DNA of 64,000 nt, taken from assembly GCF_916618955.1 (NCBI RefSeq), contig NZ_OU745390.1, positions 434,001 to 498,000 of the forward strand, read 5' to 3'. Shown here one piece after another: positions 1-64,000 of this stretch. A model generated the notes under the pieces. The model ran no database searches. It worked only from the letters and a program-made list of their open reading frames with translations, and was not told the DNA's origin. Source of the stretch: Pseudomonas sp. Marseille-Q3773. GTDB lineage: Bacteria; Pseudomonadota; Gammaproteobacteria; Pseudomonadales; Pseudomonadaceae. Numbering within the stretch: the first letter of the stretch is position 1; each line of letters starts with the position of its first letter. The translations under genes and the position numbers were made by a program.

Positions 1-615
1 GCGATCCCGACCCAGTCTGGCTATTGCCAGCTGCTCGACCTGGGGGCCAACGTCGATTGCAGCGCCGAAAACCTCTATCAGTTTGCCGTGATGGGCTCGG
101 TGGCCGCGCAGGCGTTGGGTGTGCACAGGCCGCGTGTGGCGCTGTTGAACATCGGCACCGAAGACATCAAGGGCAACCAGCAGGTCAAGTTGGCGGCCAG
201 CCTGCTGCAGAACGCCCGCGGGCTCAACTACGTCGGCTTCGTCGAAGGCGATGGGTTGTATCGCGGCGAGGCCGATGTGGTGGTCTGCGACGGGTTCGTT
301 GGCAACATCCTGCTCAAGTCCAGCGAAGGCTTGGCAACCATGATCGGTGCACGCATCGAGCAGTTGTTCAAGGGTGGCCTGTTGTCGCGGGCCGCTGGCG
401 CCATGGCGATGCCGCTGCTCAAGCGCCTGCAGGCCGATCTGGCGCCGGCGCGGCACAATGGGGCGAGCTTTCTCGGGTTGCAGGGCATCGTCATCAAGAG
501 CCATGGCTCGGCGGGTGTGCAGGGCTTCCAGAGTGCCATCCAGCGGGCGTTGATCGAGATCCAGGAAAACCTGCCGCAGCGCTTGCACGGGCGGCTGGAG
601 GACCTGTTGCCTTGA
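1..615 (+). CDS. plsX: Phosphate acyltransferase PlsX, 5'-truncated by the window edge
   Basis: The frame is open from base 1 and ends at a TGA at 613-615, giving the C-terminal 204 residues. PlsX converts acyl-ACP to acyl-phosphate, the acyl donor for the first step of phospholipid synthesis; it is a soluble, membrane-associated enzyme. Recognised by the family pattern G-T-E-x2-K-G-N near residue 55, the E-G-D-G-L-Y and V-V-x-C-D-G-F-V-G-N stretches, and by position directly ahead of fabD, its usual neighbour. The N-terminal third lies outside the window, so start and full length cannot be given. A 190-base gap separates it from fabD, so fabD may also have its own promoter. Confidence 0.95.
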
Positions 616-805
616 CTTGTACCGTCCTCTGTACGGGGTGCACCCGCGAAGGGGGGTACAGGCTGACAAAGACTTTAGGCATATCGCCGATGAAGTGCTT
701 AAATGTGACCGCTTGGTCTGCGTCTCCATCCAAGCTTTCAGATTCCGCGCCTGGCCCAGGGCCTGGCGCACCCTATCCGACGACAAGATCATAAGGGCTT
801 GTTCA

Positions 806-1744
806 ATGTCTGCATCTCTCGCATTCGTCTTTCCCGGTCAAGGTTCCCAGTCGCTGGGCATGCTCGCCGAGCTCGGCGCCGAGAAGCCAGTGATCATCGA
901 AACCTTCAAGGAAGCTTCCGAGGCACTCGGTTACGACCTGTGGAAGCTGGTCCAGGAAGGCCCGGAAGAACAACTCAACCAGACCGACAAGACCCAGCCG
1001 GCGATTCTCACCGCGTCCATTGCGCTGTGGCGCCTGTGGCTGGAAGAAGGCGGCGCAAAGCCCGCTTTCGTTTCCGGTCACAGCCTGGGTGAATACAGTG
1101 CCTTGGTCGCTGCGGGCAGCATCAGCCTGAAAGACGCCGTGCGCCTGGTCGAACGTCGTGGCCAGCTGATGCAGGAAGCCGTGCCGGCCGGCCATGGCGC
1201 CATGGCCGCCATTCTTGGTCTGGACGACGCCGTGGTGGTTGAGATCTGCGCCGAAGCGGCCGAAGACGAGGTGGTCAGCGCGGTCAACTTCAACTCGCCA
1301 GGCCAGGTGGTCATCGCCGGCAACAAGGCCGCGGTGGACCGTGCCATGGAGCTGTGCAAGGCCAAGGGTGCCAAGCGCGCCCTGCCACTGGCGGTCAGCG
1401 TGCCGTCGCACTGCGCGCTGATGAAGCCGGCTGCCGAGCGCTTTGCCGACGCGGTCAACGCCATCGAGTGGAAGGCCCCGCAGATTCCGGTCGTGCAGAA
1501 CGTCACCGCGACCGTTGCCGCTGACCTCGACGCCCTCAAGCAGGACCTGCTGGCGCAGCTGTACCAGCCGGTGCGCTGGGTCGAGTGCGTGCAGACCCTG
1601 GCGGCCAACGGTGCCGTCAACCTGGTCGAGTGCGGCCCCGGCAAGGTGCTGGCTGGCCTGAACAAGCGTTGCGCCGACGGTGTGACCACCTACAACCTCA
1701 ACACCCCTGACGCCGTCGCCGCCACCCGCGCGGCGCTGGCCTGA
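806..1744 (+). CDS. fabD: Malonyl-CoA:ACP transacylase FabD
   Basis: Transfers malonyl from CoA to acyl carrier protein, feeding each elongation round of type II fatty-acid synthesis in the cytoplasm. The 312-residue product has the usual FabD length. Visible motifs are F-P-G-Q-G-S-Q near the N-terminus (residues 9-15), G-H-S-L-G-E around the nucleophile Ser93, and the catalytic His202 in P-S-H. The ATG at 806 is preferred over upstream in-frame codons because homologues begin here and an AAGGG sits upstream. It lies 15 bases ahead of fabG, so the two are probably cotranscribed. Very secure. Confidence 0.97.
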   Translation: MSASLAFVFPGQGSQSLGMLAELGAEKPVIIETFKEASEALGYDLWKLVQEGPEEQLNQTDKTQPAILTASIALWRLWLEEGGAKPAFVSGHSLGEYSALVAAGSISLKDAVRLVERRGQLMQEAVPAGHGAMAAILGLDDAVVVEICAEAAEDEVVSAVNFNSPGQVVIAGNKAAVDRAMELCKAKGAKRALPLAVSVPSHCALMKPAAERFADAVNAIEWKAPQIPVVQNVTATVAADLDALKQDLLAQLYQPVRWVECVQTLAANGAVNLVECGPGKVLAGLNKRCADGVTTYNLNTPDAVAATRAALA

Positions 1745-1759
1745 TTTGGAGAAGCTTGC

Positions 1760-2500
1760 ATGAGCCTGCAAGGTAAAGTTGCACTGGTCACCGGCGCCAG
1801 CCGTGGCATTGGCCAGGCCATCGCCCTCGAGCTGGGTCGCCAGGGCGCGACCGTAATCGGTACCGCCACCTCGGCTTCCGGCGCCGAGCGCATCGCCGCC
1901 ACCCTGAAAGAGCACGGCATCACCGGTACCGGCATGGAACTGAACGTGACCAGCGCGGAGTCGGTCGAGGCTGTGCTGGCCGCCATCGGCGAACAGTTCG
2001 GCGCCCCTGCCATCCTGGTCAACAACGCCGGCATCACCCGTGACAACCTCATGCTGCGCATGAAGGACGACGAGTGGTTCGACGTGATCGATACCAACCT
2101 GAACAGCCTCTACCGTCTGTCCAAGGGCGTGCTGCGTGGCATGACCAAGGCGCGTTGGGGTCGTATCATCAGCATCGGCTCGGTCGTCGGTGCCATGGGT
2201 AACGCCGGCCAGGCCAACTACGCGGCCGCCAAGGCGGGCCTCGAAGGTTTCAGCCGCGCCCTGGCGCGTGAAGTGGGCTCGCGTGGCATCACCGTCAACT
2301 CGGTGACCCCGGGCTTCATCGACACCGACATGACCCGCGAACTGCCGCAAGCGCAGCGTGAAGCGCTGCAGACCCAGATCCCGCTGGGTCGCCTGGGCCA
2401 GGCCGACGAAATCGCCAAGGTGGTTTCGTTCCTGGCGTCCGACGGCGCAGCCTACGTAACCGGCGCTACCGTGCCGGTCAACGGCGGGATGTACATGTAA
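1760..2500 (+). CDS. fabG: 3-oxoacyl-ACP reductase FabG
   Basis: NADPH-dependent reduction of 3-oxoacyl-ACP to 3-hydroxyacyl-ACP, the first reductive step of the elongation cycle. The 246-residue protein is a classical short-chain dehydrogenase: cofactor loop T-G-A-S-R-G-I-G at residues 10-17, N-N-A-G motif, and the catalytic set Ser141, Tyr154, Lys158 (Y-x3-K). GGAG upstream of the ATG supports the start. It sits between fabD and acpP; an intergenic gap of about 200 bases before acpP suggests an extra promoter for the very abundant carrier protein. Confidence 0.97.
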   Translation: MSLQGKVALVTGASRGIGQAIALELGRQGATVIGTATSASGAERIAATLKEHGITGTGMELNVTSAESVEAVLAAIGEQFGAPAILVNNAGITRDNLMLRMKDDEWFDVIDTNLNSLYRLSKGVLRGMTKARWGRIISIGSVVGAMGNAGQANYAAAKAGLEGFSRALAREVGSRGITVNSVTPGFIDTDMTRELPQAQREALQTQIPLGRLGQADEIAKVVSFLASDGAAYVTGATVPVNGGMYM

Positions 2501-2624
2501 CACTGCAACTCAATGTGACGGATTTCGTAAAAAAAGAGTCATACTGCGAGCCTAAAATCCGTTATAAAGCTGCAACCAGATTCCAGGCAGCGGGTACGGT
2601 GACTGGCCTGAAAGTGCGTTTAGC

Positions 2625-2650
2625 TTGAAAAGCGAACGTCTTTCTATAAA
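2625..2650 (+). promoter_or_regulatory. Possible acpP promoter
   Basis: The 202-base fabG-acpP gap turns A+T-rich here. A TATAAA at 2645-2650 could be a -10 element; the best upstream hexamer (TTGAAA at 2625-2630) is only 14 bases away, shorter than usual. acpP normally has its own strong promoter in proteobacteria, so position is plausible but the exact boxes are uncertain. Confidence 0.35.
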
Positions 2651-2702
2651 ATTAGCCACCGGCCAGCTGCCTGACATATATCCATTAGGAGTAAACCTAG
2701 GT

Positions 2703-2939
2703 ATGAGCAACATCGAAGAACGCGTCAAGAAAATCGTCGCCGAGCAACTGGGCGTCAAGGAAGAGGAAGTGACTCTCGAGAAGTCCTTCGTCGATGACCT
2801 GGGTGCCGATTCGCTTGACACCGTTGAGCTGGTGATGGCTCTGGAAGAGGAATTCGAGACCGAAATCCCTGACGAAGAAGCCGAGAAGATCACTACCGTT
2901 CAAGCTGCCGTAGACTACGTCAAAGCCCACCAGGCCTAA
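2703..2939 (+). CDS. acpP: Acyl carrier protein AcpP
   Basis: Small acidic carrier that holds growing acyl chains on a 4'-phosphopantetheine arm. The 78-residue protein has the invariant D-S-L-D motif with the prosthetic-group serine at residue 37, and the acidic helix (E-E-E-F-E-T-E-I-P) that docks fatty-acid synthase enzymes. AGGAG at 2687-2691 lies upstream of the ATG at 2703; in-frame upstream codons are rejected because homologues all begin M-S-N/T-I-E-E-R. A strong terminator follows, so acpP message probably ends here before fabF. Confidence 0.98.
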
Positions 2940-2968
2940 GACGCTCTAGTCGACGCTACTTGTCGGGG

Positions 2969-3004
2969 AAAACCGCACTGCCTTCGCCGGCGTGCGGTTT
3001 TTTC
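2969..3004 (+). terminator. Rho-independent terminator after acpP
   Basis: Perfect 10-base stem AAAACCGCAC (2969-2978) / GTGCGGTTTT (2992-3001) with a 13-base loop and trailing T residues. It separates acpP from fabF. Confidence 0.9.
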
Positions 3005-3125
3005 TTTGCGAGCGCCCGTGTTTTCCAGGCTGCCTCGTTCACCGCGCACCAAGAGCCTGTTGCCATTTCATTCCAGCGCTTGAATGCAATGGCAAGAGAC
3101 TCTGTTATCAGAAAAGGAGAGTACT

Positions 3126-4370
3126 GTGTCGCGTAGACGCGTCGTGGTCACCGGTATGGGTATGCTGTCGCCACTGGGTACCGATGTACCGAGCACCTGG
3201 CAGGGCATTCTGGCTGGCCGCAGTGGCATCGGTCCGATCGAACACACGGACCTGTCTGCCTACTCCACCCGTTTTGGCGGCTCGGTGAAAGGCTTCGAGG
3301 TCGAGCAATACCTGTCGGCCAAAGAGGCCCGCAAGCTCGACCTGTTCATCCAGTACGGCCTGGCGGCCGGTTTCCAGGCAGTGCGTAATGCCGGCCTGGA
3401 AGTCACCGACGCCAACCGCGAGCGGATTGGCGTGGCCATGGGCTCGGGTATCGGCGGCCTGACCAACATCGAAGAAACCAGCCGCACCCTGCACGATTCG
3501 GGGCCGCGGCGTATTTCGCCGTTCTTCGTGCCGGGTTCGATCATCAACATGATCTCCGGTTTCCTGTCGATCCACCTGGGCCTGCAGGGGCCGAACTATG
3601 CCATTGCCACGGCGTGCACCACCGGCACCCACTGCATCGGCATGGCCGCGCGCAACATCGCCTACGGTGAAGCCGACGTGATGATCGCCGGTGGCGCTGA
3701 AATGGCTGCCTGCGGCCTGGGCATGGGCGGCTTCGGCGCCTCGCGCGCGCTGTCCACCCGCAACGACGAGCCAAGCCGGGCCAGCCGCCCGTGGGACAAG
3801 GGGCGTGACGGTTTCGTGCTGTCCGACGGTGCCGGTGCCCTGGTGCTTGAAGAGCTGGAGCACGCCAAGGCGCGCGGCGCGACCATCTATGCCGAGCTGG
3901 TCGGCTTCGGCATGAGCGGCGATGCCTACCACATGACGTCGCCACCCGACACCGGCGAAGGCGCTGCCCGCTGCATGGCCAACGCCCTGCGCGATGCTGG
4001 TATCCAGCCGGAAGAGGTCAGCTACATCAACGCTCACGGCACCTCGACTCCGGCAGGCGACGTGGCCGAAGTGGCGGCGATCAAGCGTGTGTTCGGCGAG
4101 CATGCCTACAAGCTGGCGGTCAGCTCGACCAAGTCGATGACCGGCCATCTGCTCGGCGCTGCCGGTGCGGTGGAGGCGATCTTCAGCGTCCTGGCAATCA
4201 ACAGCCAGATGGCGCCGCCTACCATCAACCTGGACGAGCCGGACGAAGGTTGCGACCTCGACTTCGTGCCGCACCAGGCGCGCAGCATGCCGATCGACGT
4301 GGTGCTGTCCAACTCGTTCGGTTTCGGCGGGACCAACGGTTCGCTGGTATTCCGCCGGTTCGCCGGTTGA
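3126..4370 (+). CDS. fabF: 3-oxoacyl-ACP synthase II FabF
   Basis: Condenses malonyl-ACP with acyl-ACP; in gamma-proteobacteria it also elongates palmitoleate to cis-vaccenate and sets membrane fluidity. The 414-residue product carries the ketosynthase triad Cys164 (T-A-C-T-T-G-T), His304 (N-A-H-G-T-S-T) and His341 (T-G-H-L-L-G-A-A-G), and the Gly-rich C-terminal F-G-F-G-G-T-N. The start is GTG at 3126, with AAGGAGA at 3114-3120 six bases upstream; the upstream ATG at 3084 lacks such a site and would add a non-homologous tail. Its stop overlaps the pabC start by one base. Confidence 0.96.
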
Positions 4371-5185
4371 TGCACAGTTGGGTCGACGGTCAGCCCGCAG
4401 CTGCAATCAACCTGCAGAACCGCGGCCTGGCCTACGGCGATGGCCTGTTCGAGACCATCGCCGTGTACGGTGGCCGGCCCAGCCTGCTGGACGGCCACCT
4501 CGCACGCCTGGCGCTGGGTTGCCAGCGTCTGGCGATCAATGCCGACCTGGCACTGGTGCGCGACGAACTCCTGCGCTATGCCAGCCAGCTCGGTGATGGT
4601 GTTGCCAAACTCATCCTTACCCGTGGCGATAGCCAGCGCGGCTATGCCCCGCTTGCCGCTGCCGTGCCACGCCGTATCCTGCAGGGCAGCCCATTGCCCA
4701 GCTATCCTGTGGAACATGCCGAACAGGGTGTGCGGCTGTTCCTGTGCCAGACCCGGCTTGGCGAGCAACCACTGCTGGCCGGGTTGAAACACCTCAACCG
4801 CCTGGAGCAGGTGCTGGCCCGTGCCGAATGGCAGGACAGCGAACATGCCGAAGGCTTGATGCGGGACGGGCAGGGCAGGCTGATCGAAGGGGTGTACAGC
4901 AACCTGTTCCTGGTGCGCGACGGCCAGCTGTTCACGGCTGACCTCAGCCGTTGTGGTGTCGCCGGCGTCATGCGCGCGGCACTGCTGCAAGAGGCCGCGC
5001 GGCTGGGCATTCCGGCGCAGGTCTGCGACCTGCCGTTCGAGGCGCTGGAGCAGGCAGATGAAGCATTTGTTTGCAATAGCGTCTACGGTATCTGGCCTGT
5101 GCGTGGCGTAGCCGCGCTAAACTGGTCGCCGGGCCCGCTCACTCGTAAACTGCAGGCCGTTGCCCGTACGTTACTGGAAACCTGA
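4370..5185 (+). CDS. pabC: Aminodeoxychorismate lyase PabC
   Basis: PLP enzyme that splits 4-amino-4-deoxychorismate into p-aminobenzoate and pyruvate in folate synthesis. The 271-residue product is a class IV aminotransferase fold: R-G-L-A-Y-G-D-G-L-F-E-T near residue 18-29, the PLP lysine Lys140 in G-L-K-H-L-N-R, and E-G-V-Y-S-N-L-F near residue 175. ATG at 4370 overlaps the fabF stop (TGATG), indicating translational coupling. Downstream it nearly abuts mltG, whose GTG begins four bases after its stop. The linkage fabF-pabC-mltG is usual in gamma-proteobacteria. Confidence 0.95.
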   Translation: MHSWVDGQPAAAINLQNRGLAYGDGLFETIAVYGGRPSLLDGHLARLALGCQRLAINADLALVRDELLRYASQLGDGVAKLILTRGDSQRGYAPLAAAVPRRILQGSPLPSYPVEHAEQGVRLFLCQTRLGEQPLLAGLKHLNRLEQVLARAEWQDSEHAEGLMRDGQGRLIEGVYSNLFLVRDGQLFTADLSRCGVAGVMRAALLQEAARLGIPAQVCDLPFEALEQADEAFVCNSVYGIWPVRGVAALNWSPGPLTRKLQAVARTLLET

Positions 5186-5189
5186 ATTC

Positions 5190-6377
5190 GTGAGACGCAA
5201 ATTCCTGCTGCTGCTGGAAATGAGCCTGATCCTCGCCGGCCTGGCCGTGGGCTGGTCGGCCTGGAAGGTCAACTCGGTGCTGGAGCAGCCCTTGCACGTG
5301 ACGCAGGAACGCCTGCTCGACGTGCCCAATGGTACCAACCCCAACCGCATGTTCTATCGCATGCAAAGCGAAGGGTTGCTGGACGACGCCGTCTGGTTGC
5401 GCCTGTACTGGCGCTTCAACATGGCAGGCACGCCCTTGCACACCGGCGAGTACCGCCTGACCCCCGGCATGACCGTCGAGCAGCTGTTCGATGCCTGGCG
5501 GCGGGCCGACGTGGTCCAGTACAACCTGACCCTGGTCGAAGGCTGGACCTTCCGTCAGGTGCGTAGCGCCGTGGCCAGGCATGAAAAGATCAAGCACACC
5601 CTGGATGGCCTGTCGGATGCCGAAGTCATGGACCGGCTCGGCCATACCGGCGTGTTCCCCGAAGGGCGCTTCTTCCCCGACACCTACCGCTTCGTGCGCG
5701 GCATGAGTGACGTCGAGCTGCTGCAGCAGGCGTACATGCGCCTGGATGAAGTGCTGGCCAAGGAGTGGGCGGAGCGCGCCACCGATCTGCCGTACCGCGA
5801 CCCGTACCAGGCCCTGATCATGGCCTCGCTGGTGGAGAAGGAAACCGGTATCCCCCAGGAGCGCGGGCAGATTGCCGGCGTCTTCGTGCGGCGCCTGCGC
5901 CTGGGCATGATGCTGCAGACCGACCCGACGGTGATCTACGGCATGGGTGAACGCTACAACGGCAAGATCACCCGTGCCGACCTGCGCGAGCCGACGCCGT
6001 ACAACACCTACACCATGACCGGCCTGCCGCCGACGCCGATCGCCATGGTCGGCCGAGAGGCGATTCATGCGGCGCTCAACCCGTCCGATGGCACCAGCCT
6101 GTACTTCGTCGCCCGTGGCGATGGCAGCCATGTGTTTTCCGACGACCTCGACGACCACAACTCGGCGGTGCGCGAATTCCAGCTCAAGCGCCGCGCGGAC
6201 TACCGCTCCAGCCCCGCGCCACAGCCCGAGCCAGGTGCCGACGAGGCCGCCGCGCCCGAAGCGCCGGCGGCGGATGCGCCGGCGGAGCAGCCAGCGCCCG
6301 ATCAGCCGCCTGCACAGGATGCCCCTGTCGGCGGCGCGCAAGCGGCGGAACGGCCAACGCCTGACGAACAACCATAA
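5190..6377 (+). CDS. mltG: Endolytic murein transglycosylase MltG (YceG)
   Basis: Inner-membrane lytic transglycosylase that cuts nascent peptidoglycan strands and limits glycan length. The 395-residue product has an N-terminal membrane anchor (residues about 4-22), then a LysM-like and YceG domain; Glu218 in V-E-K-E-T-G corresponds to the catalytic glutamate of the E. coli enzyme. The last 60 residues are an Ala/Pro/Glu-rich tail of low complexity. GTG at 5190 is chosen because it places the R-R-K membrane anchor at the N-terminus; an in-frame ATG at 5160 inside pabC is the alternative. In most pseudomonads tmk follows directly; here it does not. Confidence 0.93.
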   Translation: MRRKFLLLLEMSLILAGLAVGWSAWKVNSVLEQPLHVTQERLLDVPNGTNPNRMFYRMQSEGLLDDAVWLRLYWRFNMAGTPLHTGEYRLTPGMTVEQLFDAWRRADVVQYNLTLVEGWTFRQVRSAVARHEKIKHTLDGLSDAEVMDRLGHTGVFPEGRFFPDTYRFVRGMSDVELLQQAYMRLDEVLAKEWAERATDLPYRDPYQALIMASLVEKETGIPQERGQIAGVFVRRLRLGMMLQTDPTVIYGMGERYNGKITRADLREPTPYNTYTMTGLPPTPIAMVGREAIHAALNPSDGTSLYFVARGDGSHVFSDDLDDHNSAVREFQLKRRADYRSSPAPQPEPGADEAAAPEAPAADAPAEQPAPDQPPAQDAPVGGAQAAERPTPDEQP

Positions 6378-6453
6378 GGGTTGTCGGTGTGCCTGGCTAA
6401 CTGATCGTCCTGCAACGGCGCCAGCATCGGTAGTACCTGGCGCTGGCTTGCCC

Positions 6454-7818
6454 TCATGCTGCCTCAAGCAACTGTGGGTGGGGCTGCGAGTCGGGCCGCT
6501 TCAACATCGCGGCCGGGATCGCCATGATTAATGCCCCGCTGACGAACAGGCACAGGCCCAGCACATAGGTGCCGTTGTTGATGTCGCCGGTGAGGTTCTC
6601 CGCCACGGCAGTAATCATCGATCCGGTGAAACCGGACAGGTTGCCGAACGCGTTGATCATGCCAATGCCAGCCGCAGCTGCGACACCTGAGAGTACTGTG
6701 CCTGGCAGCGTCCAGAAGATCGGCATCAGGCTGAGTACCCCTGAGGCAGCGATGGTCAGGAACACGATTGAAAGGACGACGTCATGTGCGAAGGCTGCGC
6801 TGAGGATCAGTCCGCAGCCACCGATGAACGCCGGGATCGCAGCATGCAGCCGACGTTCGCCAGTGCGGTTGGAGTGGCGTGCGTTGAGGAGCATGGCAAT
6901 TACCGCCACGCCATAGGGAATGGCAGTCAGCAAGCCGATTTCCAGGCTGCTGGTCACTCCCGCACTCTTGATGATCGACGGCATCCAGAAGGCCAGGCCG
7001 TAGAAGCCGGTGTTGAACGTCAGCAGGATGAATACGAGCAGCCAGACCCGTGGGCTGAAGAAGGCATCCTTCAGGCGCGAAACCTTGCCGTGCTCATCTT
7101 GCTGCAGGTTGGCCTTGAGCAGTTCCTTTTCTTGCTGGGACAACCAGGCAGCCTTGTCGATGTTGTCGCACAAGCAGCAAAAAACGATTGCCGCCATGAC
7201 CACTGATGGTACGCCCTCGATCAGAAGCATCCACTGCCAGCCGGCCATGCCGTGCCAACCGTCCATGCTGGTCATGAGCCAGCCCGACAAGATACCGCCT
7301 AGCGTCAGGCTGACAGGCAGTGCCATCAGGAAGCCAGACATCACTCGGCTTTGACGGTGGGTCGGGAACCAGTAGTTGAGGTAGAGAATCACGCCTGGGA
7401 AGAAACCGGCCTCACAGATGCCGAGCAGGAAGCGCAGCACGTAGAACATTGTGCTGGACTCGACATGGAAGAACGAGGCGAGGGGCTGGGTAAATGCGAC
7501 AGCCATGGAGACGATGGCCCAGCTCAGCATGATGCGGGCAATCCAGAACCGGGCGCCGTATCGATGCAGCAGCAGGTTGCTCGGGACCTCGAAAAGAAAA
7601 TAGCCCCAGAAGAAAACACTCGCGCCGAGGGCATAGACGGTATTACTGAATTGCAGATCCTCCAGCATGCTCAGTTTCGCGAACCCGATATTCACCCGGT
7701 CGAGATAGGCGGCCATGTAACACAGCAACAGGACCGGCAGGATGCGGATGATTACTTTGCGATAGGTGCGATCCTCGAAAGCCGGATCGCGCACGGGGTC
7801 GACAACTTGATGATACAT
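6454..7818 (-). CDS. MFS transporter, sugar-acid uptake type (probable xylonate permease)
   Basis: A 454-residue major facilitator with about 12 hydrophobic segments, resembling the anion:cation symporter branch (tartrate, glucarate and other sugar-acid permeases): Y-L-D-R-V-N-I-G-F-A-K in the first helix-loop and the R-x-G-A-R-F-W motif near residue 90. ATG at 7818 is chosen over longer frames because AGAGG lies eight bases upstream and the family begins about there. It is the last gene of the minus-strand unit LysR-aldehyde dehydrogenase-MFS, 100 bases after the dehydrogenase. Inference: imports D-xylonate (or L-arabinonate) for the enzymes next door. It converges on mltG with a 76-base gap. 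Confidence 0.8.
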   Translation of the reverse strand: MYHQVVDPVRDPAFEDRTYRKVIIRILPVLLLCYMAAYLDRVNIGFAKLSMLEDLQFSNTVYALGASVFFWGYFLFEVPSNLLLHRYGARFWIARIMLSWAIVSMAVAFTQPLASFFHVESSTMFYVLRFLLGICEAGFFPGVILYLNYWFPTHRQSRVMSGFLMALPVSLTLGGILSGWLMTSMDGWHGMAGWQWMLLIEGVPSVVMAAIVFCCLCDNIDKAAWLSQQEKELLKANLQQDEHGKVSRLKDAFFSPRVWLLVFILLTFNTGFYGLAFWMPSIIKSAGVTSSLEIGLLTAIPYGVAVIAMLLNARHSNRTGERRLHAAIPAFIGGCGLILSAAFAHDVVLSIVFLTIAASGVLSLMPIFWTLPGTVLSGVAAAAGIGMINAFGNLSGFTGSMITAVAENLTGDINNGTYVLGLCLFVSGALIMAIPAAMLKRPDSQPHPQLLEAA

Positions 7819-7917
7819 AACCAGCCTCTTGGCATGTCGTGCATGCCTGATTGTTGTTATTGAAAGAGCACCGGGCACGCCCGCACCCGGTGGTGTTGCG
7901 TCTGTAGGTAACAGTGT

Positions 7918-9501
7918 TCAGCGAATCGGTTCGCGGGTGGGCTGGCCATCGACCAGTCTCAGCAGCCCCAGTGGGTTGGCGTCGCGCAATGCCTCGGGAA
8001 GCAGTGCGTCAGGGAAGTTCTGGTAGCACACCGGACGCAGGAAGCGGTCTATCGCCAGCGTGCCGACCGAGGTTCCGCGGCTATCCGAGGTGGCCGGATA
8101 CGGGCCACCATGAACCATCGCCTCACACACCTCGACGCCGGTCGGGTAACCGTTGACCAGCACCCGGCCAACCTTCTGTTCAAGTACGCAGACCAGAGAT
8201 GCGGCTTGCGCCAGGTCGCCGGGCTCGCCAATCAGCGTGGCGGTCAGTTGGCCGCCAAGCGCGTGCAACGCTGCAACCAGCTGGTCGTGATCAGCCAGTT
8301 CAACCACCACCGTGGCCGGGCCGAAGATTTCTTCCTGCAGCAACGGTTCGCCGTCCAGCAGCAATTTCGCATCGGCCTGGAACAGCTGCGGCCAGGCCTG
8401 GTTACCCTGCTGCTCGGCACCGGCAAGGACACGGATGCCGGCCCGCGCCTTGAGCGTGGCCACACCGCGGGCGTAGCTGGCCAGGGTGTCGGCGTTGAGC
8501 ATGGTTTGCGGCGCCTGTTCGGCCATCTGTGCGCACAAGTGCTCGACGAAGGCGCTGAAGTGCGCTGAGCGTACCCCCAGCACCAAGCCAGGATTGGTGC
8601 AGAACTGCCCGCATCCCAATACCACCGAAGCCGTCAGTTCACGCGCCACGGCCTCGCCGCGAACAGCCAGCGCCTGGGGCAGGACCAGCACCGGGTTGAT
8701 ACTGCTCATTTCGGCGAATACCGGAATAGGCCGAGGTCGCGCCGCTGCCATATCGCACAAGGCCCGTCCGCCCTTGAGCGAGCCGGTGAAACCAACGGCC
8801 TGAATGTCCGGGTGCTTGACCAATGCCTCGCCGACCCTGCCGCCAAACACCATGTTGAATACACCAGCCGGCATCGCGCAGCGCTCAGCGGCACCGACGA
8901 TGGCCTCGGCCACCCATTGCGCTGTGGCCATGTGGCCGCTGTGGGCCTTGAATACCACTGGGCAGCCGGCGGCCAACGCTGCGGCGGTGTCGCCACCGGC
9001 CGTCGAGAATGCCAGGGGGAAGTTGCTGGCGCCAAAGACGGCGACCGGCCCCAGGCCCATGCGGCATTGGCGGATATCCAGGCGCGGCAGTGGCAGACGC
9101 TCGGGCTGGGCACGATCGATGCGAGCGCCGGTGAAATCGCCTCGGCGCAGTACCGTGGCGAACAGTCTCAGCTGGCCACTGGTCCGCGCCCGCTCGCCCT
9201 GGATACGCGCGGGCGGCAAGGCCGTTTCACGGCATACGGTTTCGATGAAGTCGTCGCCCAGGCCATCCAGCGCCTCGGCGATCGCGTCGAGGAACTCGGC
9301 ACGGCGCGCAGCGGGCAGTGCCCGGTAGACCGGATAGGCTGCAGCCGCCGCACGGGCAGCGGCGTCCACCTCTTGTTCCGTGGCTTGATAAAACGCTTCG
9401 GACAGCGCCTGCCCGGTGCGCGCATCGATGCTGTAAAGGGTCGCCTGGCCAGTAGCGCGGCGGCTCCCGCCGATGAATTGTTGGCCTGCGTGTGACGTCA
9501 T
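7918..9501 (-). CDS. 2-oxoglutarate semialdehyde (2,5-dioxovalerate) dehydrogenase
   Basis: NAD(P)-dependent aldehyde dehydrogenase of 527 residues, assigned to the 2-oxoglutarate-semialdehyde branch by the N-terminal F-I-G-G-S-R, the pattern F-A-E-M-S-S-I-N-P around the general-base Glu, and G-Q-F-C-T-N-P-G around the catalytic Cys. It would catalyse the last step of the pentonate route, giving 2-oxoglutarate for the TCA cycle. ATG at 9501 has GAGGA about eight bases upstream and removes a 35-residue unsupported extension. A putative promoter and LysR operator lie just upstream, overlapping the end of the LysR gene. In Weimberg nomenclature it corresponds to XylA of Caulobacter, a symbol avoided here because it clashes with xylose isomerase. 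Confidence 0.88.
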   Translation of the reverse strand: MTSHAGQQFIGGSRRATGQATLYSIDARTGQALSEAFYQATEQEVDAAARAAAAAYPVYRALPAARRAEFLDAIAEALDGLGDDFIETVCRETALPPARIQGERARTSGQLRLFATVLRRGDFTGARIDRAQPERLPLPRLDIRQCRMGLGPVAVFGASNFPLAFSTAGGDTAAALAAGCPVVFKAHSGHMATAQWVAEAIVGAAERCAMPAGVFNMVFGGRVGEALVKHPDIQAVGFTGSLKGGRALCDMAAARPRPIPVFAEMSSINPVLVLPQALAVRGEAVARELTASVVLGCGQFCTNPGLVLGVRSAHFSAFVEHLCAQMAEQAPQTMLNADTLASYARGVATLKARAGIRVLAGAEQQGNQAWPQLFQADAKLLLDGEPLLQEEIFGPATVVVELADHDQLVAALHALGGQLTATLIGEPGDLAQAASLVCVLEQKVGRVLVNGYPTGVEVCEAMVHGGPYPATSDSRGTSVGTLAIDRFLRPVCYQNFPDALLPEALRDANPLGLLRLVDGQPTREPIR

Positions 9502-9538
9502 GGATGATTCCTCGGCGTTACGGAAGACATGGGGCGGT

Positions 9539-9568
9539 AATCTAGGCGGCTCAGCGATTCTTGCCCAA
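9539..9568 (-). promoter_or_regulatory. Predicted promoter of the aldehyde dehydrogenase-MFS unit
   Basis: Read on the minus strand: TTGGGC (9568-9563), 18-base spacer, TAGATT (9544-9539). The -35-like box starts exactly 20 bases after the ATAAC-N5-GTTAT operator, the same geometry as in front of xylX. Confidence 0.55.
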
Positions 9569-9587
9569 TGGCTTTTAGGGATCATCC

Positions 9588-9604
9588 GATAACGGAAGGT
9601 TATC
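9588..9604. promoter_or_regulatory. LysR-type operator, site 1 (GATAAC-N5-GTTATC)
   Basis: Perfect inverted repeat GATAAC (9588-9593) / GTTATC (9599-9604). It overlaps the stop codon of the LysR gene and is centred about 64 bases before the predicted start of the minus-strand transcript, the classical position of a LysR recognition site. The same ATAAC-N5-GTTAT core recurs at 10566-10580. Confidence 0.7.
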
Positions 9605-10547
9605 AATCCTCCGGAACGCGACGCGCATGTGCCAGGAGAATCTCGGCAAACTCCAAGGCCGCGCCGCTCAATGGCTCGCCTTTGCGGGTGAGAATGCCGT
9701 AGTCCTGGGGCGTCAGGTGCAGTGGCGTGTCAAGATTGACCAGTACGCCACTGGCCAGGTGCGGCTCGACCATCGCCTGCGGCAGCATGCCGATCATTGG
9801 CCCGCCCAGCAGCACCTTGAGAAAGGTCTGCATGGATATGGTATCGATGGTATTGCGCGGCACCGCCACGCCCGCCTGGGCGAAGGCGCGCTCCATGCGC
9901 CCGCGGATGGGCGTGCCCTTGGGGTAGAGAATCCAGGGCCACTCCAGCAGCTGTGGCAACGTCACCGGCCCGGCATTGCTCAATGGGTGCTGGTCGTTGA
10001 CCACGAAGCAGAAGGGTTCCGGCGCCAGTGGCTGGAAGTCGAAGCGCTGGTGCTGCGACACGTCGGTGAAGCGGGCCACGGCCAGGTGCAGGATCTTGTC
10101 CTCGAGCATGGCCATCAGGTGATCGCTGGTCTGCTCCACCACCTCGATCGACAGCAATGGCTTGCGCTGCTTGATCTCGACGATGGCATCCGGCAGCGCC
10201 ACGGCGGTGGCAGCAAAAATGCCGCCCACCTTCAAATGGCCGTGCCCCCCTTGGCGCAGGCTGTCGATCTGATCGACGAAGTTGCGCGCATCGTTCAGGG
10301 CGACCTGGGCATAGCGCAATACCTGCTCGCCCAACGCGGTGGGTGGCATGCTGCGCGGCAGACGGTCGAACAGGGCGAAACCGAGCAGATTCTCGATTTC
10401 CTTGAGCATCTTGCTGATCGCCGGCTGGGTGAGGTTCATCTGCTGCGCCGCCAGGTGCATGTTGTGGGTGCGCCCAAGCGTGTCGATCAGCAACAGGTGG
10501 CGGAACTTGAGCCAGTTGCAGACGTGGGAGAAAGACAGGTCCGACAT
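9603..10547 (-). CDS. LysR-family regulator of the xylonate genes
   Basis: A 314-residue LysR regulator: N-terminal winged helix-turn-helix (about residues 18-75, with L-A-A-Q-Q-M-N-L-T-Q-P-A-I-S-K-M) and a periplasmic-binding-like effector domain. It resembles the GbpR/galactose-regulator branch. ATG at 10547 is preferred because it leaves the usual short lead before the helix-turn-helix; an upstream ATG at 10601 would run into the operator region. It is divergent from xylX and upstream of the dehydrogenase-MFS pair. Two copies of one palindrome, at 9588-9604 and 10566-10580, are its likely binding sites. The effector is not known; a pathway intermediate is likely. Confidence 0.85.
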   Translation of the reverse strand: MSDLSFSHVCNWLKFRHLLLIDTLGRTHNMHLAAQQMNLTQPAISKMLKEIENLLGFALFDRLPRSMPPTALGEQVLRYAQVALNDARNFVDQIDSLRQGGHGHLKVGGIFAATAVALPDAIVEIKQRKPLLSIEVVEQTSDHLMAMLEDKILHLAVARFTDVSQHQRFDFQPLAPEPFCFVVNDQHPLSNAGPVTLPQLLEWPWILYPKGTPIRGRMERAFAQAGVAVPRNTIDTISMQTFLKVLLGGPMIGMLPQAMVEPHLASGVLVNLDTPLHLTPQDYGILTRKGEPLSGAALEFAEILLAHARRVPED

Positions 10548-10565
10548 GTGATTCACCTTGTTGCA

Positions 10566-10580
10566 ATAACCCAGTGTTAT
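10566..10580. promoter_or_regulatory. LysR-type operator, site 2 (ATAAC-N5-GTTAT)
   Basis: Perfect inverted repeat ATAAC (10566-10570) / GTTAT (10576-10580) between the divergent LysR and xylX genes. It ends exactly 20 bases before a TTGGAG at 10601 and can serve both autoregulation and xylX activation. Confidence 0.7.
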
Positions 10581-10600
10581 CGAATAGTGAAAAGATGCCA

Positions 10601-10630
10601 TTGGAGTTTATCGCCTGGCATGCCTAGCGT
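10601..10630 (+). promoter_or_regulatory. Predicted xylX-xylD promoter
   Basis: TTGGAG (10601-10606), 18-base spacer, TAGCGT (10625-10630). Weak match to consensus, as expected for an activator-dependent promoter; it copies the spacing of the dehydrogenase promoter on the other side of the LysR gene. Confidence 0.5.
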
Positions 10631-10661
10631 GCAGTTTTCCTGTGCCGAGAGATTTGATGCC

Positions 10662-11864
10662 ATGCCAATGACGCTCACCCCCGCCAATACCCTGCCCGAG
10701 GATGGCCTGACCGGCACCCTGATCGGTCGCGCCTGGACCCCCGGCGAACCTGGGGGCCCTTCGCTGATCACCTTGCGCACCGACGGCGTGTTCGATCTCT
10801 CCGAGCGTTTCGCCACCCTTAGCCAACTGCTCGAATGCGAAGACCCCGTGCAGGCCGTGCGCAGCACCCCGGGCCGCTTCCTGGGCAGCGTCGAAGCCTT
10901 GTTGGGCAATAGCGGCGCAGCGTTCGACGGCAACCAGCCCTACCTGCTTGCACCGGTCGACCTGCAGGTGATCAAGGCGGCAGGTGTGACCTTCGCTGCC
11001 AGCATGATCGAGCGGGTGATCGAAGAGCAGGCCGGTGGCGATGCCAACAAGGCCGAGGCCGTGCGTGCCACGGTGCGCTCGGCGATCGGCGACAACCTGC
11101 GGGCGGTGCGCCCAGGTTCACCGCAGGCCATGGCGCTCAAGGCACTGTTGATCGAACAGGGCATGTGGTCGCAGTATCTGGAAGTGGGCATAGGCCCGGA
11201 TGCCGAGGTTTTCACCAAGGCCCCGGTGCTGGCCGCGGTAGGCAGTGGCAGCGCCATCGGCGTGCACCCGCATTCGGCCTGGAACAACCCCGAGCCCGAG
11301 GTGGTGCTGGCGGTGGACAGCCGCGGTCGCATCCACGGCGCGACCCTGGGCAACGATGTCAACCTGCGCGACTTCGAGGGGCGCAGCGCGCTGCTGCTGA
11401 GCAAGGCCAAGGACAACAACGCTTCGTGCGCGGTGGGCCCGTTCATTCGTTTGTTCGACGAAACCTTCGACCTGGACGCGGTGCGCCGCTGCGTGGTCGA
11501 CCTGGAAGTCGTGGGCAGCGATGGCTACCGCCTGGTCGGCAGCAGTTCGATGGACCAGATCAGCCGCGACCCAGAGGACCTGGTCCGGCAGACGCTCAAT
11601 GAAAACCATCAGTACCCCGACGGTTTCCTGCTGTTCCTCGGTACGCTGTTTGCCCCGACCGAGGACCGTGACCTGCCGGGTGCGGGTTTCACCCACAAGC
11701 CTGGCGACCAGGTGCGCATCGCCAGCCCCTTGCTGGGCCAGTTGCACAACCAGGTCACCACGAGTGACAAGGCCCGCCCCTGGACCTTCGGCCTCGGCGC
11801 GTTGATGCGCAACCTGGCTGCCCGAGGGCTGCTGCACCGCTCTGTCGGGGAATACCGCCCTTGA
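10662..11864 (+). CDS. xylX: 2-keto-3-deoxypentonate dehydratase, XylX/AraD1-type (FAH family)
   Basis: Fumarylacetoacetate-hydrolase-fold protein of 400 residues. It closely resembles Caulobacter XylX, which dehydrates 2-keto-3-deoxy-D-xylonate to 2-oxoglutarate semialdehyde: shared blocks include L-A-P-V-D-L-Q-x-x-K-A-A-G-V-T-F-A, W-S-Q-Y-L-E-V, H-x-W-N-N-P-E-P-E-V-V-L and G-N-D-V-N-L-R-D-F-E-G. The acidic residues of these blocks are typical metal ligands of the fold. ATG at 10662 follows GAGAGA by about a dozen bases; ATG at 10668 is an alternative. It is first in a two-gene unit with xylD. A role in the L-arabinonate route (AraD1) cannot be excluded from sequence alone. Confidence 0.87.
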   Translation: MPMTLTPANTLPEDGLTGTLIGRAWTPGEPGGPSLITLRTDGVFDLSERFATLSQLLECEDPVQAVRSTPGRFLGSVEALLGNSGAAFDGNQPYLLAPVDLQVIKAAGVTFAASMIERVIEEQAGGDANKAEAVRATVRSAIGDNLRAVRPGSPQAMALKALLIEQGMWSQYLEVGIGPDAEVFTKAPVLAAVGSGSAIGVHPHSAWNNPEPEVVLAVDSRGRIHGATLGNDVNLRDFEGRSALLLSKAKDNNASCAVGPFIRLFDETFDLDAVRRCVVDLEVVGSDGYRLVGSSSMDQISRDPEDLVRQTLNENHQYPDGFLLFLGTLFAPTEDRDLPGAGFTHKPGDQVRIASPLLGQLHNQVTTSDKARPWTFGLGALMRNLAARGLLHRSVGEYRP

Positions 11865-11961
11865 TGACGCGGTTGGCAACGGCACCTCAGTGGTGCATAG
11901 CCCTGCACATGCCAGCGTGTTGCAACGCTGACGGGTACCCATAAATACAAGAGAGAACGAC

Positions 11962-13749
11962 ATGACCGATACCGCGAAACGCCCGCTGCGCAGCCAACAA
12001 TGGTTCGACGACCCGAGCCACGCCGACATGACCGCGCTGTACGTCGAGCGCTACATGAACTACGGCCTGACCCGCGACGAACTGCAATCGGGGCGGCCGA
12101 TCATCGGCATCGCCCAGACCGGCAGTGACCTGACGCCCTGCAACCGCCATCACCTGGAACTGGCCCAGCGGGTCAAGGCAGGGATTCGCGATGCCGGCGG
12201 CATCCCCATGGAGTTCCCGGTGCACCCGATCGCCGAGCAGAGCCGCCGGCCAACCGCAGCGCTGGACCGCAATCTCGCCTACCTGGGCCTGGTGGAAATC
12301 CTCCACGGCTACCCGCTGGATGGCGTCGTACTGACCACCGGCTGCGACAAGACCACACCGGCCTGCCTGATGGCCGCTGCCACCACGGACATGCCGGCCA
12401 TCGTGCTGTCCGGCGGCCCGATGCTCGATGGCCACCACAAGGGCCAGCTGATCGGCTCGGGTACGGTGCTGTGGCATGCGCGCAACCTGATGGCCGCGGG
12501 CGCAATCGACTACGAAGGCTTCATGGAGATGACCACCGCCGCGTCGCCGTCGGTAGGCCACTGCAACACCATGGGCACGGCACTCTCGATGAACGCCCTG
12601 GCCGAGGCCCTGGGCATGTCGCTGCCAGGCTGCGCAAGCATCCCCGCACCCTACCGCGAACGCGGGCAGATGGCCTACGCCACCGGGCGGCGCATCTGCG
12701 AGCTGGTGATGCAGGACGTGCGCCCGTCGTCGATCATGACCCGCGAGGCGTTCGAGAATGCCATTGCCGTGGCTTCGGCCCTGGGTGCTTCGAGCAACTG
12801 TCCACCGCACCTGATCGCTATCGCCCGGCACATGGGCATCGAGCTGTCGCTGGACGACTGGCAGCGCATTGGTGAGAACGTGCCGCTGCTGGTCAACTGC
12901 ATGCCGGCGGGCAAGTACCTGGGTGAAGGCTTCCATCGCGCGGGCGGCGTTCCGGCGGTGATGCATGAACTGCGCAAGGCCGGCCGTCTGCACGAGGAAT
13001 GCGCGACGGTCAGCGGCAAGACCATCGGTGAAGTGGTTCGCGACGCAGCCACCAGCAATCGCGAGGTCATCCTGCCGTTCGATGCGCCGCTCAAGCACAA
13101 CGCCGGATTCATCGTGCTCAGCGGCAATTTCTTCGACAGCGCGATCATGAAGATGTCGGTAGTGGGCGAAGCCTTCCGCAAGACCTACCTGGCCGAACCA
13201 GGCAAGGAAAACAGCTTCGAGGCCAGGGCGATCGTGTTCGAGGGGCCGGAGGACTACCATGCGCGCATCGACGACCCCGCACTGGACATCGACGAGCGTT
13301 GCATCCTGGTGATTCGTGGCGCCGGTACCGTGGGCTACCCGGGCAGTGCCGAAGTGGTGAACATGGCGCCGCCGGCGGCACTGATCAGGAAAGGCATCGA
13401 TTCGCTGCCGTGTCTGGGCGATGGCCGCCAGAGCGGCACCTCGGCCAGCCCGTCGATCCTCAACATGTCGCCGGAGGCGGCGGTGGGCGGCGGCCTGGCA
13501 TTACTGCAGACCAACGATTGGCTGCGTGTGGACCTCAACCAGCGGCGGGTCGACCTGCTGGTTGACGACGATGAGGTGGCACGTCGACGAGCGGCCTGGA
13601 AGCCGAACATCCCGGCCTCGCAGACACCCTGGCAGGAACTCTATCGGCAACTCGTGGGCCAGTTGTCCACCGGTGGCTGCCTGGAACCGGCGACGCTGCA
13701 CATGCGTGTGATCGCACGTGAAGGGGGGATGCCGCGGCATTCCCATTGA
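11962..13749 (+). CDS. xylD: D-xylonate (pentonate) dehydratase, IlvD/Edd family
   Basis: Fe-S dehydratase of 595 residues that turns a pentonate into the 2-keto-3-deoxy acid. Long stretches match Caulobacter XylD as remembered, including W-F-D-x-P-x-H-x-D-M-T-A-L-Y, I-I-G-I-A-Q-T-G-S-D and the C-terminal P-R-H-x-H. Cys60 (T-P-C-N-R), Cys128 (T-G-C-D-K-T-T-P-A) and Cys201 (G-H-C-N-T-M-G-T) are the expected cluster ligands. Its ATG has GAGAGAACG upstream. It lies 97 bases after xylX on the same strand. Together with xylX, the semialdehyde dehydrogenase and the permease this gives an unbroken path from xylonate to 2-oxoglutarate. L-arabinonate is the main alternative substrate. Confidence 0.9.
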   Translation: MTDTAKRPLRSQQWFDDPSHADMTALYVERYMNYGLTRDELQSGRPIIGIAQTGSDLTPCNRHHLELAQRVKAGIRDAGGIPMEFPVHPIAEQSRRPTAALDRNLAYLGLVEILHGYPLDGVVLTTGCDKTTPACLMAAATTDMPAIVLSGGPMLDGHHKGQLIGSGTVLWHARNLMAAGAIDYEGFMEMTTAASPSVGHCNTMGTALSMNALAEALGMSLPGCASIPAPYRERGQMAYATGRRICELVMQDVRPSSIMTREAFENAIAVASALGASSNCPPHLIAIARHMGIELSLDDWQRIGENVPLLVNCMPAGKYLGEGFHRAGGVPAVMHELRKAGRLHEECATVSGKTIGEVVRDAATSNREVILPFDAPLKHNAGFIVLSGNFFDSAIMKMSVVGEAFRKTYLAEPGKENSFEARAIVFEGPEDYHARIDDPALDIDERCILVIRGAGTVGYPGSAEVVNMAPPAALIRKGIDSLPCLGDGRQSGTSASPSILNMSPEAAVGGGLALLQTNDWLRVDLNQRRVDLLVDDDEVARRRAAWKPNIPASQTPWQELYRQLVGQLSTGGCLEPATLHMRVIAREGGMPRHSH

Positions 13750-13865
13750 GTGTGCTTCGGGGGCCTGGAGCTGCCTCCATACCGGGCAACGGTGGCAGTT
13801 CCACCCTGCGGCAATTCACAGTCCATGTGCCGGCATGGCCTGGTCGCATTCGTTGTGTATTTTCT

Positions 13866-14702
13866 TCATTGTCTTGCGATCGATTTCTGGCAAGCCGTTA
13901 CGGGTCTGCTTTGCTGCCATGCGTGCTGCACAGCTGCCTGCAGGTCACTCAGAGAACCCGCGTTGGTGATCAGCAGGTCGCCGGGTGCCTGGGCAATGCC
14001 GTGCTCGGATGAATGTGCATTCACCTTCTGAAGGTTCGGGCGAACGATGTGCCAGATAAGGCCGTTGTGGCCGCGAAGAAATGCGGCTTCGTTTTCAAAG
14101 CGGATGTCTTTGAAGATCACGGTCGTAGCGTCAGCAGGGATCTTGCTGCGCGGCTGCAACTGTTCGAGAGGGCGCTTGGCGCGACGCGCGTCATAGTCCG
14201 GGTACAAGGCGTATGCGTGGCCTTTGAGGAGTTCGATGGCTTCAGCGGGTGAAAGGCCCCAGGTGGGGTCCTGGCGGGTCAGGAGCACTGGGTCTGAAAG
14301 CTGCTCGTCACTGAAATCGAAGAAGGCTTGCGCGGCCAGGGTAAATGGGGTGTGGTTTGGCTTCGAACGTGAAGCCTTGATCACACAGGTCTGTGCGGCC
14401 GCAGGTGGATTGATTTCGCGTTCCGCTCGGATCAGCCAGTGGTCTGGGTTATGATTGCGCATCCATTCGGTACCAACCGTCTGGAAGAATTCTCTTGGAG
14501 AGCGGGCCCAAAGATCGATGGGCTGCTCCTTGATGTCATCGCTCCATGTCTCGTCGTCGGTGAGACCAAACAGCGCCTGGCAGCCAAGCTTGAGAGGATC
14601 GGCAAGTGCGTAGGCAGCAACCCCTGGGTAGCTCAGCAGCATTGAAGCTACGGTGTCCTTACCTGACCGAGCCAGGGCCGCAAGGCCGATGATTGTTCGC
14701 AT
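13866..14702 (-). CDS. Phage-type deoxynucleoside monophosphate kinase (P-loop)
   Basis: A 278-residue protein with an N-terminal Walker A loop (G-L-A-A-L-A-R-S-G-K-D-T, residues 6-17) followed by A-D-P-L-K, a pattern of phage deoxynucleotide monophosphate kinases of the T4 gene 1 type; F-x-D-I-R-F-x-N-E-A near residue 205 also fits. The start at 14702 has GGGGAG eight bases upstream. G+C is visibly lower than in flanking genes and the orientation opposes the host operon, both signs of acquisition. It occupies the place between mltG and holB where thymidylate kinase (tmk) is normally found. Inference: it may phosphorylate dTMP. Assignment to the family is good, substrate is unproven. Confidence 0.72.
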   Translation of the reverse strand: MRTIIGLAALARSGKDTVASMLLSYPGVAAYALADPLKLGCQALFGLTDDETWSDDIKEQPIDLWARSPREFFQTVGTEWMRNHNPDHWLIRAEREINPPAAAQTCVIKASRSKPNHTPFTLAAQAFFDFSDEQLSDPVLLTRQDPTWGLSPAEAIELLKGHAYALYPDYDARRAKRPLEQLQPRSKIPADATTVIFKDIRFENEAAFLRGHNGLIWHIVRPNLQKVNAHSSEHGIAQAPGDLLITNAGSLSDLQAAVQHAWQQSRPVTACQKSIARQ

Positions 14703-14755
14703 GTCGTACTCCCCGTTTGCTGCCCGAACTCCTGTATCTACTGGGCTTCAAGGGC

Positions 14756-14800
14756 GTTTACGTTTTCGAAGAAGGATTGTAACCCACAGTGTTTACGTTT
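14756..14800. repeat. Direct repeat GTTTACGTTT between the dNMP kinase and holB
   Basis: GTTTACGTTT occurs at 14756-14765 and again at 14791-14800, 35 bases apart, in the gap between the divergent kinase gene and holB. CGAAAAC at 14810-14816 is the complement of GTTTTCG at 14762-14768. Could be operator half-sites or a trace of a recombination event. Confidence 0.5.
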
Positions 14801-14879
14801 GGTGAAAACCGAAAACATGATGCCACCTATGCCTGTCAGGGCGGCGGGCGCGGTTCGCCTGTCGAGCGTATTGCCACCC

Positions 14880-15866
14880 ATGGCTGAGGTCTTTCCCTGG
14901 CAGCAGGCCCTGTGGCAACAACTGGCCGGCCGCAGCCGGCACGCTCACGCCTACCTGCTGCACGGGCCGCAGGGTATCGGCAAGCGGGCCCTGGCCGAGC
15001 GCCTCATGGCGTATCTGCTGTGCCAGCAGCCCCAAGGCCTGGAGGCCTGTGGTGGGTGCAAGTCCTGCCTGTTGCTGAAGGCCGGCAGCCACCCGGACAA
15101 TTTTGTCCTCGAGCCTGAGGAAGCCGACAAGCCGATCAAGGTCGACCAGGTGCGCGATCTGGTGGCTTTCGTGGTACAGACAGCACAGCAGGGCGGGCGC
15201 AAGGTGGTGCTGATCGAACCGGTGGAAGCGATGAACGTCAACGCCTCCAACGCCCTGCTCAAGAGCCTCGAAGAGCCTTCCGGCGATACCGTGCTGCTGC
15301 TGGTCTCCCATCAGCCCAGTCGCTTGCTGCCCACCATCAAGAGCCGCTGCCAGCAGGTTGCCTGCCCGCAGCCCAGCCTGGCGCAGAGCCGGGCCTGGCT
15401 GGCGAGTGCGCTACCTGACAGTGACGAGGCCGAGCGCGATGAATTGCTGACGCTGGCTGCCGGCTCACCGTTGCTGGCCGTCAGCCTGCAGGCGCAAGGC
15501 GTGCGCGAGCAGCGGGCGCTGGTGACCGACGGGGTGAAGAAGCTGCTCAAGCAGCAGCAATCGCCCAGCCAGCTGGCCGAGGCGTGGAACAACGTGCCGC
15601 TGTTGCTGCTGTTCGACTGGTTCTGCGATTGGGCGCAGCTGATCCTGCGCTACCAATTGACCCAGGACGAGGAGGGGCTAGGCTTGGCCGATATGCGCAA
15701 GGTGGTGCAGTACCTGGCGCAGAAGAGCCGTCAGGCCAAGGTGCTGGAGGTGCAGGCGTGGCTCCTGGAGCAACGCCAGAAGGTGCTGGGCAAGGCCAAC
15801 CTCAATCGCGCCCTGTTGCTTGAGTCACTGCTGGCCCACTGGCTGCAATTGCCGGGCGCCCGCTGA
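14880..15866 (+). CDS. holB: DNA polymerase III delta' subunit HolB
   Basis: Clamp-loader subunit of 328 residues that, with gamma/tau and delta, opens the beta clamp. Motifs: G-P-Q-G-I-G-K-R at residues 28-35 (degenerate Walker A), four zinc-binding cysteines in C-Q-Q-P...C-G-G-C-K-S-C (residues about 47-62), and the sensor-like N-A-S-N-A-L-L-K-S-L-E-E-P near residue 122. ATG at 14880 is chosen because homologues begin M-A-E-x-Y/F-P-W-Q; earlier in-frame codons back to 14799 give no homologous residues. tmk, its usual upstream partner, is missing, and the usual downstream pilZ is also missing, with only 30 bases to tatD. Confidence 0.93.
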   Translation: MAEVFPWQQALWQQLAGRSRHAHAYLLHGPQGIGKRALAERLMAYLLCQQPQGLEACGGCKSCLLLKAGSHPDNFVLEPEEADKPIKVDQVRDLVAFVVQTAQQGGRKVVLIEPVEAMNVNASNALLKSLEEPSGDTVLLLVSHQPSRLLPTIKSRCQQVACPQPSLAQSRAWLASALPDSDEAERDELLTLAAGSPLLAVSLQAQGVREQRALVTDGVKKLLKQQQSPSQLAEAWNNVPLLLLFDWFCDWAQLILRYQLTQDEEGLGLADMRKVVQYLAQKSRQAKVLEVQAWLLEQRQKVLGKANLNRALLLESLLAHWLQLPGAR

Positions 15867-15896
15867 TTTTCATTTTTCCATGTGTGCCGTTATCCC

Positions 15897-16679
15897 ATGC
15901 TCGTAGATTCCCATTGCCACCTTGACCGGCTTGACCTCAGCGCTCACCAGGGCTCCCTCGATGCTGCCTTGCAGGCGGCGCGTGAGCGCGGGGTCGGGCA
16001 TTTCCTGTGTATCGGCGTCAGTGCCGAAAATGCCGACGCGGTGAAGGCGCTCAGCGAGCGGTATGCTGATGTCGACTGCTCGGTGGGCGTGCACCCGCTG
16101 GACCTGGCCCCAGGCGAAACCCCGGCGCTGGAATGGCTGCTGCACGAGCTGGCCCACCCGCATGTGGTGGCGATTGGCGAAACCGGGCTGGATTACCACT
16201 ACGAGCCCGAGGCCGCCGAGCTGCAGCAGGCTTCGTTCCGCCTGCACCTGGAGGCTTCGCGGCAGACCGGCAAGCCGGTGATCGTGCATACCCGCGCGGC
16301 ACGCGCCGACACCCTGGCGCTGCTGCGTGAGGCTGCTCTGCCGCAGGCGGGGGTTTTGCACTGCTTCACCGAAGACTGGGCGATGGCCAAGGCTGCGCTG
16401 GACCTGGGGTATTACATCTCGCTCTCTGGCATCGTCACATTTCGTAACGCCGATGCCCTGCGTGAGGTGGCGCGGCAGGTGCCGGTCGATCGGCTGCTGG
16501 TGGAAACCGATTCGCCGTATCTGGCGCCGATCCCGCATCGCGGCAAGCCCAACCTGCCCCAGTACGTGCGCGAGGTCGCGGAGTATGTGGCTTCGTTGCG
16601 CGGGGCCAGTTATGAGCAGCTGGCCGAACAGACCACGGCCAACTTCAAGCGCTTGTTCCCGCTGGCACGCGTGGCTTGA
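15897..16679 (+). CDS. tatD: TatD-family metal-dependent DNase
   Basis: A 260-residue TIM-barrel hydrolase of the TatD family, generally metal-dependent 3'-5' exonucleases or deoxyribonucleases. Visible metal ligands: D-S-H-C-H-L-D near the N-terminus, G-E-x-G-L-D-Y near residue 92-98, V-I-H-T-R-A, H-C-F and the C-terminal V-E-T-D-S-P-Y-L. ATG at 15897 puts the metal motif at residues 4-10, as in homologues. Linked to holB, as is usual in this genus, though without the intervening PilZ-domain gene found in P. aeruginosa. Confidence 0.93.
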   Translation: MLVDSHCHLDRLDLSAHQGSLDAALQAARERGVGHFLCIGVSAENADAVKALSERYADVDCSVGVHPLDLAPGETPALEWLLHELAHPHVVAIGETGLDYHYEPEAAELQQASFRLHLEASRQTGKPVIVHTRAARADTLALLREAALPQAGVLHCFTEDWAMAKAALDLGYYISLSGIVTFRNADALREVARQVPVDRLLVETDSPYLAPIPHRGKPNLPQYVREVAEYVASLRGASYEQLAEQTTANFKRLFPLARVA

Positions 16680-16732
16680 TTCACAAAGGGTAGGGGCCTG
16701 TTGCTCCCGCCCTCATGCCCCCGCAAGCAGAC

Positions 16733-16774
16733 AAAAAAAACCCGGGTTCTGGGGGGGGAATCCGGGTTAAGACC
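16733..16774 (-). terminator. Hairpin with T-run on the minus strand
   Basis: Inverted repeat AACCCGGGTTC / GAATCCGGGTT (one wobble), flanked by A8 on the plus strand at about 16733-16740, so the T-run lies on the minus-strand RNA. It would stop minus-strand transcription, although no minus-strand protein gene is visible upstream. It may also act as an RNA 3' end for tatD, but there is no T-run on that side. Confidence 0.5.
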
Positions 16775-17052
16775 ATTAGGAGTAAAACAAAGGTACGCGG
16801 TCCCTGAGCACCTTTATCGGCGCGCCACTTGGGGGGGATGCGCCGCGCCAACACTTGAAGTATTGGCCAGGTTTGGCGCAGTGCCAGTGCCTGTTGGTCG
16901 TTTTTTAAACAGATTTGGAATACGCCGGCGTTTCATTCCTCCCGCAGCGCATGGCTGTATGCATCATGAAACATAGACATGCGTGGATGATCCGTGCAAT
17001 TTCCCGCAAGTTAGGCATAATAAACCGCTTCGATTGTCATCCAGTCCTTCCT
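16775..17052. other. Gene-free leader before the TetR gene
   Basis: No convincing coding frame on either strand. It holds a G-run (G7 at about 16830), GGCGCG/CGCGCC-type palindromic stretches near 16817-16850, and an A+T-rich GCATAATAA near 17015-17023 that may be the -10 region of the TetR gene. Combined with the minus-strand terminator at 16733-16774 it could encode a small minus-strand RNA. Confidence 0.4.
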
Positions 17053-17688
17053 ATGCAGAAAGAACCTCGTAAGGTCCGTGAGTTTCGCCGTCGCGAACAG
17101 GAAATCCTCGATACCGCGCTCAAACTGTTCCTCGAACAGGGTGAAGACAGCGTCACCGTCGAGATGATCGCCGACGCCGTGGGCATCGGCAAAGGCACGA
17201 TCTACAAGCACTTCAAGTCCAAGGCGGAGATCTACCTGCGCCTGATGCTCGACTACGAGCGCGACCTGAACGCGCTGTTGCACTCGGCCGACGTTGACCG
17301 CGACAAGGAAGCCCTGTCGCGCGCCTACTTCGAGTTCCGCATGCGCGATCCGCAGCGTTACCGGCTGTTCGACCGCCTGGAAGAAAAGGTGGTCAAGGGC
17401 AACCAGGTACCGGAAATGGTCGAGCAGTTGCACAGCATCCGTGCTTCCAACTTCGACCGCCTGACCCAGCTGATCAAGGGCCGTATCAGCGAAGGCAAGC
17501 TCGAAGACGTGCCGCCGTATTTCCACTACTGTGCTGCCTGGGCGCTGGTGCATGGCGCTGTGGCGCTGTACCACTCGCCGTTCTGGAGCAACGTGCTGGA
17601 GGACCAGGAAGGCTTCTTCCAGTTCCTCATGGACATTGGCGTACGCATGGGTAACAAGCGCAAACGCGACCCGGAACCCTCGAACTGA
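17053..17688 (+). CDS. TetR-family transcriptional regulator
   Basis: A 211-residue regulator. The helix-turn-helix is at about residues 15-60 (I-A-D-A-V-G-I-G-K-G-T-I-Y-K-H-F, typical of the family), followed by an all-helical ligand domain. ATG at 17053 is chosen because the DNA-binding domain then begins after about 15 residues; longer frames to 16915 have no homologous content. A TetR gene next to tatD is common in pseudomonads. No palindromic operator stands out upstream. Target and ligand unknown; regulation of neighbouring fatty-acid genes is only a guess. Confidence 0.88.
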   Translation: MQKEPRKVREFRRREQEILDTALKLFLEQGEDSVTVEMIADAVGIGKGTIYKHFKSKAEIYLRLMLDYERDLNALLHSADVDRDKEALSRAYFEFRMRDPQRYRLFDRLEEKVVKGNQVPEMVEQLHSIRASNFDRLTQLIKGRISEGKLEDVPPYFHYCAAWALVHGAVALYHSPFWSNVLEDQEGFFQFLMDIGVRMGNKRKRDPEPSN

Positions 17689-17793
17689 AGCATTTCGAGG
17701 GGTCCACCTGAAACTGGCATGAGGTGGGGGCTTGCAAAAACCTGATTTATGAGTCAGGTTTTGTCGGCCCCATCACCCATGCCGGAGTCATTC

Positions 17794-18762
17794 ATGATCG
17801 TCGATCGTCAAGGCAGGCGATTTCGCAACCTGCGTGTCAGCCTGACGGCTGCCTGCAATTATGCCTGCACCTATTGCGTCCCCGACGGCAAGCGCCTGGT
17901 GGCGGCGCAGGACGAGTTGCCGGCAGCTTCTCTGGCCCGCGGCGTCGCCTACCTTATCGAGGCAGCTGGCATCGAGCGCTTGCGTATCACTGGCGGTGAG
18001 CCACTGGTCAGCCCGCGTCTGGAGGACTTTCTGGCTGCCGTGGCCAGGCTCGAGCTCAACGATATCTCGCTGACCACCAATGGCCAGCTGCTGACGCGCA
18101 AACTGCCACAGCTGCAGGCGGCGGGTATTCGCCGGCTCAATATTTCCCTTGATACGCTGGACCCTCGGGCCTTCCGCCGTATTGCCCGGGGAGGTGACCT
18201 GGCCAGTGTGCTGGCGGGCATGGAACAGGCTGGCGCGCTTGGCATGCAGGTCAAGGTGAACATGGTGCCGATGCGCGGGCACAACCTCGACCAGGTGCTG
18301 CCGCTGCTGGACTACTGCCTGGCGCGCGGGTTCGAACTGCGTTTCATCGAGCTCATGCGCATGGGCCACCTGGCCCGTGACCACAACGCCTTCCTGCAGC
18401 AGTTCGTCGGCCTTGATCAGTTGCTGGCCCTGATCGCTGGCAAGCATGCCTTTGCCCAGGTGGACGCGCCGCTAGACGCCACCGCCCTGCGGTATCGAAT
18501 CCCGGGCAAAGGCCATTTCGGTGTAATCGCCAACGAGAGCCTGCCGTTCTGCCGCAGCTGCTCACGGCTGCGCCTGTCGTCCACGGGCTGGCTGCACGGC
18601 TGCCTGTCTTCGGGGAATCGCCACTTCGTTGGCGACTTGCTGGAAAAGCCCCGCCACCAGGCGCTCCCAGCCCTGCAACGCCTGCTGGTCAAGGCCCTGG
18701 CAGACAAGCAGGATGTAGCCTTTTCCGGTGACGTGCTGGTGATGAAGGTGATCGGCGGCTGA
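17794..18762 (+). CDS. MoaA-family radical SAM protein (GTP 3',8-cyclase paralogue)
   Basis: A 322-residue radical SAM protein with C-x3-C-x2-C (C-N-Y-A-C-T-Y-C) near residue 25-32, G-G-E-P at about 70, and the second cluster motif C-R-S-C-S-R-L-R-L-S-S-x-G-x2-H-G-C at about 252-268, which in MoaA binds the substrate-side cluster. The protein ends in Gly-Gly, a feature essential in MoaA. Such residues argue for real GTP cyclase chemistry in molybdopterin synthesis. No other moa gene is nearby, so this may be a second, stand-alone copy. GGAG at 17783 supports the ATG at 17794 over the longer frame from 17749. Confidence 0.85.
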   Translation: MIVDRQGRRFRNLRVSLTAACNYACTYCVPDGKRLVAAQDELPAASLARGVAYLIEAAGIERLRITGGEPLVSPRLEDFLAAVARLELNDISLTTNGQLLTRKLPQLQAAGIRRLNISLDTLDPRAFRRIARGGDLASVLAGMEQAGALGMQVKVNMVPMRGHNLDQVLPLLDYCLARGFELRFIELMRMGHLARDHNAFLQQFVGLDQLLALIAGKHAFAQVDAPLDATALRYRIPGKGHFGVIANESLPFCRSCSRLRLSSTGWLHGCLSSGNRHFVGDLLEKPRHQALPALQRLLVKALADKQDVAFSGDVLVMKVIGG

Positions 18763-18784
18763 AGCTGGCGCAAAAGCTGCATCC

Positions 18785-18806
18785 GCCGGCTATCCGCCGG
18801 TTTTTC
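18785..18806 (+). terminator. Short terminator after the MoaA paralogue
   Basis: CCGGC (18786-18790), loop TATCC, GCCGG (18796-18800), then five T. Short stem, moderate strength. Confidence 0.5.
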
Positions 18807-18828
18807 GTCGCCGGCCACTGGAGGAAAG

Positions 18829-19434
18829 ATGCGTAGCCTGGTTTTGCTGCTGGCGCTGATGGCGCTGGGCGGCTGCATGAATGTCAGCGATATGGGCGAG
18901 GGCGTCCGCTATCACTTGAGCGATGCCGGTTTGCTGGACCACAGCGATACCCGTCGCACCCTGTCGATTCGCCTGCAGCCCGACTCGTTCATCTTCATCG
19001 GCCAGGGCGCGTTCGTGCCGCCGGGCAAGGGGCCGGTGCCACGGCAGAACGCAGTGGCCGAGCAGGCATTCAAGAGTTTCGTCGAATACTTCCCGCTGGT
19101 ACGCCGTGCCCAGGGCCCGCTGGGCCTGGAAGAGGCCATCGCCCAGGCGCGCTCGGTGGGGGCCGATTATGTGCTGTACACCCGCTTTGCCCGTACCGAC
19201 GATCGAATCGGTAATGGCGACGAGTGGTACGACGAACAAGCGGTCGACCGCTTGGGTTGGGACACCGGCGTGGTGCAGATGATGCTCATCGAGACCAACA
19301 CCCGTTACCTGATCGACACCGCGCGTATCAAGAGCCGTGGCGGTTTGTTGACGTTCCATGACAATACCCCGGAGGATTTGCTTGCGGCGCCGATGCGCGA
19401 GTACGCTCGTAGCCTTCTGGGCATGAGTGAGTGA
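18829..19434 (+). CDS. Lipoprotein, DUF4823-like
   Basis: A 201-residue protein with a lipoprotein signal: hydrophobic residues 4-14 and lipobox L-G-G-C with Cys16 as the lipidation site. The mature part is polar and contains repeated aspartates; it resembles the pseudomonad DUF4823 lipoproteins. GGAGG is present directly upstream of the ATG. It ends ten bases before the next gene and the pair is likely cotranscribed. The residue after the cysteine is methionine, not aspartate, which suggests outer-membrane sorting. Function unknown. Confidence 0.8.
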   Translation: MRSLVLLLALMALGGCMNVSDMGEGVRYHLSDAGLLDHSDTRRTLSIRLQPDSFIFIGQGAFVPPGKGPVPRQNAVAEQAFKSFVEYFPLVRRAQGPLGLEEAIAQARSVGADYVLYTRFARTDDRIGNGDEWYDEQAVDRLGWDTGVVQMMLIETNTRYLIDTARIKSRGGLLTFHDNTPEDLLAAPMREYARSLLGMSE

Positions 19435-19444
19435 GGCGGGTGTG

Positions 19445-20002
19445 ATGAGCGATTCCGGCAAGGCCAATGATCTGCTGGCGCAGCTTCCCAAGGTCAAGGG
19501 CCTGCCGCCAGTGCATCTGTGGAACCCGGATTTCTGCGGTCATATCGACATGCGCATCGCCCGCGATGGCACCTGGTATTACCTGGGCACGCCCATCGGG
19601 CGCAAGCCGATGGTGCGGCTGTTTTCCACCATCATCCGCCGCGATGGCGATGCCTACTTCCTGGTGACCCCGGTGGAAAAAGTGGGCATCCGCGTTGACG
19701 ATGCGCCGTTCGTGGCGGTGGCGCTGGACGTACAGGGGGAGGGGGAGCAGCAGGTGCTGCGCTTCACCAGCAATGTCGAGGATCAGGTGGAGGCCGGGCC
19801 TGCCAATCCGCTGCGGGTGGTGACCGACCCGCAGACCCAGGAGCCGTCGCCGTATGTGCTGATGCGCAGCAACCTCGAAGCCCTGATCCATCGCAATGTG
19901 TTCTACCAACTGGTTGAGCTGGCGGTACCGCGCGAGATCGACGGCGAGGAGTGGCTGGGTGTGTGGAGCCACGGGGTGTATTACCCGATCGGGCGCTGCT
20001 GA
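19445..20002 (+). CDS. DUF1285-family conserved protein
   Basis: A 185-residue soluble protein of the DUF1285 family: P-P-V-H-L-W-N-P-x-F-C-G near the N-terminus, M-R-I-x-R-D-G-T-W-x-Y-x-G-x-P-I-x-R and a C-terminal half rich in beta strands. Structures in the family show two small beta domains, but no enzyme activity is established. ATG at 19445 has GAGG upstream; a GTG at 19427 overlapping the lipoprotein gene is an alternative. A strong terminator follows. Probably one unit with the lipoprotein gene. Confidence 0.85.
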   Translation: MSDSGKANDLLAQLPKVKGLPPVHLWNPDFCGHIDMRIARDGTWYYLGTPIGRKPMVRLFSTIIRRDGDAYFLVTPVEKVGIRVDDAPFVAVALDVQGEGEQQVLRFTSNVEDQVEAGPANPLRVVTDPQTQEPSPYVLMRSNLEALIHRNVFYQLVELAVPREIDGEEWLGVWSHGVYYPIGRC

Positions 20003-20014
20003 CGGCAATGCAAC

Positions 20015-20053
20015 GAAAAAGCCCCCGGTGCTTGCGCATCCGGGGGCTTCTTC
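20015..20053 (+). terminator. Terminator after the DUF1285 gene
   Basis: GAAAAAGCCCCCGG / CCGGGGGCTTCTTC hairpin with a 12-base loop (arms about 20015-20028 and 20040-20053). Near-symmetric A and T runs, so it may work in both directions and also end the minus-strand tRNA-Asn transcript. Confidence 0.85.
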
Positions 20054-20059
20054 AGTGTT

Positions 20060-20135
20060 TGGCTCCGCGACCTGGACTCGAACCAGGGACCCAATGATTA
20101 ACAGTCATTTGCTCTACCGACTGAGCTATCGCGGA
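20060..20135 (-). tRNA. tRNA-Asn (GTT)
   Basis: 76 bases, read on the minus strand from TCCGCGA to the encoded CCA. Acceptor TCCGCGA/TCGCGGA pairs fully, the anticodon loop is CTGTTAA with GTT, and the T arm carries GGTTCGAGTCC. Genuine full cloverleaf. Confidence 0.97.
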
Positions 20136-20197
20136 ATCTGCGCGTATCTTACTGATTGCCAGGGGGAAGTCAAGCCACCCCCAGGCAAATCAAGCAG

Positions 20198-21394
20198 TTA
20201 CAGCACTTCGACGATGGCCTTGGTGACCACGTGGATGTTGCTCTGGTTCAATGCGGCTACCGCGATGCGGCCGGTGTCCAGTGCGTAGATGCCGAAGTCG
20301 TTCTTCAGGCGGGCGACCTGTTCAACGGTCAGGCCCGAGTAGGAGAACATGCCGACCTGACGGCCGACGAAACTGAAGTCGCGCTTGGCACCGTACTGGG
20401 CCAGCAGCTCGACCATCTGCTTGCGCATGCCGTGGATGCGCTCGCGCATTTCGGCCAGTTCGGTTTCCCACATCTGGCGCAGTTCGGCACTGTTCAGCAC
20501 TGTGGCGACGATGGTTGCGCCGTGGGTCGGCGGGTTGGAGTAGGTAGTGCGGATCACACGCTTGACCTGCGACAGCACGCGGGTGCTTTCGTCCTTGGAT
20601 GCGGTAACGATCGACAGCGCACCGACGCGCTCGCCGTACAGCGAGAACGACTTGGAGAACGAGCTGGAGACGAAGAACTCCAGGCCCGACTCGGCGAACA
20701 GGCGTACGGCAAAGGCGTCTTCGGCGATACCGTCACCGAAGCCCTGGTAGGCCATGTCGAGGAATGGCACGTGGCCTTTGGCCTTGACCACTTCCAGCAC
20801 GTTTTTCCAGTCGTCCAGGTTCAGGTCGACACCGGTCGGGTTGTGGCAGCAGGCGTGCAGTACCACGATCGAGCCGGACGGCAGCTTGTTCAGGTCTTCC
20901 AGCATGCCGGCGCGGTTCACGTCGTTGGTCGGCGCGTCGTAGTAGCGGTAGTTCTGCACCGGGAAGCCGGCCGATTCGAACAGGGCGCGGTGGTTTTCCC
21001 AGCTCGGGTCGCTGATGGCGACCACGGCGTTCGGCGAGATGCGCTTGAGGAAGTCGGCGCCGATCTTCAGCGCGCCGGTACCGCCCACGGCCTGCACGGT
21101 GACCACGCGGCCAGCGGCCAGCAGCGGCGACTCGGCGCCGAACAGCAGCTTTTGTACAGCCTGGTCGTAGGAGGCGATGCCGTCGATCGGCAGGTAGCCG
21201 CGCGAGGCGTGCTGGGCAGCACGCTGGGTCTCGGCTTCGATCACGGCACGCAGCAGCGGAATGCGGCCTTCCTCATTGCAGTAAACGCCCACGCCCAGGT
21301 TGACCTTGTCGGTACGTGGGTCGGCGTTGAATGCTTCGTTGAGGCCCAGAATAGGGTCGCGGGGTGCCAGCTCGACAGCGGAAAACAGGCTCAT
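20198..21394 (-). CDS. tyrB: Aromatic/aspartate aminotransferase (TyrB/AspC type)
   Basis: PLP-dependent class I aminotransferase of 398 residues that moves amino groups between aromatic amino acids or aspartate and 2-oxoglutarate. Signature S-S-S-F-S-K-S-F-S-L-Y-G-E-R-V-G holds the PLP lysine (about residue 246); H-x-C-C-H-N-P-T-G (the N-P-T-G contact) and the substrate-binding arginine region near G-R-I-A near the C-terminus are present. ATG at 21394 is chosen from alignment to the M-S/F-x-x-V-E-L-A-P-R-D-P-I-L-G-L start of the family. Divergent from uvrB. Preference for aromatic versus aspartate substrate is not decided by sequence alone. Confidence 0.9.
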   Translation of the reverse strand: MSLFSAVELAPRDPILGLNEAFNADPRTDKVNLGVGVYCNEEGRIPLLRAVIEAETQRAAQHASRGYLPIDGIASYDQAVQKLLFGAESPLLAAGRVVTVQAVGGTGALKIGADFLKRISPNAVVAISDPSWENHRALFESAGFPVQNYRYYDAPTNDVNRAGMLEDLNKLPSGSIVVLHACCHNPTGVDLNLDDWKNVLEVVKAKGHVPFLDMAYQGFGDGIAEDAFAVRLFAESGLEFFVSSSFSKSFSLYGERVGALSIVTASKDESTRVLSQVKRVIRTTYSNPPTHGATIVATVLNSAELRQMWETELAEMRERIHGMRKQMVELLAQYGAKRDFSFVGRQVGMFSYSGLTVEQVARLKNDFGIYALDTGRIAVAALNQSNIHVVTKAIVEVL

Positions 21395-21640
21395 TGTTAC
21401 CTTGGCTCTGAATGGAGTGTGATAGGACGTACACGCTCCAGCCGAATGCACTGAAGCGGTGCACAAACGGGGTGTCAGTATAGTGATACCGACCGGTCAC
21501 CGCGACACTATGGCGCAGCTTTTCCCGCCATTTGCGCAAATATTTTTCGACCATTGGTCTAAATGCCGGGTCCACCGTAACAAGCGCTCACAGCTATGCC
21601 TTGAAAGCACCCCCCGGCGTGCGCATTTGGGTATAGACTA

Positions 21641-21656
21641 CTGGCTAAATTTACAG
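21641..21656. promoter_or_regulatory. LexA (SOS) box upstream of uvrB
   Basis: CTGGCTAAATTTACAG fits CTG-N10-CAG with an A+T-rich centre, the LexA consensus of gamma-proteobacteria. It lies 26 bases before the uvrB ATG, the expected place for repression. Confidence 0.82.
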
Positions 21657-21681
21657 TTGCTGCAACACCGCGAGGTCCGTC

Positions 21682-23697
21682 ATGTCCGAGTTCCAGCTCG
21701 TCACCCGTTTCCAGCCGGCCGGCGACCAGCCCGAGGCCATCCGCCAGATGGTCGAAGGTATCGAGGCGGGGTTGTCGCACCAGACGTTGCTCGGGGTGAC
21801 CGGCTCGGGCAAGACTTTCAGCATTGCCAACGTCATCCAGCAGGTGCAGCGCCCGACCCTGGTGCTGGCGCCGAACAAGACCCTGGCTGCGCAGCTGTAT
21901 GGCGAGTTCAAGGCGTTCTTTCCCAATAACGCGGTGGAGTACTTCGTTTCCTACTACGACTACTACCAACCCGAAGCCTATGTGCCGTCGTCCGACACCT
22001 TCATCGAGAAGGACGCGTCGATCAACGACCATATCGAGCAGATGCGCCTGTCGGCAACCAAGGCGCTGCTGGAGCGGCGCGATGCGATCATCGTCACCAC
22101 GGTCTCGTGCATCTACGGCCTGGGCAGCCCCGAGACCTACCTGAAGATGGTCCTGCACGTCGACCGCGGCGACAAGCTCGACCAGCGTGCGCTGCTGCGA
22201 CGCCTGGCCGACCTGCAATACACCCGCAACGAGATGGACTTCGCCCGTGCCACCTTCCGCGTGCGTGGCGATGTGGTCGACATCTTCCCGGCCGAATCGG
22301 ACCTCGAAGCGATCCGTATCGAACTGTTCGATGACGAGGTGGAGAACATCGCCGCCTTCGACCCGCTGACTGGCGAGGTCTTCCGCAAGCTGCCGCGTTT
22401 TACCTTCTACCCCAAGAGTCACTACGTAACCCCGCGGGAAACCCTGCTGGATGCGGTCGAAGGCATAAAAGAAGAGCTCAAGGACCGTCTGGAGTACCTG
22501 CACAAGGCCAACAAGCTGGTGGAGGCGCAGCGCCTGGAGCAACGCACCCGCTTCGACCTGGAGATGATCCTCGAGCTGGGCTACTGCAACGGCATCGAAA
22601 ACTACTCGCGCTACCTGTCCGGGCGCCCGGCCGGCGCGCCACCGCCGACGTTGTACGACTACCTGCCGCCTGATGCCTTGCTGGTCATCGACGAGTCCCA
22701 CGTCAGCGTTCCGCAGGTAGGCGCCATGTACAAGGGCGACCGTTCACGCAAGGAAACCCTGGTTGAATACGGTTTCCGCCTGCCCTCGGCGCTGGACAAC
22801 CGGCCCATGCGTTTCGACGAGTGGGAGGCGGTCAGCCCGCAGACCATTTTCGTCTCCGCCACACCGGGCCCCTACGAGGCCGAGCACGCCGGGCGCGTGG
22901 TCGAGCAGGTGGTGCGCCCGACCGGCCTGGTCGACCCTCAGGTGGAAGTGCGCCCGGCGCTGACCCAGGTCGACGACTTGTTGTCGGAAATCCGCAAGCG
23001 CGTGGCACAGGGTGAGCGGGTGCTGGCCACCACGCTGACCAAGCGCATGGCCGAAGACCTCACCGACTACCTGGCCGACCACGACGTGCGGGTGCGTTAC
23101 CTGCACTCGGACATCGACACCGTCGAGCGGGTGGAGATCATCCGTGACCTGCGCCTGGGCACCTTCGACGTGCTGGTAGGCATCAACCTGTTGCGTGAGG
23201 GCCTGGACATGCCCGAGGTGTCGCTGGTGGCGATCCTCGATGCCGACAAGGAAGGCTTCCTGCGTTCCGAGCGTTCACTGATTCAGACCATCGGCCGCGC
23301 GGCGCGCAACCTCAATGGCCGGGCCATCCTGTATGCCGACCAGATTACCGGTTCGATGCAGCGGGCCATCGACGAAACCGAACGCCGCCGCGAGAAACAG
23401 ATCGCCTTCAACCAGGCCCATGGCATCGTGCCCAAGGGCGTGGTCAAGGACATCACCGACATCATGGAAGGTGCCACCGTGCCTGGCGCGCGCAGCAAGA
23501 AGCGCAAGGGCATGGCCAAGGCGGCGGAGGAGAGTGCCCGTTACGAGGCCGAGCTGCGTACGCCAGGCGAGATCACCAAGCGCATCAAGCAGCTGGAAGA
23601 GAAGATGATGCAGTTCGCCCGCGACCTGGAATTCGAGGCCGCGGCGCAATTGCGCGACGAGATCACCCAGCTGCGGGAACGGTTGATTACCAGCTGA
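21682..23697 (+). CDS. uvrB: Excinuclease ABC subunit B UvrB
   Basis: DNA-damage verification helicase of nucleotide excision repair, 671 residues, near the family norm. Walker A G-V-T-G-S-G-K-T at residues 38-45; the beta-hairpin [10 protein letters not shown] near residue 91-100; D-E-S-H Walker B near 337; helicase motif VI with Q-T-I-G-R-A-A-R-N near 533; and a C-terminal UVR motif (residues about 630-665) that meets UvrC. A LexA box just upstream indicates SOS control. Stand-alone gene divergent from tyrB. Confidence 0.98.
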
Positions 23698-23712
23698 GGC
23701 CTGGCGCGGGCC

Positions 23713-23825
23713 CTTGTAGAGGCGGCCTTGTGTCGCGATGGAGCGCGCAGCGGCCCCAGGATTTGTGCCGCATGGAATATTTCCGGGGCTGCTGCGCAGC
23801 CCATCGCGCCGCATCCGCAGCAGGC
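23713..23825. repeat. REP-like palindromic pair, family A
   Basis: Two inverted G+C-rich arms: one begins GCCTTGTGTCGCGATGGAGC at about 23724, the other ends near 23810 with GCGCAGCCCATCGCG. It shares CCTTGTGTCGCGA with the perfect pair at 28085-28181, so both belong to one repeat family. Imperfect copy. Confidence 0.65.
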
Positions 23826-25376
23826 TTAATGGGCTTCCCCAGCCTTCAACCCCGCCGGCAACTTGCGGGTCATCAGCACCGCCACCATGCTCACCGCCAA
23901 GCCGATGCCGACAAAGTGGAAGGCATCGTTGTACGCCATGATCAACGCCTGCTGATGGGTAATCTCGCTCAATTTCCCCAGCGCGGCGTTGTCATTTCCC
24001 AGGCGCTCTGCCAGTTGTGCCAGGCGCTCCGCCACCTGTGGGTTGCTCGGCACCAGCGCTTCCCTCAGGTAATCGAAGTACACCTTGGTCCGTGCATCGA
24101 GCAGCGTGGCCAGCAGCGCAATGCCGATCGCCCCGCCCAGGTTGCGCAGGATGTTGAACAGGCTTGACGCCGACCCGGCATCCTGCGGCTGGATATACGC
24201 CGTGGCGATCAGCGAGATGGTCACCATGATCATCGGCTGGCCGATGGCGCGGATGATCTGGATATGGTTGAACTGCGGCCCGGCGAAATCCGGGTTGAGC
24301 ACCCCCGAGCCGAAACTGGCGACACCGAACAGGCAGAAACCCAAGGCGCACAACACCTTGGGCGACACCACTTTCATCAACTGCGGTACCAGCGGGATGA
24401 GGAACAGCTGCGGGATGCCCATCCACATGATCACCTCGCCGATTTGCAGGGCGTTGTAGCCCTGCACTTGCGCCAGGTACAGCGGCAACAGATAGATCGA
24501 GCCATACAGGCCCACGCCCATGCCCAGGCTGGCGATGCTCGACAGGCCGAAGTTGCGGTTGCCGAGGATGCGCAGGTTGATCAGTGGCTGTGGCCTGGAA
24601 AACTGCAGGATGACAAACGTGATCAGGCTGACCAGGGCGATGCTGCCGAGGCCGACGATCAGTTGCGACTCCAGCCAGTCCTTGCGGTGGCCTTCCTCCA
24701 GAAACACCTGCAGGCAGCCCAGCCCCAGCCCCAAGGTGACAATACCGGCGTAGTCGGTGCTTTTCAGCAACTCCCAATGTGCGTCCTTCTTCTCCAACCC
24801 GTACAGCAGGCCAGCGATCATTACCAGGCCGGGCGGGATGTTGATGTAGAAAATGTATTCCCAGCCCCAGTTTTCAGTCAGCCAGCCACCCAGGGTGGGG
24901 CCGATCGAGGGGGCGAATGTGGCGGTCATGGCAAACATGGCCATGCCCTTGGCACGGTGGTGCTCGGGCAGCTTGATCAGGGTCAGGGTGAAGGCCAGCG
25001 GGATCAATGCGCCGCCGGTAAAGCCCTGCAGGGCGCGGAACAGAATCATGCTTTCCAGGTTCCAGGCCATCGAACACAGCAGCGACGACAGCAGGAAACC
25101 GCCGGATACCCACACCGCCAGGCGCCGCGCCGACAGTAGTTGCACCAGCCAGGCGGTGAGCGGAATCATGATGATTTCCGCCACCAGGTACGAGGTGGAA
25201 ATCCACGAGCCTTCCTCCAGCGTCGCCGACAATGCGCCCTGGATGTCCTTCAGCGACGAGTTGGTGATCTGGATGTCCAGTACCGCCATGAAGGCGCCGA
25301 GCATCACGCTCATTACCGCGATCCAGTCGCGCCGGGTCGGCTCCGCAGTGGGCCTGAGCAACACGTCACCGGCCAT
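23826..25376 (-). CDS. EmrB-type multidrug efflux permease (DHA2, 14 TM)
   Basis: Major facilitator of the drug:H+ antiporter-2 family, 516 residues with about 14 hydrophobic segments. Motif C-like G-P-T-L-G-G-W-L-T-E-N-W-G-W-E-Y-I-F lies near residue 150, and the first helix carries V-M-L-G-A-F-M-A-V-L-D. It would pump drugs or lipophilic acids across the inner membrane with the adaptor encoded just upstream. ATG at 25376 is preferred (GAAGG about eight bases upstream) to GTG at 25394, which lacks a ribosome site and overlaps the adaptor gene by 29 bases; even from 25376 the genes overlap by 11 bases. No own regulator is adjacent. Confidence 0.88.
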   Translation of the reverse strand: MAGDVLLRPTAEPTRRDWIAVMSVMLGAFMAVLDIQITNSSLKDIQGALSATLEEGSWISTSYLVAEIIMIPLTAWLVQLLSARRLAVWVSGGFLLSSLLCSMAWNLESMILFRALQGFTGGALIPLAFTLTLIKLPEHHRAKGMAMFAMTATFAPSIGPTLGGWLTENWGWEYIFYINIPPGLVMIAGLLYGLEKKDAHWELLKSTDYAGIVTLGLGLGCLQVFLEEGHRKDWLESQLIVGLGSIALVSLITFVILQFSRPQPLINLRILGNRNFGLSSIASLGMGVGLYGSIYLLPLYLAQVQGYNALQIGEVIMWMGIPQLFLIPLVPQLMKVVSPKVLCALGFCLFGVASFGSGVLNPDFAGPQFNHIQIIRAIGQPMIMVTISLIATAYIQPQDAGSASSLFNILRNLGGAIGIALLATLLDARTKVYFDYLREALVPSNPQVAERLAQLAERLGNDNAALGKLSEITHQQALIMAYNDAFHFVGIGLAVSMVAVLMTRKLPAGLKAGEAH

Positions 25377-26421
25377 TTCGGCCTTCGTCTTCACTGCGCA
25401 GGTCGACGGTGGCGGTCACCGACATGCCCGGGCGGATGCGCCCGTGCAGCGGGTTGTCGGCGCGGAAGGTCAGCTTGACCGGAATGCGTTGCACCACCTT
25501 GGTAAAGTTGCCAGTGGCATTGTCGGGTGGCAACAGGCTGAATTGCGCGCCAGAGGCGGCGAACAGGCTGTCGACCCGGCCTTCGATCGGTGTGTCGGGG
25601 TAGCTGTCGAACAACAGTTCGGCGCGTTGCCCGGGCTGCATGCGGCCGATCTGGGTTTCCTTGAAATTGGCCTGCACCCAGATGTCTTCGTCCGGCACGA
25701 TCGACAGCAGGTAGGCACCGGCCTGCACCACCTGGCCGTCACGTGCATTGCGCTGGCCAATGGTGCCGCTGATCGGCGCGCGTATTTCGCAGCGAGTCAG
25801 GTTCAGTTCGGCCTGGGCCAGGTCGGCGCGAGCGTTGGCGATTTGCGCGTCGAGGCGCTTGAGTTCGGCGCTCAGCGCGTTGACCTGCTGGCGCTGGCTT
25901 TGCAGGTCGGCGCGGGCCTTGTCGACCTGCGAGCCGGCGACATGGCTGTCGGCCGACAACGTGGTGACCCGTTCCTCCGAGACGAAGCCCGGCTTGCGCA
26001 GCTTCTCGGCGCGGCTAAGGTCCAGGCGCGAGCGGTCGAAAGTGGCCTGGCTGGCCGCCACCTGGGCCTGGCCGGCGGCAATCAGGCTGGCCTGCTGGGT
26101 GAGGCGGCTTTCGGCCTGCACCTGCTCGGCCTCGCGGCTGGCCAGGGCGGCGCGAGCACGTTGCACGGCAAGTTCGAAGTCGGCAGCCTCCAGGCGCACC
26201 AGCAGGTCGCCCTTGTTCACGTGTTGGTTGTCCACGACCGCGACGGCATCGATACGTGCGCCCAACTGGCTGGAAATGCGCGTTATCTCGCCCTGCACGT
26301 AGGCGTTGTCGGTGCTTTCGTAGAAGCGCCCCTTGAAGTACCAGTGGCCCAGGAAGGCGAGGGCAATGGCTGCCACCAGAATGAAAAAGGCCAGCAGGCG
26401 ACGTTTGAGTTGGGCAGGCAT
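25366..26421 (-). CDS. EmrA/HlyD-type membrane fusion protein
   Basis: Periplasmic adaptor of 351 residues: one N-terminal membrane segment (about residues 8-27), Y-E-S-T-D-N-A-Y-V-Q-G-E-I beta-barrel entry, a long coiled coil (residues about 80-200, rich in Ala, Gln, Arg) and the lipoyl/barrel half containing A-P-I-S-G-T-I-G. It links the EmrB-like permease to an outer-membrane channel. ATG at 26421 gives a short basic lead (M-P-A-Q-L-K-R-R) before the membrane helix. First gene of the minus-strand pair; no TolC-like gene is nearby. Confidence 0.9.
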   Translation of the reverse strand: MPAQLKRRLLAFFILVAAIALAFLGHWYFKGRFYESTDNAYVQGEITRISSQLGARIDAVAVVDNQHVNKGDLLVRLEAADFELAVQRARAALASREAEQVQAESRLTQQASLIAAGQAQVAASQATFDRSRLDLSRAEKLRKPGFVSEERVTTLSADSHVAGSQVDKARADLQSQRQQVNALSAELKRLDAQIANARADLAQAELNLTRCEIRAPISGTIGQRNARDGQVVQAGAYLLSIVPDEDIWVQANFKETQIGRMQPGQRAELLFDSYPDTPIEGRVDSLFAASGAQFSLLPPDNATGNFTKVVQRIPVKLTFRADNPLHGRIRPGMSVTATVDLRSEDEGRNGR

Positions 26422-26564
26422 GAGCACTATCGTTCCAGAAATGTAAACAAATTTAACAGCGGCATGGGGGGCATCGACAAGTGTCGTTCGCGCCATTGCT
26501 GGAGCCCGGTGCCTGCCTCCTGCTAACATCCCGCCTTTGTTTCATCTTTCGTTCGAGACCCTCC

Positions 26565-28046
26565 ATGACCACCGTACGCACGCGTATCGCGCCATCGCCT
26601 ACCGGCGACCCCCATGTCGGCACTGCCTACATCGCCCTGTTCAACTACTGCTTTGCCAAGCAGCACGGCGGTGAGTTCATCCTGCGCATCGAAGACACCG
26701 ACCAGCTGCGCTCCACGCGCGAGTCGGAACAGCAGATCTTCGATGCCCTGCGCTGGCTCGGCATTGAATGGAACGAAGGCCCGGACGTCGGCGGCCCGCA
26801 CGGCCCGTACCGGCAGAGCGAGCGCGGCGAGATCTACGCGAAATATGCCAAGCAGCTGGTTGATGCCGGCCATGCCTTCTATTGCTTCTGCACCGCCGAA
26901 GAGCTGGAGCAGATGCGTGCCGAACAGCAGGCCCGTGGCGAAACCCCGCGCTACGACGGCCGCGCGCTGTTGCTGAGCGCCGAGGAAGTGCAGCGTCGCC
27001 TGGACGCTGGCGAGCCGCACGTGATCCGCATGAAGGTGCCGAGCGAAGGCGTGTGCGTGGTCCCGGACATGCTGCGTGGCGATGTCGAGATCCCTTGGGA
27101 CCGCATGGACATGCAGGTGCTGATGAAGAACGACGGCCTGCCGACGTACTTCCTGGCCAACGTGGTCGACGATCACCTGATGGGCATCACCCACGTGCTG
27201 CGCGGCGAAGAGTGGCTGCCATCGGCGCCCAAGCTGATCAAGCTGTACGAATACTTCGGCTGGGAGCAGCCCAAGCTGTGCTACATGCCGCTGCTGCGTA
27301 ACCCGGACAAGTCCAAGCTGTCCAAGCGCAAGAACCCGACCTCGGTGACCTTCTACGAGCGCATGGGCTTCATGCCCGAGGCGATGCTCAACTACCTGGG
27401 CCGCATGGGCTGGTCGATGCCGGACGAGCGCGAGAAGTTCTCCCTGGCGGAGATGGTCGAGCACTTCGACCTGTCGCGTATTTCGCTGGGTGGCCCGATC
27501 TTCGACATCGAGAAGCTGTCCTGGCTGAACGGCCAGTGGCTGCGCGAGCTGCCGGTCGAAGAGTTCGCTGCGCGTCTGCAGAAGTGGGCGTTCAACAGCG
27601 ACTACATGATGAAGATTGCCCCGCACGTGCAGGGCCGGGTGGAAACCTTCAGCCAGGTTGCCCCACTGGGCGGGTTCTTCTTCGAAGGTGCGCTGAAGCT
27701 CGACGCCAAGCTGTTCGAAAGCAAGAAACTGTCGGCCGACCAGGTGCGCCAGGTGATCCAGCTGATCCTGTGGAAGCTCGAAAGCCTGCGCCAGTGGGAA
27801 AAGGAGCGCATCACCGGTTGCATCCAGGCCGTGGTCGACGCGCTGGAACTGAAGCTGCGTGACGCCATGCCGCTGATGTTCGCCGCCATCACAGGCCAGG
27901 CCAGCTCGGTGTCGGTGCTCGATGCCATGGAAATCCTCGGCCCGGACCTGACCCGCTACCGCCTGCGCCAGGCCCTGGACCTGCTGGGTGGGGTGTCGAA
28001 GAAAGAAAACAAGGAATGGGAAAAGCTGCTGGCATCCATCGCCTGA
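26565..28046 (+). CDS. gltX: Glutamyl-tRNA synthetase GltX
   Basis: Class I aminoacyl-tRNA synthetase, 493 residues, charging tRNA-Glu. The HIGH-like motif is [10 protein letters not shown] near residues 9-18; the KMSKS-like motif is K-L-S-K-R at residues 251-255; the C-terminal anticodon-binding half is helical. ATG at 26565 gives the family start [14 protein letters not shown]. It lies about 330 bases upstream of a tandem array that includes three tRNA-Glu genes, its own substrate. Confidence 0.97.
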
Positions 28047-28084
28047 TAGCGCTCCAAAGGCCTTGGCTGAGCCCGGTAGGAGGG

Positions 28085-28181
28085 GCCTTGTGTCGCGAAC
28101 GGAGCGCAACGCGGTCCCGCGATTTCAGCTTTAACGCAAAAATTGTCGGGGCCGCTTTGCGCTCCGTTCGCGACACAAGGC
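28085..28181. repeat. REP-like perfect palindromic pair, family A
   Basis: Two perfectly complementary 25-base arms at 28085-28109 and 28157-28181 (core TGTCGCGAACGGAGC), 47 bases apart, after gltX. The same core occurs imperfectly after uvrB. It could fold into a long cruciform or act as an mRNA 3' end. Confidence 0.85.
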
Positions 28182-28276
28182 GGCTCCTGCAAGGGCGCGG
28201 CGCTCCCAGTTGGTAGGGCAGGGCGGTAAGTGATTGTTATCTGTGAAAATTTTTTTGAATATTTTGAAAAATTAGT

Positions 28277-28305
28277 TTGACAGCCCTGCAATCCGATCTT
28301 AATAT
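28277..28305 (+). promoter_or_regulatory. Strong promoter of the tRNA-Ala/Glu array
   Basis: TTGACA (28277-28282), exactly 17 bases, TAATAT (28300-28305), followed by a G+C-rich discriminator GCGCCCCG typical of stringently controlled stable-RNA promoters. An A+T-rich stretch at about 28235-28276 resembles an UP element. Confidence 0.85.
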
Positions 28306-28380
28306 GCGCCCCGTCCACAGCGATGAACGAAAACGAAACGCCAGGCACCCAGCCAGCGCTTCGGTTCAGAGCGACATTGT

Positions 28381-28456
28381 GGGGCTATAGCTCAGCTGGG
28401 AGAGCGCCTGCATGGCATGCAGGAGGTCAGCGGTTCGATCCCGCTTAGCTCCACCA
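28381..28456 (+). tRNA. tRNA-Ala (GGC), copy 1
   Basis: 76 bases with encoded CCA. The anticodon loop ATGGCAT gives GGC. The acceptor stem has the G3-T70 wobble pair that identifies alanine tRNA. Copies at 28657 and 28913 are identical. Confidence 0.97.
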
Positions 28457-28527
28457 AATTCCGTTCGGCAGCCAAGGCTGTCGAGCAAGACCGGGTCCAG
28501 CAACCGGGTCTTGAAGGTAGAAGGTTC

Positions 28528-28603
28528 GTCCCCTTCGTCTAGTGGCCTAGGACACCGCCCTTTCACGGCGGTAACAGGGGTTCGAGTCCCCTAGGGGACG
28601 CCA
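28528..28603 (+). tRNA. tRNA-Glu (TTC), copy 1
   Basis: 76 bases; loop CTTTCAC with anticodon TTC, acceptor GTCCCCT/AGGGGAC fully paired, T loop TTCGAGT. Canonical copy, identical to copy 3. Confidence 0.97.
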
Positions 28604-28656
28604 GTTTTGCACAAGCGATGTTTCACGATGTCGCTGGGCCGAGAGGCTAGAAATCC

Positions 28657-28732
28657 GGGGCTATAGCTCAGCTGGGAGAGCGCCTGCATGGCATGCAGGA
28701 GGTCAGCGGTTCGATCCCGCTTAGCTCCACCA
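28657..28732 (+). tRNA. tRNA-Ala (GGC), copy 2
   Basis: Identical in all 76 bases to copy 1, including the G3-T70 identity pair and CCA end. Confidence 0.97.
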
Positions 28733-28775
28733 ATTTTTGCCGCGGTTCGCGCAAGCGGATCGGCACGAAGGTTAC

Positions 28776-28851
28776 GTCCCCTTCGTCTAGTGGCCTAGGA
28801 CACCGCCCTTTCACGGCGGTAACAGGGGGTCGAGTCCCCTAGGGGCCGCCA
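28776..28851 (+). tRNA. tRNA-Glu (TTC), variant copy 2, possibly impaired
   Basis: Differs from copies 1 and 3 at two places. The invariant T54 of the T loop is G (loop GTCGAGT instead of TTCGAGT), and the 3' acceptor strand reads AGGGGCC instead of AGGGGAC, so pair 2-71 becomes T-C. Both changes hit conserved structural positions: T54 normally stacks against A58, and the acceptor stem is read by the synthetase. The rest of the cloverleaf and the TTC anticodon are intact. It may be a decaying copy in a tandem array, or a sequencing error. Confidence 0.85.
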
Positions 28852-28875
28852 CTTTTCCTGCGTTTTGCAGGGCTT

Positions 28876-28911
28876 AAAAAGGCTCGTCGATTATTGATGA
28901 GCCTTTTGTTT
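28876..28911 (+). terminator. Terminator inside the tRNA array
   Basis: AAAAGGCTC (28877-28885) / GAGCCTTTT (28899-28907), then TGTTT. It stands between pair 2 and pair 3, only two bases before the third tRNA-Ala, so pair 3 depends on read-through or on a hidden promoter. Confidence 0.8.
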
Positions 28912-28912
28912 C

Positions 28913-28988
28913 GGGGCTATAGCTCAGCTGGGAGAGCGCCTGCATGGCATGCAGGAGGTCAGCGGTTCGATCCCGCTTAGCTCCACCA
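28913..28988 (+). tRNA. tRNA-Ala (GGC), copy 3
   Basis: Identical to copies 1 and 2. It begins two bases after the internal terminator. Confidence 0.97.
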
Positions 28989-29030
28989 TTTCTGCCAGGG
29001 TTCACGCGCGTGAATCTTCGCGAAGGTTAC

Positions 29031-29106
29031 GTCCCCTTCGTCTAGTGGCCTAGGACACCGCCCTTTCACGGCGGTAACAGGGGTTCGAGTCCCCTAGGGG
29101 ACGCCA
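29031..29106 (+). tRNA. tRNA-Glu (TTC), copy 3
   Basis: Identical to copy 1, with the canonical T54 and the A71 pairing partner. Last gene of the array. Confidence 0.97.
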
Positions 29107-29131
29107 CTTTTACCCGCGTATTGCGGGACCT

Positions 29132-29171
29132 TTAAGGCTCATTCGCTTATTGAATGGGCCTTTTGTTTTTT
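29132..29171 (+). terminator. Final terminator of the tRNA-Ala/Glu array
   Basis: AAGGCTCATTC (29134-29144) / GAATGGGCCTT (29152-29162), one wobble pair, then TTGTTTTTT. Related in sequence to the internal terminator at 28876-28911, which supports tandem duplication of a tRNA-Ala/tRNA-Glu/terminator unit. Confidence 0.88.
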
Positions 29172-29223
29172 CTCCCCCAAAAAATGCCTGGCCGACAAAT
29201 GGCCGCCGAATTCGCTTGCGAAA

Positions 29224-29259
29224 AAATATGATGAGAATAATATTTTGACCATCATATTT
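29224..29259. promoter_or_regulatory. Probable TetR operator
   Basis: Perfect 10-base inverted repeat AAATATGATG (29224-29233) / CATCATATTT (29250-29259), spaced by 16 bases containing AATAATATT. It ends 16 bases before the TetR start codon, the usual place for self-repression. Confidence 0.65.
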
Positions 29260-29275
29260 CATCGGCGAGTCCGTG

Positions 29276-29815
29276 ATGAGCGACAAGAAAAGCAGAACCC
29301 GCGAACGCATTCTCGAAGCGGCGCGCAGTGCCTTGATCCAACATGGGCCGGCTGAGCCCAGCGTCAGCCAGGTGATGGGGGCGGCAGGGCTGACTGTCGG
29401 TGGGTTCTATGCCCATTTCGACAGCAAGGACGAAATGATGCTCGAGGCGTTCCGCCAACTGTTGGTCGAGCGCCGGGCGTTGCTGGCCCAGCTCGATCCC
29501 AGCCTCGAGGGTGCCGAGCGACGGGCCTTGGCCGGCGCCTTCTACCTGTCGCGCAAGCACCGCGATGCCGAGGTGCATGCCTGCCCGCTGCCCAATTCGC
29601 TGGGTGAAATGCAGCGCCTGCCAGAGGCTTTTCGCGAGGTGCTGGCCGAACACATCGAATTGATGACAGCCGCCATGGTCGACCGTCCCGAAGACGCCGA
29701 CAAGGCTCTGGCCGACCTGGCCCTGATGATAGGTGGCCTGGCCTTGGCTCGCGCCTTGGGCACCAGCGAGCTGTCTGACCGCATTCTACGCGCCGCCAAA
29801 TCGGCGGTTCTCTGA
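29276..29815 (+). CDS. TetR-family regulator linked to an alpha/beta hydrolase
   Basis: A 179-residue TetR regulator: R-T-R-E-R-I-L-E-A-A-R-S-A-L near the N-terminus, helix-turn-helix V-G-G-F-Y-A-H-F at about residues 41-48, and a short helical effector domain. ATG at 29276 is chosen; a GTG one codon earlier is possible. A palindrome lies just upstream. The next gene, an alpha/beta hydrolase, starts 13 bases after its stop and is probably cotranscribed and controlled by it. The C-terminal domain with a Cys-Pro (A-C-P-L-P-N) resembles regulators that sense reactive electrophiles, but this is a guess. Confidence 0.87.
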   Translation: MSDKKSRTRERILEAARSALIQHGPAEPSVSQVMGAAGLTVGGFYAHFDSKDEMMLEAFRQLLVERRALLAQLDPSLEGAERRALAGAFYLSRKHRDAEVHACPLPNSLGEMQRLPEAFREVLAEHIELMTAAMVDRPEDADKALADLALMIGGLALARALGTSELSDRILRAAKSAVL

Positions 29816-29828
29816 CGGGAGCATGGCG

Positions 29829-30662
29829 ATGACGACCCTGAGCTGGATTCGTGGTGTCAATGGCACCTTGGGCCACCTGGCCCCAGAGCACATTGCGAGC
29901 AAGATGCGCCGTGCATTCATGACCCCGCGCAACCTCCCGCCAAGGCAGTGGGAGCTGCCCGTGCTGGCCAGCGCCGAGCGCATCACCCTGCGCTTCGGCT
30001 TGTCCGCGTTGCGTTGGGGCAAAGGGCCGACCGTGCTGTTGATGCACGGTTGGGAGGGGCGCCCGACCCAGTTTGCCGCCTTGATCGAGACCCTGGTCCA
30101 GGGCGGGCACACCGTGGTCTCGCTGGAAGGGCCGGGGCATGGTCGTTCACCTGGCCAGCAGGCGCATGTGGTGCTGTTTGCCCGAGCATTGCTGGAGGCT
30201 GCCGCCGAATTGCCGCCGCTGCGTGCGGTGATTGGCCATTCCATGGGCGGTGCCAGTGTGTTGCTGGCGTTGCAGATGGGCCTGCGCGCCGAAGCGGCGG
30301 TGAGTATCGCAGCGCCAGCGCAACTGCTCGGCGTACTGCGTGGTTTCGCCCAGCGCCTGGGGTTGCCGGCCCGGGCGCGGGCCGCGTTCATTCGCCAGGT
30401 GGAGCGGGACGTCGGCATGCAGATTGCGCGGCTCGATGTCAGTGGTTATCAGCTGGAGTTGCCGGGGTTGGTGGTGCATGCCGTCGATGACGGACTGGTG
30501 CCTGCCAGCGAAGCCCAGGCCATTCACAAGGCCTGGTTCGACAGCCGGCTGTTGCTGCTGGAGGAGGGCGGGCACCAGCGCGTGCTGGCTGACCCGCGCC
30601 TGGGTGAAGCCGTGCTCGAACTGCTGGCCCAGGCCGCTGCGCCAGCGCGGCAAAGTGCCTGA
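29829..30662 (+). CDS. Alpha/beta hydrolase
   Basis: A 277-residue alpha/beta-hydrolase-fold protein: oxyanion region M-H-G-W-E-G near residue 72, nucleophile elbow G-H-S-M-G-G near residue 136-141, acidic residue in H-A-V-D-D-G and catalytic His in G-G-H-Q-R-V near residue 250. No signal peptide. ATG at 29829 is selected because GGGAG at 29817-29821 is seven bases upstream; the ATG two codons earlier is too close. Substrate not evident. It follows the TetR gene closely, so expression is probably induced by the regulator's ligand, perhaps an ester or lactone. Confidence 0.83.
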   Translation: MTTLSWIRGVNGTLGHLAPEHIASKMRRAFMTPRNLPPRQWELPVLASAERITLRFGLSALRWGKGPTVLLMHGWEGRPTQFAALIETLVQGGHTVVSLEGPGHGRSPGQQAHVVLFARALLEAAAELPPLRAVIGHSMGGASVLLALQMGLRAEAAVSIAAPAQLLGVLRGFAQRLGLPARARAAFIRQVERDVGMQIARLDVSGYQLELPGLVVHAVDDGLVPASEAQAIHKAWFDSRLLLLEEGGHQRVLADPRLGEAVLELLAQAAAPARQSA

Positions 30663-30753
30663 TCGACGCGCCGGGCTTCCAGGCAGGCACAGAAGGTCTG
30701 GACATTCCCGCCCAGGTCGCTGCTAAATCCACTTTTGCGCCAAGGAAGCGAAC

Positions 30754-31188
30754 ATGAGCTGGGACCTGGCAACACCTTTCGTCATCGATCTGCGCGTCGG
30801 TAGCGAGGATATCGATGGCCTCGGCCACGCCAACAATGCCGTCTACGTCACCTGGCTGGAGCGTTGCGCCTGGCGCCACTCACAACGCCTGGGCCTGGAC
30901 CTGGCGGAATACCGCCGGTTGGACCGGGCCATGGCCGTTGTTCGCCACGAGATCGATTATCTGGCCGCCGCCTATGAAGACGACGAGTTGCAGCTGGCCA
31001 CCTGGATCATTGACTGGGACCAGCGCCTGCGCATGACCCGGCGCTTCCAGCTCAAGCGCCCGCGCGACGGCGTGACCCTGCTGCGCGCCCACACCACCTT
31101 CGCCTGCATCGAGCTGTCCAGTGGCAAGCCCAGGCGCATGCCGGCGGAATTCCTCGACGGTTACGGCCCGGCGCTGATCGGCGCCTGA
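30754..31188 (+). CDS. Acyl-CoA thioesterase, 4HBT hotdog family (YbgC/FadM-like)
   Basis: A 144-residue hotdog-fold thioesterase. The motif D-I-D-G-L-G-H-A-N-N-A-V-Y near residue 19-31 contains the Asp/His/Asn pattern of 4-hydroxybenzoyl-CoA-type enzymes, with the likely catalytic Asp at the start. It is expected to hydrolyse acyl-CoA in the cytoplasm. Small single-domain length matches the family. It stands between the hydrolase and dusC, on the same strand with a separate leader of about 90 bases, so it need not be in the TetR unit. Exact acyl specificity unknown. Confidence 0.85.
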   Translation: MSWDLATPFVIDLRVGSEDIDGLGHANNAVYVTWLERCAWRHSQRLGLDLAEYRRLDRAMAVVRHEIDYLAAAYEDDELQLATWIIDWDQRLRMTRRFQLKRPRDGVTLLRAHTTFACIELSSGKPRRMPAEFLDGYGPALIGA

Positions 31189-31239
31189 AACGCCGGCAAT
31201 CTTTGCTAGACTGCCGGCTTTTTCCGCCGAGACCCCGAC

Positions 31240-32211
31240 ATGCAAATTGCCCTGGCCCCCATGGAGGGGCTGGTCGACAACATCCTGCGCGACGTGCTGA
31301 CCCGCGTCGGCGGTATCGACTGGTGCGTCACCGAGTTCATTCGCGTATGCGACCGCCTGCTGCCGCCTGCCTCGTTCGACAAGCTGGCGCCCGAGTTGCG
31401 CAATGGCGCCCGGACTGCCGCCGGGGTACCCATGCGTGTGCAATTGCTGGGCTCCGACCCGGTGTGCCTGGCGGAAAACGCCGCGCTGGCCTGCGAGCTG
31501 GGGGCGCCGGTGATCGACCTGAACTTCGGTTGCCCGGCCAAGACTGTGAACAAGTCGCGCGGTGGGGCGGTGCTGCTCAAGGAGCCGGAATTGTTGCACG
31601 CTATCGTGCGTGAGGTGCGCAGCGCCGTGCCGACGCATATTCCGGTGACGGCAAAGATGCGCCTGGGCTTCGACAGCCCCGATGGCGCGCTGGACTGCGC
31701 CACCGCGCTGGCCGAGGGCGGCTCTGCGCATCTGGTGGTGCATGCGCGGACCAAGGTCGAAGGTTACAAGCCGCCGGCCCATTGGGAGTGGGTGGCGCGG
31801 GTACAGGATGTGGTCAAGGTGCCGGTGTTCGCCAATGGCGAGATCTGGACCGTGGACGACTGGCGGCGCTGCCGTGCAGTCAGTGGTGCCGAACACATCA
31901 TGCTTGGCCGCGGGCTGGTTTCGCGCCCGGACCTTGGCCTGCAGATAGCCGCGGCGCGGGACGGGCGCGAGTACCTGCCGCTGGCCTGGAACGACCTGCT
32001 GCCGTTGCTGCGCGAATTCTGGCGCCAGGCCCAGGCCAAGCTGTCGCCGCGTTATGCGCCGGGGCGGATGAAGCAGTGGTTGGCGATGCTGACCCGCAGT
32101 TACCCGGAGGCGGTGGTGCTGTTCGCCGAGTTGCGTCGGGAAGACGACTGCGCGCGTATCAGCCGCCTGCTGGGAGTTGAAGCGCAAGCGGTGACGGCAT
32201 GCGTTGCCTGA
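31240..32211 (+). CDS. dusC: tRNA-dihydrouridine(16) synthase DusC
   Basis: FMN-dependent enzyme that reduces uridine 16 in the D loop of tRNAs. The 323-residue TIM barrel starts with A-P-M-E-G-L, has the catalytic Cys in [16 protein letters not shown] (near residue 98), K-M-R-L-G and H-A-R-T for FMN and the Dus-specific G-R-G-L phosphate loop near residue 222. The N-K-S-R-G-G-A signature and C-terminal helical domain place it in the DusC rather than DusA or DusB group. Single gene with a short leader. Confidence 0.93.
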
Positions 32212-32257
32212 TCCAGCGTCTGCGTGGGCGCTGATTCAAGATTTTTTTGCTGCCCCT

Positions 32258-32285
32258 CTTGAAAGCCGTTCTCCCGCCCCTATCT
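32258..32285 (+). promoter_or_regulatory. Sigma-32 heat-shock promoter of the small heat-shock gene
   Basis: CTTGAAA (32258-32264), 12-base spacer, CCCCTATCT (32277-32285). Very close to the RpoH consensus (CTTGAAA and CCCCATnT). Confidence 0.85.
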
Positions 32286-32291
32286 CTTGAG

Positions 32292-32354
32292 TACGCGATG
32301 CCGAAGTCGGGTCGCGTAGTGACTTTACTTGCTGAATCTCAGGAGTTAATGACC
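32292..32354 (+). promoter_or_regulatory. ROSE-like RNA thermometer in the 5' leader
   Basis: Two predicted hairpins. The first is a perfect stem TACGCGA (32292-32298) / TCGCGTA (32312-32318). The second pairs ACTTGCT (32327-32333) with the Shine-Dalgarno AGGAGT (32341-32346), including the conserved TTGCT anti-SD with a bulged G, the hallmark of ROSE elements. Heating would melt it and expose the ribosome site. Confidence 0.8.
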
Positions 32355-32798
32355 ATGAACACTGCTTTCTCTCTCGCTCCACTGTTCCGCCATTCCGTAG
32401 GCTTCGACCGTTTCAACGACCTGTTCGAATCTGCGGCACGTAACGAGGCCGGTAGCAGCTACCCGCCCTACAACGTGGAAAAGCATGGCGATGACCAATA
32501 CCGCATCGTGGTAGCCGCAGCCGGCTTCCAGGAGCAGGACCTCGATCTGCAGGTCGAGAAAGGTGTCCTGACCGTGTCCGGTGGCAAGCGCGACAACGGC
32601 GCCGAAGAGGTGACCTACCTGCATCAGGGTATTGCGCAACGCGCCTTCAAGCTGTCCTTCCGCCTGGCCGACCATATCGAAGTCAAGGCTGCCGGCCTGG
32701 CCAATGGCCTGCTCAGCATTGACCTGCTGCGCATCGTGCCTGAAGAAGCCAAGGCCAAGCGCATCCCGATCAATGGCGAACAGCCAGCGCTGAACTGA
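32355..32798 (+). CDS. ibpA: Small heat-shock protein IbpA (Hsp20)
   Basis: ATP-independent holdase of 147 residues that binds unfolding proteins during heat stress. The alpha-crystallin domain (about residues 35-125) shows P-P-Y-N-V-E, the strand V-x-A-A-A-G-F, G-V-L-T-V-S-G, F-x-L and the C-terminal I-P-I motif for oligomer contacts. AGGAG at 32341 is nine bases before the ATG at 32355; the ATG at 32349 is too near. Transcription by sigma-32 and translation through a ROSE-like element are both predicted, giving double heat control. A strong terminator follows. Confidence 0.94.
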   Translation: MNTAFSLAPLFRHSVGFDRFNDLFESAARNEAGSSYPPYNVEKHGDDQYRIVVAAAGFQEQDLDLQVEKGVLTVSGGKRDNGAEEVTYLHQGIAQRAFKLSFRLADHIEVKAAGLANGLLSIDLLRIVPEEAKAKRIPINGEQPALN

Positions 32799-32811
32799 TC
32801 GCGCCGATGTG

Positions 32812-32845
32812 AAAAAGGGCACCCCCCCCAGGGGTGCCCTTTTTT
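32812..32845 (+). terminator. Strong terminator after ibpA
   Basis: AAAAAGGGCACCCC / GGGGTGCCCTTTTT hairpin with a very short C/A loop. Symmetric A and T tracts, so it could also stop minus-strand transcripts of the GGDEF-EAL gene. Confidence 0.92.
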
Positions 32846-32894
32846 GTGTCGGCTGTAATGGCCCTTGTGCGCTCCTGCAGCGAGCGTGTCAGGT

Positions 32895-35800
32895 TCAGTA
32901 ATCTGCCGGAGCCTCCAGCAACATCTGCCGAAACTCCGGCAATGGTAACGGCCGGCTGTGCAGGTATCCCTGGTACAAGTGACACCCCAACCGTTCCAGA
33001 AACTCCAGCTGCTCGCTCAGCTCCACCCCTTCGGCAATCACTGCCAGGTCCAGGCTGCGGGCCATGGCCACGATGGCGCGGACGATTTCGGCATCGTTGG
33101 GGTCCATCGGCGCATCGCGTACGAAGGTCTGGTCGATTTTCAGGGCGTCCACCGGCAGGCGCTTCAGGTAGGTCAGCGAAGAGTAGCCGGTGCCAAAGTC
33201 GTCCATCGCGAAACTCACCCCGTGGCGCTTCAGCTCGCGCATCTTGCTGATGGTGTCCTCCAGGTTCTGGATGACGATGCCTTCGGTGATTTCCAGCTTC
33301 AGCATCTGCCGTGGCAAACGGTAGTCGTCCAGGCTGCGCAGCACGCGTCCGACGAAGTCGTTCTGGCGGAACTGTCGTGGGCTGATGTTCACGCACAGGC
33401 TGAAAGTGTCTGCCTCGACCAGCCCGTCGGCCAGCATGCGGGCACAGGCGTCGCAGGCTTCGTCGAGGATCCAGCTGCCAACTTCCAGGATGAGGCCGCT
33501 TTCCTCCAATACCTGGATGAATTGCGCCGGTGGCTGCTGGCCCAGTTCCGGGTGGTGCCAGCGCAGCAATACCTCGGCGCCGACGATGCGGTTGTCACGA
33601 GCATCGACCTGCGGCTGGAAGTGCAGCGCCAGTTCGCCGCGGGCCAGGGCCAGGCGCAGGTCATTCTCCATACGCAGGCGTTCGCTGGCGGCCTTCTGCA
33701 TGGTGGTGTGGAACAGCTGGGTGGTGTTGCGCCCGGAATCCTTGGCCCGGTACAGGGCGATATCGGCACGCTTGAGCAGGTCGGCCGGCGTGGCGCCATG
33801 GTCAGGGATCAACGCGACGCCGATGCTGGGCGTCACCTGCAGGCGCTGGCCGTCCAGTGACATCGGTTCGGCCAGCAGTTCACGCAGGGTATCGGCCAGC
33901 TCACGCACTTTTTCTTCGACCAGATCACGGCTGCCTTCCAGGCCGCTCAGCAACACCACGAATTCGTCGCCACCCAGGCGTGCCACGGTGTCTTCCAGGC
34001 GTACGCTGGCTTCCAGCCGCGCGGTGATGATCTTCAGTACCGTGTCGCCCACCGGGTGGCCCAGCGAGTCGTTGATGTGCTTGAAATGGTCGAGGTCGAG
34101 GAACAGCAGCGCGCCGCGCAGGTTGTGGCGCTTGAGCAGGGCGATCTGTTGGCTCAGGCGGTCCATCAGCAAGGCGCGGTTGGGCAGGTTGGTCAATGGG
34201 TCGTGGTAGGCCAGGTGGCGAATCTGCGCTTGTGCGTTCTTCAACTGACTGACATCGCGGGCGTTCAGCAGCAGGCAGTCGACCTCGTTGAGGGTGATGG
34301 GCTCGACCGACACCTCCACGGTGAGGATATCGCCACGCTTGTTGCGCCCGAGCATCTCGCGGTGGTGTACCCGGCCGCGCTCGCGCAGCTCTGCCAGCAG
34401 GGCGCTGCGTTGCTTGTCGTCAGCCCAGATGCCGACCTCGTACACTGTACGGCCGACCACTTCGGCGGCGCTGTAGCCAGTCAGGCGGCAGAAGCCGTCG
34501 TTGATTTCCAGGTAACGGCCGCTGTAGCGTTCGGTGATGGTGATGGCGTCGGGGCTGGAGTGAAAGGCTTTGGCGAACTTCTCCTCGCTGGACTTGAGCG
34601 CTGCCTCGGCCCGTTGCTGCTGGGTGATATCGCGCAGCGTTGTCACGCTGCAGGGCTGCCCGTCGACGGTGATGAGGCGGCTGGAAATCACGCAGGTCAA
34701 CGGCCCCCCGTTGCGGTGGTTGACCACCACGGCGACGTTGCTCAGGGCCTGTTCACGGATCACCCGCTCGATGCGTTGCGCCCGCTCGAAGGTCTCGGCC
34801 CACAGGCCGATTTCCTCGGCGGTGCGGCCGATGACCTGGTCTGCGCTCCAGCCGAAGGTCTGGGTGAACGCCGGGTTGATCTCGATGAACTGGCCGGTGT
34901 CCTGGCGGTTGACGCAGATCGGGTCGGGGCTGACCTGGAACAGACTGGCGAACTTCTCTTCCGAAGCGCTCAGGCGCTGTTCACGTTCCACCTGGTCGGT
35001 GATGTCGAGCAAGGTGCCGGCCATGCGCAGCGGGTTGCCCTGCTCGTCGCGGTACAGCCGGGCGCGGCTTTCGATATAGCGCGAAACGCCATTTTCCAGT
35101 TGAACCTGGTAGGTGATCTGGTAGTTGCCGGCAGGCCCTTCGCGCAGGCTGCGGTAGGCCTGGCGCATCACGTTGCGCTCCTGCTCCGGCACGCCTTCGA
35201 AAAACGCGTCGAACGATTCGTGAAAGGGGATCGGTGGCAAACCGTGCAGTTGTGCGGCGCGGGCCGAGCCATAGAGCATGCCGCTGGGGATATGCCAGTC
35301 CCAGGTGCCCAGCTGTGCCGAATCCAGTGCCAGGTCGAGTCGCTCCTGGCTGTCCTTCAGGGCCTGCTCGGCGCGTTTGCGTTCGGTGGTGTCCATGAAC
35401 GTGCTGAGGAGATAGGTCACACCCTCCAGCTCTATGCCCTGGGTGCAGAGGATGCCGTCATGTATCTTGCCGCTGACGGCGCGGAACTGGACTTCCAGGC
35501 TCAGCGGGCCACTGTTGTTACGGGCCAGTTCCAGCAGTTGCTGGCGCTGTTCGGGGTTGGCCCACAAGCCCAGTTCCAGGCTGGTCTTGCCGATCACCTG
35601 GCTACCAGGCCAGCCGAACATGTTTTCGAAGTGCTGGTTGACCTCGAAAATCATGCCGTCTTCGCGGCGGGTCAGCAGGATGGCGTTGGGGCTGAGGTGA
35701 AACAGGGTGGCGAAGCGTTTTTCCGAGTTGATCAGAGCTGTTTCCCGTTCGCGCTGGCGGGTGATTTCACGAATGACCCCGATCATCTGCGGGCGGCCTT

Positions 35801-36191
35801 GCTGGTCGTGGGTCAGGCTGCCGTTGATTTCCAGCCAGTGCAGGCTGCCATCGGGCCAGCGGATGCGGTGGCGCATGGCTTTTTCCGCCGGCTCGCCGTT
35901 GACCACGGCCTGGAACAGCTGGCGGGTACGGGCGCGGTCCTCCTCCGGCAGCAGGTCGAGGTAGTCGATATCGCTGGATAGCGGCTTGTGCGGGTCGAAG
36001 CCGAACAGCGCCTGGGTGCCACGCGACCAGCTCACCCGGCCGGTCTGTATGTCCCACAGCCAGGCGCCCAGCCGCGCCCCGTTGAGTGCAGCCAGCAGTT
36101 GCGGGGCGTTCTGCCAGGCCTGTTCCGACTCCTGGGGATCGGCCGCCGGGATACGCGGCAGGCGCGGAAAACGGTTCGCTGATTTGGGCAT
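32895..36191 (-). CDS. Multi-PAS GGDEF-EAL cyclic-di-GMP enzyme
   Basis: A 1098-residue soluble protein with no membrane segment. Order: about five PAS domains (residues 30-660, several followed by PAC motifs such as D-I-T-x-Q), GGDEF domain with intact G-G-D-E-F near residue 740, and EAL domain (about 850-1090). The EAL signature reads E-V-L with the Glu kept, and D-D-F-G-T-G-Y-S-S and I-A-E-G-V-E are intact, so both diguanylate cyclase and phosphodiesterase activity are possible. PAS domains probably sense small molecules or redox state and tune which activity prevails. No operon partner; a LysR gene lies 61 bases upstream on the same strand. Confidence 0.93.
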   Translation of the reverse strand: MPKSANRFPRLPRIPAADPQESEQAWQNAPQLLAALNGARLGAWLWDIQTGRVSWSRGTQALFGFDPHKPLSSDIDYLDLLPEEDRARTRQLFQAVVNGEPAEKAMRHRIRWPDGSLHWLEINGSLTHDQQGRPQMIGVIREITRQRERETALINSEKRFATLFHLSPNAILLTRREDGMIFEVNQHFENMFGWPGSQVIGKTSLELGLWANPEQRQQLLELARNNSGPLSLEVQFRAVSGKIHDGILCTQGIELEGVTYLLSTFMDTTERKRAEQALKDSQERLDLALDSAQLGTWDWHIPSGMLYGSARAAQLHGLPPIPFHESFDAFFEGVPEQERNVMRQAYRSLREGPAGNYQITYQVQLENGVSRYIESRARLYRDEQGNPLRMAGTLLDITDQVEREQRLSASEEKFASLFQVSPDPICVNRQDTGQFIEINPAFTQTFGWSADQVIGRTAEEIGLWAETFERAQRIERVIREQALSNVAVVVNHRNGGPLTCVISSRLITVDGQPCSVTTLRDITQQQRAEAALKSSEEKFAKAFHSSPDAITITERYSGRYLEINDGFCRLTGYSAAEVVGRTVYEVGIWADDKQRSALLAELRERGRVHHREMLGRNKRGDILTVEVSVEPITLNEVDCLLLNARDVSQLKNAQAQIRHLAYHDPLTNLPNRALLMDRLSQQIALLKRHNLRGALLFLDLDHFKHINDSLGHPVGDTVLKIITARLEASVRLEDTVARLGGDEFVVLLSGLEGSRDLVEEKVRELADTLRELLAEPMSLDGQRLQVTPSIGVALIPDHGATPADLLKRADIALYRAKDSGRNTTQLFHTTMQKAASERLRMENDLRLALARGELALHFQPQVDARDNRIVGAEVLLRWHHPELGQQPPAQFIQVLEESGLILEVGSWILDEACDACARMLADGLVEADTFSLCVNISPRQFRQNDFVGRVLRSLDDYRLPRQMLKLEITEGIVIQNLEDTISKMRELKRHGVSFAMDDFGTGYSSLTYLKRLPVDALKIDQTFVRDAPMDPNDAEIVRAIVAMARSLDLAVIAEGVELSEQLEFLERLGCHLYQGYLHSRPLPLPEFRQMLLEAPADY

Positions 36192-36252
36192 CGGTACCAG
36201 ACCTTTGGCGTGTGACGCGTCCTTTGGGATGATAAACCGGGCTGACGACCGG

Positions 36253-37131
36253 TCAGGCGGGCCCCGCGTGGCTGTCGAGCAAGGCCATGAAAGCCCTCGC
36301 CGCGTTCGAAAGCGTACGCTCCGTGTGCAAAATGTAGCCTAGCTGGCGCGACAGCTGTATGCCCGGCAAAGCGATGGGTGCAACCTGTTCGTCGAGCATG
36401 GTGCGCGGCAGCACGCTCCAGGCCAGGCCGATCGACACCATCATCTTGATGGTTTCCAGATAATTGGTGCTCATGGCGATGTTCGGGGTCAGGCCCTGGC
36501 TTTCGAACAGGCGCTGGACGATATGGTGGGTGAAGGTGTTGCCGCCGGGGAACACCGCCGGGTGACGGGCGACGTCGGCCAGGCTGACCGCCTGGTTGGC
36601 GGCCAGGGGGTGCTCAGGCGCGGCCACGAAGTCCAGGGCGTCGTCCCACACCGGCATGGCCTTGACCAGGTGATGTGGTTCGGGCGCAAGGGTGATCACC
36701 GCAATCTCGGCGCGGCCATGCAGAATTTCATCGTAGGCCTGTTCCGAATCCATGAACTGGATATCCAGTGCCACGGCCGGGTATTGGCGAGTGAACGCGC
36801 GCAACAGCGGCGGCAGCCGGTGCAGGCCGATGTGATGGCTGGTGGCCAGGGTCAGGCGACCGCTGACTTCGCCGGTCAGGTTGGTCAGCGCCCGGCGCGT
36901 ATCATCGAGCACATTGAGAATCTGGTAGGCGCGCGGCAGCAAGGCGCGGCCAGCCTCGGTCAGGGTCACCTCGCGGCCCAGCCGGTCGAACAGGCGCACC
37001 TCCAGTTGCTGTTCCAGCCCGGCGATGCGTTTGCTGACGGCCGGCTGGGTCAGGAACAGGCGTTCGGCTGCCCCCGAAAAGCTTCCGGTTTCGGCGATGG
37101 CAATGAAGGCGCTAAGGTTGGCCAGGTCCAT
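36253..37131 (-). CDS. LysR-family regulator divergent from leuC
   Basis: A 292-residue LysR regulator: winged helix near residues 1-60 (F-S-G-A-A-E-R-L-F-L-T-Q-P-A-V-S-K-R), then a two-lobed effector domain. Divergent from leuCD, with a 130-base gap containing a LysR-type palindrome. Its counterpart sits at the same place in P. aeruginosa. Probable role: control of leuCD and itself; the effector is unknown, and an isopropylmalate-type intermediate would be a reasonable guess. Confidence 0.88.
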   Translation of the reverse strand: MDLANLSAFIAIAETGSFSGAAERLFLTQPAVSKRIAGLEQQLEVRLFDRLGREVTLTEAGRALLPRAYQILNVLDDTRRALTNLTGEVSGRLTLATSHHIGLHRLPPLLRAFTRQYPAVALDIQFMDSEQAYDEILHGRAEIAVITLAPEPHHLVKAMPVWDDALDFVAAPEHPLAANQAVSLADVARHPAVFPGGNTFTHHIVQRLFESQGLTPNIAMSTNYLETIKMMVSIGLAWSVLPRTMLDEQVAPIALPGIQLSRQLGYILHTERTLSNAARAFMALLDSHAGPA

Positions 37132-37149
37132 GATCTGAATTCCTGTTGG

Positions 37150-37172
37150 TTATCCAAAGCATAAAAATTATG
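37150..37172. promoter_or_regulatory. LysR-type operator in the LysR-leuC gap
   Basis: TTAT-N7-ATAA (37150-37164, fits T-N11-A) overlaps a second palindrome CATAA-AAA-TTATG (37160-37172). It lies just upstream of the predicted leuC promoter. Confidence 0.6.
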
Positions 37173-37175
37173 AAT

Positions 37176-37204
37176 TTGAGTTATTCAATCTAACGCCCTA
37201 GCAT
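37176..37204 (+). promoter_or_regulatory. Predicted leuC-leuD promoter
   Basis: TTGAGT (37176-37181), 17-base spacer, TAGCAT (37199-37204), about 55 bases before leuC. Confidence 0.5.
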
Positions 37205-37261
37205 CGACCGCACAAGCCAAGGGGTCTTTGGCATAGAAAGACGCTGATGAGGAACAGTCTG

Positions 37262-38695
37262 ATGGCTGGCAAAACGCTCTACGACAAACTCTGGGAAGCC
37301 CATGAGGTCAAGCGCCGTGATGACGGCTCGTCCTTGATCTACATCGACCGCCACATCATCCACGAAGTGACGTCGCCCCAGGCCTTCGAAGGCCTGCGCC
37401 TGGCCAATCGCAAGCCGTGGCGCATAGACGCCAACATTGCAACGCCGGACCACAACGTGCCGACCACGCCGGAGCGCAAGGGCGGTATCGAAGCCATCGT
37501 CGACCAGGTGTCGCGCCTGCAGGTGCAGACCCTCGACGAAAACTGTGACGAATACGGCATCGTCGAATTCAAGATGAACGACGAGCGCCAGGGCATCGTC
37601 CATGTCATCAGCCCGGAGCAGGGGGCCACCTTGCCAGGCATGACCGTGGTCTGCGGCGACTCGCACACCTCCACCCACGGCGCCTTCGGTGCCCTGGCTC
37701 ACGGCATCGGTACCTCCGAGGTCGAGCATGTGCTCGCGACCCAGTGCCTGGTCGCCAAGAAGATGAAGAACATGCTGGTGCGCGTGGAAGGCCAGTTGGC
37801 TGCCGGCGTTACTGCCAAGGACATCGTCCTCGCGGTGATCGGCAAGATCGGCACCGCCGGTGGTAACGGCCACGCCATGGAGTTCGCCGGCAGCGCCATT
37901 CGCGAATTGTCGATGGAAGGCCGCATGACCATCTGCAACATGTCCATCGAAGCCGGTGCCCGCGTAGGCCTGGTGGCGGTGGACGACACCACCGTCGCCT
38001 ATGTCGAAGGCCGCCCGTACGCGCCCAAGGGTGAACAGTGGAAGCAGGCGGTCGCAGCCTGGAAAGGCCTGGTTTCCGATGCTGACGCAGTGTTCGACAC
38101 CGTGGTCGAGCTCGACGCTGGGCAAATCAAGCCGCAGGTCAGCTGGGGCACTTCGCCGGAGATGGTCCTGGCCGTCGACCAGCGCGTGCCGGACCCGGCT
38201 GCCGAGCCGGACCTGATCAAGCGTGGTTCGATCGAGCGTGCCCTCAAGTACATGGGCCTGGCCGCCAACCAGGCGATCACCGACATCAAGCTCGACCGCG
38301 TGTTCATCGGCTCGTGCACCAACTCGCGCATCGAAGACCTGCGCGCCGCGGCTGCAATCGCCAAGGGTCGCAAGGTCGCAGCCAACGTCAAGCAGGCGCT
38401 GGTGGTGCCGGGCTCGGGTCTGGTCAAGGCCCAGGCCGAGCGCGAAGGCCTGGACAAGATCTTCCTCGAAGCTGGTTTCGAATGGCGTGAACCAGGCTGC
38501 TCGATGTGCCTGGCGATGAACCCGGACCGCCTGGAGAGCGGCGAGCACTGCGCGTCCACCTCCAACCGCAACTTCGAAGGCCGTCAGGGTGCCGGTGGCC
38601 GTACCCACCTGGTCAGCCCGGCCATGGCCGCCGCCGCCGCGGTGACCGGCCACTTCATCGATGTCCGCGAGTTGATCCAAGGGAGCGCAGCATGA
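37262..38695 (+). CDS. leuC: 3-isopropylmalate dehydratase large subunit LeuC
   Basis: Large subunit of the [4Fe-4S] isomerase of leucine synthesis, converting 2- to 3-isopropylmalate. 477 residues. Cluster cysteines lie in G-S-C-T-N-S-R (about residue 350) and C-S-M-C (about 413 and 416); [14 protein letters not shown] near 130 is the aconitase-family signature. ATG at 37262 follows GAGGAACAG and is preferred to 37247. The stop overlaps the leuD start by ATGA-type coupling. Confidence 0.97.
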
Positions 38696-39336
38696 AAGCC
38701 TTTACCCAGCACACTGGCCTCGTCGCCCCGTTGGACCGTGCCAACGTCGACACCGACCAGATCATCCCCAAGCAGTTCCTCAAGTCGATCAAGCGCACCG
38801 GTTTCGGCCCCAACCTGTTCGACGAGTGGCGCTACCTGGACGTGGGCCAGCCCTACCAGGACAACAGCAAGCGCCCGCTGAACAAGGAGTTCGTGCTCAA
38901 CCACGAACGTTACCAGGGCGCCAGCGTGTTGCTGGCGCGGGAGAACTTCGGTTGCGGCTCCAGCCGTGAGCACGCGCCGTGGGCGCTGGACGAGTACGGC
39001 TTCCGCAGCGTGATCGCGCCGAGCTTTGCCGACATCTTCTTCAATAACAGCTTCAAGAACGGCCTGCTGCCGATCATCCTCAGCGATGAGGAGGTCGACG
39101 AGCTGTTCAAGCAGGTCGAAGCCAACCCGGGCTACCAGCTGGTCATCGACCTGCAGGCGCAGGCCGTCACCCGCCCGGATGGCAAGGTGCTGCACTTCGA
39201 GATCGACGCATTCCGCAAGCACTGCCTGCTCAACGGCCTGGACGATATCGGCCTGACCTTGCAGGACAGCGACGCGATCAAGGCTTTCGAAAGCAAGCAT
39301 CGCGCAGCGCAGCCTTGGCTGTTCCGTGATGCCTGA
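38692..39336 (+). CDS. leuD: 3-isopropylmalate dehydratase small subunit LeuD
   Basis: Small subunit (214 residues) that forms the substrate-binding lid of isopropylmalate isomerase with LeuC. It has the [10 protein letters not shown] start region and the swivelling-domain motif [13 protein letters not shown] near residue 85. ATG at 38692 overlaps the leuC stop, ensuring equal subunit amounts. A REP pair separates it from the methyltransferase and leuB. Confidence 0.97.
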
Positions 39337-39353
39337 TTGCTTGTAGGTGGCAG

Positions 39354-39437
39354 CACCGGCCTCTTCGCCGGCATGCCCGCTCCCACAGAGAGCAGCGCTG
39401 TACCTGTGGGAGCGGGCATGCCCGCGAAAGGGCCGGT
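39354..39437. repeat. REP palindromic pair, family B
   Basis: Inverted arms at about 39354-39388 and 39404-39437, both with CGGGCATGCCCGC-type cores and GCTCCCACAG / CTGTGGGAGC ends. Same family as the pair at 55664-55759. It lies between leuD and the methyltransferase gene. Confidence 0.85.
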
Positions 39438-39468
39438 ACAGGTAGCAAGAAACCAAAAGGATCGAGAC

Positions 39469-40233
39469 ATGACCAGCAGCCAGCACACCGATGTGGTCCA
39501 ACGCCAGTTCGGCGAACAGGCCAGTGCCTACCTCAGCAGCACCGTGCACGCCCAAGGCAGTGAATTCGCCCTGCTGCAGGCCGAACTGGCCGGGCAGGGC
39601 CATGCCCGCGTGCTGGACCTGGGCTGCGGTGCCGGCCATGTCAGTTTCCAGGTCGCCCCGCTGGTGGCCGAGGTGGTCGCCTACGACCTCTCGCAAGCCA
39701 TGCTCGACGTGGTCGCCAGTGCCGCTGCCGAGCGCGGCCTGGCCAATATCACCACCGAGCGCGGTGTCGCCGAACGCCTGCCGTTCGCCGATGCCTCGTT
39801 CGACTTCGTCTTCAGCCGCTACTCGGCCCACCACTGGAGCGACCTGGGCCTGGCCCTGCGCGAAGTGCGCCGGGTGCTCAAGCCGGGCGGCGTGGCAGCC
39901 TTCATCGACGTCATGTCGCCGGGTAGCCCGTTGCTCGATACCTACCTGCAAACGGTCGAAGTGCTGCGCGACACCAGCCATGTACGCGACTACTCCGCCG
40001 CCGAATGGCAGCGCCAGGTCAGCGAGGCCGGGCTGCACGTGCGCAGCCACGCCCGCCAGCCGCTGCGCCTGGAGTTCGGCAGCTGGGTCGAGCGCATGCG
40101 CACCCCCGAGCCGATGCGTGTGGCCATCCGCCAGTTGCAGCAAGCCATGGGCGAGGAAGTACGGCAGTATTACCAGATCGAGGCCGATGGTTCGTTCAGC
40201 ACGGATGTGCTGGTGTTGTGGGCCGAGCGTTAA
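39469..40233 (+). CDS. Class I SAM-dependent methyltransferase
   Basis: A 254-residue methyltransferase with motif I V-L-D-L-G-C-G-A-G-H-V-S-F (residues about 48-60) binding S-adenosylmethionine, A-Y-D-L-S at the second strand, and V-L-K-P-G-G as the post-motif. It belongs to the UbiE-like Methyltransf_11 group. AAGGATCGAG precedes the ATG. It sits between leuD and leuB in P. aeruginosa too, so the linkage is old even though no leucine-related substrate is known. Confidence 0.87.
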   Translation: MTSSQHTDVVQRQFGEQASAYLSSTVHAQGSEFALLQAELAGQGHARVLDLGCGAGHVSFQVAPLVAEVVAYDLSQAMLDVVASAAAERGLANITTERGVAERLPFADASFDFVFSRYSAHHWSDLGLALREVRRVLKPGGVAAFIDVMSPGSPLLDTYLQTVEVLRDTSHVRDYSAAEWQRQVSEAGLHVRSHARQPLRLEFGSWVERMRTPEPMRVAIRQLQQAMGEEVRQYYQIEADGSFSTDVLVLWAER

Positions 40234-40287
40234 GAACTTTTCGGTGTGGCCCGCTTGGCCGCACCGCGTGAATGGATAGAGGAAAGC

Positions 40288-41370
<1,083 letters not shown>

Positions 41371-41433
41371 TCTCTCTGGCCCGCCATCCAAAATTCCCGG
41401 TGGCGGCCCACTTTTAGCAAAGGTGTAGTTGCG

Positions 41434-42546
41434 ATGAAACGTGTAGGTCTGATCGGTTGGCGCGGTATGGTCGGTTCCGTGCTCATGCAGCGGATGCTGG
41501 AGGAGCAGGACTTCGACCTTATCGAGCCGGTGTTCTTCACCACCTCCAACGTCGGTGGCCAAGGCCCGAACGTGGGCAAGGATACTGCTCCACTCAAGGA
41601 CGCTTATTCGATCGAAGAACTCAAGACCCTCGACGTGATCCTCACCTGTCAGGGCGGCGACTACACCAACGAGGTCTTCCCCAAGCTGCGTGAAGCCGGC
41701 TGGCAGGGGTACTGGATCGATGCCGCTTCGTCCCTGCGCATGCAGGATGACGCGGTAATCATCCTCGACCCGGTCAACCGCAAGGTCATCGACCAGCAAC
41801 TGGACGCCGGTACCAAGAACTACATCGGCGGCAACTGCACCGTGAGCCTGATGCTGATGGGCCTGGGTGGCCTGTTCGAAGCCGGCTTGGTCGAGTGGAT
41901 GAGCGCCATGACCTACCAGGCGGCGTCCGGTGCCGGCGCGCAGAACATGCGTGAGCTGATCAAGCAAATGGGCGCAACCCACGCTGCCGTGGCCGATGAC
42001 CTGGCCAACCCGGCCAGCGCCATCCTCGACATCGACCGCAAGGTTGCCGAAACCATGCGCAGCGAAGCGTTCCCGACCGAGAACTTCGGCGTGCCGCTGG
42101 CCGGCAGCCTGATCCCGTGGATCGACAAGGAGCTGCCGAACGGCCAGAGCCGCGAAGAGTGGAAGGCCCAGGCCGAGACCAACAAGATTCTCGGCCGCTT
42201 CAAGAGCCCGATCCCGGTCGACGGTATCTGCGTGCGCATCGGCGCCATGCGTTGCCACAGCCAGGCGCTGACCATCAAGCTGAACAAGGACGTGCCGCTC
42301 GCCGACATCGAAGGCATGATCAGCCAGCACAACCCCTGGGTGAAGCTGGTGCCGAACCAGCGTGAAATCAGCATGCAGGAGCTGACCCCGACCAAGGTGA
42401 CCGGTACCCTGAACATTCCGGTTGGCCGTTTGCGCAAACTGAACATGGGGTCGCAGTACCTCGGTGCGTTCACCGTCGGTGACCAGCTGCTGTGGGGCGC
42501 GGCCGAACCGCTGCGTCGCATGCTGCGGATCCTGCTGGAGCGTTGA
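41434..42546 (+). CDS. asd: Aspartate-semialdehyde dehydrogenase Asd
   Basis: NADPH-dependent reduction of aspartyl phosphate to aspartate semialdehyde for lysine, methionine, threonine and diaminopimelate. 370 residues. All catalytic residues are present: Cys in G-G-N-C-T-V-S-L (about residue 135), Gln in T-Y-Q-A-A-S-G-A-G, and the acid/base His in R-C-H-S-Q-A-L. N-terminal G-W-R-G-M-V-G-S is the nucleotide loop. It is followed by its paralogue at 42852. Confidence 0.97.
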
Positions 42547-42562
42547 TCGTTCTGGTGTGGCC

Positions 42563-42595
42563 GAAAACCCGTGCTGGCGACAGTGCGGGTTTTTT
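42563..42595 (+). terminator. Terminator after asd
   Basis: AAAACCCG (42564-42571) / CGGGTTTT with trailing T run (42586-42595), loop of 14 bases. Confidence 0.85.
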
Positions 42596-42622
42596 ATTTC
42601 CTGTCCTGCCAAGTCCCAGCTT

Positions 42623-42740
42623 GGCTTTTGCTTTTGCTCTTGCTTCTAAGCGCGCAATGGTTCAGGCGCCTCCTGAAGTCGCGAAGATCAAGATTAAGAT
42701 CAAGATCAAGAGCAAGAGCAAGAGCAAGAGCAAAAGCGAG
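42623..42740. repeat. Hexanucleotide tandem repeat with partly complementary upstream arm
   Basis: From about 42685 to 42740 the plus strand repeats AAGATC or AAGAGC in six-base steps (about nine units). Upstream at about 42623-42648 runs GCTTTTGCTTTTGCTCTTGC, the complement of the later units, so a large imperfect hairpin can form. One frame reads alternating Lys-Ile then Lys-Ser, but no start or family match supports coding. The rest of the 305-base asd-usg gap holds only the asd terminator and the leader of the next gene. Confidence 0.75.
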
Positions 42741-42851
42741 AGCGGAGTGAGTAGGGCTTGGCTGTGGGGCGAGGTTTGGGCTGGCACAGACAAAACTCTA
42801 CAATCCAAGTAAAGTGCCGCCCCCGCCGTTTTCAGCAAAAGGATTCCTTCC

Positions 42852-43856
42852 ATGACAAACCCTTTGGACATCGCCGTCGTCGGCGCCACCGGCAGCGTTG
42901 GTGAAGCCCTGGTACAGATCCTCGAAGAACTGGCCTTCCCGGTCGGCACGCTGCACCTGCTGGCCAGCATGGAATCCGCCGGTAGCAGCGTGATGTTCGC
43001 CGGCAAGAAGCTGAAAGTACGCGAAGTGGACAGCTTCGACTTCGCCCAGGCCAAGCTCGCCTTCTTCGCCACCGGCGCCGCCGTCAGCCGCAGTTTTGCC
43101 GGCAAGGCGCTGCAGGCGGGTTGTACGGTTATCGACCTGTCCGGCGGCCTGGACGACGCCCTGGCCCTGGTGCCCGAAGCCAACGCCGAACGCCTGGCCG
43201 GCCTGGCGCTACCCGCGCGCATCGTCAGCCCGTGCTCGGCCGCAGTTGCCATGGCTGTGGCGCTGGCACCGCTCAAAGGCCTGCTGGATATCGAGCGAGT
43301 GCAGGTGATGGCGGCGCTGGCCGTGTCCGCACAGGGCCGCGAAGCCGTCACTGAGCTGGCCCGGCAAACCGCCGAGCTGCTCAATGCCCGGCCGCTGGAG
43401 CCACGCTTCTTCGACCGCCAGGTGGCCTTCAACCTGCTGGCCCAGGTCGGTGCCGCCGATGAACAGGGCCATACCGCGCTGGAGCGGCGCCTGGTCAGCG
43501 AATTGCGCGTGCTGCTGGGCATGCCGGAACTGAAGATTTCCGTGAGCTGTGTTCAAGTCCCGGTGTTTTTTGGCGATAGCTTCAGTGTGGCGGTGCAGAG
43601 CCGCCGCCCGGTGGACCTGGGGGCGATTCAGCAGGCGCTCGAGGCTGCTGACAGTGTCGAACTGGTGGAGCGCGATGATTATCCGACCCCGGTTGGTGAC
43701 GCAGTGGGCCAAGACGTGGTCTATGTTGGTCGTGTACGGCACGGTGTTGATGAGGAGCAGCAGCTCAACCTCTGGCTGACCACCGACAATGTGCGCAAAG
43801 GTGCCGCGCTAAACGCTGTGCAAGTGGCGCAATTGTTGATTAAACACATGCCGTAA
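42852..43856 (+). CDS. Asd paralogue (USG-1 type), likely not a functional dehydrogenase
   Basis: A 334-residue homologue of aspartate-semialdehyde dehydrogenase with nucleotide loop V-V-G-A-T-G-S-V-G-E and a cysteine in S-P-C-S-A-A. Compared with Asd, the catalytic Gln site (Q-A-x-S-G-A-G) is replaced by L-A-V-S-A-Q-G and the acid/base His site (C/R-H-S) by G-D-S in V-P-V-F-F-G-D-S-F. These changes argue against semialdehyde dehydrogenase activity; a role as a structural or unknown protein is more likely. It follows asd and precedes fimV as in other pseudomonads. Confidence 0.88.
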   Translation: MTNPLDIAVVGATGSVGEALVQILEELAFPVGTLHLLASMESAGSSVMFAGKKLKVREVDSFDFAQAKLAFFATGAAVSRSFAGKALQAGCTVIDLSGGLDDALALVPEANAERLAGLALPARIVSPCSAAVAMAVALAPLKGLLDIERVQVMAALAVSAQGREAVTELARQTAELLNARPLEPRFFDRQVAFNLLAQVGAADEQGHTALERRLVSELRVLLGMPELKISVSCVQVPVFFGDSFSVAVQSRRPVDLGAIQQALEAADSVELVERDDYPTPVGDAVGQDVVYVGRVRHGVDEEQQLNLWLTTDNVRKGAALNAVQVAQLLIKHMP

Positions 43857-43927
43857 AAGATACTGGCGAGCACTTTTGTCCTGCTCCGCATGCAGGTTTC
43901 AGGACGCTTCATACAAGGGAAGAGGTC

Positions 43928-46624
43928 ATGCTTCGAATTCGCAAACTGGTTCTGGCCATGGCTGCAGCATCGGCGCTGTCGTCGGGCATGGCGAATGCCC
44001 TGGGCCTGGGGGAGCTGACCCTCAAGTCGGCACAGAACCAGCCGCTGGACGCCGAGATCGAGCTGCTGGACGTGCGCGACCTTACCGCCGCCGAAGTGGC
44101 GCCGAGCCTGGCGCCGCCGGAAGAGTTCAGCAAGGCCGGGGTAGCGCTGCCGCCTTACCTCGAAGACCTCACCTTCACGCCGGTGATCAACCCCAACGGC
44201 AGGAGCGTGTTGCGGGTTACCTCCAGCCAGCCGCTGCCGGGCCCGGTGGTCAAGTTCCTGGTCCAGGTGATGTGGCCGCAGGGCCGCCTGCTGCGTGACT
44301 ACAGCGTGCTGCTCGACCAGGCCAAGGCCCAGGGCGACAAGCCGGCAGCGGGCAATGTCGCACCGGCAGTGACCGCTGCCGGCAGCTACACCACCCAGCG
44401 CCGCGACACCTTGTGGCAGATTGCCGCGCGCAACACCCAGGGTGGCTCGATCCAGCAGACCATGATCGCGATCCAGGCGCTGAACCCGGACGCCTTCATC
44501 GGCAACAACATCAACCAGCTGAAGGTGGGGCAGGTGCTGCGCCTGCCTGACCAGCAGCAGATCCAGAGCATCCCGCAGGGCGAGGCGATCAGCGAAGTGG
44601 CCGAGCAGTATGCCGCCTGGCGTGAAGGCCGCCGCCTGGGCCCGCGTGCCCGCCAGCTGGATGCCACCCGTCGTGGTGCCGCCGAGGCGGCACCGGCGCG
44701 TATCGCCCAGGGCGACAACCTGCGCCTGGTCAGCCCGGGCAACGCCGGTGCCGACCAGGCCAAGGCGCTCAGCGACAAGCTGGCCGTGGCCGAGGAAAGC
44801 CTGGACACCAGCCGTCGCGACAACGAAGAGCTCAAGAGCCGCATGGCCGACCTGCAGAGCCAGCTGGACAAGCTGCAGCGTCTGATCGAGCTGAAGAACA
44901 ACCAGTTGGCCCACCTGGAAGCCCAGGGCGCAGCTGCCCCGGCCCAGCCTGCTGCCGATGCGCAACCCGTGGTCAAGCCTGCACCTGCCGCCGTGGATAC
45001 CGCGCCCAAGCCGGCGCCAGCCACCAAGGCTGAAGCCAATGAGCAGCCTGGCGGTGTGCTGGACGAAATCACCGGCAACCCGCTGCTGCTGGGGCTGATT
45101 GCCGGCAGCGCGTTCCTCGTGCTGCTGCTTCTGCTGTTGCTGCTGGCGCGCAAGCGCAAGGCCCAGCAGGAAGCCGAAAAACACCTGCGCATGGCGCGCG
45201 CGCTGGAAGAAGAGCAGGCCACAGGCTTCGATAACGACAGCGCGAGCCTCGATGGCGTCGACGTTTCGGCCCCGAGCGTGACCCTGTCGCCAGCCGTGGT
45301 CGCCGCTTCGGCCGCTGCTGCCGCAGCAGCAGAAAAGCCGCTGGCGGCCGCCGTCGAAACGCCGCCCGAGGCACAGGCCGACCCGTACGCCGCGCTGCTG
45401 GAAGAGGTCGGACAATGCCTGGCCGCAGGCCGCCTGAACCGCGCAGCCGACCTGCTGGAGCCCGCCGTGGCTGCTGCGCCGGAGCGTGATGACCTGCGCC
45501 TGCAACTGATGGACGTGTACGCCCGCCAGGGTGACCAGAGCGCGTTCGTCGAGCAGGAGCGCAAATTGCCGGCCAGCGAGCAGAACAGCGCCGCGGTCGC
45601 CGGCTTGAAAGAACGCTACCCGGCCATGCTCGGCCTGGCTGCTGCCGGCCTCGGTGCCGCGGCCCTGGCTGCCGAGATGGACGAACAGTATGTGCAGGGC
45701 TTGCTGCAGGATCAGCCTGAAACGCCAGCGGCTGCCGAAGTCGGCCTGGACGACTTGCCGACCCTCGAGCCGCAGTTGGCGGTCGAGCCGGAGGCCGTCG
45801 CGTCAGCGCAGCCTGAAGCAGCACCTGAGCTGGATGCCTTCGATGAAGTGCCGACCCTCGATGTGCCGGGCCTGGACGAACAGGACCTGGACAGTGCCTT
45901 CGACCTGAGCCTGGGTGATGACCTGCCCGAGGAAGGCCCGCTGGCTGCGCCGGGGCTGGACGAACCGGTGTTGGATGAGCCGGTACTCGATGAGCCCCTG
46001 CCGCAAGTGGCGCAGGAAGAACAACAACCGTTTGCCGTCGATGCCGAGCTGCAGGCCGATGCCGACGCCGATTTCGAGGCCATGCTGGCCCAGGCCGAAG
46101 CGCAACCTGCTGTCGACCTGTCCGAATTCGACCTCGATGTCAGCGAGCCGGTTGCCCCGGCTGCACCGGCTGCCGACGAAACCCCGGTGGATGTCGCCGC
46201 GGAACTGGCTGCTTTCGACAGCGTGCCGGCGTTCGACCCATTGTCCGAGTTCGACCTTCCATCCGACTTCGACCTGTCGTTGTCGCTGGAAGATGATTCG
46301 CCAGCGGCGAAGAACTTCGCCTCCGAGCTGGACGATGTGAATGCCGAGCTGGACAAGCTGTCGCAGAGCCTCGAGTCGCCCTCGCTGGAGCCACATTTCA
46401 CCAGCGAAGACGCCGCTGCCCAGCCAGAGCCGGAGCCGCTGGACGACCTGGACTTCGACTTCTTCTCCGGCAGCGACGAAGTGGCCACCAAGCTCGACCT
46501 GGCGCGTGCCTATATCGACATGGGCGACAACCAGGGGGCGCGCGACATCCTCGATGAAGTGGTCAAGGATGGTGATGAAAACCAGCGTCAGGAAGCCGAG
46601 GACATGCTTTCCCGTCTGGTTTGA
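43928..46624 (+). CDS. fimV: FimV, peptidoglycan-binding polar hub protein
   Basis: Inner-membrane protein that places type IV pili and twitching machinery at cell poles and affects cyclic-AMP signalling. 898 residues: signal peptide (1-25), periplasmic N-domain beginning G-L-G-E-L-T-L-K-S-A, LysM domain (about 153-207), coiled coil (about 280-325), a single membrane helix (about 383-406: leucine run before R-K-R-K), an acidic cytoplasmic region with L-D-E-P-V repeats near 675-690, and a C-terminal TPR-like FimV motif (about 850-898). Low-complexity Ala/Glu/Asp segments are typical. Confidence 0.95.
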   Translation: MLRIRKLVLAMAAASALSSGMANALGLGELTLKSAQNQPLDAEIELLDVRDLTAAEVAPSLAPPEEFSKAGVALPPYLEDLTFTPVINPNGRSVLRVTSSQPLPGPVVKFLVQVMWPQGRLLRDYSVLLDQAKAQGDKPAAGNVAPAVTAAGSYTTQRRDTLWQIAARNTQGGSIQQTMIAIQALNPDAFIGNNINQLKVGQVLRLPDQQQIQSIPQGEAISEVAEQYAAWREGRRLGPRARQLDATRRGAAEAAPARIAQGDNLRLVSPGNAGADQAKALSDKLAVAEESLDTSRRDNEELKSRMADLQSQLDKLQRLIELKNNQLAHLEAQGAAAPAQPAADAQPVVKPAPAAVDTAPKPAPATKAEANEQPGGVLDEITGNPLLLGLIAGSAFLVLLLLLLLLARKRKAQQEAEKHLRMARALEEEQATGFDNDSASLDGVDVSAPSVTLSPAVVAASAAAAAAAEKPLAAAVETPPEAQADPYAALLEEVGQCLAAGRLNRAADLLEPAVAAAPERDDLRLQLMDVYARQGDQSAFVEQERKLPASEQNSAAVAGLKERYPAMLGLAAAGLGAAALAAEMDEQYVQGLLQDQPETPAAAEVGLDDLPTLEPQLAVEPEAVASAQPEAAPELDAFDEVPTLDVPGLDEQDLDSAFDLSLGDDLPEEGPLAAPGLDEPVLDEPVLDEPLPQVAQEEQQPFAVDAELQADADADFEAMLAQAEAQPAVDLSEFDLDVSEPVAPAAPAADETPVDVAAELAAFDSVPAFDPLSEFDLPSDFDLSLSLEDDSPAAKNFASELDDVNAELDKLSQSLESPSLEPHFTSEDAAAQPEPEPLDDLDFDFFSGSDEVATKLDLARAYIDMGDNQGARDILDEVVKDGDENQRQEAEDMLSRLV

Positions 46625-46718
46625 GGCACGCGAGGCTGGCCTCTTCGTGGAAACCCGCGGAGAGGCCATCAAGGACCATGCGGATCCGACGGCAGCCCAA
46701 CACGGCTGCCGTTGTCGT

Positions 46719-46724
46719 TATAAT
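46719..46724 (+). promoter_or_regulatory. TATAAT -10 element before truA
   Basis: Perfect -10 hexamer 31 bases upstream of the truA ATG, followed by a C-rich discriminator. No good -35 is visible 16-18 bases before it, so strength is uncertain. Confidence 0.45.
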
Positions 46725-46754
46725 CCCCGCCATTCCGTACACCCCACAGGTTTC

Positions 46755-47612
46755 ATGCTCTTGGACATCATCGACACCGCCGCCGAGTCTGCGGCCGAAG
46801 GCTACTCTCGCATCGCCCTGGGCGTGGAATACAAAGGCGCGCGCTACCGCGGCTGGCAGCGCCAGGCCAGCGGCGTGCCAAGTGTCCAGCAAGCGCTCGA
46901 GCAAGCGTTGTCCAAGGTGGCCAACGAGCCGATTTCGGTCATCTGCGCCGGGCGCACCGATGCCGGCGTACATGGCTGCGGGCAGGTCGTGCATTTCGAC
47001 ACCCGCGCCGTGCGCGACGAGCGCGCCTGGACCATGGGCACCAACTTCAACCTGCCGCATGACATCAGTGTGGTCTGGTCGCGGCCGATGCCGGCCGACT
47101 TCCATGCCCGTTTCAAGGCCTGTGCCCGGCGTTACCGCTACGTCATCTACAACGACCCGATCCGCCCGGCGCACCTGGCCGAGGAGGTCACCTGGAACCA
47201 TCGCCCGCTGGATGTCGAGCGCATGGCCGAAGCCGCGCAGTACCTGCTCGGCACCCATGACTTCAGCGCCTTCCGGGCCAGCCAGTGCCAGGCCAAGTCG
47301 CCGATCAAGCACATCTACCACCTGCGCGTAACCCGGCATGGCCAGATGATTGTGCTGGACATACGCGCCACGGCGTTCCTGCACCACATGGTGCGCAACA
47401 TCGCCGGTGTGCTGATGACCATCGGCGCTGGCGAACGCCCGGTGGCCTGGGCGCGTGAGGTGCTGGAAGGGCGCAACCGTCGCGAAGGCGGGGTCACGGC
47501 GCACCCGTACGGGCTTTACCTGGTGCAGGTGGAGTACCCCGAGGAGTATGCACTGCCCAGCCGTTACATCGGCCCACACTTTTTGACCGGCTACGAGGCA
47601 CTGGCTGACTGA
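46755..47612 (+). CDS. truA: tRNA pseudouridine(38-40) synthase TruA
   Basis: Isomerises uridines 38-40 in the anticodon arm of many tRNAs. 285 residues; the catalytic Asp69 lies in C-A-G-R-T-D-A-G-V-H-G, and the second conserved block is F-H-A-R-F-K-A-C-A-R-R-Y-R-Y. ATG at 46755 gives a short acidic lead followed by the conserved Y-x-G-W-Q-R-Q, and the preceding frame overlaps fimV. Followed by trpF after 61 bases. Confidence 0.95.
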   Translation: MLLDIIDTAAESAAEGYSRIALGVEYKGARYRGWQRQASGVPSVQQALEQALSKVANEPISVICAGRTDAGVHGCGQVVHFDTRAVRDERAWTMGTNFNLPHDISVVWSRPMPADFHARFKACARRYRYVIYNDPIRPAHLAEEVTWNHRPLDVERMAEAAQYLLGTHDFSAFRASQCQAKSPIKHIYHLRVTRHGQMIVLDIRATAFLHHMVRNIAGVLMTIGAGERPVAWAREVLEGRNRREGGVTAHPYGLYLVQVEYPEEYALPSRYIGPHFLTGYEALAD

Positions 47613-47673
47613 CGGGCCAAACGTCATTTGTTAACATCCGGCCTTTCACTGCCACCAGCAGGGTTCGCTGTCC

Positions 47674-48294
47674 ATGAGCAACGTTCGCAGCAAGATCTGC
47701 GGTATTACCCGCATCGAAGACGCACTGGCCGCTGCCGAGGCAGGGGCTGACGCCATCGGCCTGGTGTTCTACACCAGGAGCCCGCGGGCGGTGGACGTGC
47801 GTCAGGCACGGGCGATCATCGCCGCGCTGCCGCCATTCGTGACCACGGTGGGGTTGTTCGTCAACGCCACGCGCTGCGAGCTGAACGAGATTCTCGAAGC
47901 GGTGCCGCTGGACCTGCTACAGTTCCACGGCGATGAAACCCCGCAGGACTGCGAAGGCTACCAGCGTCCCTGGATCAAGGCCCTGCGCGTACGCCCGGGC
48001 GACGACCTGGAGGCGGCCTGCCAGCAGTACGCGGGCGCCCGTGGCATCCTGCTGGACACCTATGTGCCTGGCGTACCCGGGGGGACCGGTGAGGCGTTCG
48101 ACTGGTCGCTGGTGCCGGCGCGCCTGAGCAAACCGGTCATCCTGGCCGGTGGGTTGTCGGCCGACAATGTCGGCCAGGCCATCGCCCAGGTGCGGCCCTA
48201 CGCGGTAGATGTCAGTGGCGGCGTGGAGCAGGCCAAGGGCATCAAGGATGCGGCGAAGATCGAGGCCTTCCTGCAGGCGGTGAAACAGGCGTGA
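47674..48294 (+). CDS. trpF: Phosphoribosylanthranilate isomerase TrpF
   Basis: Third step of tryptophan synthesis, an Amadori rearrangement. 206-residue TIM barrel with catalytic Cys9 (K-I-C-G-I-T-R), G-L-V-F-Y near 30, L-Q-F-H-G near 82 and the general acid Asp in L-D-T-Y-V-P-G near 125; phosphate loop L-A-G-G-L and V-D-V-S-S/G-G-V-E. It is separated from the other trp genes, as is normal in pseudomonads. Confidence 0.96.
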
Positions 48295-48509
48295 TGGCAG
48301 ATGTGACGGCTGGCTGCGCGCCATCGTCCATAGCTTTCGCAGCCCTGTGGGGCAGCCGTCAGCGTCTGTGGCGGTAGAACATACATTAGCGGTGGAGTGG
48401 CGCGCCGGAAGCCCCGGCGGTCGGTCCATCATCGTTTCATGAAAGATTGTGAGCTCAAGGGCAGGGCCGGCGCTACCGGGCCCGCCTGCCGATACTGGAG
48501 AAAGAAAGC

Positions 48510-49402
<893 letters not shown>

Positions 49403-49403
<1 letters not shown>

Positions 49404-50710
49404 TGACACAACGATCCCTGGGCGAATGGCTCGCCTACCTCGAGCAGTTGCACCCCACGGCCATCGACATGGGCCTGGAGCGGTCGCAAAAGGTGCTTGC
49501 CCGGCTGGCGCTGGGCAAGCTGGCGCCACGCGTGGTAACGGTGACCGGCACCAACGGCAAGGGCTCGACCTGCGCCTTCGTGGCTTCGCTGCTGCGTGCC
49601 CAGGGGTTGAAGGTCGGCGTGTACAGCTCGCCGCACCTGTTGCGCTATAACGAGCGGGTACTGATCGATGGCCAGGAAGCCAGCGATGAGCGCCTGTGTG
49701 CAGCCTTCGCTGCCGTCGAGGCGGCGCGTGGGGACATTTCGCTGACCTATTTCGAGATGGGTACGCTGGCCGCGTTCTGGTTGTTCTACCAGTCGCGGCT
49801 GGACGCGGTGGTGCTGGAAGTGGGCCTGGGTGGTCGCCTGGATACCGTGAACGTGGTGGATGCCGACCTGGCTCTGGTGACCAGCATCGGCGTCGACCAT
49901 GTCGACTACCTGGGTGATACCCGCGAGCAGGTGGCCTTCGAAAAGGCCGGCATCTTCCGCCAGGGCAAGCCGGCCCTGTGTGGTGACCTGGATCCGCCGC
50001 AGCCGCTGCTGGACAAGGCCGCCGAGCTGGCTGCGCCATTGCTCCTGCGCGGGCGCGATTTCGACCTGGCCGGTGCCGATGACCACTGGAGCTGGCGCGG
50101 TACTGCCGCGACGGGTGAGACGGTAGCGTTGCCCGACCTGCCTTTGCTCGATCTGCCGATGGAGAACGCCGCGCTTGCCCTGCAGGCCTACCTGCTGATG
50201 GGGTTGCCGTGGGACGCCGGGCAGATTCGCCAGGCGCTGCTGGATACCCGTATCACCGGGCGCCTCGATCGCCGGCTACTGAGCTGGCAGGGCCGCTCGG
50301 TGGAGCTGTTGCTGGATGTGGGGCACAACCCGCATGCCGCAGAATACCTGGCGCGACGCTTGGCAGCGCGACCGCTGAAAGGGCGCCGCCTGGCGGTGTT
50401 CGGGCTGCTCGCCGACAAGGACCTGGACGGCGTTGTCGCACCGCTGCAGGGCCTGGTCGACGACTGGGCGGTGGCGCCGCTGGACACCCCGCGCAGCCGC
50501 CCGGCTGCCGAGCTGGTCGCGGCCTTGACGAACCTCGGCGCTGCGGTGAAGTCTTATGCCAGCGTCGACGCCGCCCTCGAAGGGCAATGCGCGCAGGCGA
50601 TGGCGGATGACCAGATCTTGCTGTTCGGTTCGTTTTTCTGTGTTGCCCAGGCGCTGGAATGGCTGGAGCGGCACGCCCAGGAGGGTGGAGTAGATGGCAG
50701 TGCTGGATAA
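49403..50710 (+). CDS. folC: Dihydrofolate synthase / folylpolyglutamate synthase FolC
   Basis: Adds glutamate to dihydropteroate and later to tetrahydrofolate. 435 residues. P-loop V-T-G-T-N-G-K-G-S-T near residue 48-57, Y-S-S-P-H-L near 76, E-V-G-L-G-G-R-L-D-T-V-N near 140 and the C-terminal Mur-ligase-like V-G-H-N-P-H-A. ATG at 49403 overlaps the accD stop; a GTG one codon before is possible. Its end overlaps the SPOR gene by 17 bases. Confidence 0.96.
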
Positions 50711-51374
50711 AGGGATGAAACAGCGCATGGTGGGTGCGTTGGTGCTGGTGGCGCTGGCGGTGATTTTCCTGCCGATGCTGTTCACCCGCGAGGACGAGAT
50801 GCGCCAGGTGCACGTCGAGGCCCCGCAGGCACCAGCCATGCCAAGCCTGCCGGAAGTGAAGGTGGAGCCGGTCGCCGTGCCGGAGCCACAGGCCATTGCC
50901 CAGGAGCCACAACAGCCACCGGTGGTGGTGGTGGAGGAATCCACCGCACCGGCGAGCCCGCCCAGCCAGCCGATCACACCGTCGCCGCAGGTGCAGGTAC
51001 AGGCTCAGCCGCCCAAGGCGCAGGCTCCTGCGCCAAAGGTCGAGCCCAGGCCGGAGAGCAAGCCGGCGGTGGCTTCGGCCCCGGCCGCAGCGGTGGCCAA
51101 AGCGGAAGCGCCATCGAAGATCGACGTCAATGGCCTGCCGGTCAGTTGGTCTATCCAGCTGGCCAGCCTGTCCAACCGCGCCGGTGCCGAGAAGTTGCAG
51201 CAAACCTTGCGTAGCCAGGGTTATAACGCCTATGTCCGCTCGGCGGGTGGGATGAACCGGGTATACGTGGGGCCGTTGATCGAACGCGCCGAGGCCGAGC
51301 GCATGCGCGATGCGATCAACCGCCAGAACAGCCTCAAGGGTTTTGTGGTGCGCTTCCAGCCCGAGCGCAGCTGA
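50694..51374 (+). CDS. SPOR-domain cell-division protein (DedD-like)
   Basis: A 226-residue bitopic protein: short cytoplasmic tail, membrane helix (about residues 12-30), a long Pro/Ala/Val/Gln-rich linker (40-140) and a C-terminal SPOR domain (about 147-223) with W-S-I-Q-L-A-S-L-S, A-Y-V-R and V-Y-V-G-P. SPOR domains bind denuded glycan at the septum. DedD in E. coli occupies the same place between folC and cvpA, supporting the name. Coupled by overlap to folC. Confidence 0.92.
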   Translation: MAVLDKGMKQRMVGALVLVALAVIFLPMLFTREDEMRQVHVEAPQAPAMPSLPEVKVEPVAVPEPQAIAQEPQQPPVVVVEESTAPASPPSQPITPSPQVQVQAQPPKAQAPAPKVEPRPESKPAVASAPAAAVAKAEAPSKIDVNGLPVSWSIQLASLSNRAGAEKLQQTLRSQGYNAYVRSAGGMNRVYVGPLIERAEAERMRDAINRQNSLKGFVVRFQPERS

Positions 51375-51481
51375 GCCTGGCGGACAAGCTCCTGGATAAA
51401 TCGCGCATTTCTCTTCTGTGCGCGATCCTGGGGGCGGTTTTGCCCGCGAATGATCCAACCCCAATCAACCTGACATTCCGC

Positions 51482-51510
51482 TTACTCCCGGCCCGCCGCT
51501 CTGGTAAAAT
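51482..51510 (+). promoter_or_regulatory. Possible cvpA-purF promoter
   Basis: TTACTC (51482-51487), 17-base spacer, TAAAAT (51505-51510), 31 bases before cvpA. A perfect hairpin ATCGCGCA / TGCGCGAT lies upstream at 51400-51426. A purine operator was not identified. Confidence 0.4.
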
Positions 51511-51540
51511 GCGCCGCCTCAAACGTCTGCAGGCAGCACC

Positions 51541-52098
51541 GTGGCATTTACCCTGGTTGATTGGGCGATCATTGCGATCATCGCCGTCTCCACACTGATC
51601 AGTCTCAAGCGCGGCTTCGTCAAGGAAGCCATGTCCTTGCTCATCTGGATCATTGCCGGTGCGGTTGCCTGGATGTTCGGCGGTTCGCTGTCGGTGTATC
51701 TTGAAAGCTACATCCAGACGCCGTCGATGCGTGTCATCGCCGGCTGCGCCATTCTTTTCGTCGCCACCTTGCTGGTAGGCGCCATGATCAACTTCCTCAT
51801 CGGCGAGCTGATCCGTGTGACCGGGCTGTCCGGCACCGATCGTTTCCTGGGCATGGCCTTCGGTGCCGCGCGCGGGGCCTTGCTGGTGGTGGTGGCCATC
51901 GGGCTGATCAGCCTGGGGCCGGTTCAACAGGACACCTGGTGGCAGGAATCACGCCTGATACCACAATTTCTCTTGGTTGCCGACTGGTCAAAAAACCTGA
52001 TCCTGGGGTTTACCGGCCAGTGGACACCCAGTGGGCTGATCGGCACTCCGGCTGATCTTCCGTTCAAGGAACAGTTGCTCGGGCCGGCAAAGCCCTGA
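51541..52098 (+). CDS. cvpA: CvpA family membrane protein
   Basis: A 185-residue inner-membrane protein with about four helices, homologous to E. coli CvpA (needed for colicin V production; normal function unclear). Family pattern: D-W-A-I-I-A-I-I near the start and G-F-V-K-E-A at about 27-32. The start is GTG at 51541, with GCAGGCAG upstream. Placed 42 bases before purF, its usual partner. Confidence 0.92.
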   Translation: MAFTLVDWAIIAIIAVSTLISLKRGFVKEAMSLLIWIIAGAVAWMFGGSLSVYLESYIQTPSMRVIAGCAILFVATLLVGAMINFLIGELIRVTGLSGTDRFLGMAFGAARGALLVVVAIGLISLGPVQQDTWWQESRLIPQFLLVADWSKNLILGFTGQWTPSGLIGTPADLPFKEQLLGPAKP

Positions 52099-52140
52099 GC
52101 GCTATTCACTCAAGTTTCGTCAAAGTAGGGGTTGCGTCGC

Positions 52141-53646
52141 ATGTGTGGCATCGTCGGTATCGTCGGTAAGTCGAACGTCAATCAGGCGCTGTATGACGCG
52201 CTTACGGTCCTCCAGCACCGCGGCCAGGACGCTGCCGGTATCGTGACCAGCCATGACGGCCGGTTGTTCCTGCGCAAGGATAATGGCCTGGTGCGCGATG
52301 TCTTCCAGCAGCGCCACATGCAGCGCCTGGTCGGCAACATCGGTATCGGCCACGTGCGCTACCCGACCGCGGGCAGCTCGACCTCGGCCGAAGCCCAGCC
52401 GTTCTACGTCAACTCGCCTTATGGCATCACCCTGGCACACAACGGCAACCTGACCAATGTCGAGCAGCTGGCCAAGGAGATCTACGAGTCCGACCTGCGC
52501 CACGTCAACACCAACTCCGACTCGGAAGTGCTGCTGAACGTGTTTGCCCATGAGCTGGCCATACGCGGCAAGCTGCAGCCGACCGAAGAAGACGTGTTCG
52601 CCGCGGTGTCCCATGTGCACAGCCGCTGTGTCGGCGGTTACGCCGTGGTGGCGATGATCACCGGCTACGGCATCGTCGGTTTCCGCGACCCCAACGGCAT
52701 CCGCCCGGTGGTGTTCGGCCAGCGTCATACCGACGAAGGCGTGGAATACATGATCGCCTCGGAAAGCGTGGCCCTGGACGTGCTCGGCTTCACCCTGATC
52801 CGCGACCTGGCACCCGGCGAAGCGGTCTACATCACCGAAGAAGGCCAGCTGTACACCAAGCAGTGCGCCGACGCACCAAAACTGCAACCGTGCATCTTCG
52901 AGCACGTCTACCTGGCCCGCCCGGACTCGATCATGGACGGCGTGTCGGTTTACAAGGCGCGCCTGCGCATGGGTGAGAAGCTGGCCGAGAAGATCCAGCG
53001 CGAGCGCCCGGACCACGACATCGACGTGGTCATCCCGATCCCGGACACCAGCCGCACCGCGGCCCTGGAGCTGGCCAACCACCTGGGCGTGAAGTTCCGC
53101 GAAGGTTTCGTCAAGAACCGCTACATCGGCCGTACCTTCATCATGCCCGGCCAGGCCGCGCGCAAGAAATCGGTACGCCAGAAACTCAACGCCATCGAGC
53201 TGGAATTCCGCGGCAAGAACGTGATGCTGGTGGACGACTCGATCGTGCGCGGCACCACCTGCAAGCAGATCATCCAGATGGCCCGCGAAGCCGGCGCCAA
53301 GAACGTCTACTTCTGCTCCGCAGCCCCTGCGGTGCGCTACCCCAACGTCTACGGCATCGATATGCCGAGCGCTCACGAACTGATCGCCCACAACCGCACC
53401 ACCGAACAGGTGGCCGAGTTGATCGGCGCCGACTGGCTGGTCTATCAGGACCTGCCGGACCTGATCGAATCGGTCGGTGGCGGCAAGATCAAGATCGAGC
53501 ACTTCGACTGCGCGGTGTTCAACGGTGAATATGTCACCGGCGACATCGACGAGGCCTACCTCGACCGCATCGAACAAGCCCGCAATGACCTGGCCAAGGT
53601 CAAGAACCAGGCAGTCAGCGCGATCATCGACCTGTACAACAACTGA
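52141..53646 (+). CDS. purF: Amidophosphoribosyltransferase PurF
   Basis: Commits PRPP to purine synthesis using glutamine nitrogen. 501 residues. The mature N-terminal Cys (M-C-G-I-V-G) is the glutaminase nucleophile, so the ATG at 52141 is fixed; the longer frame from 52132 would bury it. R-G-Q-D/Q-A-A-G near 27, N-G-N-L near 103 and the PRPP loop [13 protein letters not shown] near 361-373 are present. It has no propeptide, the E. coli type. Probably cotranscribed with cvpA. Confidence 0.97.
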
Positions 53647-53661
53647 TTCGGGAGCGACGGC

Positions 53662-54873
53662 ATGACGGATCAATGGGATGCCGGGCGGCTGGACAGCGAC
53701 CTCGAGGGTGTCGGTTTCGACACCCTGGCGGTGCGCGCCGGCCAGCACCGTACACCGGAGGCCGAGCACAGCGAAGCGCTGTTCCTGACCTCGAGCTATG
53801 TGTTCCGCACGGCTGCAGACGCCGCCGCGCGCTTTGCCGGCGAAACGCCGGGCAACGTCTACTCGCGTTATACCAACCCGTCGGTGCGCGCCTTCGAGGA
53901 GCGCCTGGCAGCCATGGAAGGCGCCGAGCAGGCCGTGGGCACGTCCACCGGCATGGCCGCGATCCTCGCCGTGGTGATGTCGCTGTGCAGCGCCGGTGAC
54001 CACGTGCTGGTGTCGCAAAGCGTGTTCGGTTCGACCATCAGCCTGTTCGAGAAGTACTTCAAGCGCTTTGGCCTGCAGGTGGACTACGTGCCGCTGGTCG
54101 ACCTGGCTGGCTGGGAGAAAGCCATCAAGGCCAACACCAAGCTGCTGATCGTCGAATCGCCGTCCAACCCGCTGGCCGAGCTGGTCGATATCACGGCCCT
54201 CAGCGAAATCGCCCACGCCCACGGTGCCATGCTGGTGGTGGACAACTGCTTCAGCACCCCGGCGCTGCAGCAGCCGCTGAAGCTGGGTGCCGACATCGTG
54301 TTCCACTCGGCCACCAAGTTCATCGACGGCCAGGGTCGCTGCATGGGCGGCGTGGTTGCCGGGCGTGCCGAGCAGATGAAGGAAGTGATCGGTTTCCTGC
54401 GTACCGCAGGCCCGACCCTCAGCCCGTTCAACGCGTGGATCTTCACCAAGGGCCTGGAAACCCTGCGCCTGCGCATGCGTGCGCACTGCGAAAGCGCCCA
54501 GCTGCTGGCCGAATGGCTGGAGCAGCAGGAGGGCGTGGAGAAGGTGCATTACGCCGGCCTGCCGAGCCACCCGCAGCACGAGCTGGCCAAGCGCCAGATG
54601 AGTGGCTTCGGTGCGGTGGTCAGCTTCGAGGTCAAGGGCGGCAAAGAGGGCGCCTGGCGCTTCATCGACGCTACCCGGGTGATCTCCATCACCACCAACC
54701 TCGGTGACAGCAAGACCACCATCGCCCACCCGGCCACCACTTCCCACGGCCGTCTGACGCCGCAGGAGCGTGAAGCTGCGGGTATTCGCGACAGCCTGAT
54801 CCGCGTTGCCGTGGGCCTGGAAGACGTCGCTGACCTGCAGGCCGACCTGGCGCGCGGGCTGGCGGCACTGTGA
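53662..54873 (+). CDS. metZ: O-succinylhomoserine sulfhydrylase MetZ
   Basis: PLP enzyme that makes homocysteine directly from O-succinylhomoserine and sulfide, the direct sulfhydrylation route of pseudomonads. 403 residues of the Cys/Met metabolism PLP family: Y-S-R-Y-x-N-P near residue 72, S-x-G-M-A-A near 95, D-N-C-F-S-T-P near 193, and the PLP lysine in [11 protein letters not shown] near 216. GGGAGCGACGGC precedes the ATG. Overlaps the SDR start. Confidence 0.95.
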
Positions 54874-55643
54874 TCGAGATCGGCGGCGCTGCGCCCGGCC
54901 ACAACGGCCGGGTTGCCCTGGTCACCGGTGCCGCGCGCGGCATCGGCCTGGGCATTGCCGCCTGGCTGATCTGCGAAGGCTGGCAGGTGGTGCTCAGTGA
55001 TCTTGATCGCCAGCGTGGTGCCAAGGTGGCCAAGGCCCTGGGTGGCAACGCCTGGTTCATTACCATGGATGTTGCCGACGAGGCCCAGGTCAGTGCCGGG
55101 GTGTCCGAGGTGCTGGGGCAGTTTGGCCGCCTGGACGCCTTGGTGTGCAACGCGGCCATTGCCAACCCGCACAACCATACCCTGGAAAGCCTGAGCCTGG
55201 CGCAGTGGAACCGCGTGCTGGCGGTCAACCTCAGCGGCCCGATGCTGCTGGCCAAGCACTGTGCGCCGTACCTGCGCGCGCACAACGGGGCGATCGTCAA
55301 CCTGACGTCTACCCGGGCGCGGCAGTCCGAGCCCGACACCGAGGCCTACGCAGCCAGCAAGGGCGGCCTGGTGGCGTTGACCCATGCGCTGGCCATGAGC
55401 CTCGGCCCGGAGATCCGCGTCAATGCGGTGAGCCCGGGCTGGATCGACGCCCGCGACCCGTCGCAGCGCCGGGCCGAACCGTTGACCGAGGCCGACCATG
55501 CCCAGCATCCGACGGGTAGGGTAGGGACGGTGGAAGACGTGGCGGCCATGGTGGCCTGGCTGTTGTCACGCCAGGCGGGATTCGTTACCGGCCAGGAGTT
55601 CGTGGTCGATGGCGGCATGACCCGCAAGATGATCTACACCTGA
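54870..55643 (+). CDS. Short-chain dehydrogenase/reductase next to metZ
   Basis: A 257-residue [11 protein letters not shown] near residue 19-26, C-N-A-A near 92, Ser in N-L-T-S-T, Y-A-A-S-K catalytic Tyr/Lys near 159-163 and a C-terminal V-D-G-G-M-T. Cofactor is likely NAD(P). The start is GTG at 54870, overlapping the metZ stop (GTGA), so translation is coupled. The same pair exists in P. aeruginosa. Substrate unknown. Confidence 0.88.
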
Positions 55644-55663
55644 GCCTTTTGCATATCCTGTAC

Positions 55664-55759
55664 CGGCCTTTTCGCGGGTAAACCCGCTCCCACAGGTACT
55701 GCGCAGTTCTCAAGGCCTGTGCAGTACCTGTGGGAGCGGGTTTACCCGCGAAGAGGCCG
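55664..55759. repeat. REP palindromic pair, family B
   Basis: Two 39-base arms at 55664-55702 and 55721-55759 that are complementary with one mismatch, with the core CGGGTAAACCCGC and ending CTCCCACAGGTACTGC. Typical P. putida REP; related to the pair at 39354-39437 and able to form a long hairpin at the metZ-SDR 3' end. The whole gap 55644-55883 holds this pair and the tRNA promoter, no gene. Confidence 0.9.
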
Positions 55760-55813
55760 CCACAGGCAACCGCACCGCTTTTGCGCTTTTCTGAAAAAAA
55801 TTCAATGGGGCTA

Positions 55814-55842
55814 TTGACTTAGCTTCACCACCTGCGTAAATT
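55814..55842 (+). promoter_or_regulatory. Promoter of the tRNA-Val/Asp array
   Basis: TTGACT (55814-55819), 17-base spacer, TAAATT (55837-55842), followed by a G+C-rich TCGCGGCC discriminator, about 41 bases before tRNA-Val. Confidence 0.7.
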
Positions 55843-55883
55843 TCGCGGCCTCAGCGAAGCAAACGCAACAAGCAACATCGCGA

Positions 55884-55959
55884 GGGTGATTAGCTCAGCC
55901 GGGAGAGCATCTGCCTTACAAGCAGAGGGTCGGCGGTTCGATCCCGTCATCACCCACCA
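55884..55959 (+). tRNA. tRNA-Val (TAC)
   Basis: 76 bases with CCA. The loop CTTACAA gives anticodon TAC; acceptor GGGTGAT/ATCACCC pairs fully and the T arm holds GGTTCGATCCC. Confidence 0.97.
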
Positions 55960-56025
55960 CTTCCTGAGAAGTTCCTGGTGCTAAAGGTTTCGCAAGAAGC
56001 CGATAGCCAGAGAGGAGCGCACTGC

Positions 56026-56102
56026 GCAGCGGTAGTTCAGTCGGTTAGAATACCGGCCTGTCACGCCGGGGGTCGCGGGTTCGAGTCCCGTCCGCTGCGC
56101 CA
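56026..56102 (+). tRNA. tRNA-Asp (GTC), copy 1
   Basis: 77 bases with CCA. Loop CTGTCAC gives anticodon GTC; acceptor GCAGCGG/CCGCTGC pairs fully. The three Asp copies are identical. Confidence 0.97.
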
Positions 56103-56202
56103 TTTTTCAGTAACAGATGGGTGCCTGGCACCGGTCTGAAGTCGCAAGGCAAACTGCCTTGGGCTGATCCCAGTTTCAATCGGGCGCAAGCCTGAACGAT
56201 AC

Positions 56203-56279
56203 GCAGCGGTAGTTCAGTCGGTTAGAATACCGGCCTGTCACGCCGGGGGTCGCGGGTTCGAGTCCCGTCCGCTGCGCCA
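56203..56279 (+). tRNA. tRNA-Asp (GTC), copy 2
   Basis: Identical to copy 1. The upstream spacer (about 56169-56202) is almost the same as that before copy 3, showing tandem duplication. Confidence 0.97.
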
Positions 56280-56322
56280 TCTTCGTTTCAAGGTCCCTTG
56301 AACACCTTGAAGCAAACACAAG

Positions 56323-56349
56323 AGAAGCGATCCAGTCATCGCTTTTTTT
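56323..56349 (+). terminator. Terminator inside the tRNA-Asp array
   Basis: AAGCGAT (56325-56331) / ATCGCTT (56338-56344) then six T. It lies between tRNA-Asp copies 2 and 3. Confidence 0.8.
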
Positions 56350-56420
56350 GTGCCTGTCCTGAGGCCATCGAGCCGGAAGGGTAGACCCAGGTTTCAATCG
56401 GGCGCAAGCCTGAATGATAC

Positions 56421-56497
56421 GCAGCGGTAGTTCAGTCGGTTAGAATACCGGCCTGTCACGCCGGGGGTCGCGGGTTCGAGTCCCGTCCGCTGCGCCA
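56421..56497 (+). tRNA. tRNA-Asp (GTC), copy 3
   Basis: Identical to copies 1 and 2; it lies after an internal terminator and just before the final one. Confidence 0.97.
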
Positions 56498-56533
56498 TCT
56501 TCGCCTCGAGGCCCCTTGAACGCCTCGAAGCAC

Positions 56534-56562
56534 GAAAAAGCGACCTCAGTGTCGCTTTTTTC
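56534..56562 (+). terminator. Final terminator of the tRNA-Val/Asp array
   Basis: GAAAAAGCGAC (56534-56544) / GTCGCTTTTTTC (56551-56562) hairpin with a six-base loop. Similar in design to the internal one at 56323-56349. Confidence 0.88.
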
Positions 56563-56696
56563 GTTTCCGCGGCTGGCCTTCGCCGGCCTTGGCCCAGTTT
56601 TACACGAATCTGACAGACTCTTCACCGATCAGCGGTTCCTGTGCCTGCCTGCTGTGTTGCACAATAGGCACCTTTCTGACTTACCCGGAATACGCA

Positions 56697-57527
56697 ATGA
56701 CCAGATCTACCGTCTTTGGTGCGCTCGGGCTGGCCCTGGTGCTGGCGGGCGTGACCGGTTGTTCCTCGAAAAAAGCCGCCGTCTACGAGCATGAGAATTT
56801 CGATGACTCGGGCACCTTCTCGCGCAGCTTCCCGGTGAGCGATGCCGGCTCCTGCGAGGCCGCCCGGCGCGCCTTGCTCAGCCAGGGCTATATCATCACC
56901 AGTAGCGGTGCCAACCAGGTGATGGGCAACAAGAGTTTCCAGCAGAACAGCGAGAATCACCTGCAGATCAGCTTCAACGTTACCTGTGCGCCGGATGTGA
57001 GCGACGAGCAGCGCTCGACCATGTTTGCCAACGCCTTGCAGGATCGTTATGCCCTGAAGAAGTCCAATACCTCGGCCAGCCTGGGCGTTGGCGTGCTGGG
57101 TTCTGTGTCGATGCCGATCGGCTCCAGCGACGATTCCATGGTCAAGGTGGCCAGCGAGACGGTGACGGCGGCGCAGTTCTATGATCGCTATTTCGCCCTG
57201 GTGGAGAGCTATCTGCCCAAGCCCAAGCCGAAGCAGGCGAGCAAGGCCGAGGCCGAGGCGCCTGCGGCGAAGGTCGAAAAGCCTGCTGCGGACCTGGGGC
57301 TGCCGGAGCAGGCGGCGGCCAGCCCGGTGGCACCCGCCCCGGCAGCCGCGCCTGTTACTGAGCCAGTGCCAGCGCCAGCAGCCATGCCCCCGGCCACTGA
57401 GGCGGTAGCGGCGCCAGCGGTGGATGACAGCCAGGGCTCGCAACCGGTGGCACCGCCGGCCGAGACTGCGCCGATTGAGGTGCAGCAACAGGCCCAGCCT
57501 GGCGAGGCCGCTTCGCCCGCTCTATGA
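56697..57527 (+). CDS. DUF2242-family lipoprotein
   Basis: A 276-residue lipoprotein: signal peptide with hydrophobic core (residues 8-18) and lipobox V-T-G-C, Cys22 lipidated. The globular part (about 30-175) resembles DUF2242, with F-x-R-S-F-P-V, C-E-A-A-R-R-A-L-L-S-Q-G-Y and N-H-L-Q-I-S-F. The last 100 residues are Ala/Pro/Glu-rich and disordered. The residue after Cys is Ser, favouring the outer membrane. ATG at 56697 is chosen to give a normal signal peptide. Function unknown. Confidence 0.82.
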   Translation: MTRSTVFGALGLALVLAGVTGCSSKKAAVYEHENFDDSGTFSRSFPVSDAGSCEAARRALLSQGYIITSSGANQVMGNKSFQQNSENHLQISFNVTCAPDVSDEQRSTMFANALQDRYALKKSNTSASLGVGVLGSVSMPIGSSDDSMVKVASETVTAAQFYDRYFALVESYLPKPKPKQASKAEAEAPAAKVEKPAADLGLPEQAAASPVAPAPAAAPVTEPVPAPAAMPPATEAVAAPAVDDSQGSQPVAPPAETAPIEVQQQAQPGEAASPAL

Positions 57528-57599
57528 AAGCGCACAGTCGCGAACTAAAGAGCTCGGCCAGCAGCGGCCCAAAAATAAAGGCAGACGAGAGCTGCTCGT

Positions 57600-58445
57600 T
57601 CATTCCACGTGTTCGATGAGAAAATCAGCGACGAGTTTCTGAGCGTTGGTCAATATTCTGCTAGCCGCTACAAGTGCCAGTTCTGTCGAAGGCGGGACGC
57701 CAAGGCCTAACTCCGTGGATACAATCCGGTGATCTGGACGTATCGCATTGCCAGGCAACAGGCTTAGGCCGAGATTGGCGGAAATAGCGGCTTGAATGCT
57801 CGTCAGGCTTGGCGATGCGAACGCGATTCGCCATCGCCTGCCGGCGAGCTCAAGGGCGCGGATAGCACGTTCCCTGTACAAGCATCCCGGCGCATACACT
57901 ACAAGCGGAACGGTATCCTGATCCAACGGTAGGTCAGGCCCGGTGACCCAGCTTAAATGCTCTGGCCATGTGGCAATCGCTTCTCCATCGCCGGTGTTGC
58001 GCTTTACCACGGCCATGTCTAGCTCGCGGCGTTCCATCTGGGAGATCAGGCTGCTGCTTAATCCATTTGATATGTCGAGCCTGATGTCAGGAAAACGCTG
58101 GTTGAAGCCAGTGATGAGCCTGATTAGCTGATCAATCGGGAAATCCTCAGGGATGCCAAGGCTGACCACGCCGCGAATGTCAGCGCAACTCATCATGTCC
58201 CCGACTTCCCGAGCAAGCCCTACCAGTCGCCGTGCGTAACCCAGCAAACGCTCGCCATCCTCGGTGAGCTGGACCGATCTGCATGCCCGTTGGCGAACGA
58301 GTAGCGCCCGCCCGACCTGCTCCTCGAGCTTCTTTATCTGCTGGCTGATGGTCGATTGAGTACGGTTCACTCGATCTCCTGCCCGAGTGAACCCTCCCGA
58401 ATCGACGACAGAGACGAAGGTTTGCAAGAGGTCCAGGTCGATCAT
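57600..58445 (-). CDS. LysR-family regulator of the HAD/aldolase cluster
   Basis: A 281-residue LysR protein with helix-turn-helix near residues 16-40 (F-T-R-A-G-D-R-V-N-R-T-Q-S-T-I-S-Q-Q-I-K-K-L-E) and a small effector domain. Divergent from the HAD gene; the 107-base gap is A+T-rich and contains a 7-base palindrome at 58465-58487. G+C is lower than in the core genes, which with its neighbours suggests acquisition. Probably controls the HAD gene and perhaps the aldolase. Confidence 0.87.
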   Translation of the reverse strand: MIDLDLLQTFVSVVDSGGFTRAGDRVNRTQSTISQQIKKLEEQVGRALLVRQRACRSVQLTEDGERLLGYARRLVGLAREVGDMMSCADIRGVVSLGIPEDFPIDQLIRLITGFNQRFPDIRLDISNGLSSSLISQMERRELDMAVVKRNTGDGEAIATWPEHLSWVTGPDLPLDQDTVPLVVYAPGCLYRERAIRALELAGRRWRIAFASPSLTSIQAAISANLGLSLLPGNAIRPDHRIVSTELGLGVPPSTELALVAASRILTNAQKLVADFLIEHVE

Positions 58446-58464
58446 GGCTATTAATCTGCGTTTC

Positions 58465-58487
58465 GAATTATTTTTTCATCATAATTC
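58465..58487. promoter_or_regulatory. Probable LysR operator
   Basis: GAATTAT (58465-58471) / ATAATTC (58481-58487), nine bases apart, in the divergent LysR-HAD gap. The dyad is perfect. Confidence 0.6.
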
Positions 58488-58552
58488 AATTTTCAAATTT
58501 TGCGCAGCGCGACGATGATGAATTCGTACCAACAACGCAGAGTGCTATTTCA

Positions 58553-59263
58553 ATGTCTCTTCATGATTTTTCGAAGCCTCAATGGCTGACTTTCGATTGC
58601 TACGGCACCTTGATTCAGTGGGATGAAGGGCTGCTGGATTACGTCCGCACGCTCCTCCAGCAAAAAGGAATCATCCACCGTGAGGCGGAATTTCTGCGGG
58701 TTTATGATGAATACGAACACCGCTTCGAACAGCAGCCGTCCTTCATGAGTTTTCGCCAGGTAACCGAGCAGTCGCTGCGCAGCACCCTGAGAGATCTGGA
58801 GGTCAGCTACGAGGGAGATGAGGCCGAAGCATTCGTCGAGCGGATCGGGCGTATGACGCCTTTTGCAGAGGTAGTACCTACCCTCGACTGGTTGAAGGCG
58901 CAGGGCTTCAAGTTGTGCATCGTCTCGAATACCGACGATGACATCATTGCAGGCAATGTCGCCCAGCTAGGAGGGCTGATTGACAGGGTCATCACCGCTC
59001 AGCAAGCCCAAGCGTACAAGCCTGACCCTCGCCTTTTCGATTTCGCTCACGAGCAGCTTGGTGTGAAACGCTCCCAAGTCCTGCATATCTGCGCAAGTCC
59101 CCATCTCGATCTGGTAGCTGCGCGGGATATGGGCTTCCGCTGCATCTGGATCGACCGAGGCACGAAACGCATGCCACTTCCGGATTACAAGCCTGACGCC
59201 GTTTTCCCCACGCTGAATCCGGTTCGCAGCCTGTTTGAGCAACTTGGTTGGGCGCGCTCCTAG
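58553..59263 (+). CDS. HAD-superfamily hydrolase, haloacid dehalogenase type II-like
   Basis: A 236-residue HAD hydrolase. Motif I F-D-C-Y-G-T-L-I (residues 14-21) carries the nucleophile Asp15 in the form typical of 2-haloacid dehalogenases rather than D-x-D phosphatases; motif II is I-V-S-N-T-D-D, and the lysine motif is K-P-D-P-R-L-F near 155. The last motif (H-L-D-L-V-A-A-R-D-M-G) is only partly canonical. Substrate could be a 2-halo acid or a phosphate ester. The adjacent LysR gene and an aldolase 560 bases on point to a catabolic role. Confidence 0.84.
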   Translation: MSLHDFSKPQWLTFDCYGTLIQWDEGLLDYVRTLLQQKGIIHREAEFLRVYDEYEHRFEQQPSFMSFRQVTEQSLRSTLRDLEVSYEGDEAEAFVERIGRMTPFAEVVPTLDWLKAQGFKLCIVSNTDDDIIAGNVAQLGGLIDRVITAQQAQAYKPDPRLFDFAHEQLGVKRSQVLHICASPHLDLVAARDMGFRCIWIDRGTKRMPLPDYKPDAVFPTLNPVRSLFEQLGWARS

Positions 59264-59826
59264 GGAGAAGGGGAGGGGGGCTTCAGGCTGCCGACAGGGG
59301 AGCGTCTCTCCGGCTCCTCATGATTAGCGCTGCAACTCAAGTCATGGGCTGTAACGACAACCGCTTCGTATATCTCCACGACATGCAGTGCCTATTGCCA
59401 AGGCGGGCGCAGATACGGCTTTAAATCAATAAGTCCAAGTCTGCAATAACACGCCTGCCAGTGGAATTTCTCTCATAAGTGTTCCAGTGATATTGACTCC
59501 GCTAAAAACAATAATGGAGAAGACGACTATGTGGCATCGCTATCATTGCATCGGCCATCTACTATTTGGTCCGCGCGGCGAACAACCGATTATCCGTTGT
59601 TGCTGTCGAACCCAGCTACAGCAATAAACCAAACAGCCGCCATTGATCAGGCACACGTAGGCACATTCGGGCTCCGTTGGTTGATGAGATGTCATGAATC
59701 TGTGGGCAAGGCTAGTGGTATTCCAGCCCCTGATACAGAAAGCGGGTAGGGTAGCGTCGATAAATGAGCATGGCTGTATGCCCGCCGAATTTATGGATGT
59801 ATAACTTGTGAGGAAGGGAGGTTTAC
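59264..59826 (+). other. Gene-poor stretch with a possible gene remnant
   Basis: Below-average G+C. No intact coding region supported. It contains a possible frameshifted small membrane-protein gene at 59529-59646 (separate entry) and a GTG-started 72-codon frame from 59531 with unlikely composition. GAGGAAGGGAGG-like ribosome site just before the aldolase start lies at its end. Confidence 0.4.
59529..59646 (+). pseudogene. Possible frameshifted small membrane-protein gene
   Basis: ATG at 59529 has GGAG (59516-59519) nine bases upstream. Skipping the T at 59532 gives an open frame starting M-G-I-A-I-I-A-S-A-I-Y-Y-L-V-R-A-A-N-N and ending at TGA 59644-59646, with a clear single membrane helix of about 13 residues followed by a polar tail. 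In the unshifted frame the reading is Cys/His/Arg-rich and ends sooner. It may be a decayed gene, a sequencing error or chance. Confidence 0.25.
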
Positions 59827-60567
59827 ATGAGCGCAGGATCGAATCTTGGGGCAGAGATTTTTTCGGAAAGCAGTGTCGTTGAACTGAGAGAAAGTCTGGC
59901 GCTGGCTTTACGTGCTGCCGCCTACCATGGCTTTGGCGAAGGGGTCTGCAATCATTTCAGTATCGCGCTGCCACAACATCCCGATCTGTTCTTGCTGAAT
60001 CCACGGGGCCTGCTGTGGGAAGAGATCCAAGCCGATGACATCGTCATCGTCGACAGCGACGGAAATCGAATTGCTGGACGTCATGAGGTTGAGCCAACGG
60101 CGATGTTCATTCATGCCGCCATTCATCGAATTGCTAAAAAGTCCTGTGTGCTTCATACGCATATGCCCTATGCGACTGCACTTGCTCTGACCGAACATGG
60201 CTGCCTGGATACCCAGCTTTCGCAAAATGCGATGCGCTTTCATAATAGGGTAGTTGTAGATAAACAATACAACGGCTTTGCGCTGGATCACTCAGAGGGG
60301 GAGCGCATTGCAATCGCCATGGGCGGGGCTGATATCGTATTTCTGAGAAATCATGGCGTTGTAGTGTGTAATGATCGAATTGATTATGCCTATGATGATC
60401 TGTATTTTTTAGAAAGAGCGTGCAGCGCCGAGGTGTTGGCGCGCTCCACAGGCCTTGCACTGGCGGGCGTCAGTAATGATATAGCTGAGAAAGTTGCACT
60501 TCAGGCTGACGGTGAGCGCCTTCAATCGGCGTTGTTCTTCAAGGCGCTCGGTCGCAAGCTAGGTTGA
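59827..60567 (+). CDS. Class II aldolase/adducin family protein
   Basis: A 246-residue protein of the FucA/AraD-like class II aldolase family. Metal ligands are visible in H-T-H (residues about 112-114, V-L-H-T-H-M-P-Y) and in R-N-H-G-V-V near 178; the acidic catalytic residue near 75-80 (H-E-V-E-P-T) fits. G-x-G-x-x-N-H near residue 37-43 is the phosphate loop. Typical members cleave or decarboxylate sugar phosphates, but the substrate is not clear. G+C is distinctly lower than the window average. Its ribosome site is AGGAAGGGAGG. Confidence 0.85.
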   Translation: MSAGSNLGAEIFSESSVVELRESLALALRAAAYHGFGEGVCNHFSIALPQHPDLFLLNPRGLLWEEIQADDIVIVDSDGNRIAGRHEVEPTAMFIHAAIHRIAKKSCVLHTHMPYATALALTEHGCLDTQLSQNAMRFHNRVVVDKQYNGFALDHSEGERIAIAMGGADIVFLRNHGVVVCNDRIDYAYDDLYFLERACSAEVLARSTGLALAGVSNDIAEKVALQADGERLQSALFFKALGRKLG

Positions 60568-60923
60568 CGTTTTGTTTTTGATGGGAGCAAGGAAGCCCCG
60601 GCTTTTACTGGAGCTCGCTTGTCATGGCTGGTTCAATGGTAGGTCCGACGGGACATTAGCGTCTCCGCTTGCGCGCCTCACTTAAACAACCCACGGAAGC
60701 GCATCTCGGTGGAGCCGAACCATGCTTGGTTGTCGCTGGTCCGATGCGCTGTCTGTATGACGACATGCTTCTCGGCTAAAAATCCATCAGGCTGACACTC
60801 AGTTGGGGGATTACCTTACAGCTTTGTTGTATCTTTCCTAAGCTTGTCATCGTTCCTTCATCTCACCTGCCTAGGGTGAAGGCAACCGCTATCAAGAGAA
60901 AATGAGCAAGAGGACGCAGGGTT
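60568..60923. other. Intergenic, no gene seen
   Basis: About 350 bases without a supported gene on either strand. Only a weak GCCCCGGC-type palindrome near 60595 and an A+T-rich stretch at about 60825-60850 stand out; the latter could hold a promoter for the small frame at 60924. Confidence 0.4.
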
Positions 60924-61010
60924 ATGGATGAATACCAGGAAGAACTTCTCGAATACCAGGCTTATGAACTGGACACTCCGGAACCGGCCGACGACGCCAC
61001 CGAGCTCTAG
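60924..61010 (+). CDS. Possible 28-residue acidic small protein
   Basis: ATG at 60924 with AGAGGACGCAGGG upstream leads to a 28-residue frame, strongly acidic (M-D-E-Y-Q-E-E-L-L-E-Y-Q), with no signal or membrane segment. It ends tail to tail with the AraC gene, overlapping by four bases. A nine-codon frame from 60902 overlaps its start by ATGA, a sign of coupled translation. Composition looks protein-like, but no family is recognised. Confidence 0.35.
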   Translation: MDEYQEELLEYQAYELDTPEPADDATEL

Positions 61011-62047
61011 CCCACCCGTCGTTGGCTGCGGCGGAATTCGCCCGGTGTAAGGGCCGTCCAGCGCTTGAAAGCGCGCTGGAAGGCCTCGGCCGATGCAAAC
61101 CCCAACAGATAGGCGATCTCGCCAAAGGCCAGTTCCGTATCGCGGATGTAGGTCTCGGCCAGGTCGCGCCGTGTTTCGTTGAGCAGGTCGCGAAACCGCG
61201 TGCCTTCCTCGGCCAGCTTGCGGCGCAAGGTCCAGGTCGGCAGCTGCAGGTGCAGCGCTACTTCTTCCAGGTCCGGTTCGCGACCGCCATTGAGCAACGG
61301 GCCCAGCAGGTGGGTGATGCGCTCACCCAGGCTGCGTACGCGCGTGCGTTGCTGCATTTCTGCCTCGCACAACTGCAGCAGGTGCTGCCAGGTGCTTGGG
61401 CAATGCCGCGGGTTGGCCAGCTGCAGCGTGGCGCGGCTCAGGCGCAATTGATTGCTTTCTGCGGCAAATTGCACGGGTGCGCTGCACAATGGCTGGTAAC
61501 GTTCGGCGTAGGCGGGGGCGGCAAATTCGATTTCCAGGCGCTCGGCCTGCACCGGTGTGCCGGCAAGGTCGCTCAACTGCGCCAGCCAGCCCGCGAGCAG
61601 GGAATCGACGACGAAGCGGTTGTAGGCGTTGTAGGGGCTGATCGAGTAGAAGCGCAGCCAGGCGCCGTGGGCATCTTCATGGAAAGTGGAATGGCCACGG
61701 TAGTTGGCTGCATACAACGGCTCGAAGCGCAGCAGGGTGCGCGCCGCCTCGCCCACGCTGGGTGCCTGGGCCGCCGTGACCCCGGCCAGCCCGGCCTGAG
61801 CCAGGCGACTCAGGCGCCCCATGTGCAGGCCCAGTGCAGCCTCGCCGCAGAGCTCGATGGCAGCGTGCCCCAGGTGCATGTAGCGTGGTATCGACAAGCG
61901 TGCATTGGCCTCGCCCAGGCGTGCCGCGTCCAGGCCATAGCGCTGCAACAGTGGCTGCGGGTCGTGGCCAAGCTCGCGCAGGGCCTCGCTCAGCGGCTGG
62001 ACAAAGCCGACCGAAAGGTCGCCCAGGCGCACACGGGGGCGGGCCAC
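61007..62047 (-). CDS. AraC-family regulator with OruR/ArgR-like N-domain
   Basis: A 346-residue AraC regulator. The N-terminal half (to about residue 240) is the arabinose-binding-domain-like region of the OruR group; the C-terminal half holds two helix-turn-helices with the conserved D-L-A-E-T-Y-I and A-F-x-E-I-A-Y-L-L-G-F-x-S-A-E-A-F-x-R-A-F-K-R-W pattern. It lies four bases after the nitrilase-like gene on the same strand, so the two are one unit. Targets unknown. Confidence 0.88.
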   Translation of the reverse strand: MARPRVRLGDLSVGFVQPLSEALRELGHDPQPLLQRYGLDAARLGEANARLSIPRYMHLGHAAIELCGEAALGLHMGRLSRLAQAGLAGVTAAQAPSVGEAARTLLRFEPLYAANYRGHSTFHEDAHGAWLRFYSISPYNAYNRFVVDSLLAGWLAQLSDLAGTPVQAERLEIEFAAPAYAERYQPLCSAPVQFAAESNQLRLSRATLQLANPRHCPSTWQHLLQLCEAEMQQRTRVRSLGERITHLLGPLLNGGREPDLEEVALHLQLPTWTLRRKLAEEGTRFRDLLNETRRDLAETYIRDTELAFGEIAYLLGFASAEAFQRAFKRWTALTPGEFRRSQRRVG

Positions 62048-62051
62048 TGGC

Positions 62052-63170
62052 CTACAACCACAGGTTCAGCAGGCGGGCGCCAGGGCTGGGCGTTCCCGCC
62101 AGCAATTCGCCGGCCTGGCGGGCAAAGCCCTGGCCGTCGCTGCCCTGTTCCCAGAACTGCCCGCGCATGAACACGCTCATGCTGCTGACGCCGGCCCCGG
62201 CGGCCTCGGTCAGGCGCTGCCAGGCGGCCTGCTCGCTGACTTCGCCGCGCTGCAAGGGCAGCCTGGCGCTGGCAGCCTGATGGCGATTGCCACGCCAGGG
62301 CGCCTGCCAGCTGCCCTTGCCGCTGAGGAATACCGGGTTGGCGATCAGTTCCACTGCCTGGCGGGCCAGTTGCTGGTGGTTTTCCAGGTACCAGCTGTCG
62401 CTGCCCACCAGTACCCCCAGGCGCCCGGCAGGGGTTTGCACGACCTGCAATGGTTGCCGGCGGCCATCGTGAACGTAGCGGCGCATTTCGCTGTCGGGGA
62501 ACTGTTGATGCTGTGGCTGGCCCAGCAGCGAGCCGTCGCCAGCGAACACCATGCTGCTGTTGAACAGCGGGCCGTTGCCGGCATGCAGCACGCCCTGCTT
62601 CACATAGGGGGCGGGCAGCACGATCGAGCCGGCTACCAGGGTGACGTTGAATTCCTTGGCCAGGCCGCCGAACAGCTGCTGATAGTCGGTGGCCATCTGC
62701 TCGGCCTTCATGCGCAGGTGCGCGTCGGCGCGGCGGTCGTCGCCGTCAGCACCGAGCATGGCCAGGCCATAGCGCAGCGGGTTGCTCAGCTCCAGCCATT
62801 GCAGGGCTTCACGGCTTTGCGTGACCTGGTACAGCTCGTTCTTTTCACCGCGCGCCCACAGCCAGGTACCGATGTGCTCGGGCAGCACCACCACCGTGCG
62901 CGGGCCGACCAGGCCTTGGGCCCGGGCCTGTTCAAGGTAGGCCGCGAGCTTGCGGTGCAGGCGTTGCAGGTTCTGGTAGTCGCCCGGGTACAGCAGCGGC
63001 TCGACGCCGAGCAGGTTGCCATGTTCGCCGGGCACGCCATGGTTCAGCGCCAGTTCGATGCGCAGATCAGACAGGTAATGGCCTTCCGGGCGCTGCTGGG
63101 TCCAGAAACCGTAGCCACAGAGTGCGGCGGCCATCACCAGCGCCAGGGTGCTTGCCAGGAGTTTTCGCAT
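62052..63170 (-). CDS. Nitrilase-fold protein, catalytic Cys and Lys missing
   Basis: A 372-residue carbon-nitrogen-hydrolase-like protein with an N-terminal membrane helix or signal anchor (residues about 4-22). The Glu of the triad is kept (L-P-E-H-I-G-T-W near 97), but the Lys region reads L-L-G-Q-P-Q-H-Q-Q-F-P instead of the usual G-x-Y-x-K-x-H-L, and the Cys position reads G-V-L-V-G-S-D-S-W instead of G-x-x-I-C-Y-D/E. It therefore looks like a pseudoenzyme. ATG at 63170; a TTG one codon earlier is unlikely. Upstream partner of the AraC regulator gene. Confidence 0.75.
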   Translation of the reverse strand: MRKLLASTLALVMAAALCGYGFWTQQRPEGHYLSDLRIELALNHGVPGEHGNLLGVEPLLYPGDYQNLQRLHRKLAAYLEQARAQGLVGPRTVVVLPEHIGTWLWARGEKNELYQVTQSREALQWLELSNPLRYGLAMLGADGDDRRADAHLRMKAEQMATDYQQLFGGLAKEFNVTLVAGSIVLPAPYVKQGVLHAGNGPLFNSSMVFAGDGSLLGQPQHQQFPDSEMRRYVHDGRRQPLQVVQTPAGRLGVLVGSDSWYLENHQQLARQAVELIANPVFLSGKGSWQAPWRGNRHQAASARLPLQRGEVSEQAAWQRLTEAAGAGVSSMSVFMRGQFWEQGSDGQGFARQAGELLAGTPSPGARLLNLWL

Positions 63171-63357
63171 CAAACTTCAGCTTTCACCTAAAAAATGAGC
63201 CAGCAGCGTAGAACGCAAGGACATAGCGCGGCCCTGTTCATCAGCTTGGAATCCTTTGCAGACTGTACCTGCAAATCGCGCCTGGATCATACCAAAGCTA
63301 CCGTGCGCTTATGAGTATTCTCTGCTGCCGCTCATTGGCGTCCACCGCCGTGCCTGG

Positions 63358-64000
63358 TCAGCGCTGGCGCAATTGTCGCGGGGTGGCGTTGAGCAGGCGC
63401 CGCATCAGCCGCCGCAGCGCCGTGGCGTCCTGGTAGCCGACCTGCGTCGAGACCGCTTCGACAGAATACTCGCCAGACTCGAGCAGCGCCCGGGCCTTGT
63501 GCAACTGCACCCGCTGGATCAGCTGCCGGGTGGAGTGCCCCGTTGCCTTGCGCACATGCCGCGACAGGGTCCGCTCGGACATGCCGACGCTTGCCGCCAG
63601 GGCCGTGACGCTGGCCGGCTCCGGCAGTGACTTCTCGATTTCGGCAGTCAGGCGCGAGATCAGCGCATTACCTTGCGCCAGCACGGCGGGGATGACAAAA
63701 GGTGCCTGCAGTTGCCGGCGGTCGAGCAGCAGCGCCTTGCCCACCGCGTCGGCGAGTGCCGGTGACAGGCGCCGCCGGAGCAGGTGCAGCATCAGGTCGG
63801 TTTGCGCGAAGGCGGCACCTGCCGTGGTCACGGGGTGATCGGCCAGCACCATGAAGTCCGGCTCCACGCGGCAACCGGGCGCCAGTTGCTGCAGATGCGC
63901 TGCCAGCCACCAGGAGGTGGTTACCCGCCGGCCGTCCAGCAGCCCGGCTGCCTGCAGCAGAAACACCGCCGAGCAGGATGCGGCAATTTCCTGGCCGCTG
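63358..64000 (-). CDS. GATase-like AraC-family regulator, N-terminus beyond the window
   Basis: The minus-strand frame is open to base 64000, giving the C-terminal 213 residues. Residues near the edge (A-S-C-S-A-V-F-L-L-x-A-A-G-L-L-D-G-R-R-V-T-T) form the DJ-1/PfpI-like domain with its nucleophile-elbow cysteine; the last 100 residues are an AraC helix-turn-helix pair with S-V-T-A-L-A-A-S-V-G-M-S-E-R-T-L-S-R-H and V-S-T-Q-V-G-Y-Q-D-A-T. An apparent GTG start at 63966 is only an internal codon. Regulators of this type often control amine or aldehyde catabolism. No target can be inferred here. Confidence 0.85.
   Translation of the reverse strand, partial: SGQEIAASCSAVFLLQAAGLLDGRRVTTSWWLAAHLQQLAPGCRVEPDFMVLADHPVTTAGAAFAQTDLMLHLLRRRLSPALADAVGKALLLDRRQLQAPFVIPAVLAQGNALISRLTAEIEKSLPEPASVTALAASVGMSERTLSRHVRKATGHSTRQLIQRVQLHKARALLESGEYSVEAVSTQVGYQDATALRRLMRRLLNATPRQLRQR

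Follow-up and report, generated by a model that had tools for sequence, protein, structure and literature searches.

The tmk slot of the Pseudomonas genome analyzed here very probably records the insertion of a genomic island into tmk, the arrival with that island of a deoxynucleoside monophosphate (dNMP) kinase, and the later decay of the island, which left the kinase as the replacement for thymidylate kinase (Tmk). The window, meaning the whole 64,000-nucleotide stretch under study (G000:C1:434001-498000), belongs to a genome assembled as a single contig of 5,557,112 bases with a completeness of 100%. The evidence read from sequence comprises the absence of a standard Tmk, a fossil of tmk, one retained island end, intermediates in relatives, purifying selection on the kinase, and its fold; we infer the activity and essentiality of the window kinase and the order of losses. 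The case appears to be a non-orthologous replacement of an essential enzyme, of the kind demonstrated in P. putida KT2440, seen here at its end point, where the traces of its history can still be read.

A dNMP kinase occupies the slot between mltG and holB

The left flank of the tmk slot is formed by mltG (5160 to 6377, + strand; PF02618, 278 bits; TIGR00247, 269 bits) and its other flank by holB (14880 to 15866, + strand; NF004310, 553 bits over ORF residues 28-354). The mechanical start of the holB ORF is at 14799, and the likely start is the ATG at 14880, directly after the fossil. The mltG ORF ends at 6377, which agrees with the gap of ~8.5 kb given in a preliminary description of this DNA. 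As also stated there, no tmk gene lies between mltG and holB, but its claim that no remnant is visible was wrong: positions 14819 to 14878 are a tmk fossil. The slot holds a catabolic cluster (6454 to 13749, from the ORF list) and, between this cluster and holB, a gene for a 278-aa long-form dNMP kinase (13866 to 14702, − strand), the putative thymidylate kinase.

The kinase matched PF21448 (70.7 bits, above the curated cut-off of 27.1) and PHROG 139 (phrog_139, deoxynucleoside monophosphate kinase; 151.7 bits), and its only meaningful PDB relative by sequence was the T4 kinase (1dek/1del; E 1.4e-9). These matches bear out the earlier identification of the ORF as a dNMP kinase, and in the proposed fold comparison with T4 gp1-type kinases, both the fold and the ligand-binding residues of 1dek were present. 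PF21448 was the sole match in Pfam and none was obtained in NCBIfam at E 0.001, so the protein is a member of neither PF02223 nor TIGR00041. In one detail the result departs from the earlier label "phage-type". Phages are just remote kin (identity of at most 43.4% among the 15 matches listed of 68, and below 60% for all 68), and the vehicle was a genomic island with tyrosine recombinases. The window kinase differs from the T4 gene 1 kinase in its longer central part, its chromosomal place, and the lack of phage genes nearby; the substrates of the T4 enzyme, as cited in PMC10653934, are dGMP, dTMP, and hydroxymethyl-dCMP. In a comparison with Pseudomonas sp. UBA4617 (one genome pair), dN/dS was 0.197 for the kinase, the highest among seven genes (0.032-0.133 for the other six). 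The kinase is thus under purifying selection, but less constrained than the neighbor genes.

The catabolic cluster encodes a transporter, an aldehyde dehydrogenase, a LysR regulator, an FAH-like protein, and an IlvD/Edd-like dehydratase (names assigned by eye and in the preliminary description), and its gene order is identical in UBA4617 (L100). Cluster-like DNA (85-86% over 5.3 kb) was found in G244, G077, and G045, and the G244 copy lies 3.8 Mb from tmk. How the cluster came into the slot we infer rather than observe. The cluster may be island cargo; near-identical order was found elsewhere in related genomes, and no island end was found on the mltG side of the cluster.

The genome and its long-form relatives lack an intact standard Tmk

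The complete genome was searched with the PF02223 and TIGR00041 profiles, and each gave one match, to the same divergent 208-aa protein (G000:C1:1476310-1476936; L002:8311-8937). PF02223 covered its whole length at 37 bits, and TIGR00041 scored 35.8 bits, under the cut-off of 83.25. The protein also matched phrog_761 (thymidylate kinase) and has a 60% identical copy in G003. A normal tmk elsewhere in the genome, which the preliminary description had named as a refutation, was not found by either profile; the same search recovered Tmk in 13 of 14 known genomes used as a control. In a genus sample of 249 genomes, 16 had a kinase match, comprising five of the long form (G000, G003, G085, G096, and G171) and 11 of a short form (~190 aa); the other four long forms were 54-71% identical to that of the window (best segments). 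An intact standard Tmk was lacking in 5/5 long-form genomes vs. 5/244 others (Fisher p 3.3e-8), the remaining 239 having a match at E 1e-48 or better. Among the five exceptions, G075 and G239 are 87% and 77% complete, tmk is broken by contig ends in G139 and G178, and in G108 (slot L167) mltG and holB are ~108 nt apart by alignments with no tmk between them. Sequencing errors are possible in the G108 assembly because its holB is in two frames. G108 also carries a foreign Tmk of 233 aa elsewhere (L060:9719-10420).

When named genomes were scanned with an alignment of five kinases, 21 loci were obtained, 17 of them long-form (49-94% identity); the long-form counts exclude the four weak loci L102-L105 and the 11 genomes whose kinases are short and prophage-like. 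All 17 long-form relatives sit at the tmk/holB locus, 16 with holB next door and the Acinetobacter locus with a tmk 3' half. The kinase is adjoined by a tmk 3' half in 13/17 loci, and recombinase genes are present in 11/17 (the L099 copy is cut by a contig end), in Pseudomonas species, a Glaciecola MAG, and other gammaproteobacterial MAGs. No recombinase genes were found in the stretch examined for the other six, namely P. bohemica, two P. fuscovaginae, P. cremoricolorata, UBA4617, and the divergent Acinetobacter. The tmk genes of G096 and G171 are each broken into two pieces that lie on separate contigs, the 5' piece by mltG and the 3' piece by holB; the kinase adjoins the 3' piece and recombinase genes follow behind it.

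None of the 16 long-form genomes searched (of 17, L096 being left out; mostly drafts or MAGs) had an intact standard Tmk. Their full-length PF02223 matches were all of a weak class (26-35 bits), and eight of the 16 had none at all. Three of those eight (P. bohemica, P. fuscovaginae SE-1, and P. cremoricolorata) had not even half a Tmk. G003 resembles P. cremoricolorata DSM 17059 (L094/G258). The absence of standard Tmk, the constant location of the kinase, and the case of KT2440 make replacement by the acquired kinase, one of the two possibilities given in the preliminary description, the best-supported reading.

Thymidylate kinase activity could instead reside in the 208-aa protein, with the dNMP kinase as a passenger, and its full-length PF02223 match, its phrog_761 match, and the copy in G003 would suit such a role. 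We nevertheless regard this as very improbable, since proteins of the weak class (26-39 bits) also occur in four of the five genomes with a standard Tmk that served for comparison (G101, G213, G227, and G245) and are absent from half of the long-form genomes searched; the weak class therefore does not explain the loss of Tmk. By analogy, a dispensable role would also be suggested by PP_3363 of KT2440, which PMC10653934 describes as annotated as a thymidylate kinase and dispensable.

A tmk fossil abuts a retained island end

In intact islands the insertion separates the tmk codons for DRFT from those for D(A/S)TYAYQ. Their holB-side end reads ...GTTTAC...GTTTAC(A/G)TTT...GAAAACCGAAAACAA, followed by tmk, and in 10/10 intact islands both ends have imperfect inverted repeats and, close by, a box of the form GTAAAC or GTCAAC. 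In our reading, the six bases beside the tmk arm differed between the two island ends in 8/10. The tmk 5' half reads into foreign sequence and is left uncompleted in intact islands, which ruled out the restoration of tmk by the island at its other junction. The distance between the tmk halves is 12.6 kb in FD6, 33.5 kb in BP8, 52 kb in MAG G259, and 66 kb in P. psychrophila. The island of P. protegens FD6 (L136:13517-15361) has an internal deletion fusing the first two module genes and is therefore probably frozen.

In the window, positions 14744-14879 aligned with the BP8 island/tmk junction (blastn; 84% over 137 nt, E 1.4e-37). The retained island end (14756 to 14817, + strand), recognized by alignment with intact-island ends, has GTTTAC boxes at 14756-14761 and 14791-14796 and the terminus GAAAACCGAAAACA; the island part of the junction stops at 14817. 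The fossil that follows (14819 to 14878, + strand; 20 codons) begins where the island was inserted in the DRFT|DATYAYQ motif and reads DATYACQGGGRGSPVERIAT, with 17/20 residues matching the Tmk consensus; no other stretch in any of the six frames of the whole 64-kb window exceeded 8/20. The six-frame scan also revealed a local repeat of two near-identical 20-residue stretches, at 28794 and 29049, 255 bases apart. The island that interrupts tmk and carries the dNMP kinase at its holB-side edge is thus intact in relatives and a relic in the window. A candidate outward promoter toward holB, a TTTAC / TATAAT-like pair, lines up by eye in the island ends and is weaker in the window.

UBA4617 has the same arrangement of island end and tmk as the window and shows it independently, so an assembly error is unlikely. 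A decayed 3' part of tmk is still present in P. bohemica, and a degenerate island end in P. fuscovaginae; in P. cremoricolorata the slot holds the kinase, with neither island end nor fossil. In the window slot no trace of the far island end was found (best E 0.09). A search of the first 30 kb of the window gave no remnant of a recombinase, and the recA-like module gene had no match in the genome.

Descent was assessed with a maximum-likelihood tree of 18 long and five short kinases. The window and UBA4617 kinases grouped with the island-borne BP8 kinase (100/99), the P. bohemica relic with the P. graminis island (100/99), and the P. cremoricolorata relic with an island-borne MAG kinase (98/99). 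The P. fuscovaginae kinase formed its own branch above an open fork. In the tree, bare kinases are thus interspersed with island-borne ones, a pattern consistent with repeated loss of islands.

These data bear on the reverse order of events, in which the stand-alone kinase is the older chromosomal form and was picked up later by islands, an alternative left open in PMC10653934. It would be consistent with the bare kinase of P. cremoricolorata and with stand-alone copies lacking nearby mobile genes that PMC10653934 describes in some beta-proteobacteria and Methylomicrobium. The window kinase, however, lies beside an island end abutting a tmk piece that begins at the insertion point, UBA4617, P. 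bohemica, and P. fuscovaginae have likewise kept island-end sequence, and the stand-alone copies have different island-borne copies as their partners in the tree, all of which make this order very unlikely for the window locus. For the deepest stand-alone copies it may still hold. A normal tmk that was missed through an assembly gap or an unusual gene can be dismissed as almost certainly false, as nothing was found in its favor, the search reads six frames and stops, the genome is one complete contig, and the same search succeeded in 13/14 controls and 239/244 sample genomes. A split tmk working as two halves, tested for KT2440 in PMC10653934, was ruled out for the window, where just 20 codons are left.

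Relationship to known elements and sister islands

In KT2440, the dNMP kinase PP_1964 was shown in vivo to be the sole thymidylate kinase (PMC10653934, mBio 2023). The features shared with the KT2440 tmk island are a tmk gene split next to holB by an island, a dNMP kinase located at that island's edge, and four conserved genes by the kinase. The window differs in that the island is gone, with only the kinase, the island end, and the 20-codon fossil left and the catabolic cluster in the slot. PMC10653934 also mentions stand-alone copies between mltG and holB and leaves open whether they arose by island loss or are ancestral; the word "remnant" is absent from its main text. Replacement, island, and stand-alone copies had thus already been reported, and what is new is the fossil with the island end, which supports island loss at the window locus.

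Two other element types were compared by description only. Intact tmk islands share with strand-biased circularizing integrative elements (SEs), as described in PMC10214605, the imperfect inverted end repeats, the 6-bp junction spacer, large and ordinary tyrosine recombinases, a large non-recombinase protein, and a further small protein; they differ in that the ordinary recombinase comes first in SEs and last in tmk islands. In the intact relatives, candidate counterparts of the recombination genes of Vibrio SEs (intA, tfp, intB, and srap) agree in size and domain pattern but differ in order. The window, with no recombinase match in its first 30 kb and no match to the recA-like gene in its genome, is at most a relic and keeps one of the two ends. 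With GInts, as described in PMC5385486, the islands share a four-gene recombination module at one end, site specificity, and many kilobases of cargo, and GInts are transcribed from within ginA outward into the neighboring gene. The fourth GInt protein is small (ginABCD, with helix-loop-helix GinD), whereas that of the tmk islands has ~320-360 aa, and a small fourth gene was not seen in the relatives. The words "kinase" and "tmk" occur zero times in the main texts of PMC10214605 and PMC5385486.

When plasmids were searched with the recombinase, eight Pseudomonas records matched, at 26-27% identity over at most 43%. The Gamma-Mobile-Trio was considered as possible kin of the recombination module; NCBIfam scans of the recombination proteins returned no model of it, which leaves some room for kinship. 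Tn554 was considered for the 6-bp junction rule. Related modules were also seen away from tmk in G227, G213, and G245 (L078, L079, and L080), where tmk is intact and a kinase gene was not seen beside the modules.

Sister islands with the same four-gene module were found in G152 (L081, L143) and in G590 (L158, L168), the latter from another family of the order. Their insertion point in tmk falls within the P-loop codons, so that the native gene loses its first part, and a complete Tmk is encoded at their edge on the mltG side. The island Tmks of G152 and G590 are 58% identical, and the islands measure ~104 kb and ~21 kb, respectively. A strong match to the sister-type large module protein occurred in 1/341 genomes of the order (G590), plus two weak matches. 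A literature search of open-license papers found no report of tmk-bearing islands. Gabija anti-phage genes are among the cargo, with GajA and GajB in BP8 (1072 and 847 bits; L138:3889-7499) and GajA in G152 (1192 bits; L081:619-2571).

Discussion

The position of all 17 long-form relatives at the tmk/holB locus, the tmk 3' halves, the recombinases, and the lack of an intact standard Tmk in the 16 genomes searched lead to the conclusion that an island was inserted, brought the kinase, and decayed. In the proposed sequence of events, a genomic island with tyrosine recombinases would have entered tmk at the DRFT|D(A/S)TYAYQ codons, splitting the essential gene, and the T4 gp1-type dNMP kinase at that island edge would have taken over the conversion of dTMP to dTDP. 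Once tmk was dead and the kinase needed, the remaining island and the tmk halves would have been free to decay. The window would then represent a state in which the recombinases and the tmk 5' half have been lost and the 3' half has shrunk to 20 codons, while the kinase is kept along with 62 nt of the island end, and the catabolic cluster lies between mltG and the kinase. Some observations count against this account: the kinase has the highest dN/dS of the genes compared, the far island end was not found in the slot, nor a recombinase remnant in the searches described above, the divergent 208-aa Tmk-like protein is a possible helper, and the slot of P. cremoricolorata holds its kinase but shows no island end and no fossil.

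Read jointly, the two groups of islands suggest, with reasonable likelihood, that one kind of recombinase island took tmk as its target at least twice, at the codons of the DRF and P-loop nucleotide-binding motifs, with an edge kinase as payment (a dNMP kinase in one lineage and a full foreign Tmk in the other). Such an antidote would permit a very conserved target in many hosts and make loss of the kinase lethal, and decay of the island would turn the arrangement into a permanent replacement, at least four times among the Pseudomonas relics. The island edge may in addition supply a promoter that keeps holB expressed.

With the window, the oddity of KT2440 becomes a series that runs from fresh islands through decayed ones to a bare kinase accompanied by a tmk fossil, and sequence evidence is brought to the question, open in print, of whether stand-alone dNMP kinases derive from island loss. 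Structures of the P. aeruginosa Tmk have been solved as a drug target, and pseudomonads without tmk therefore matter for annotation and for predictions of essentiality. The series shows how a mobile element can permanently replace an essential core enzyme, and the Tmk-bearing sister islands would generalize this into a testable strategy, in which an element targets an essential gene and brings its replacement.
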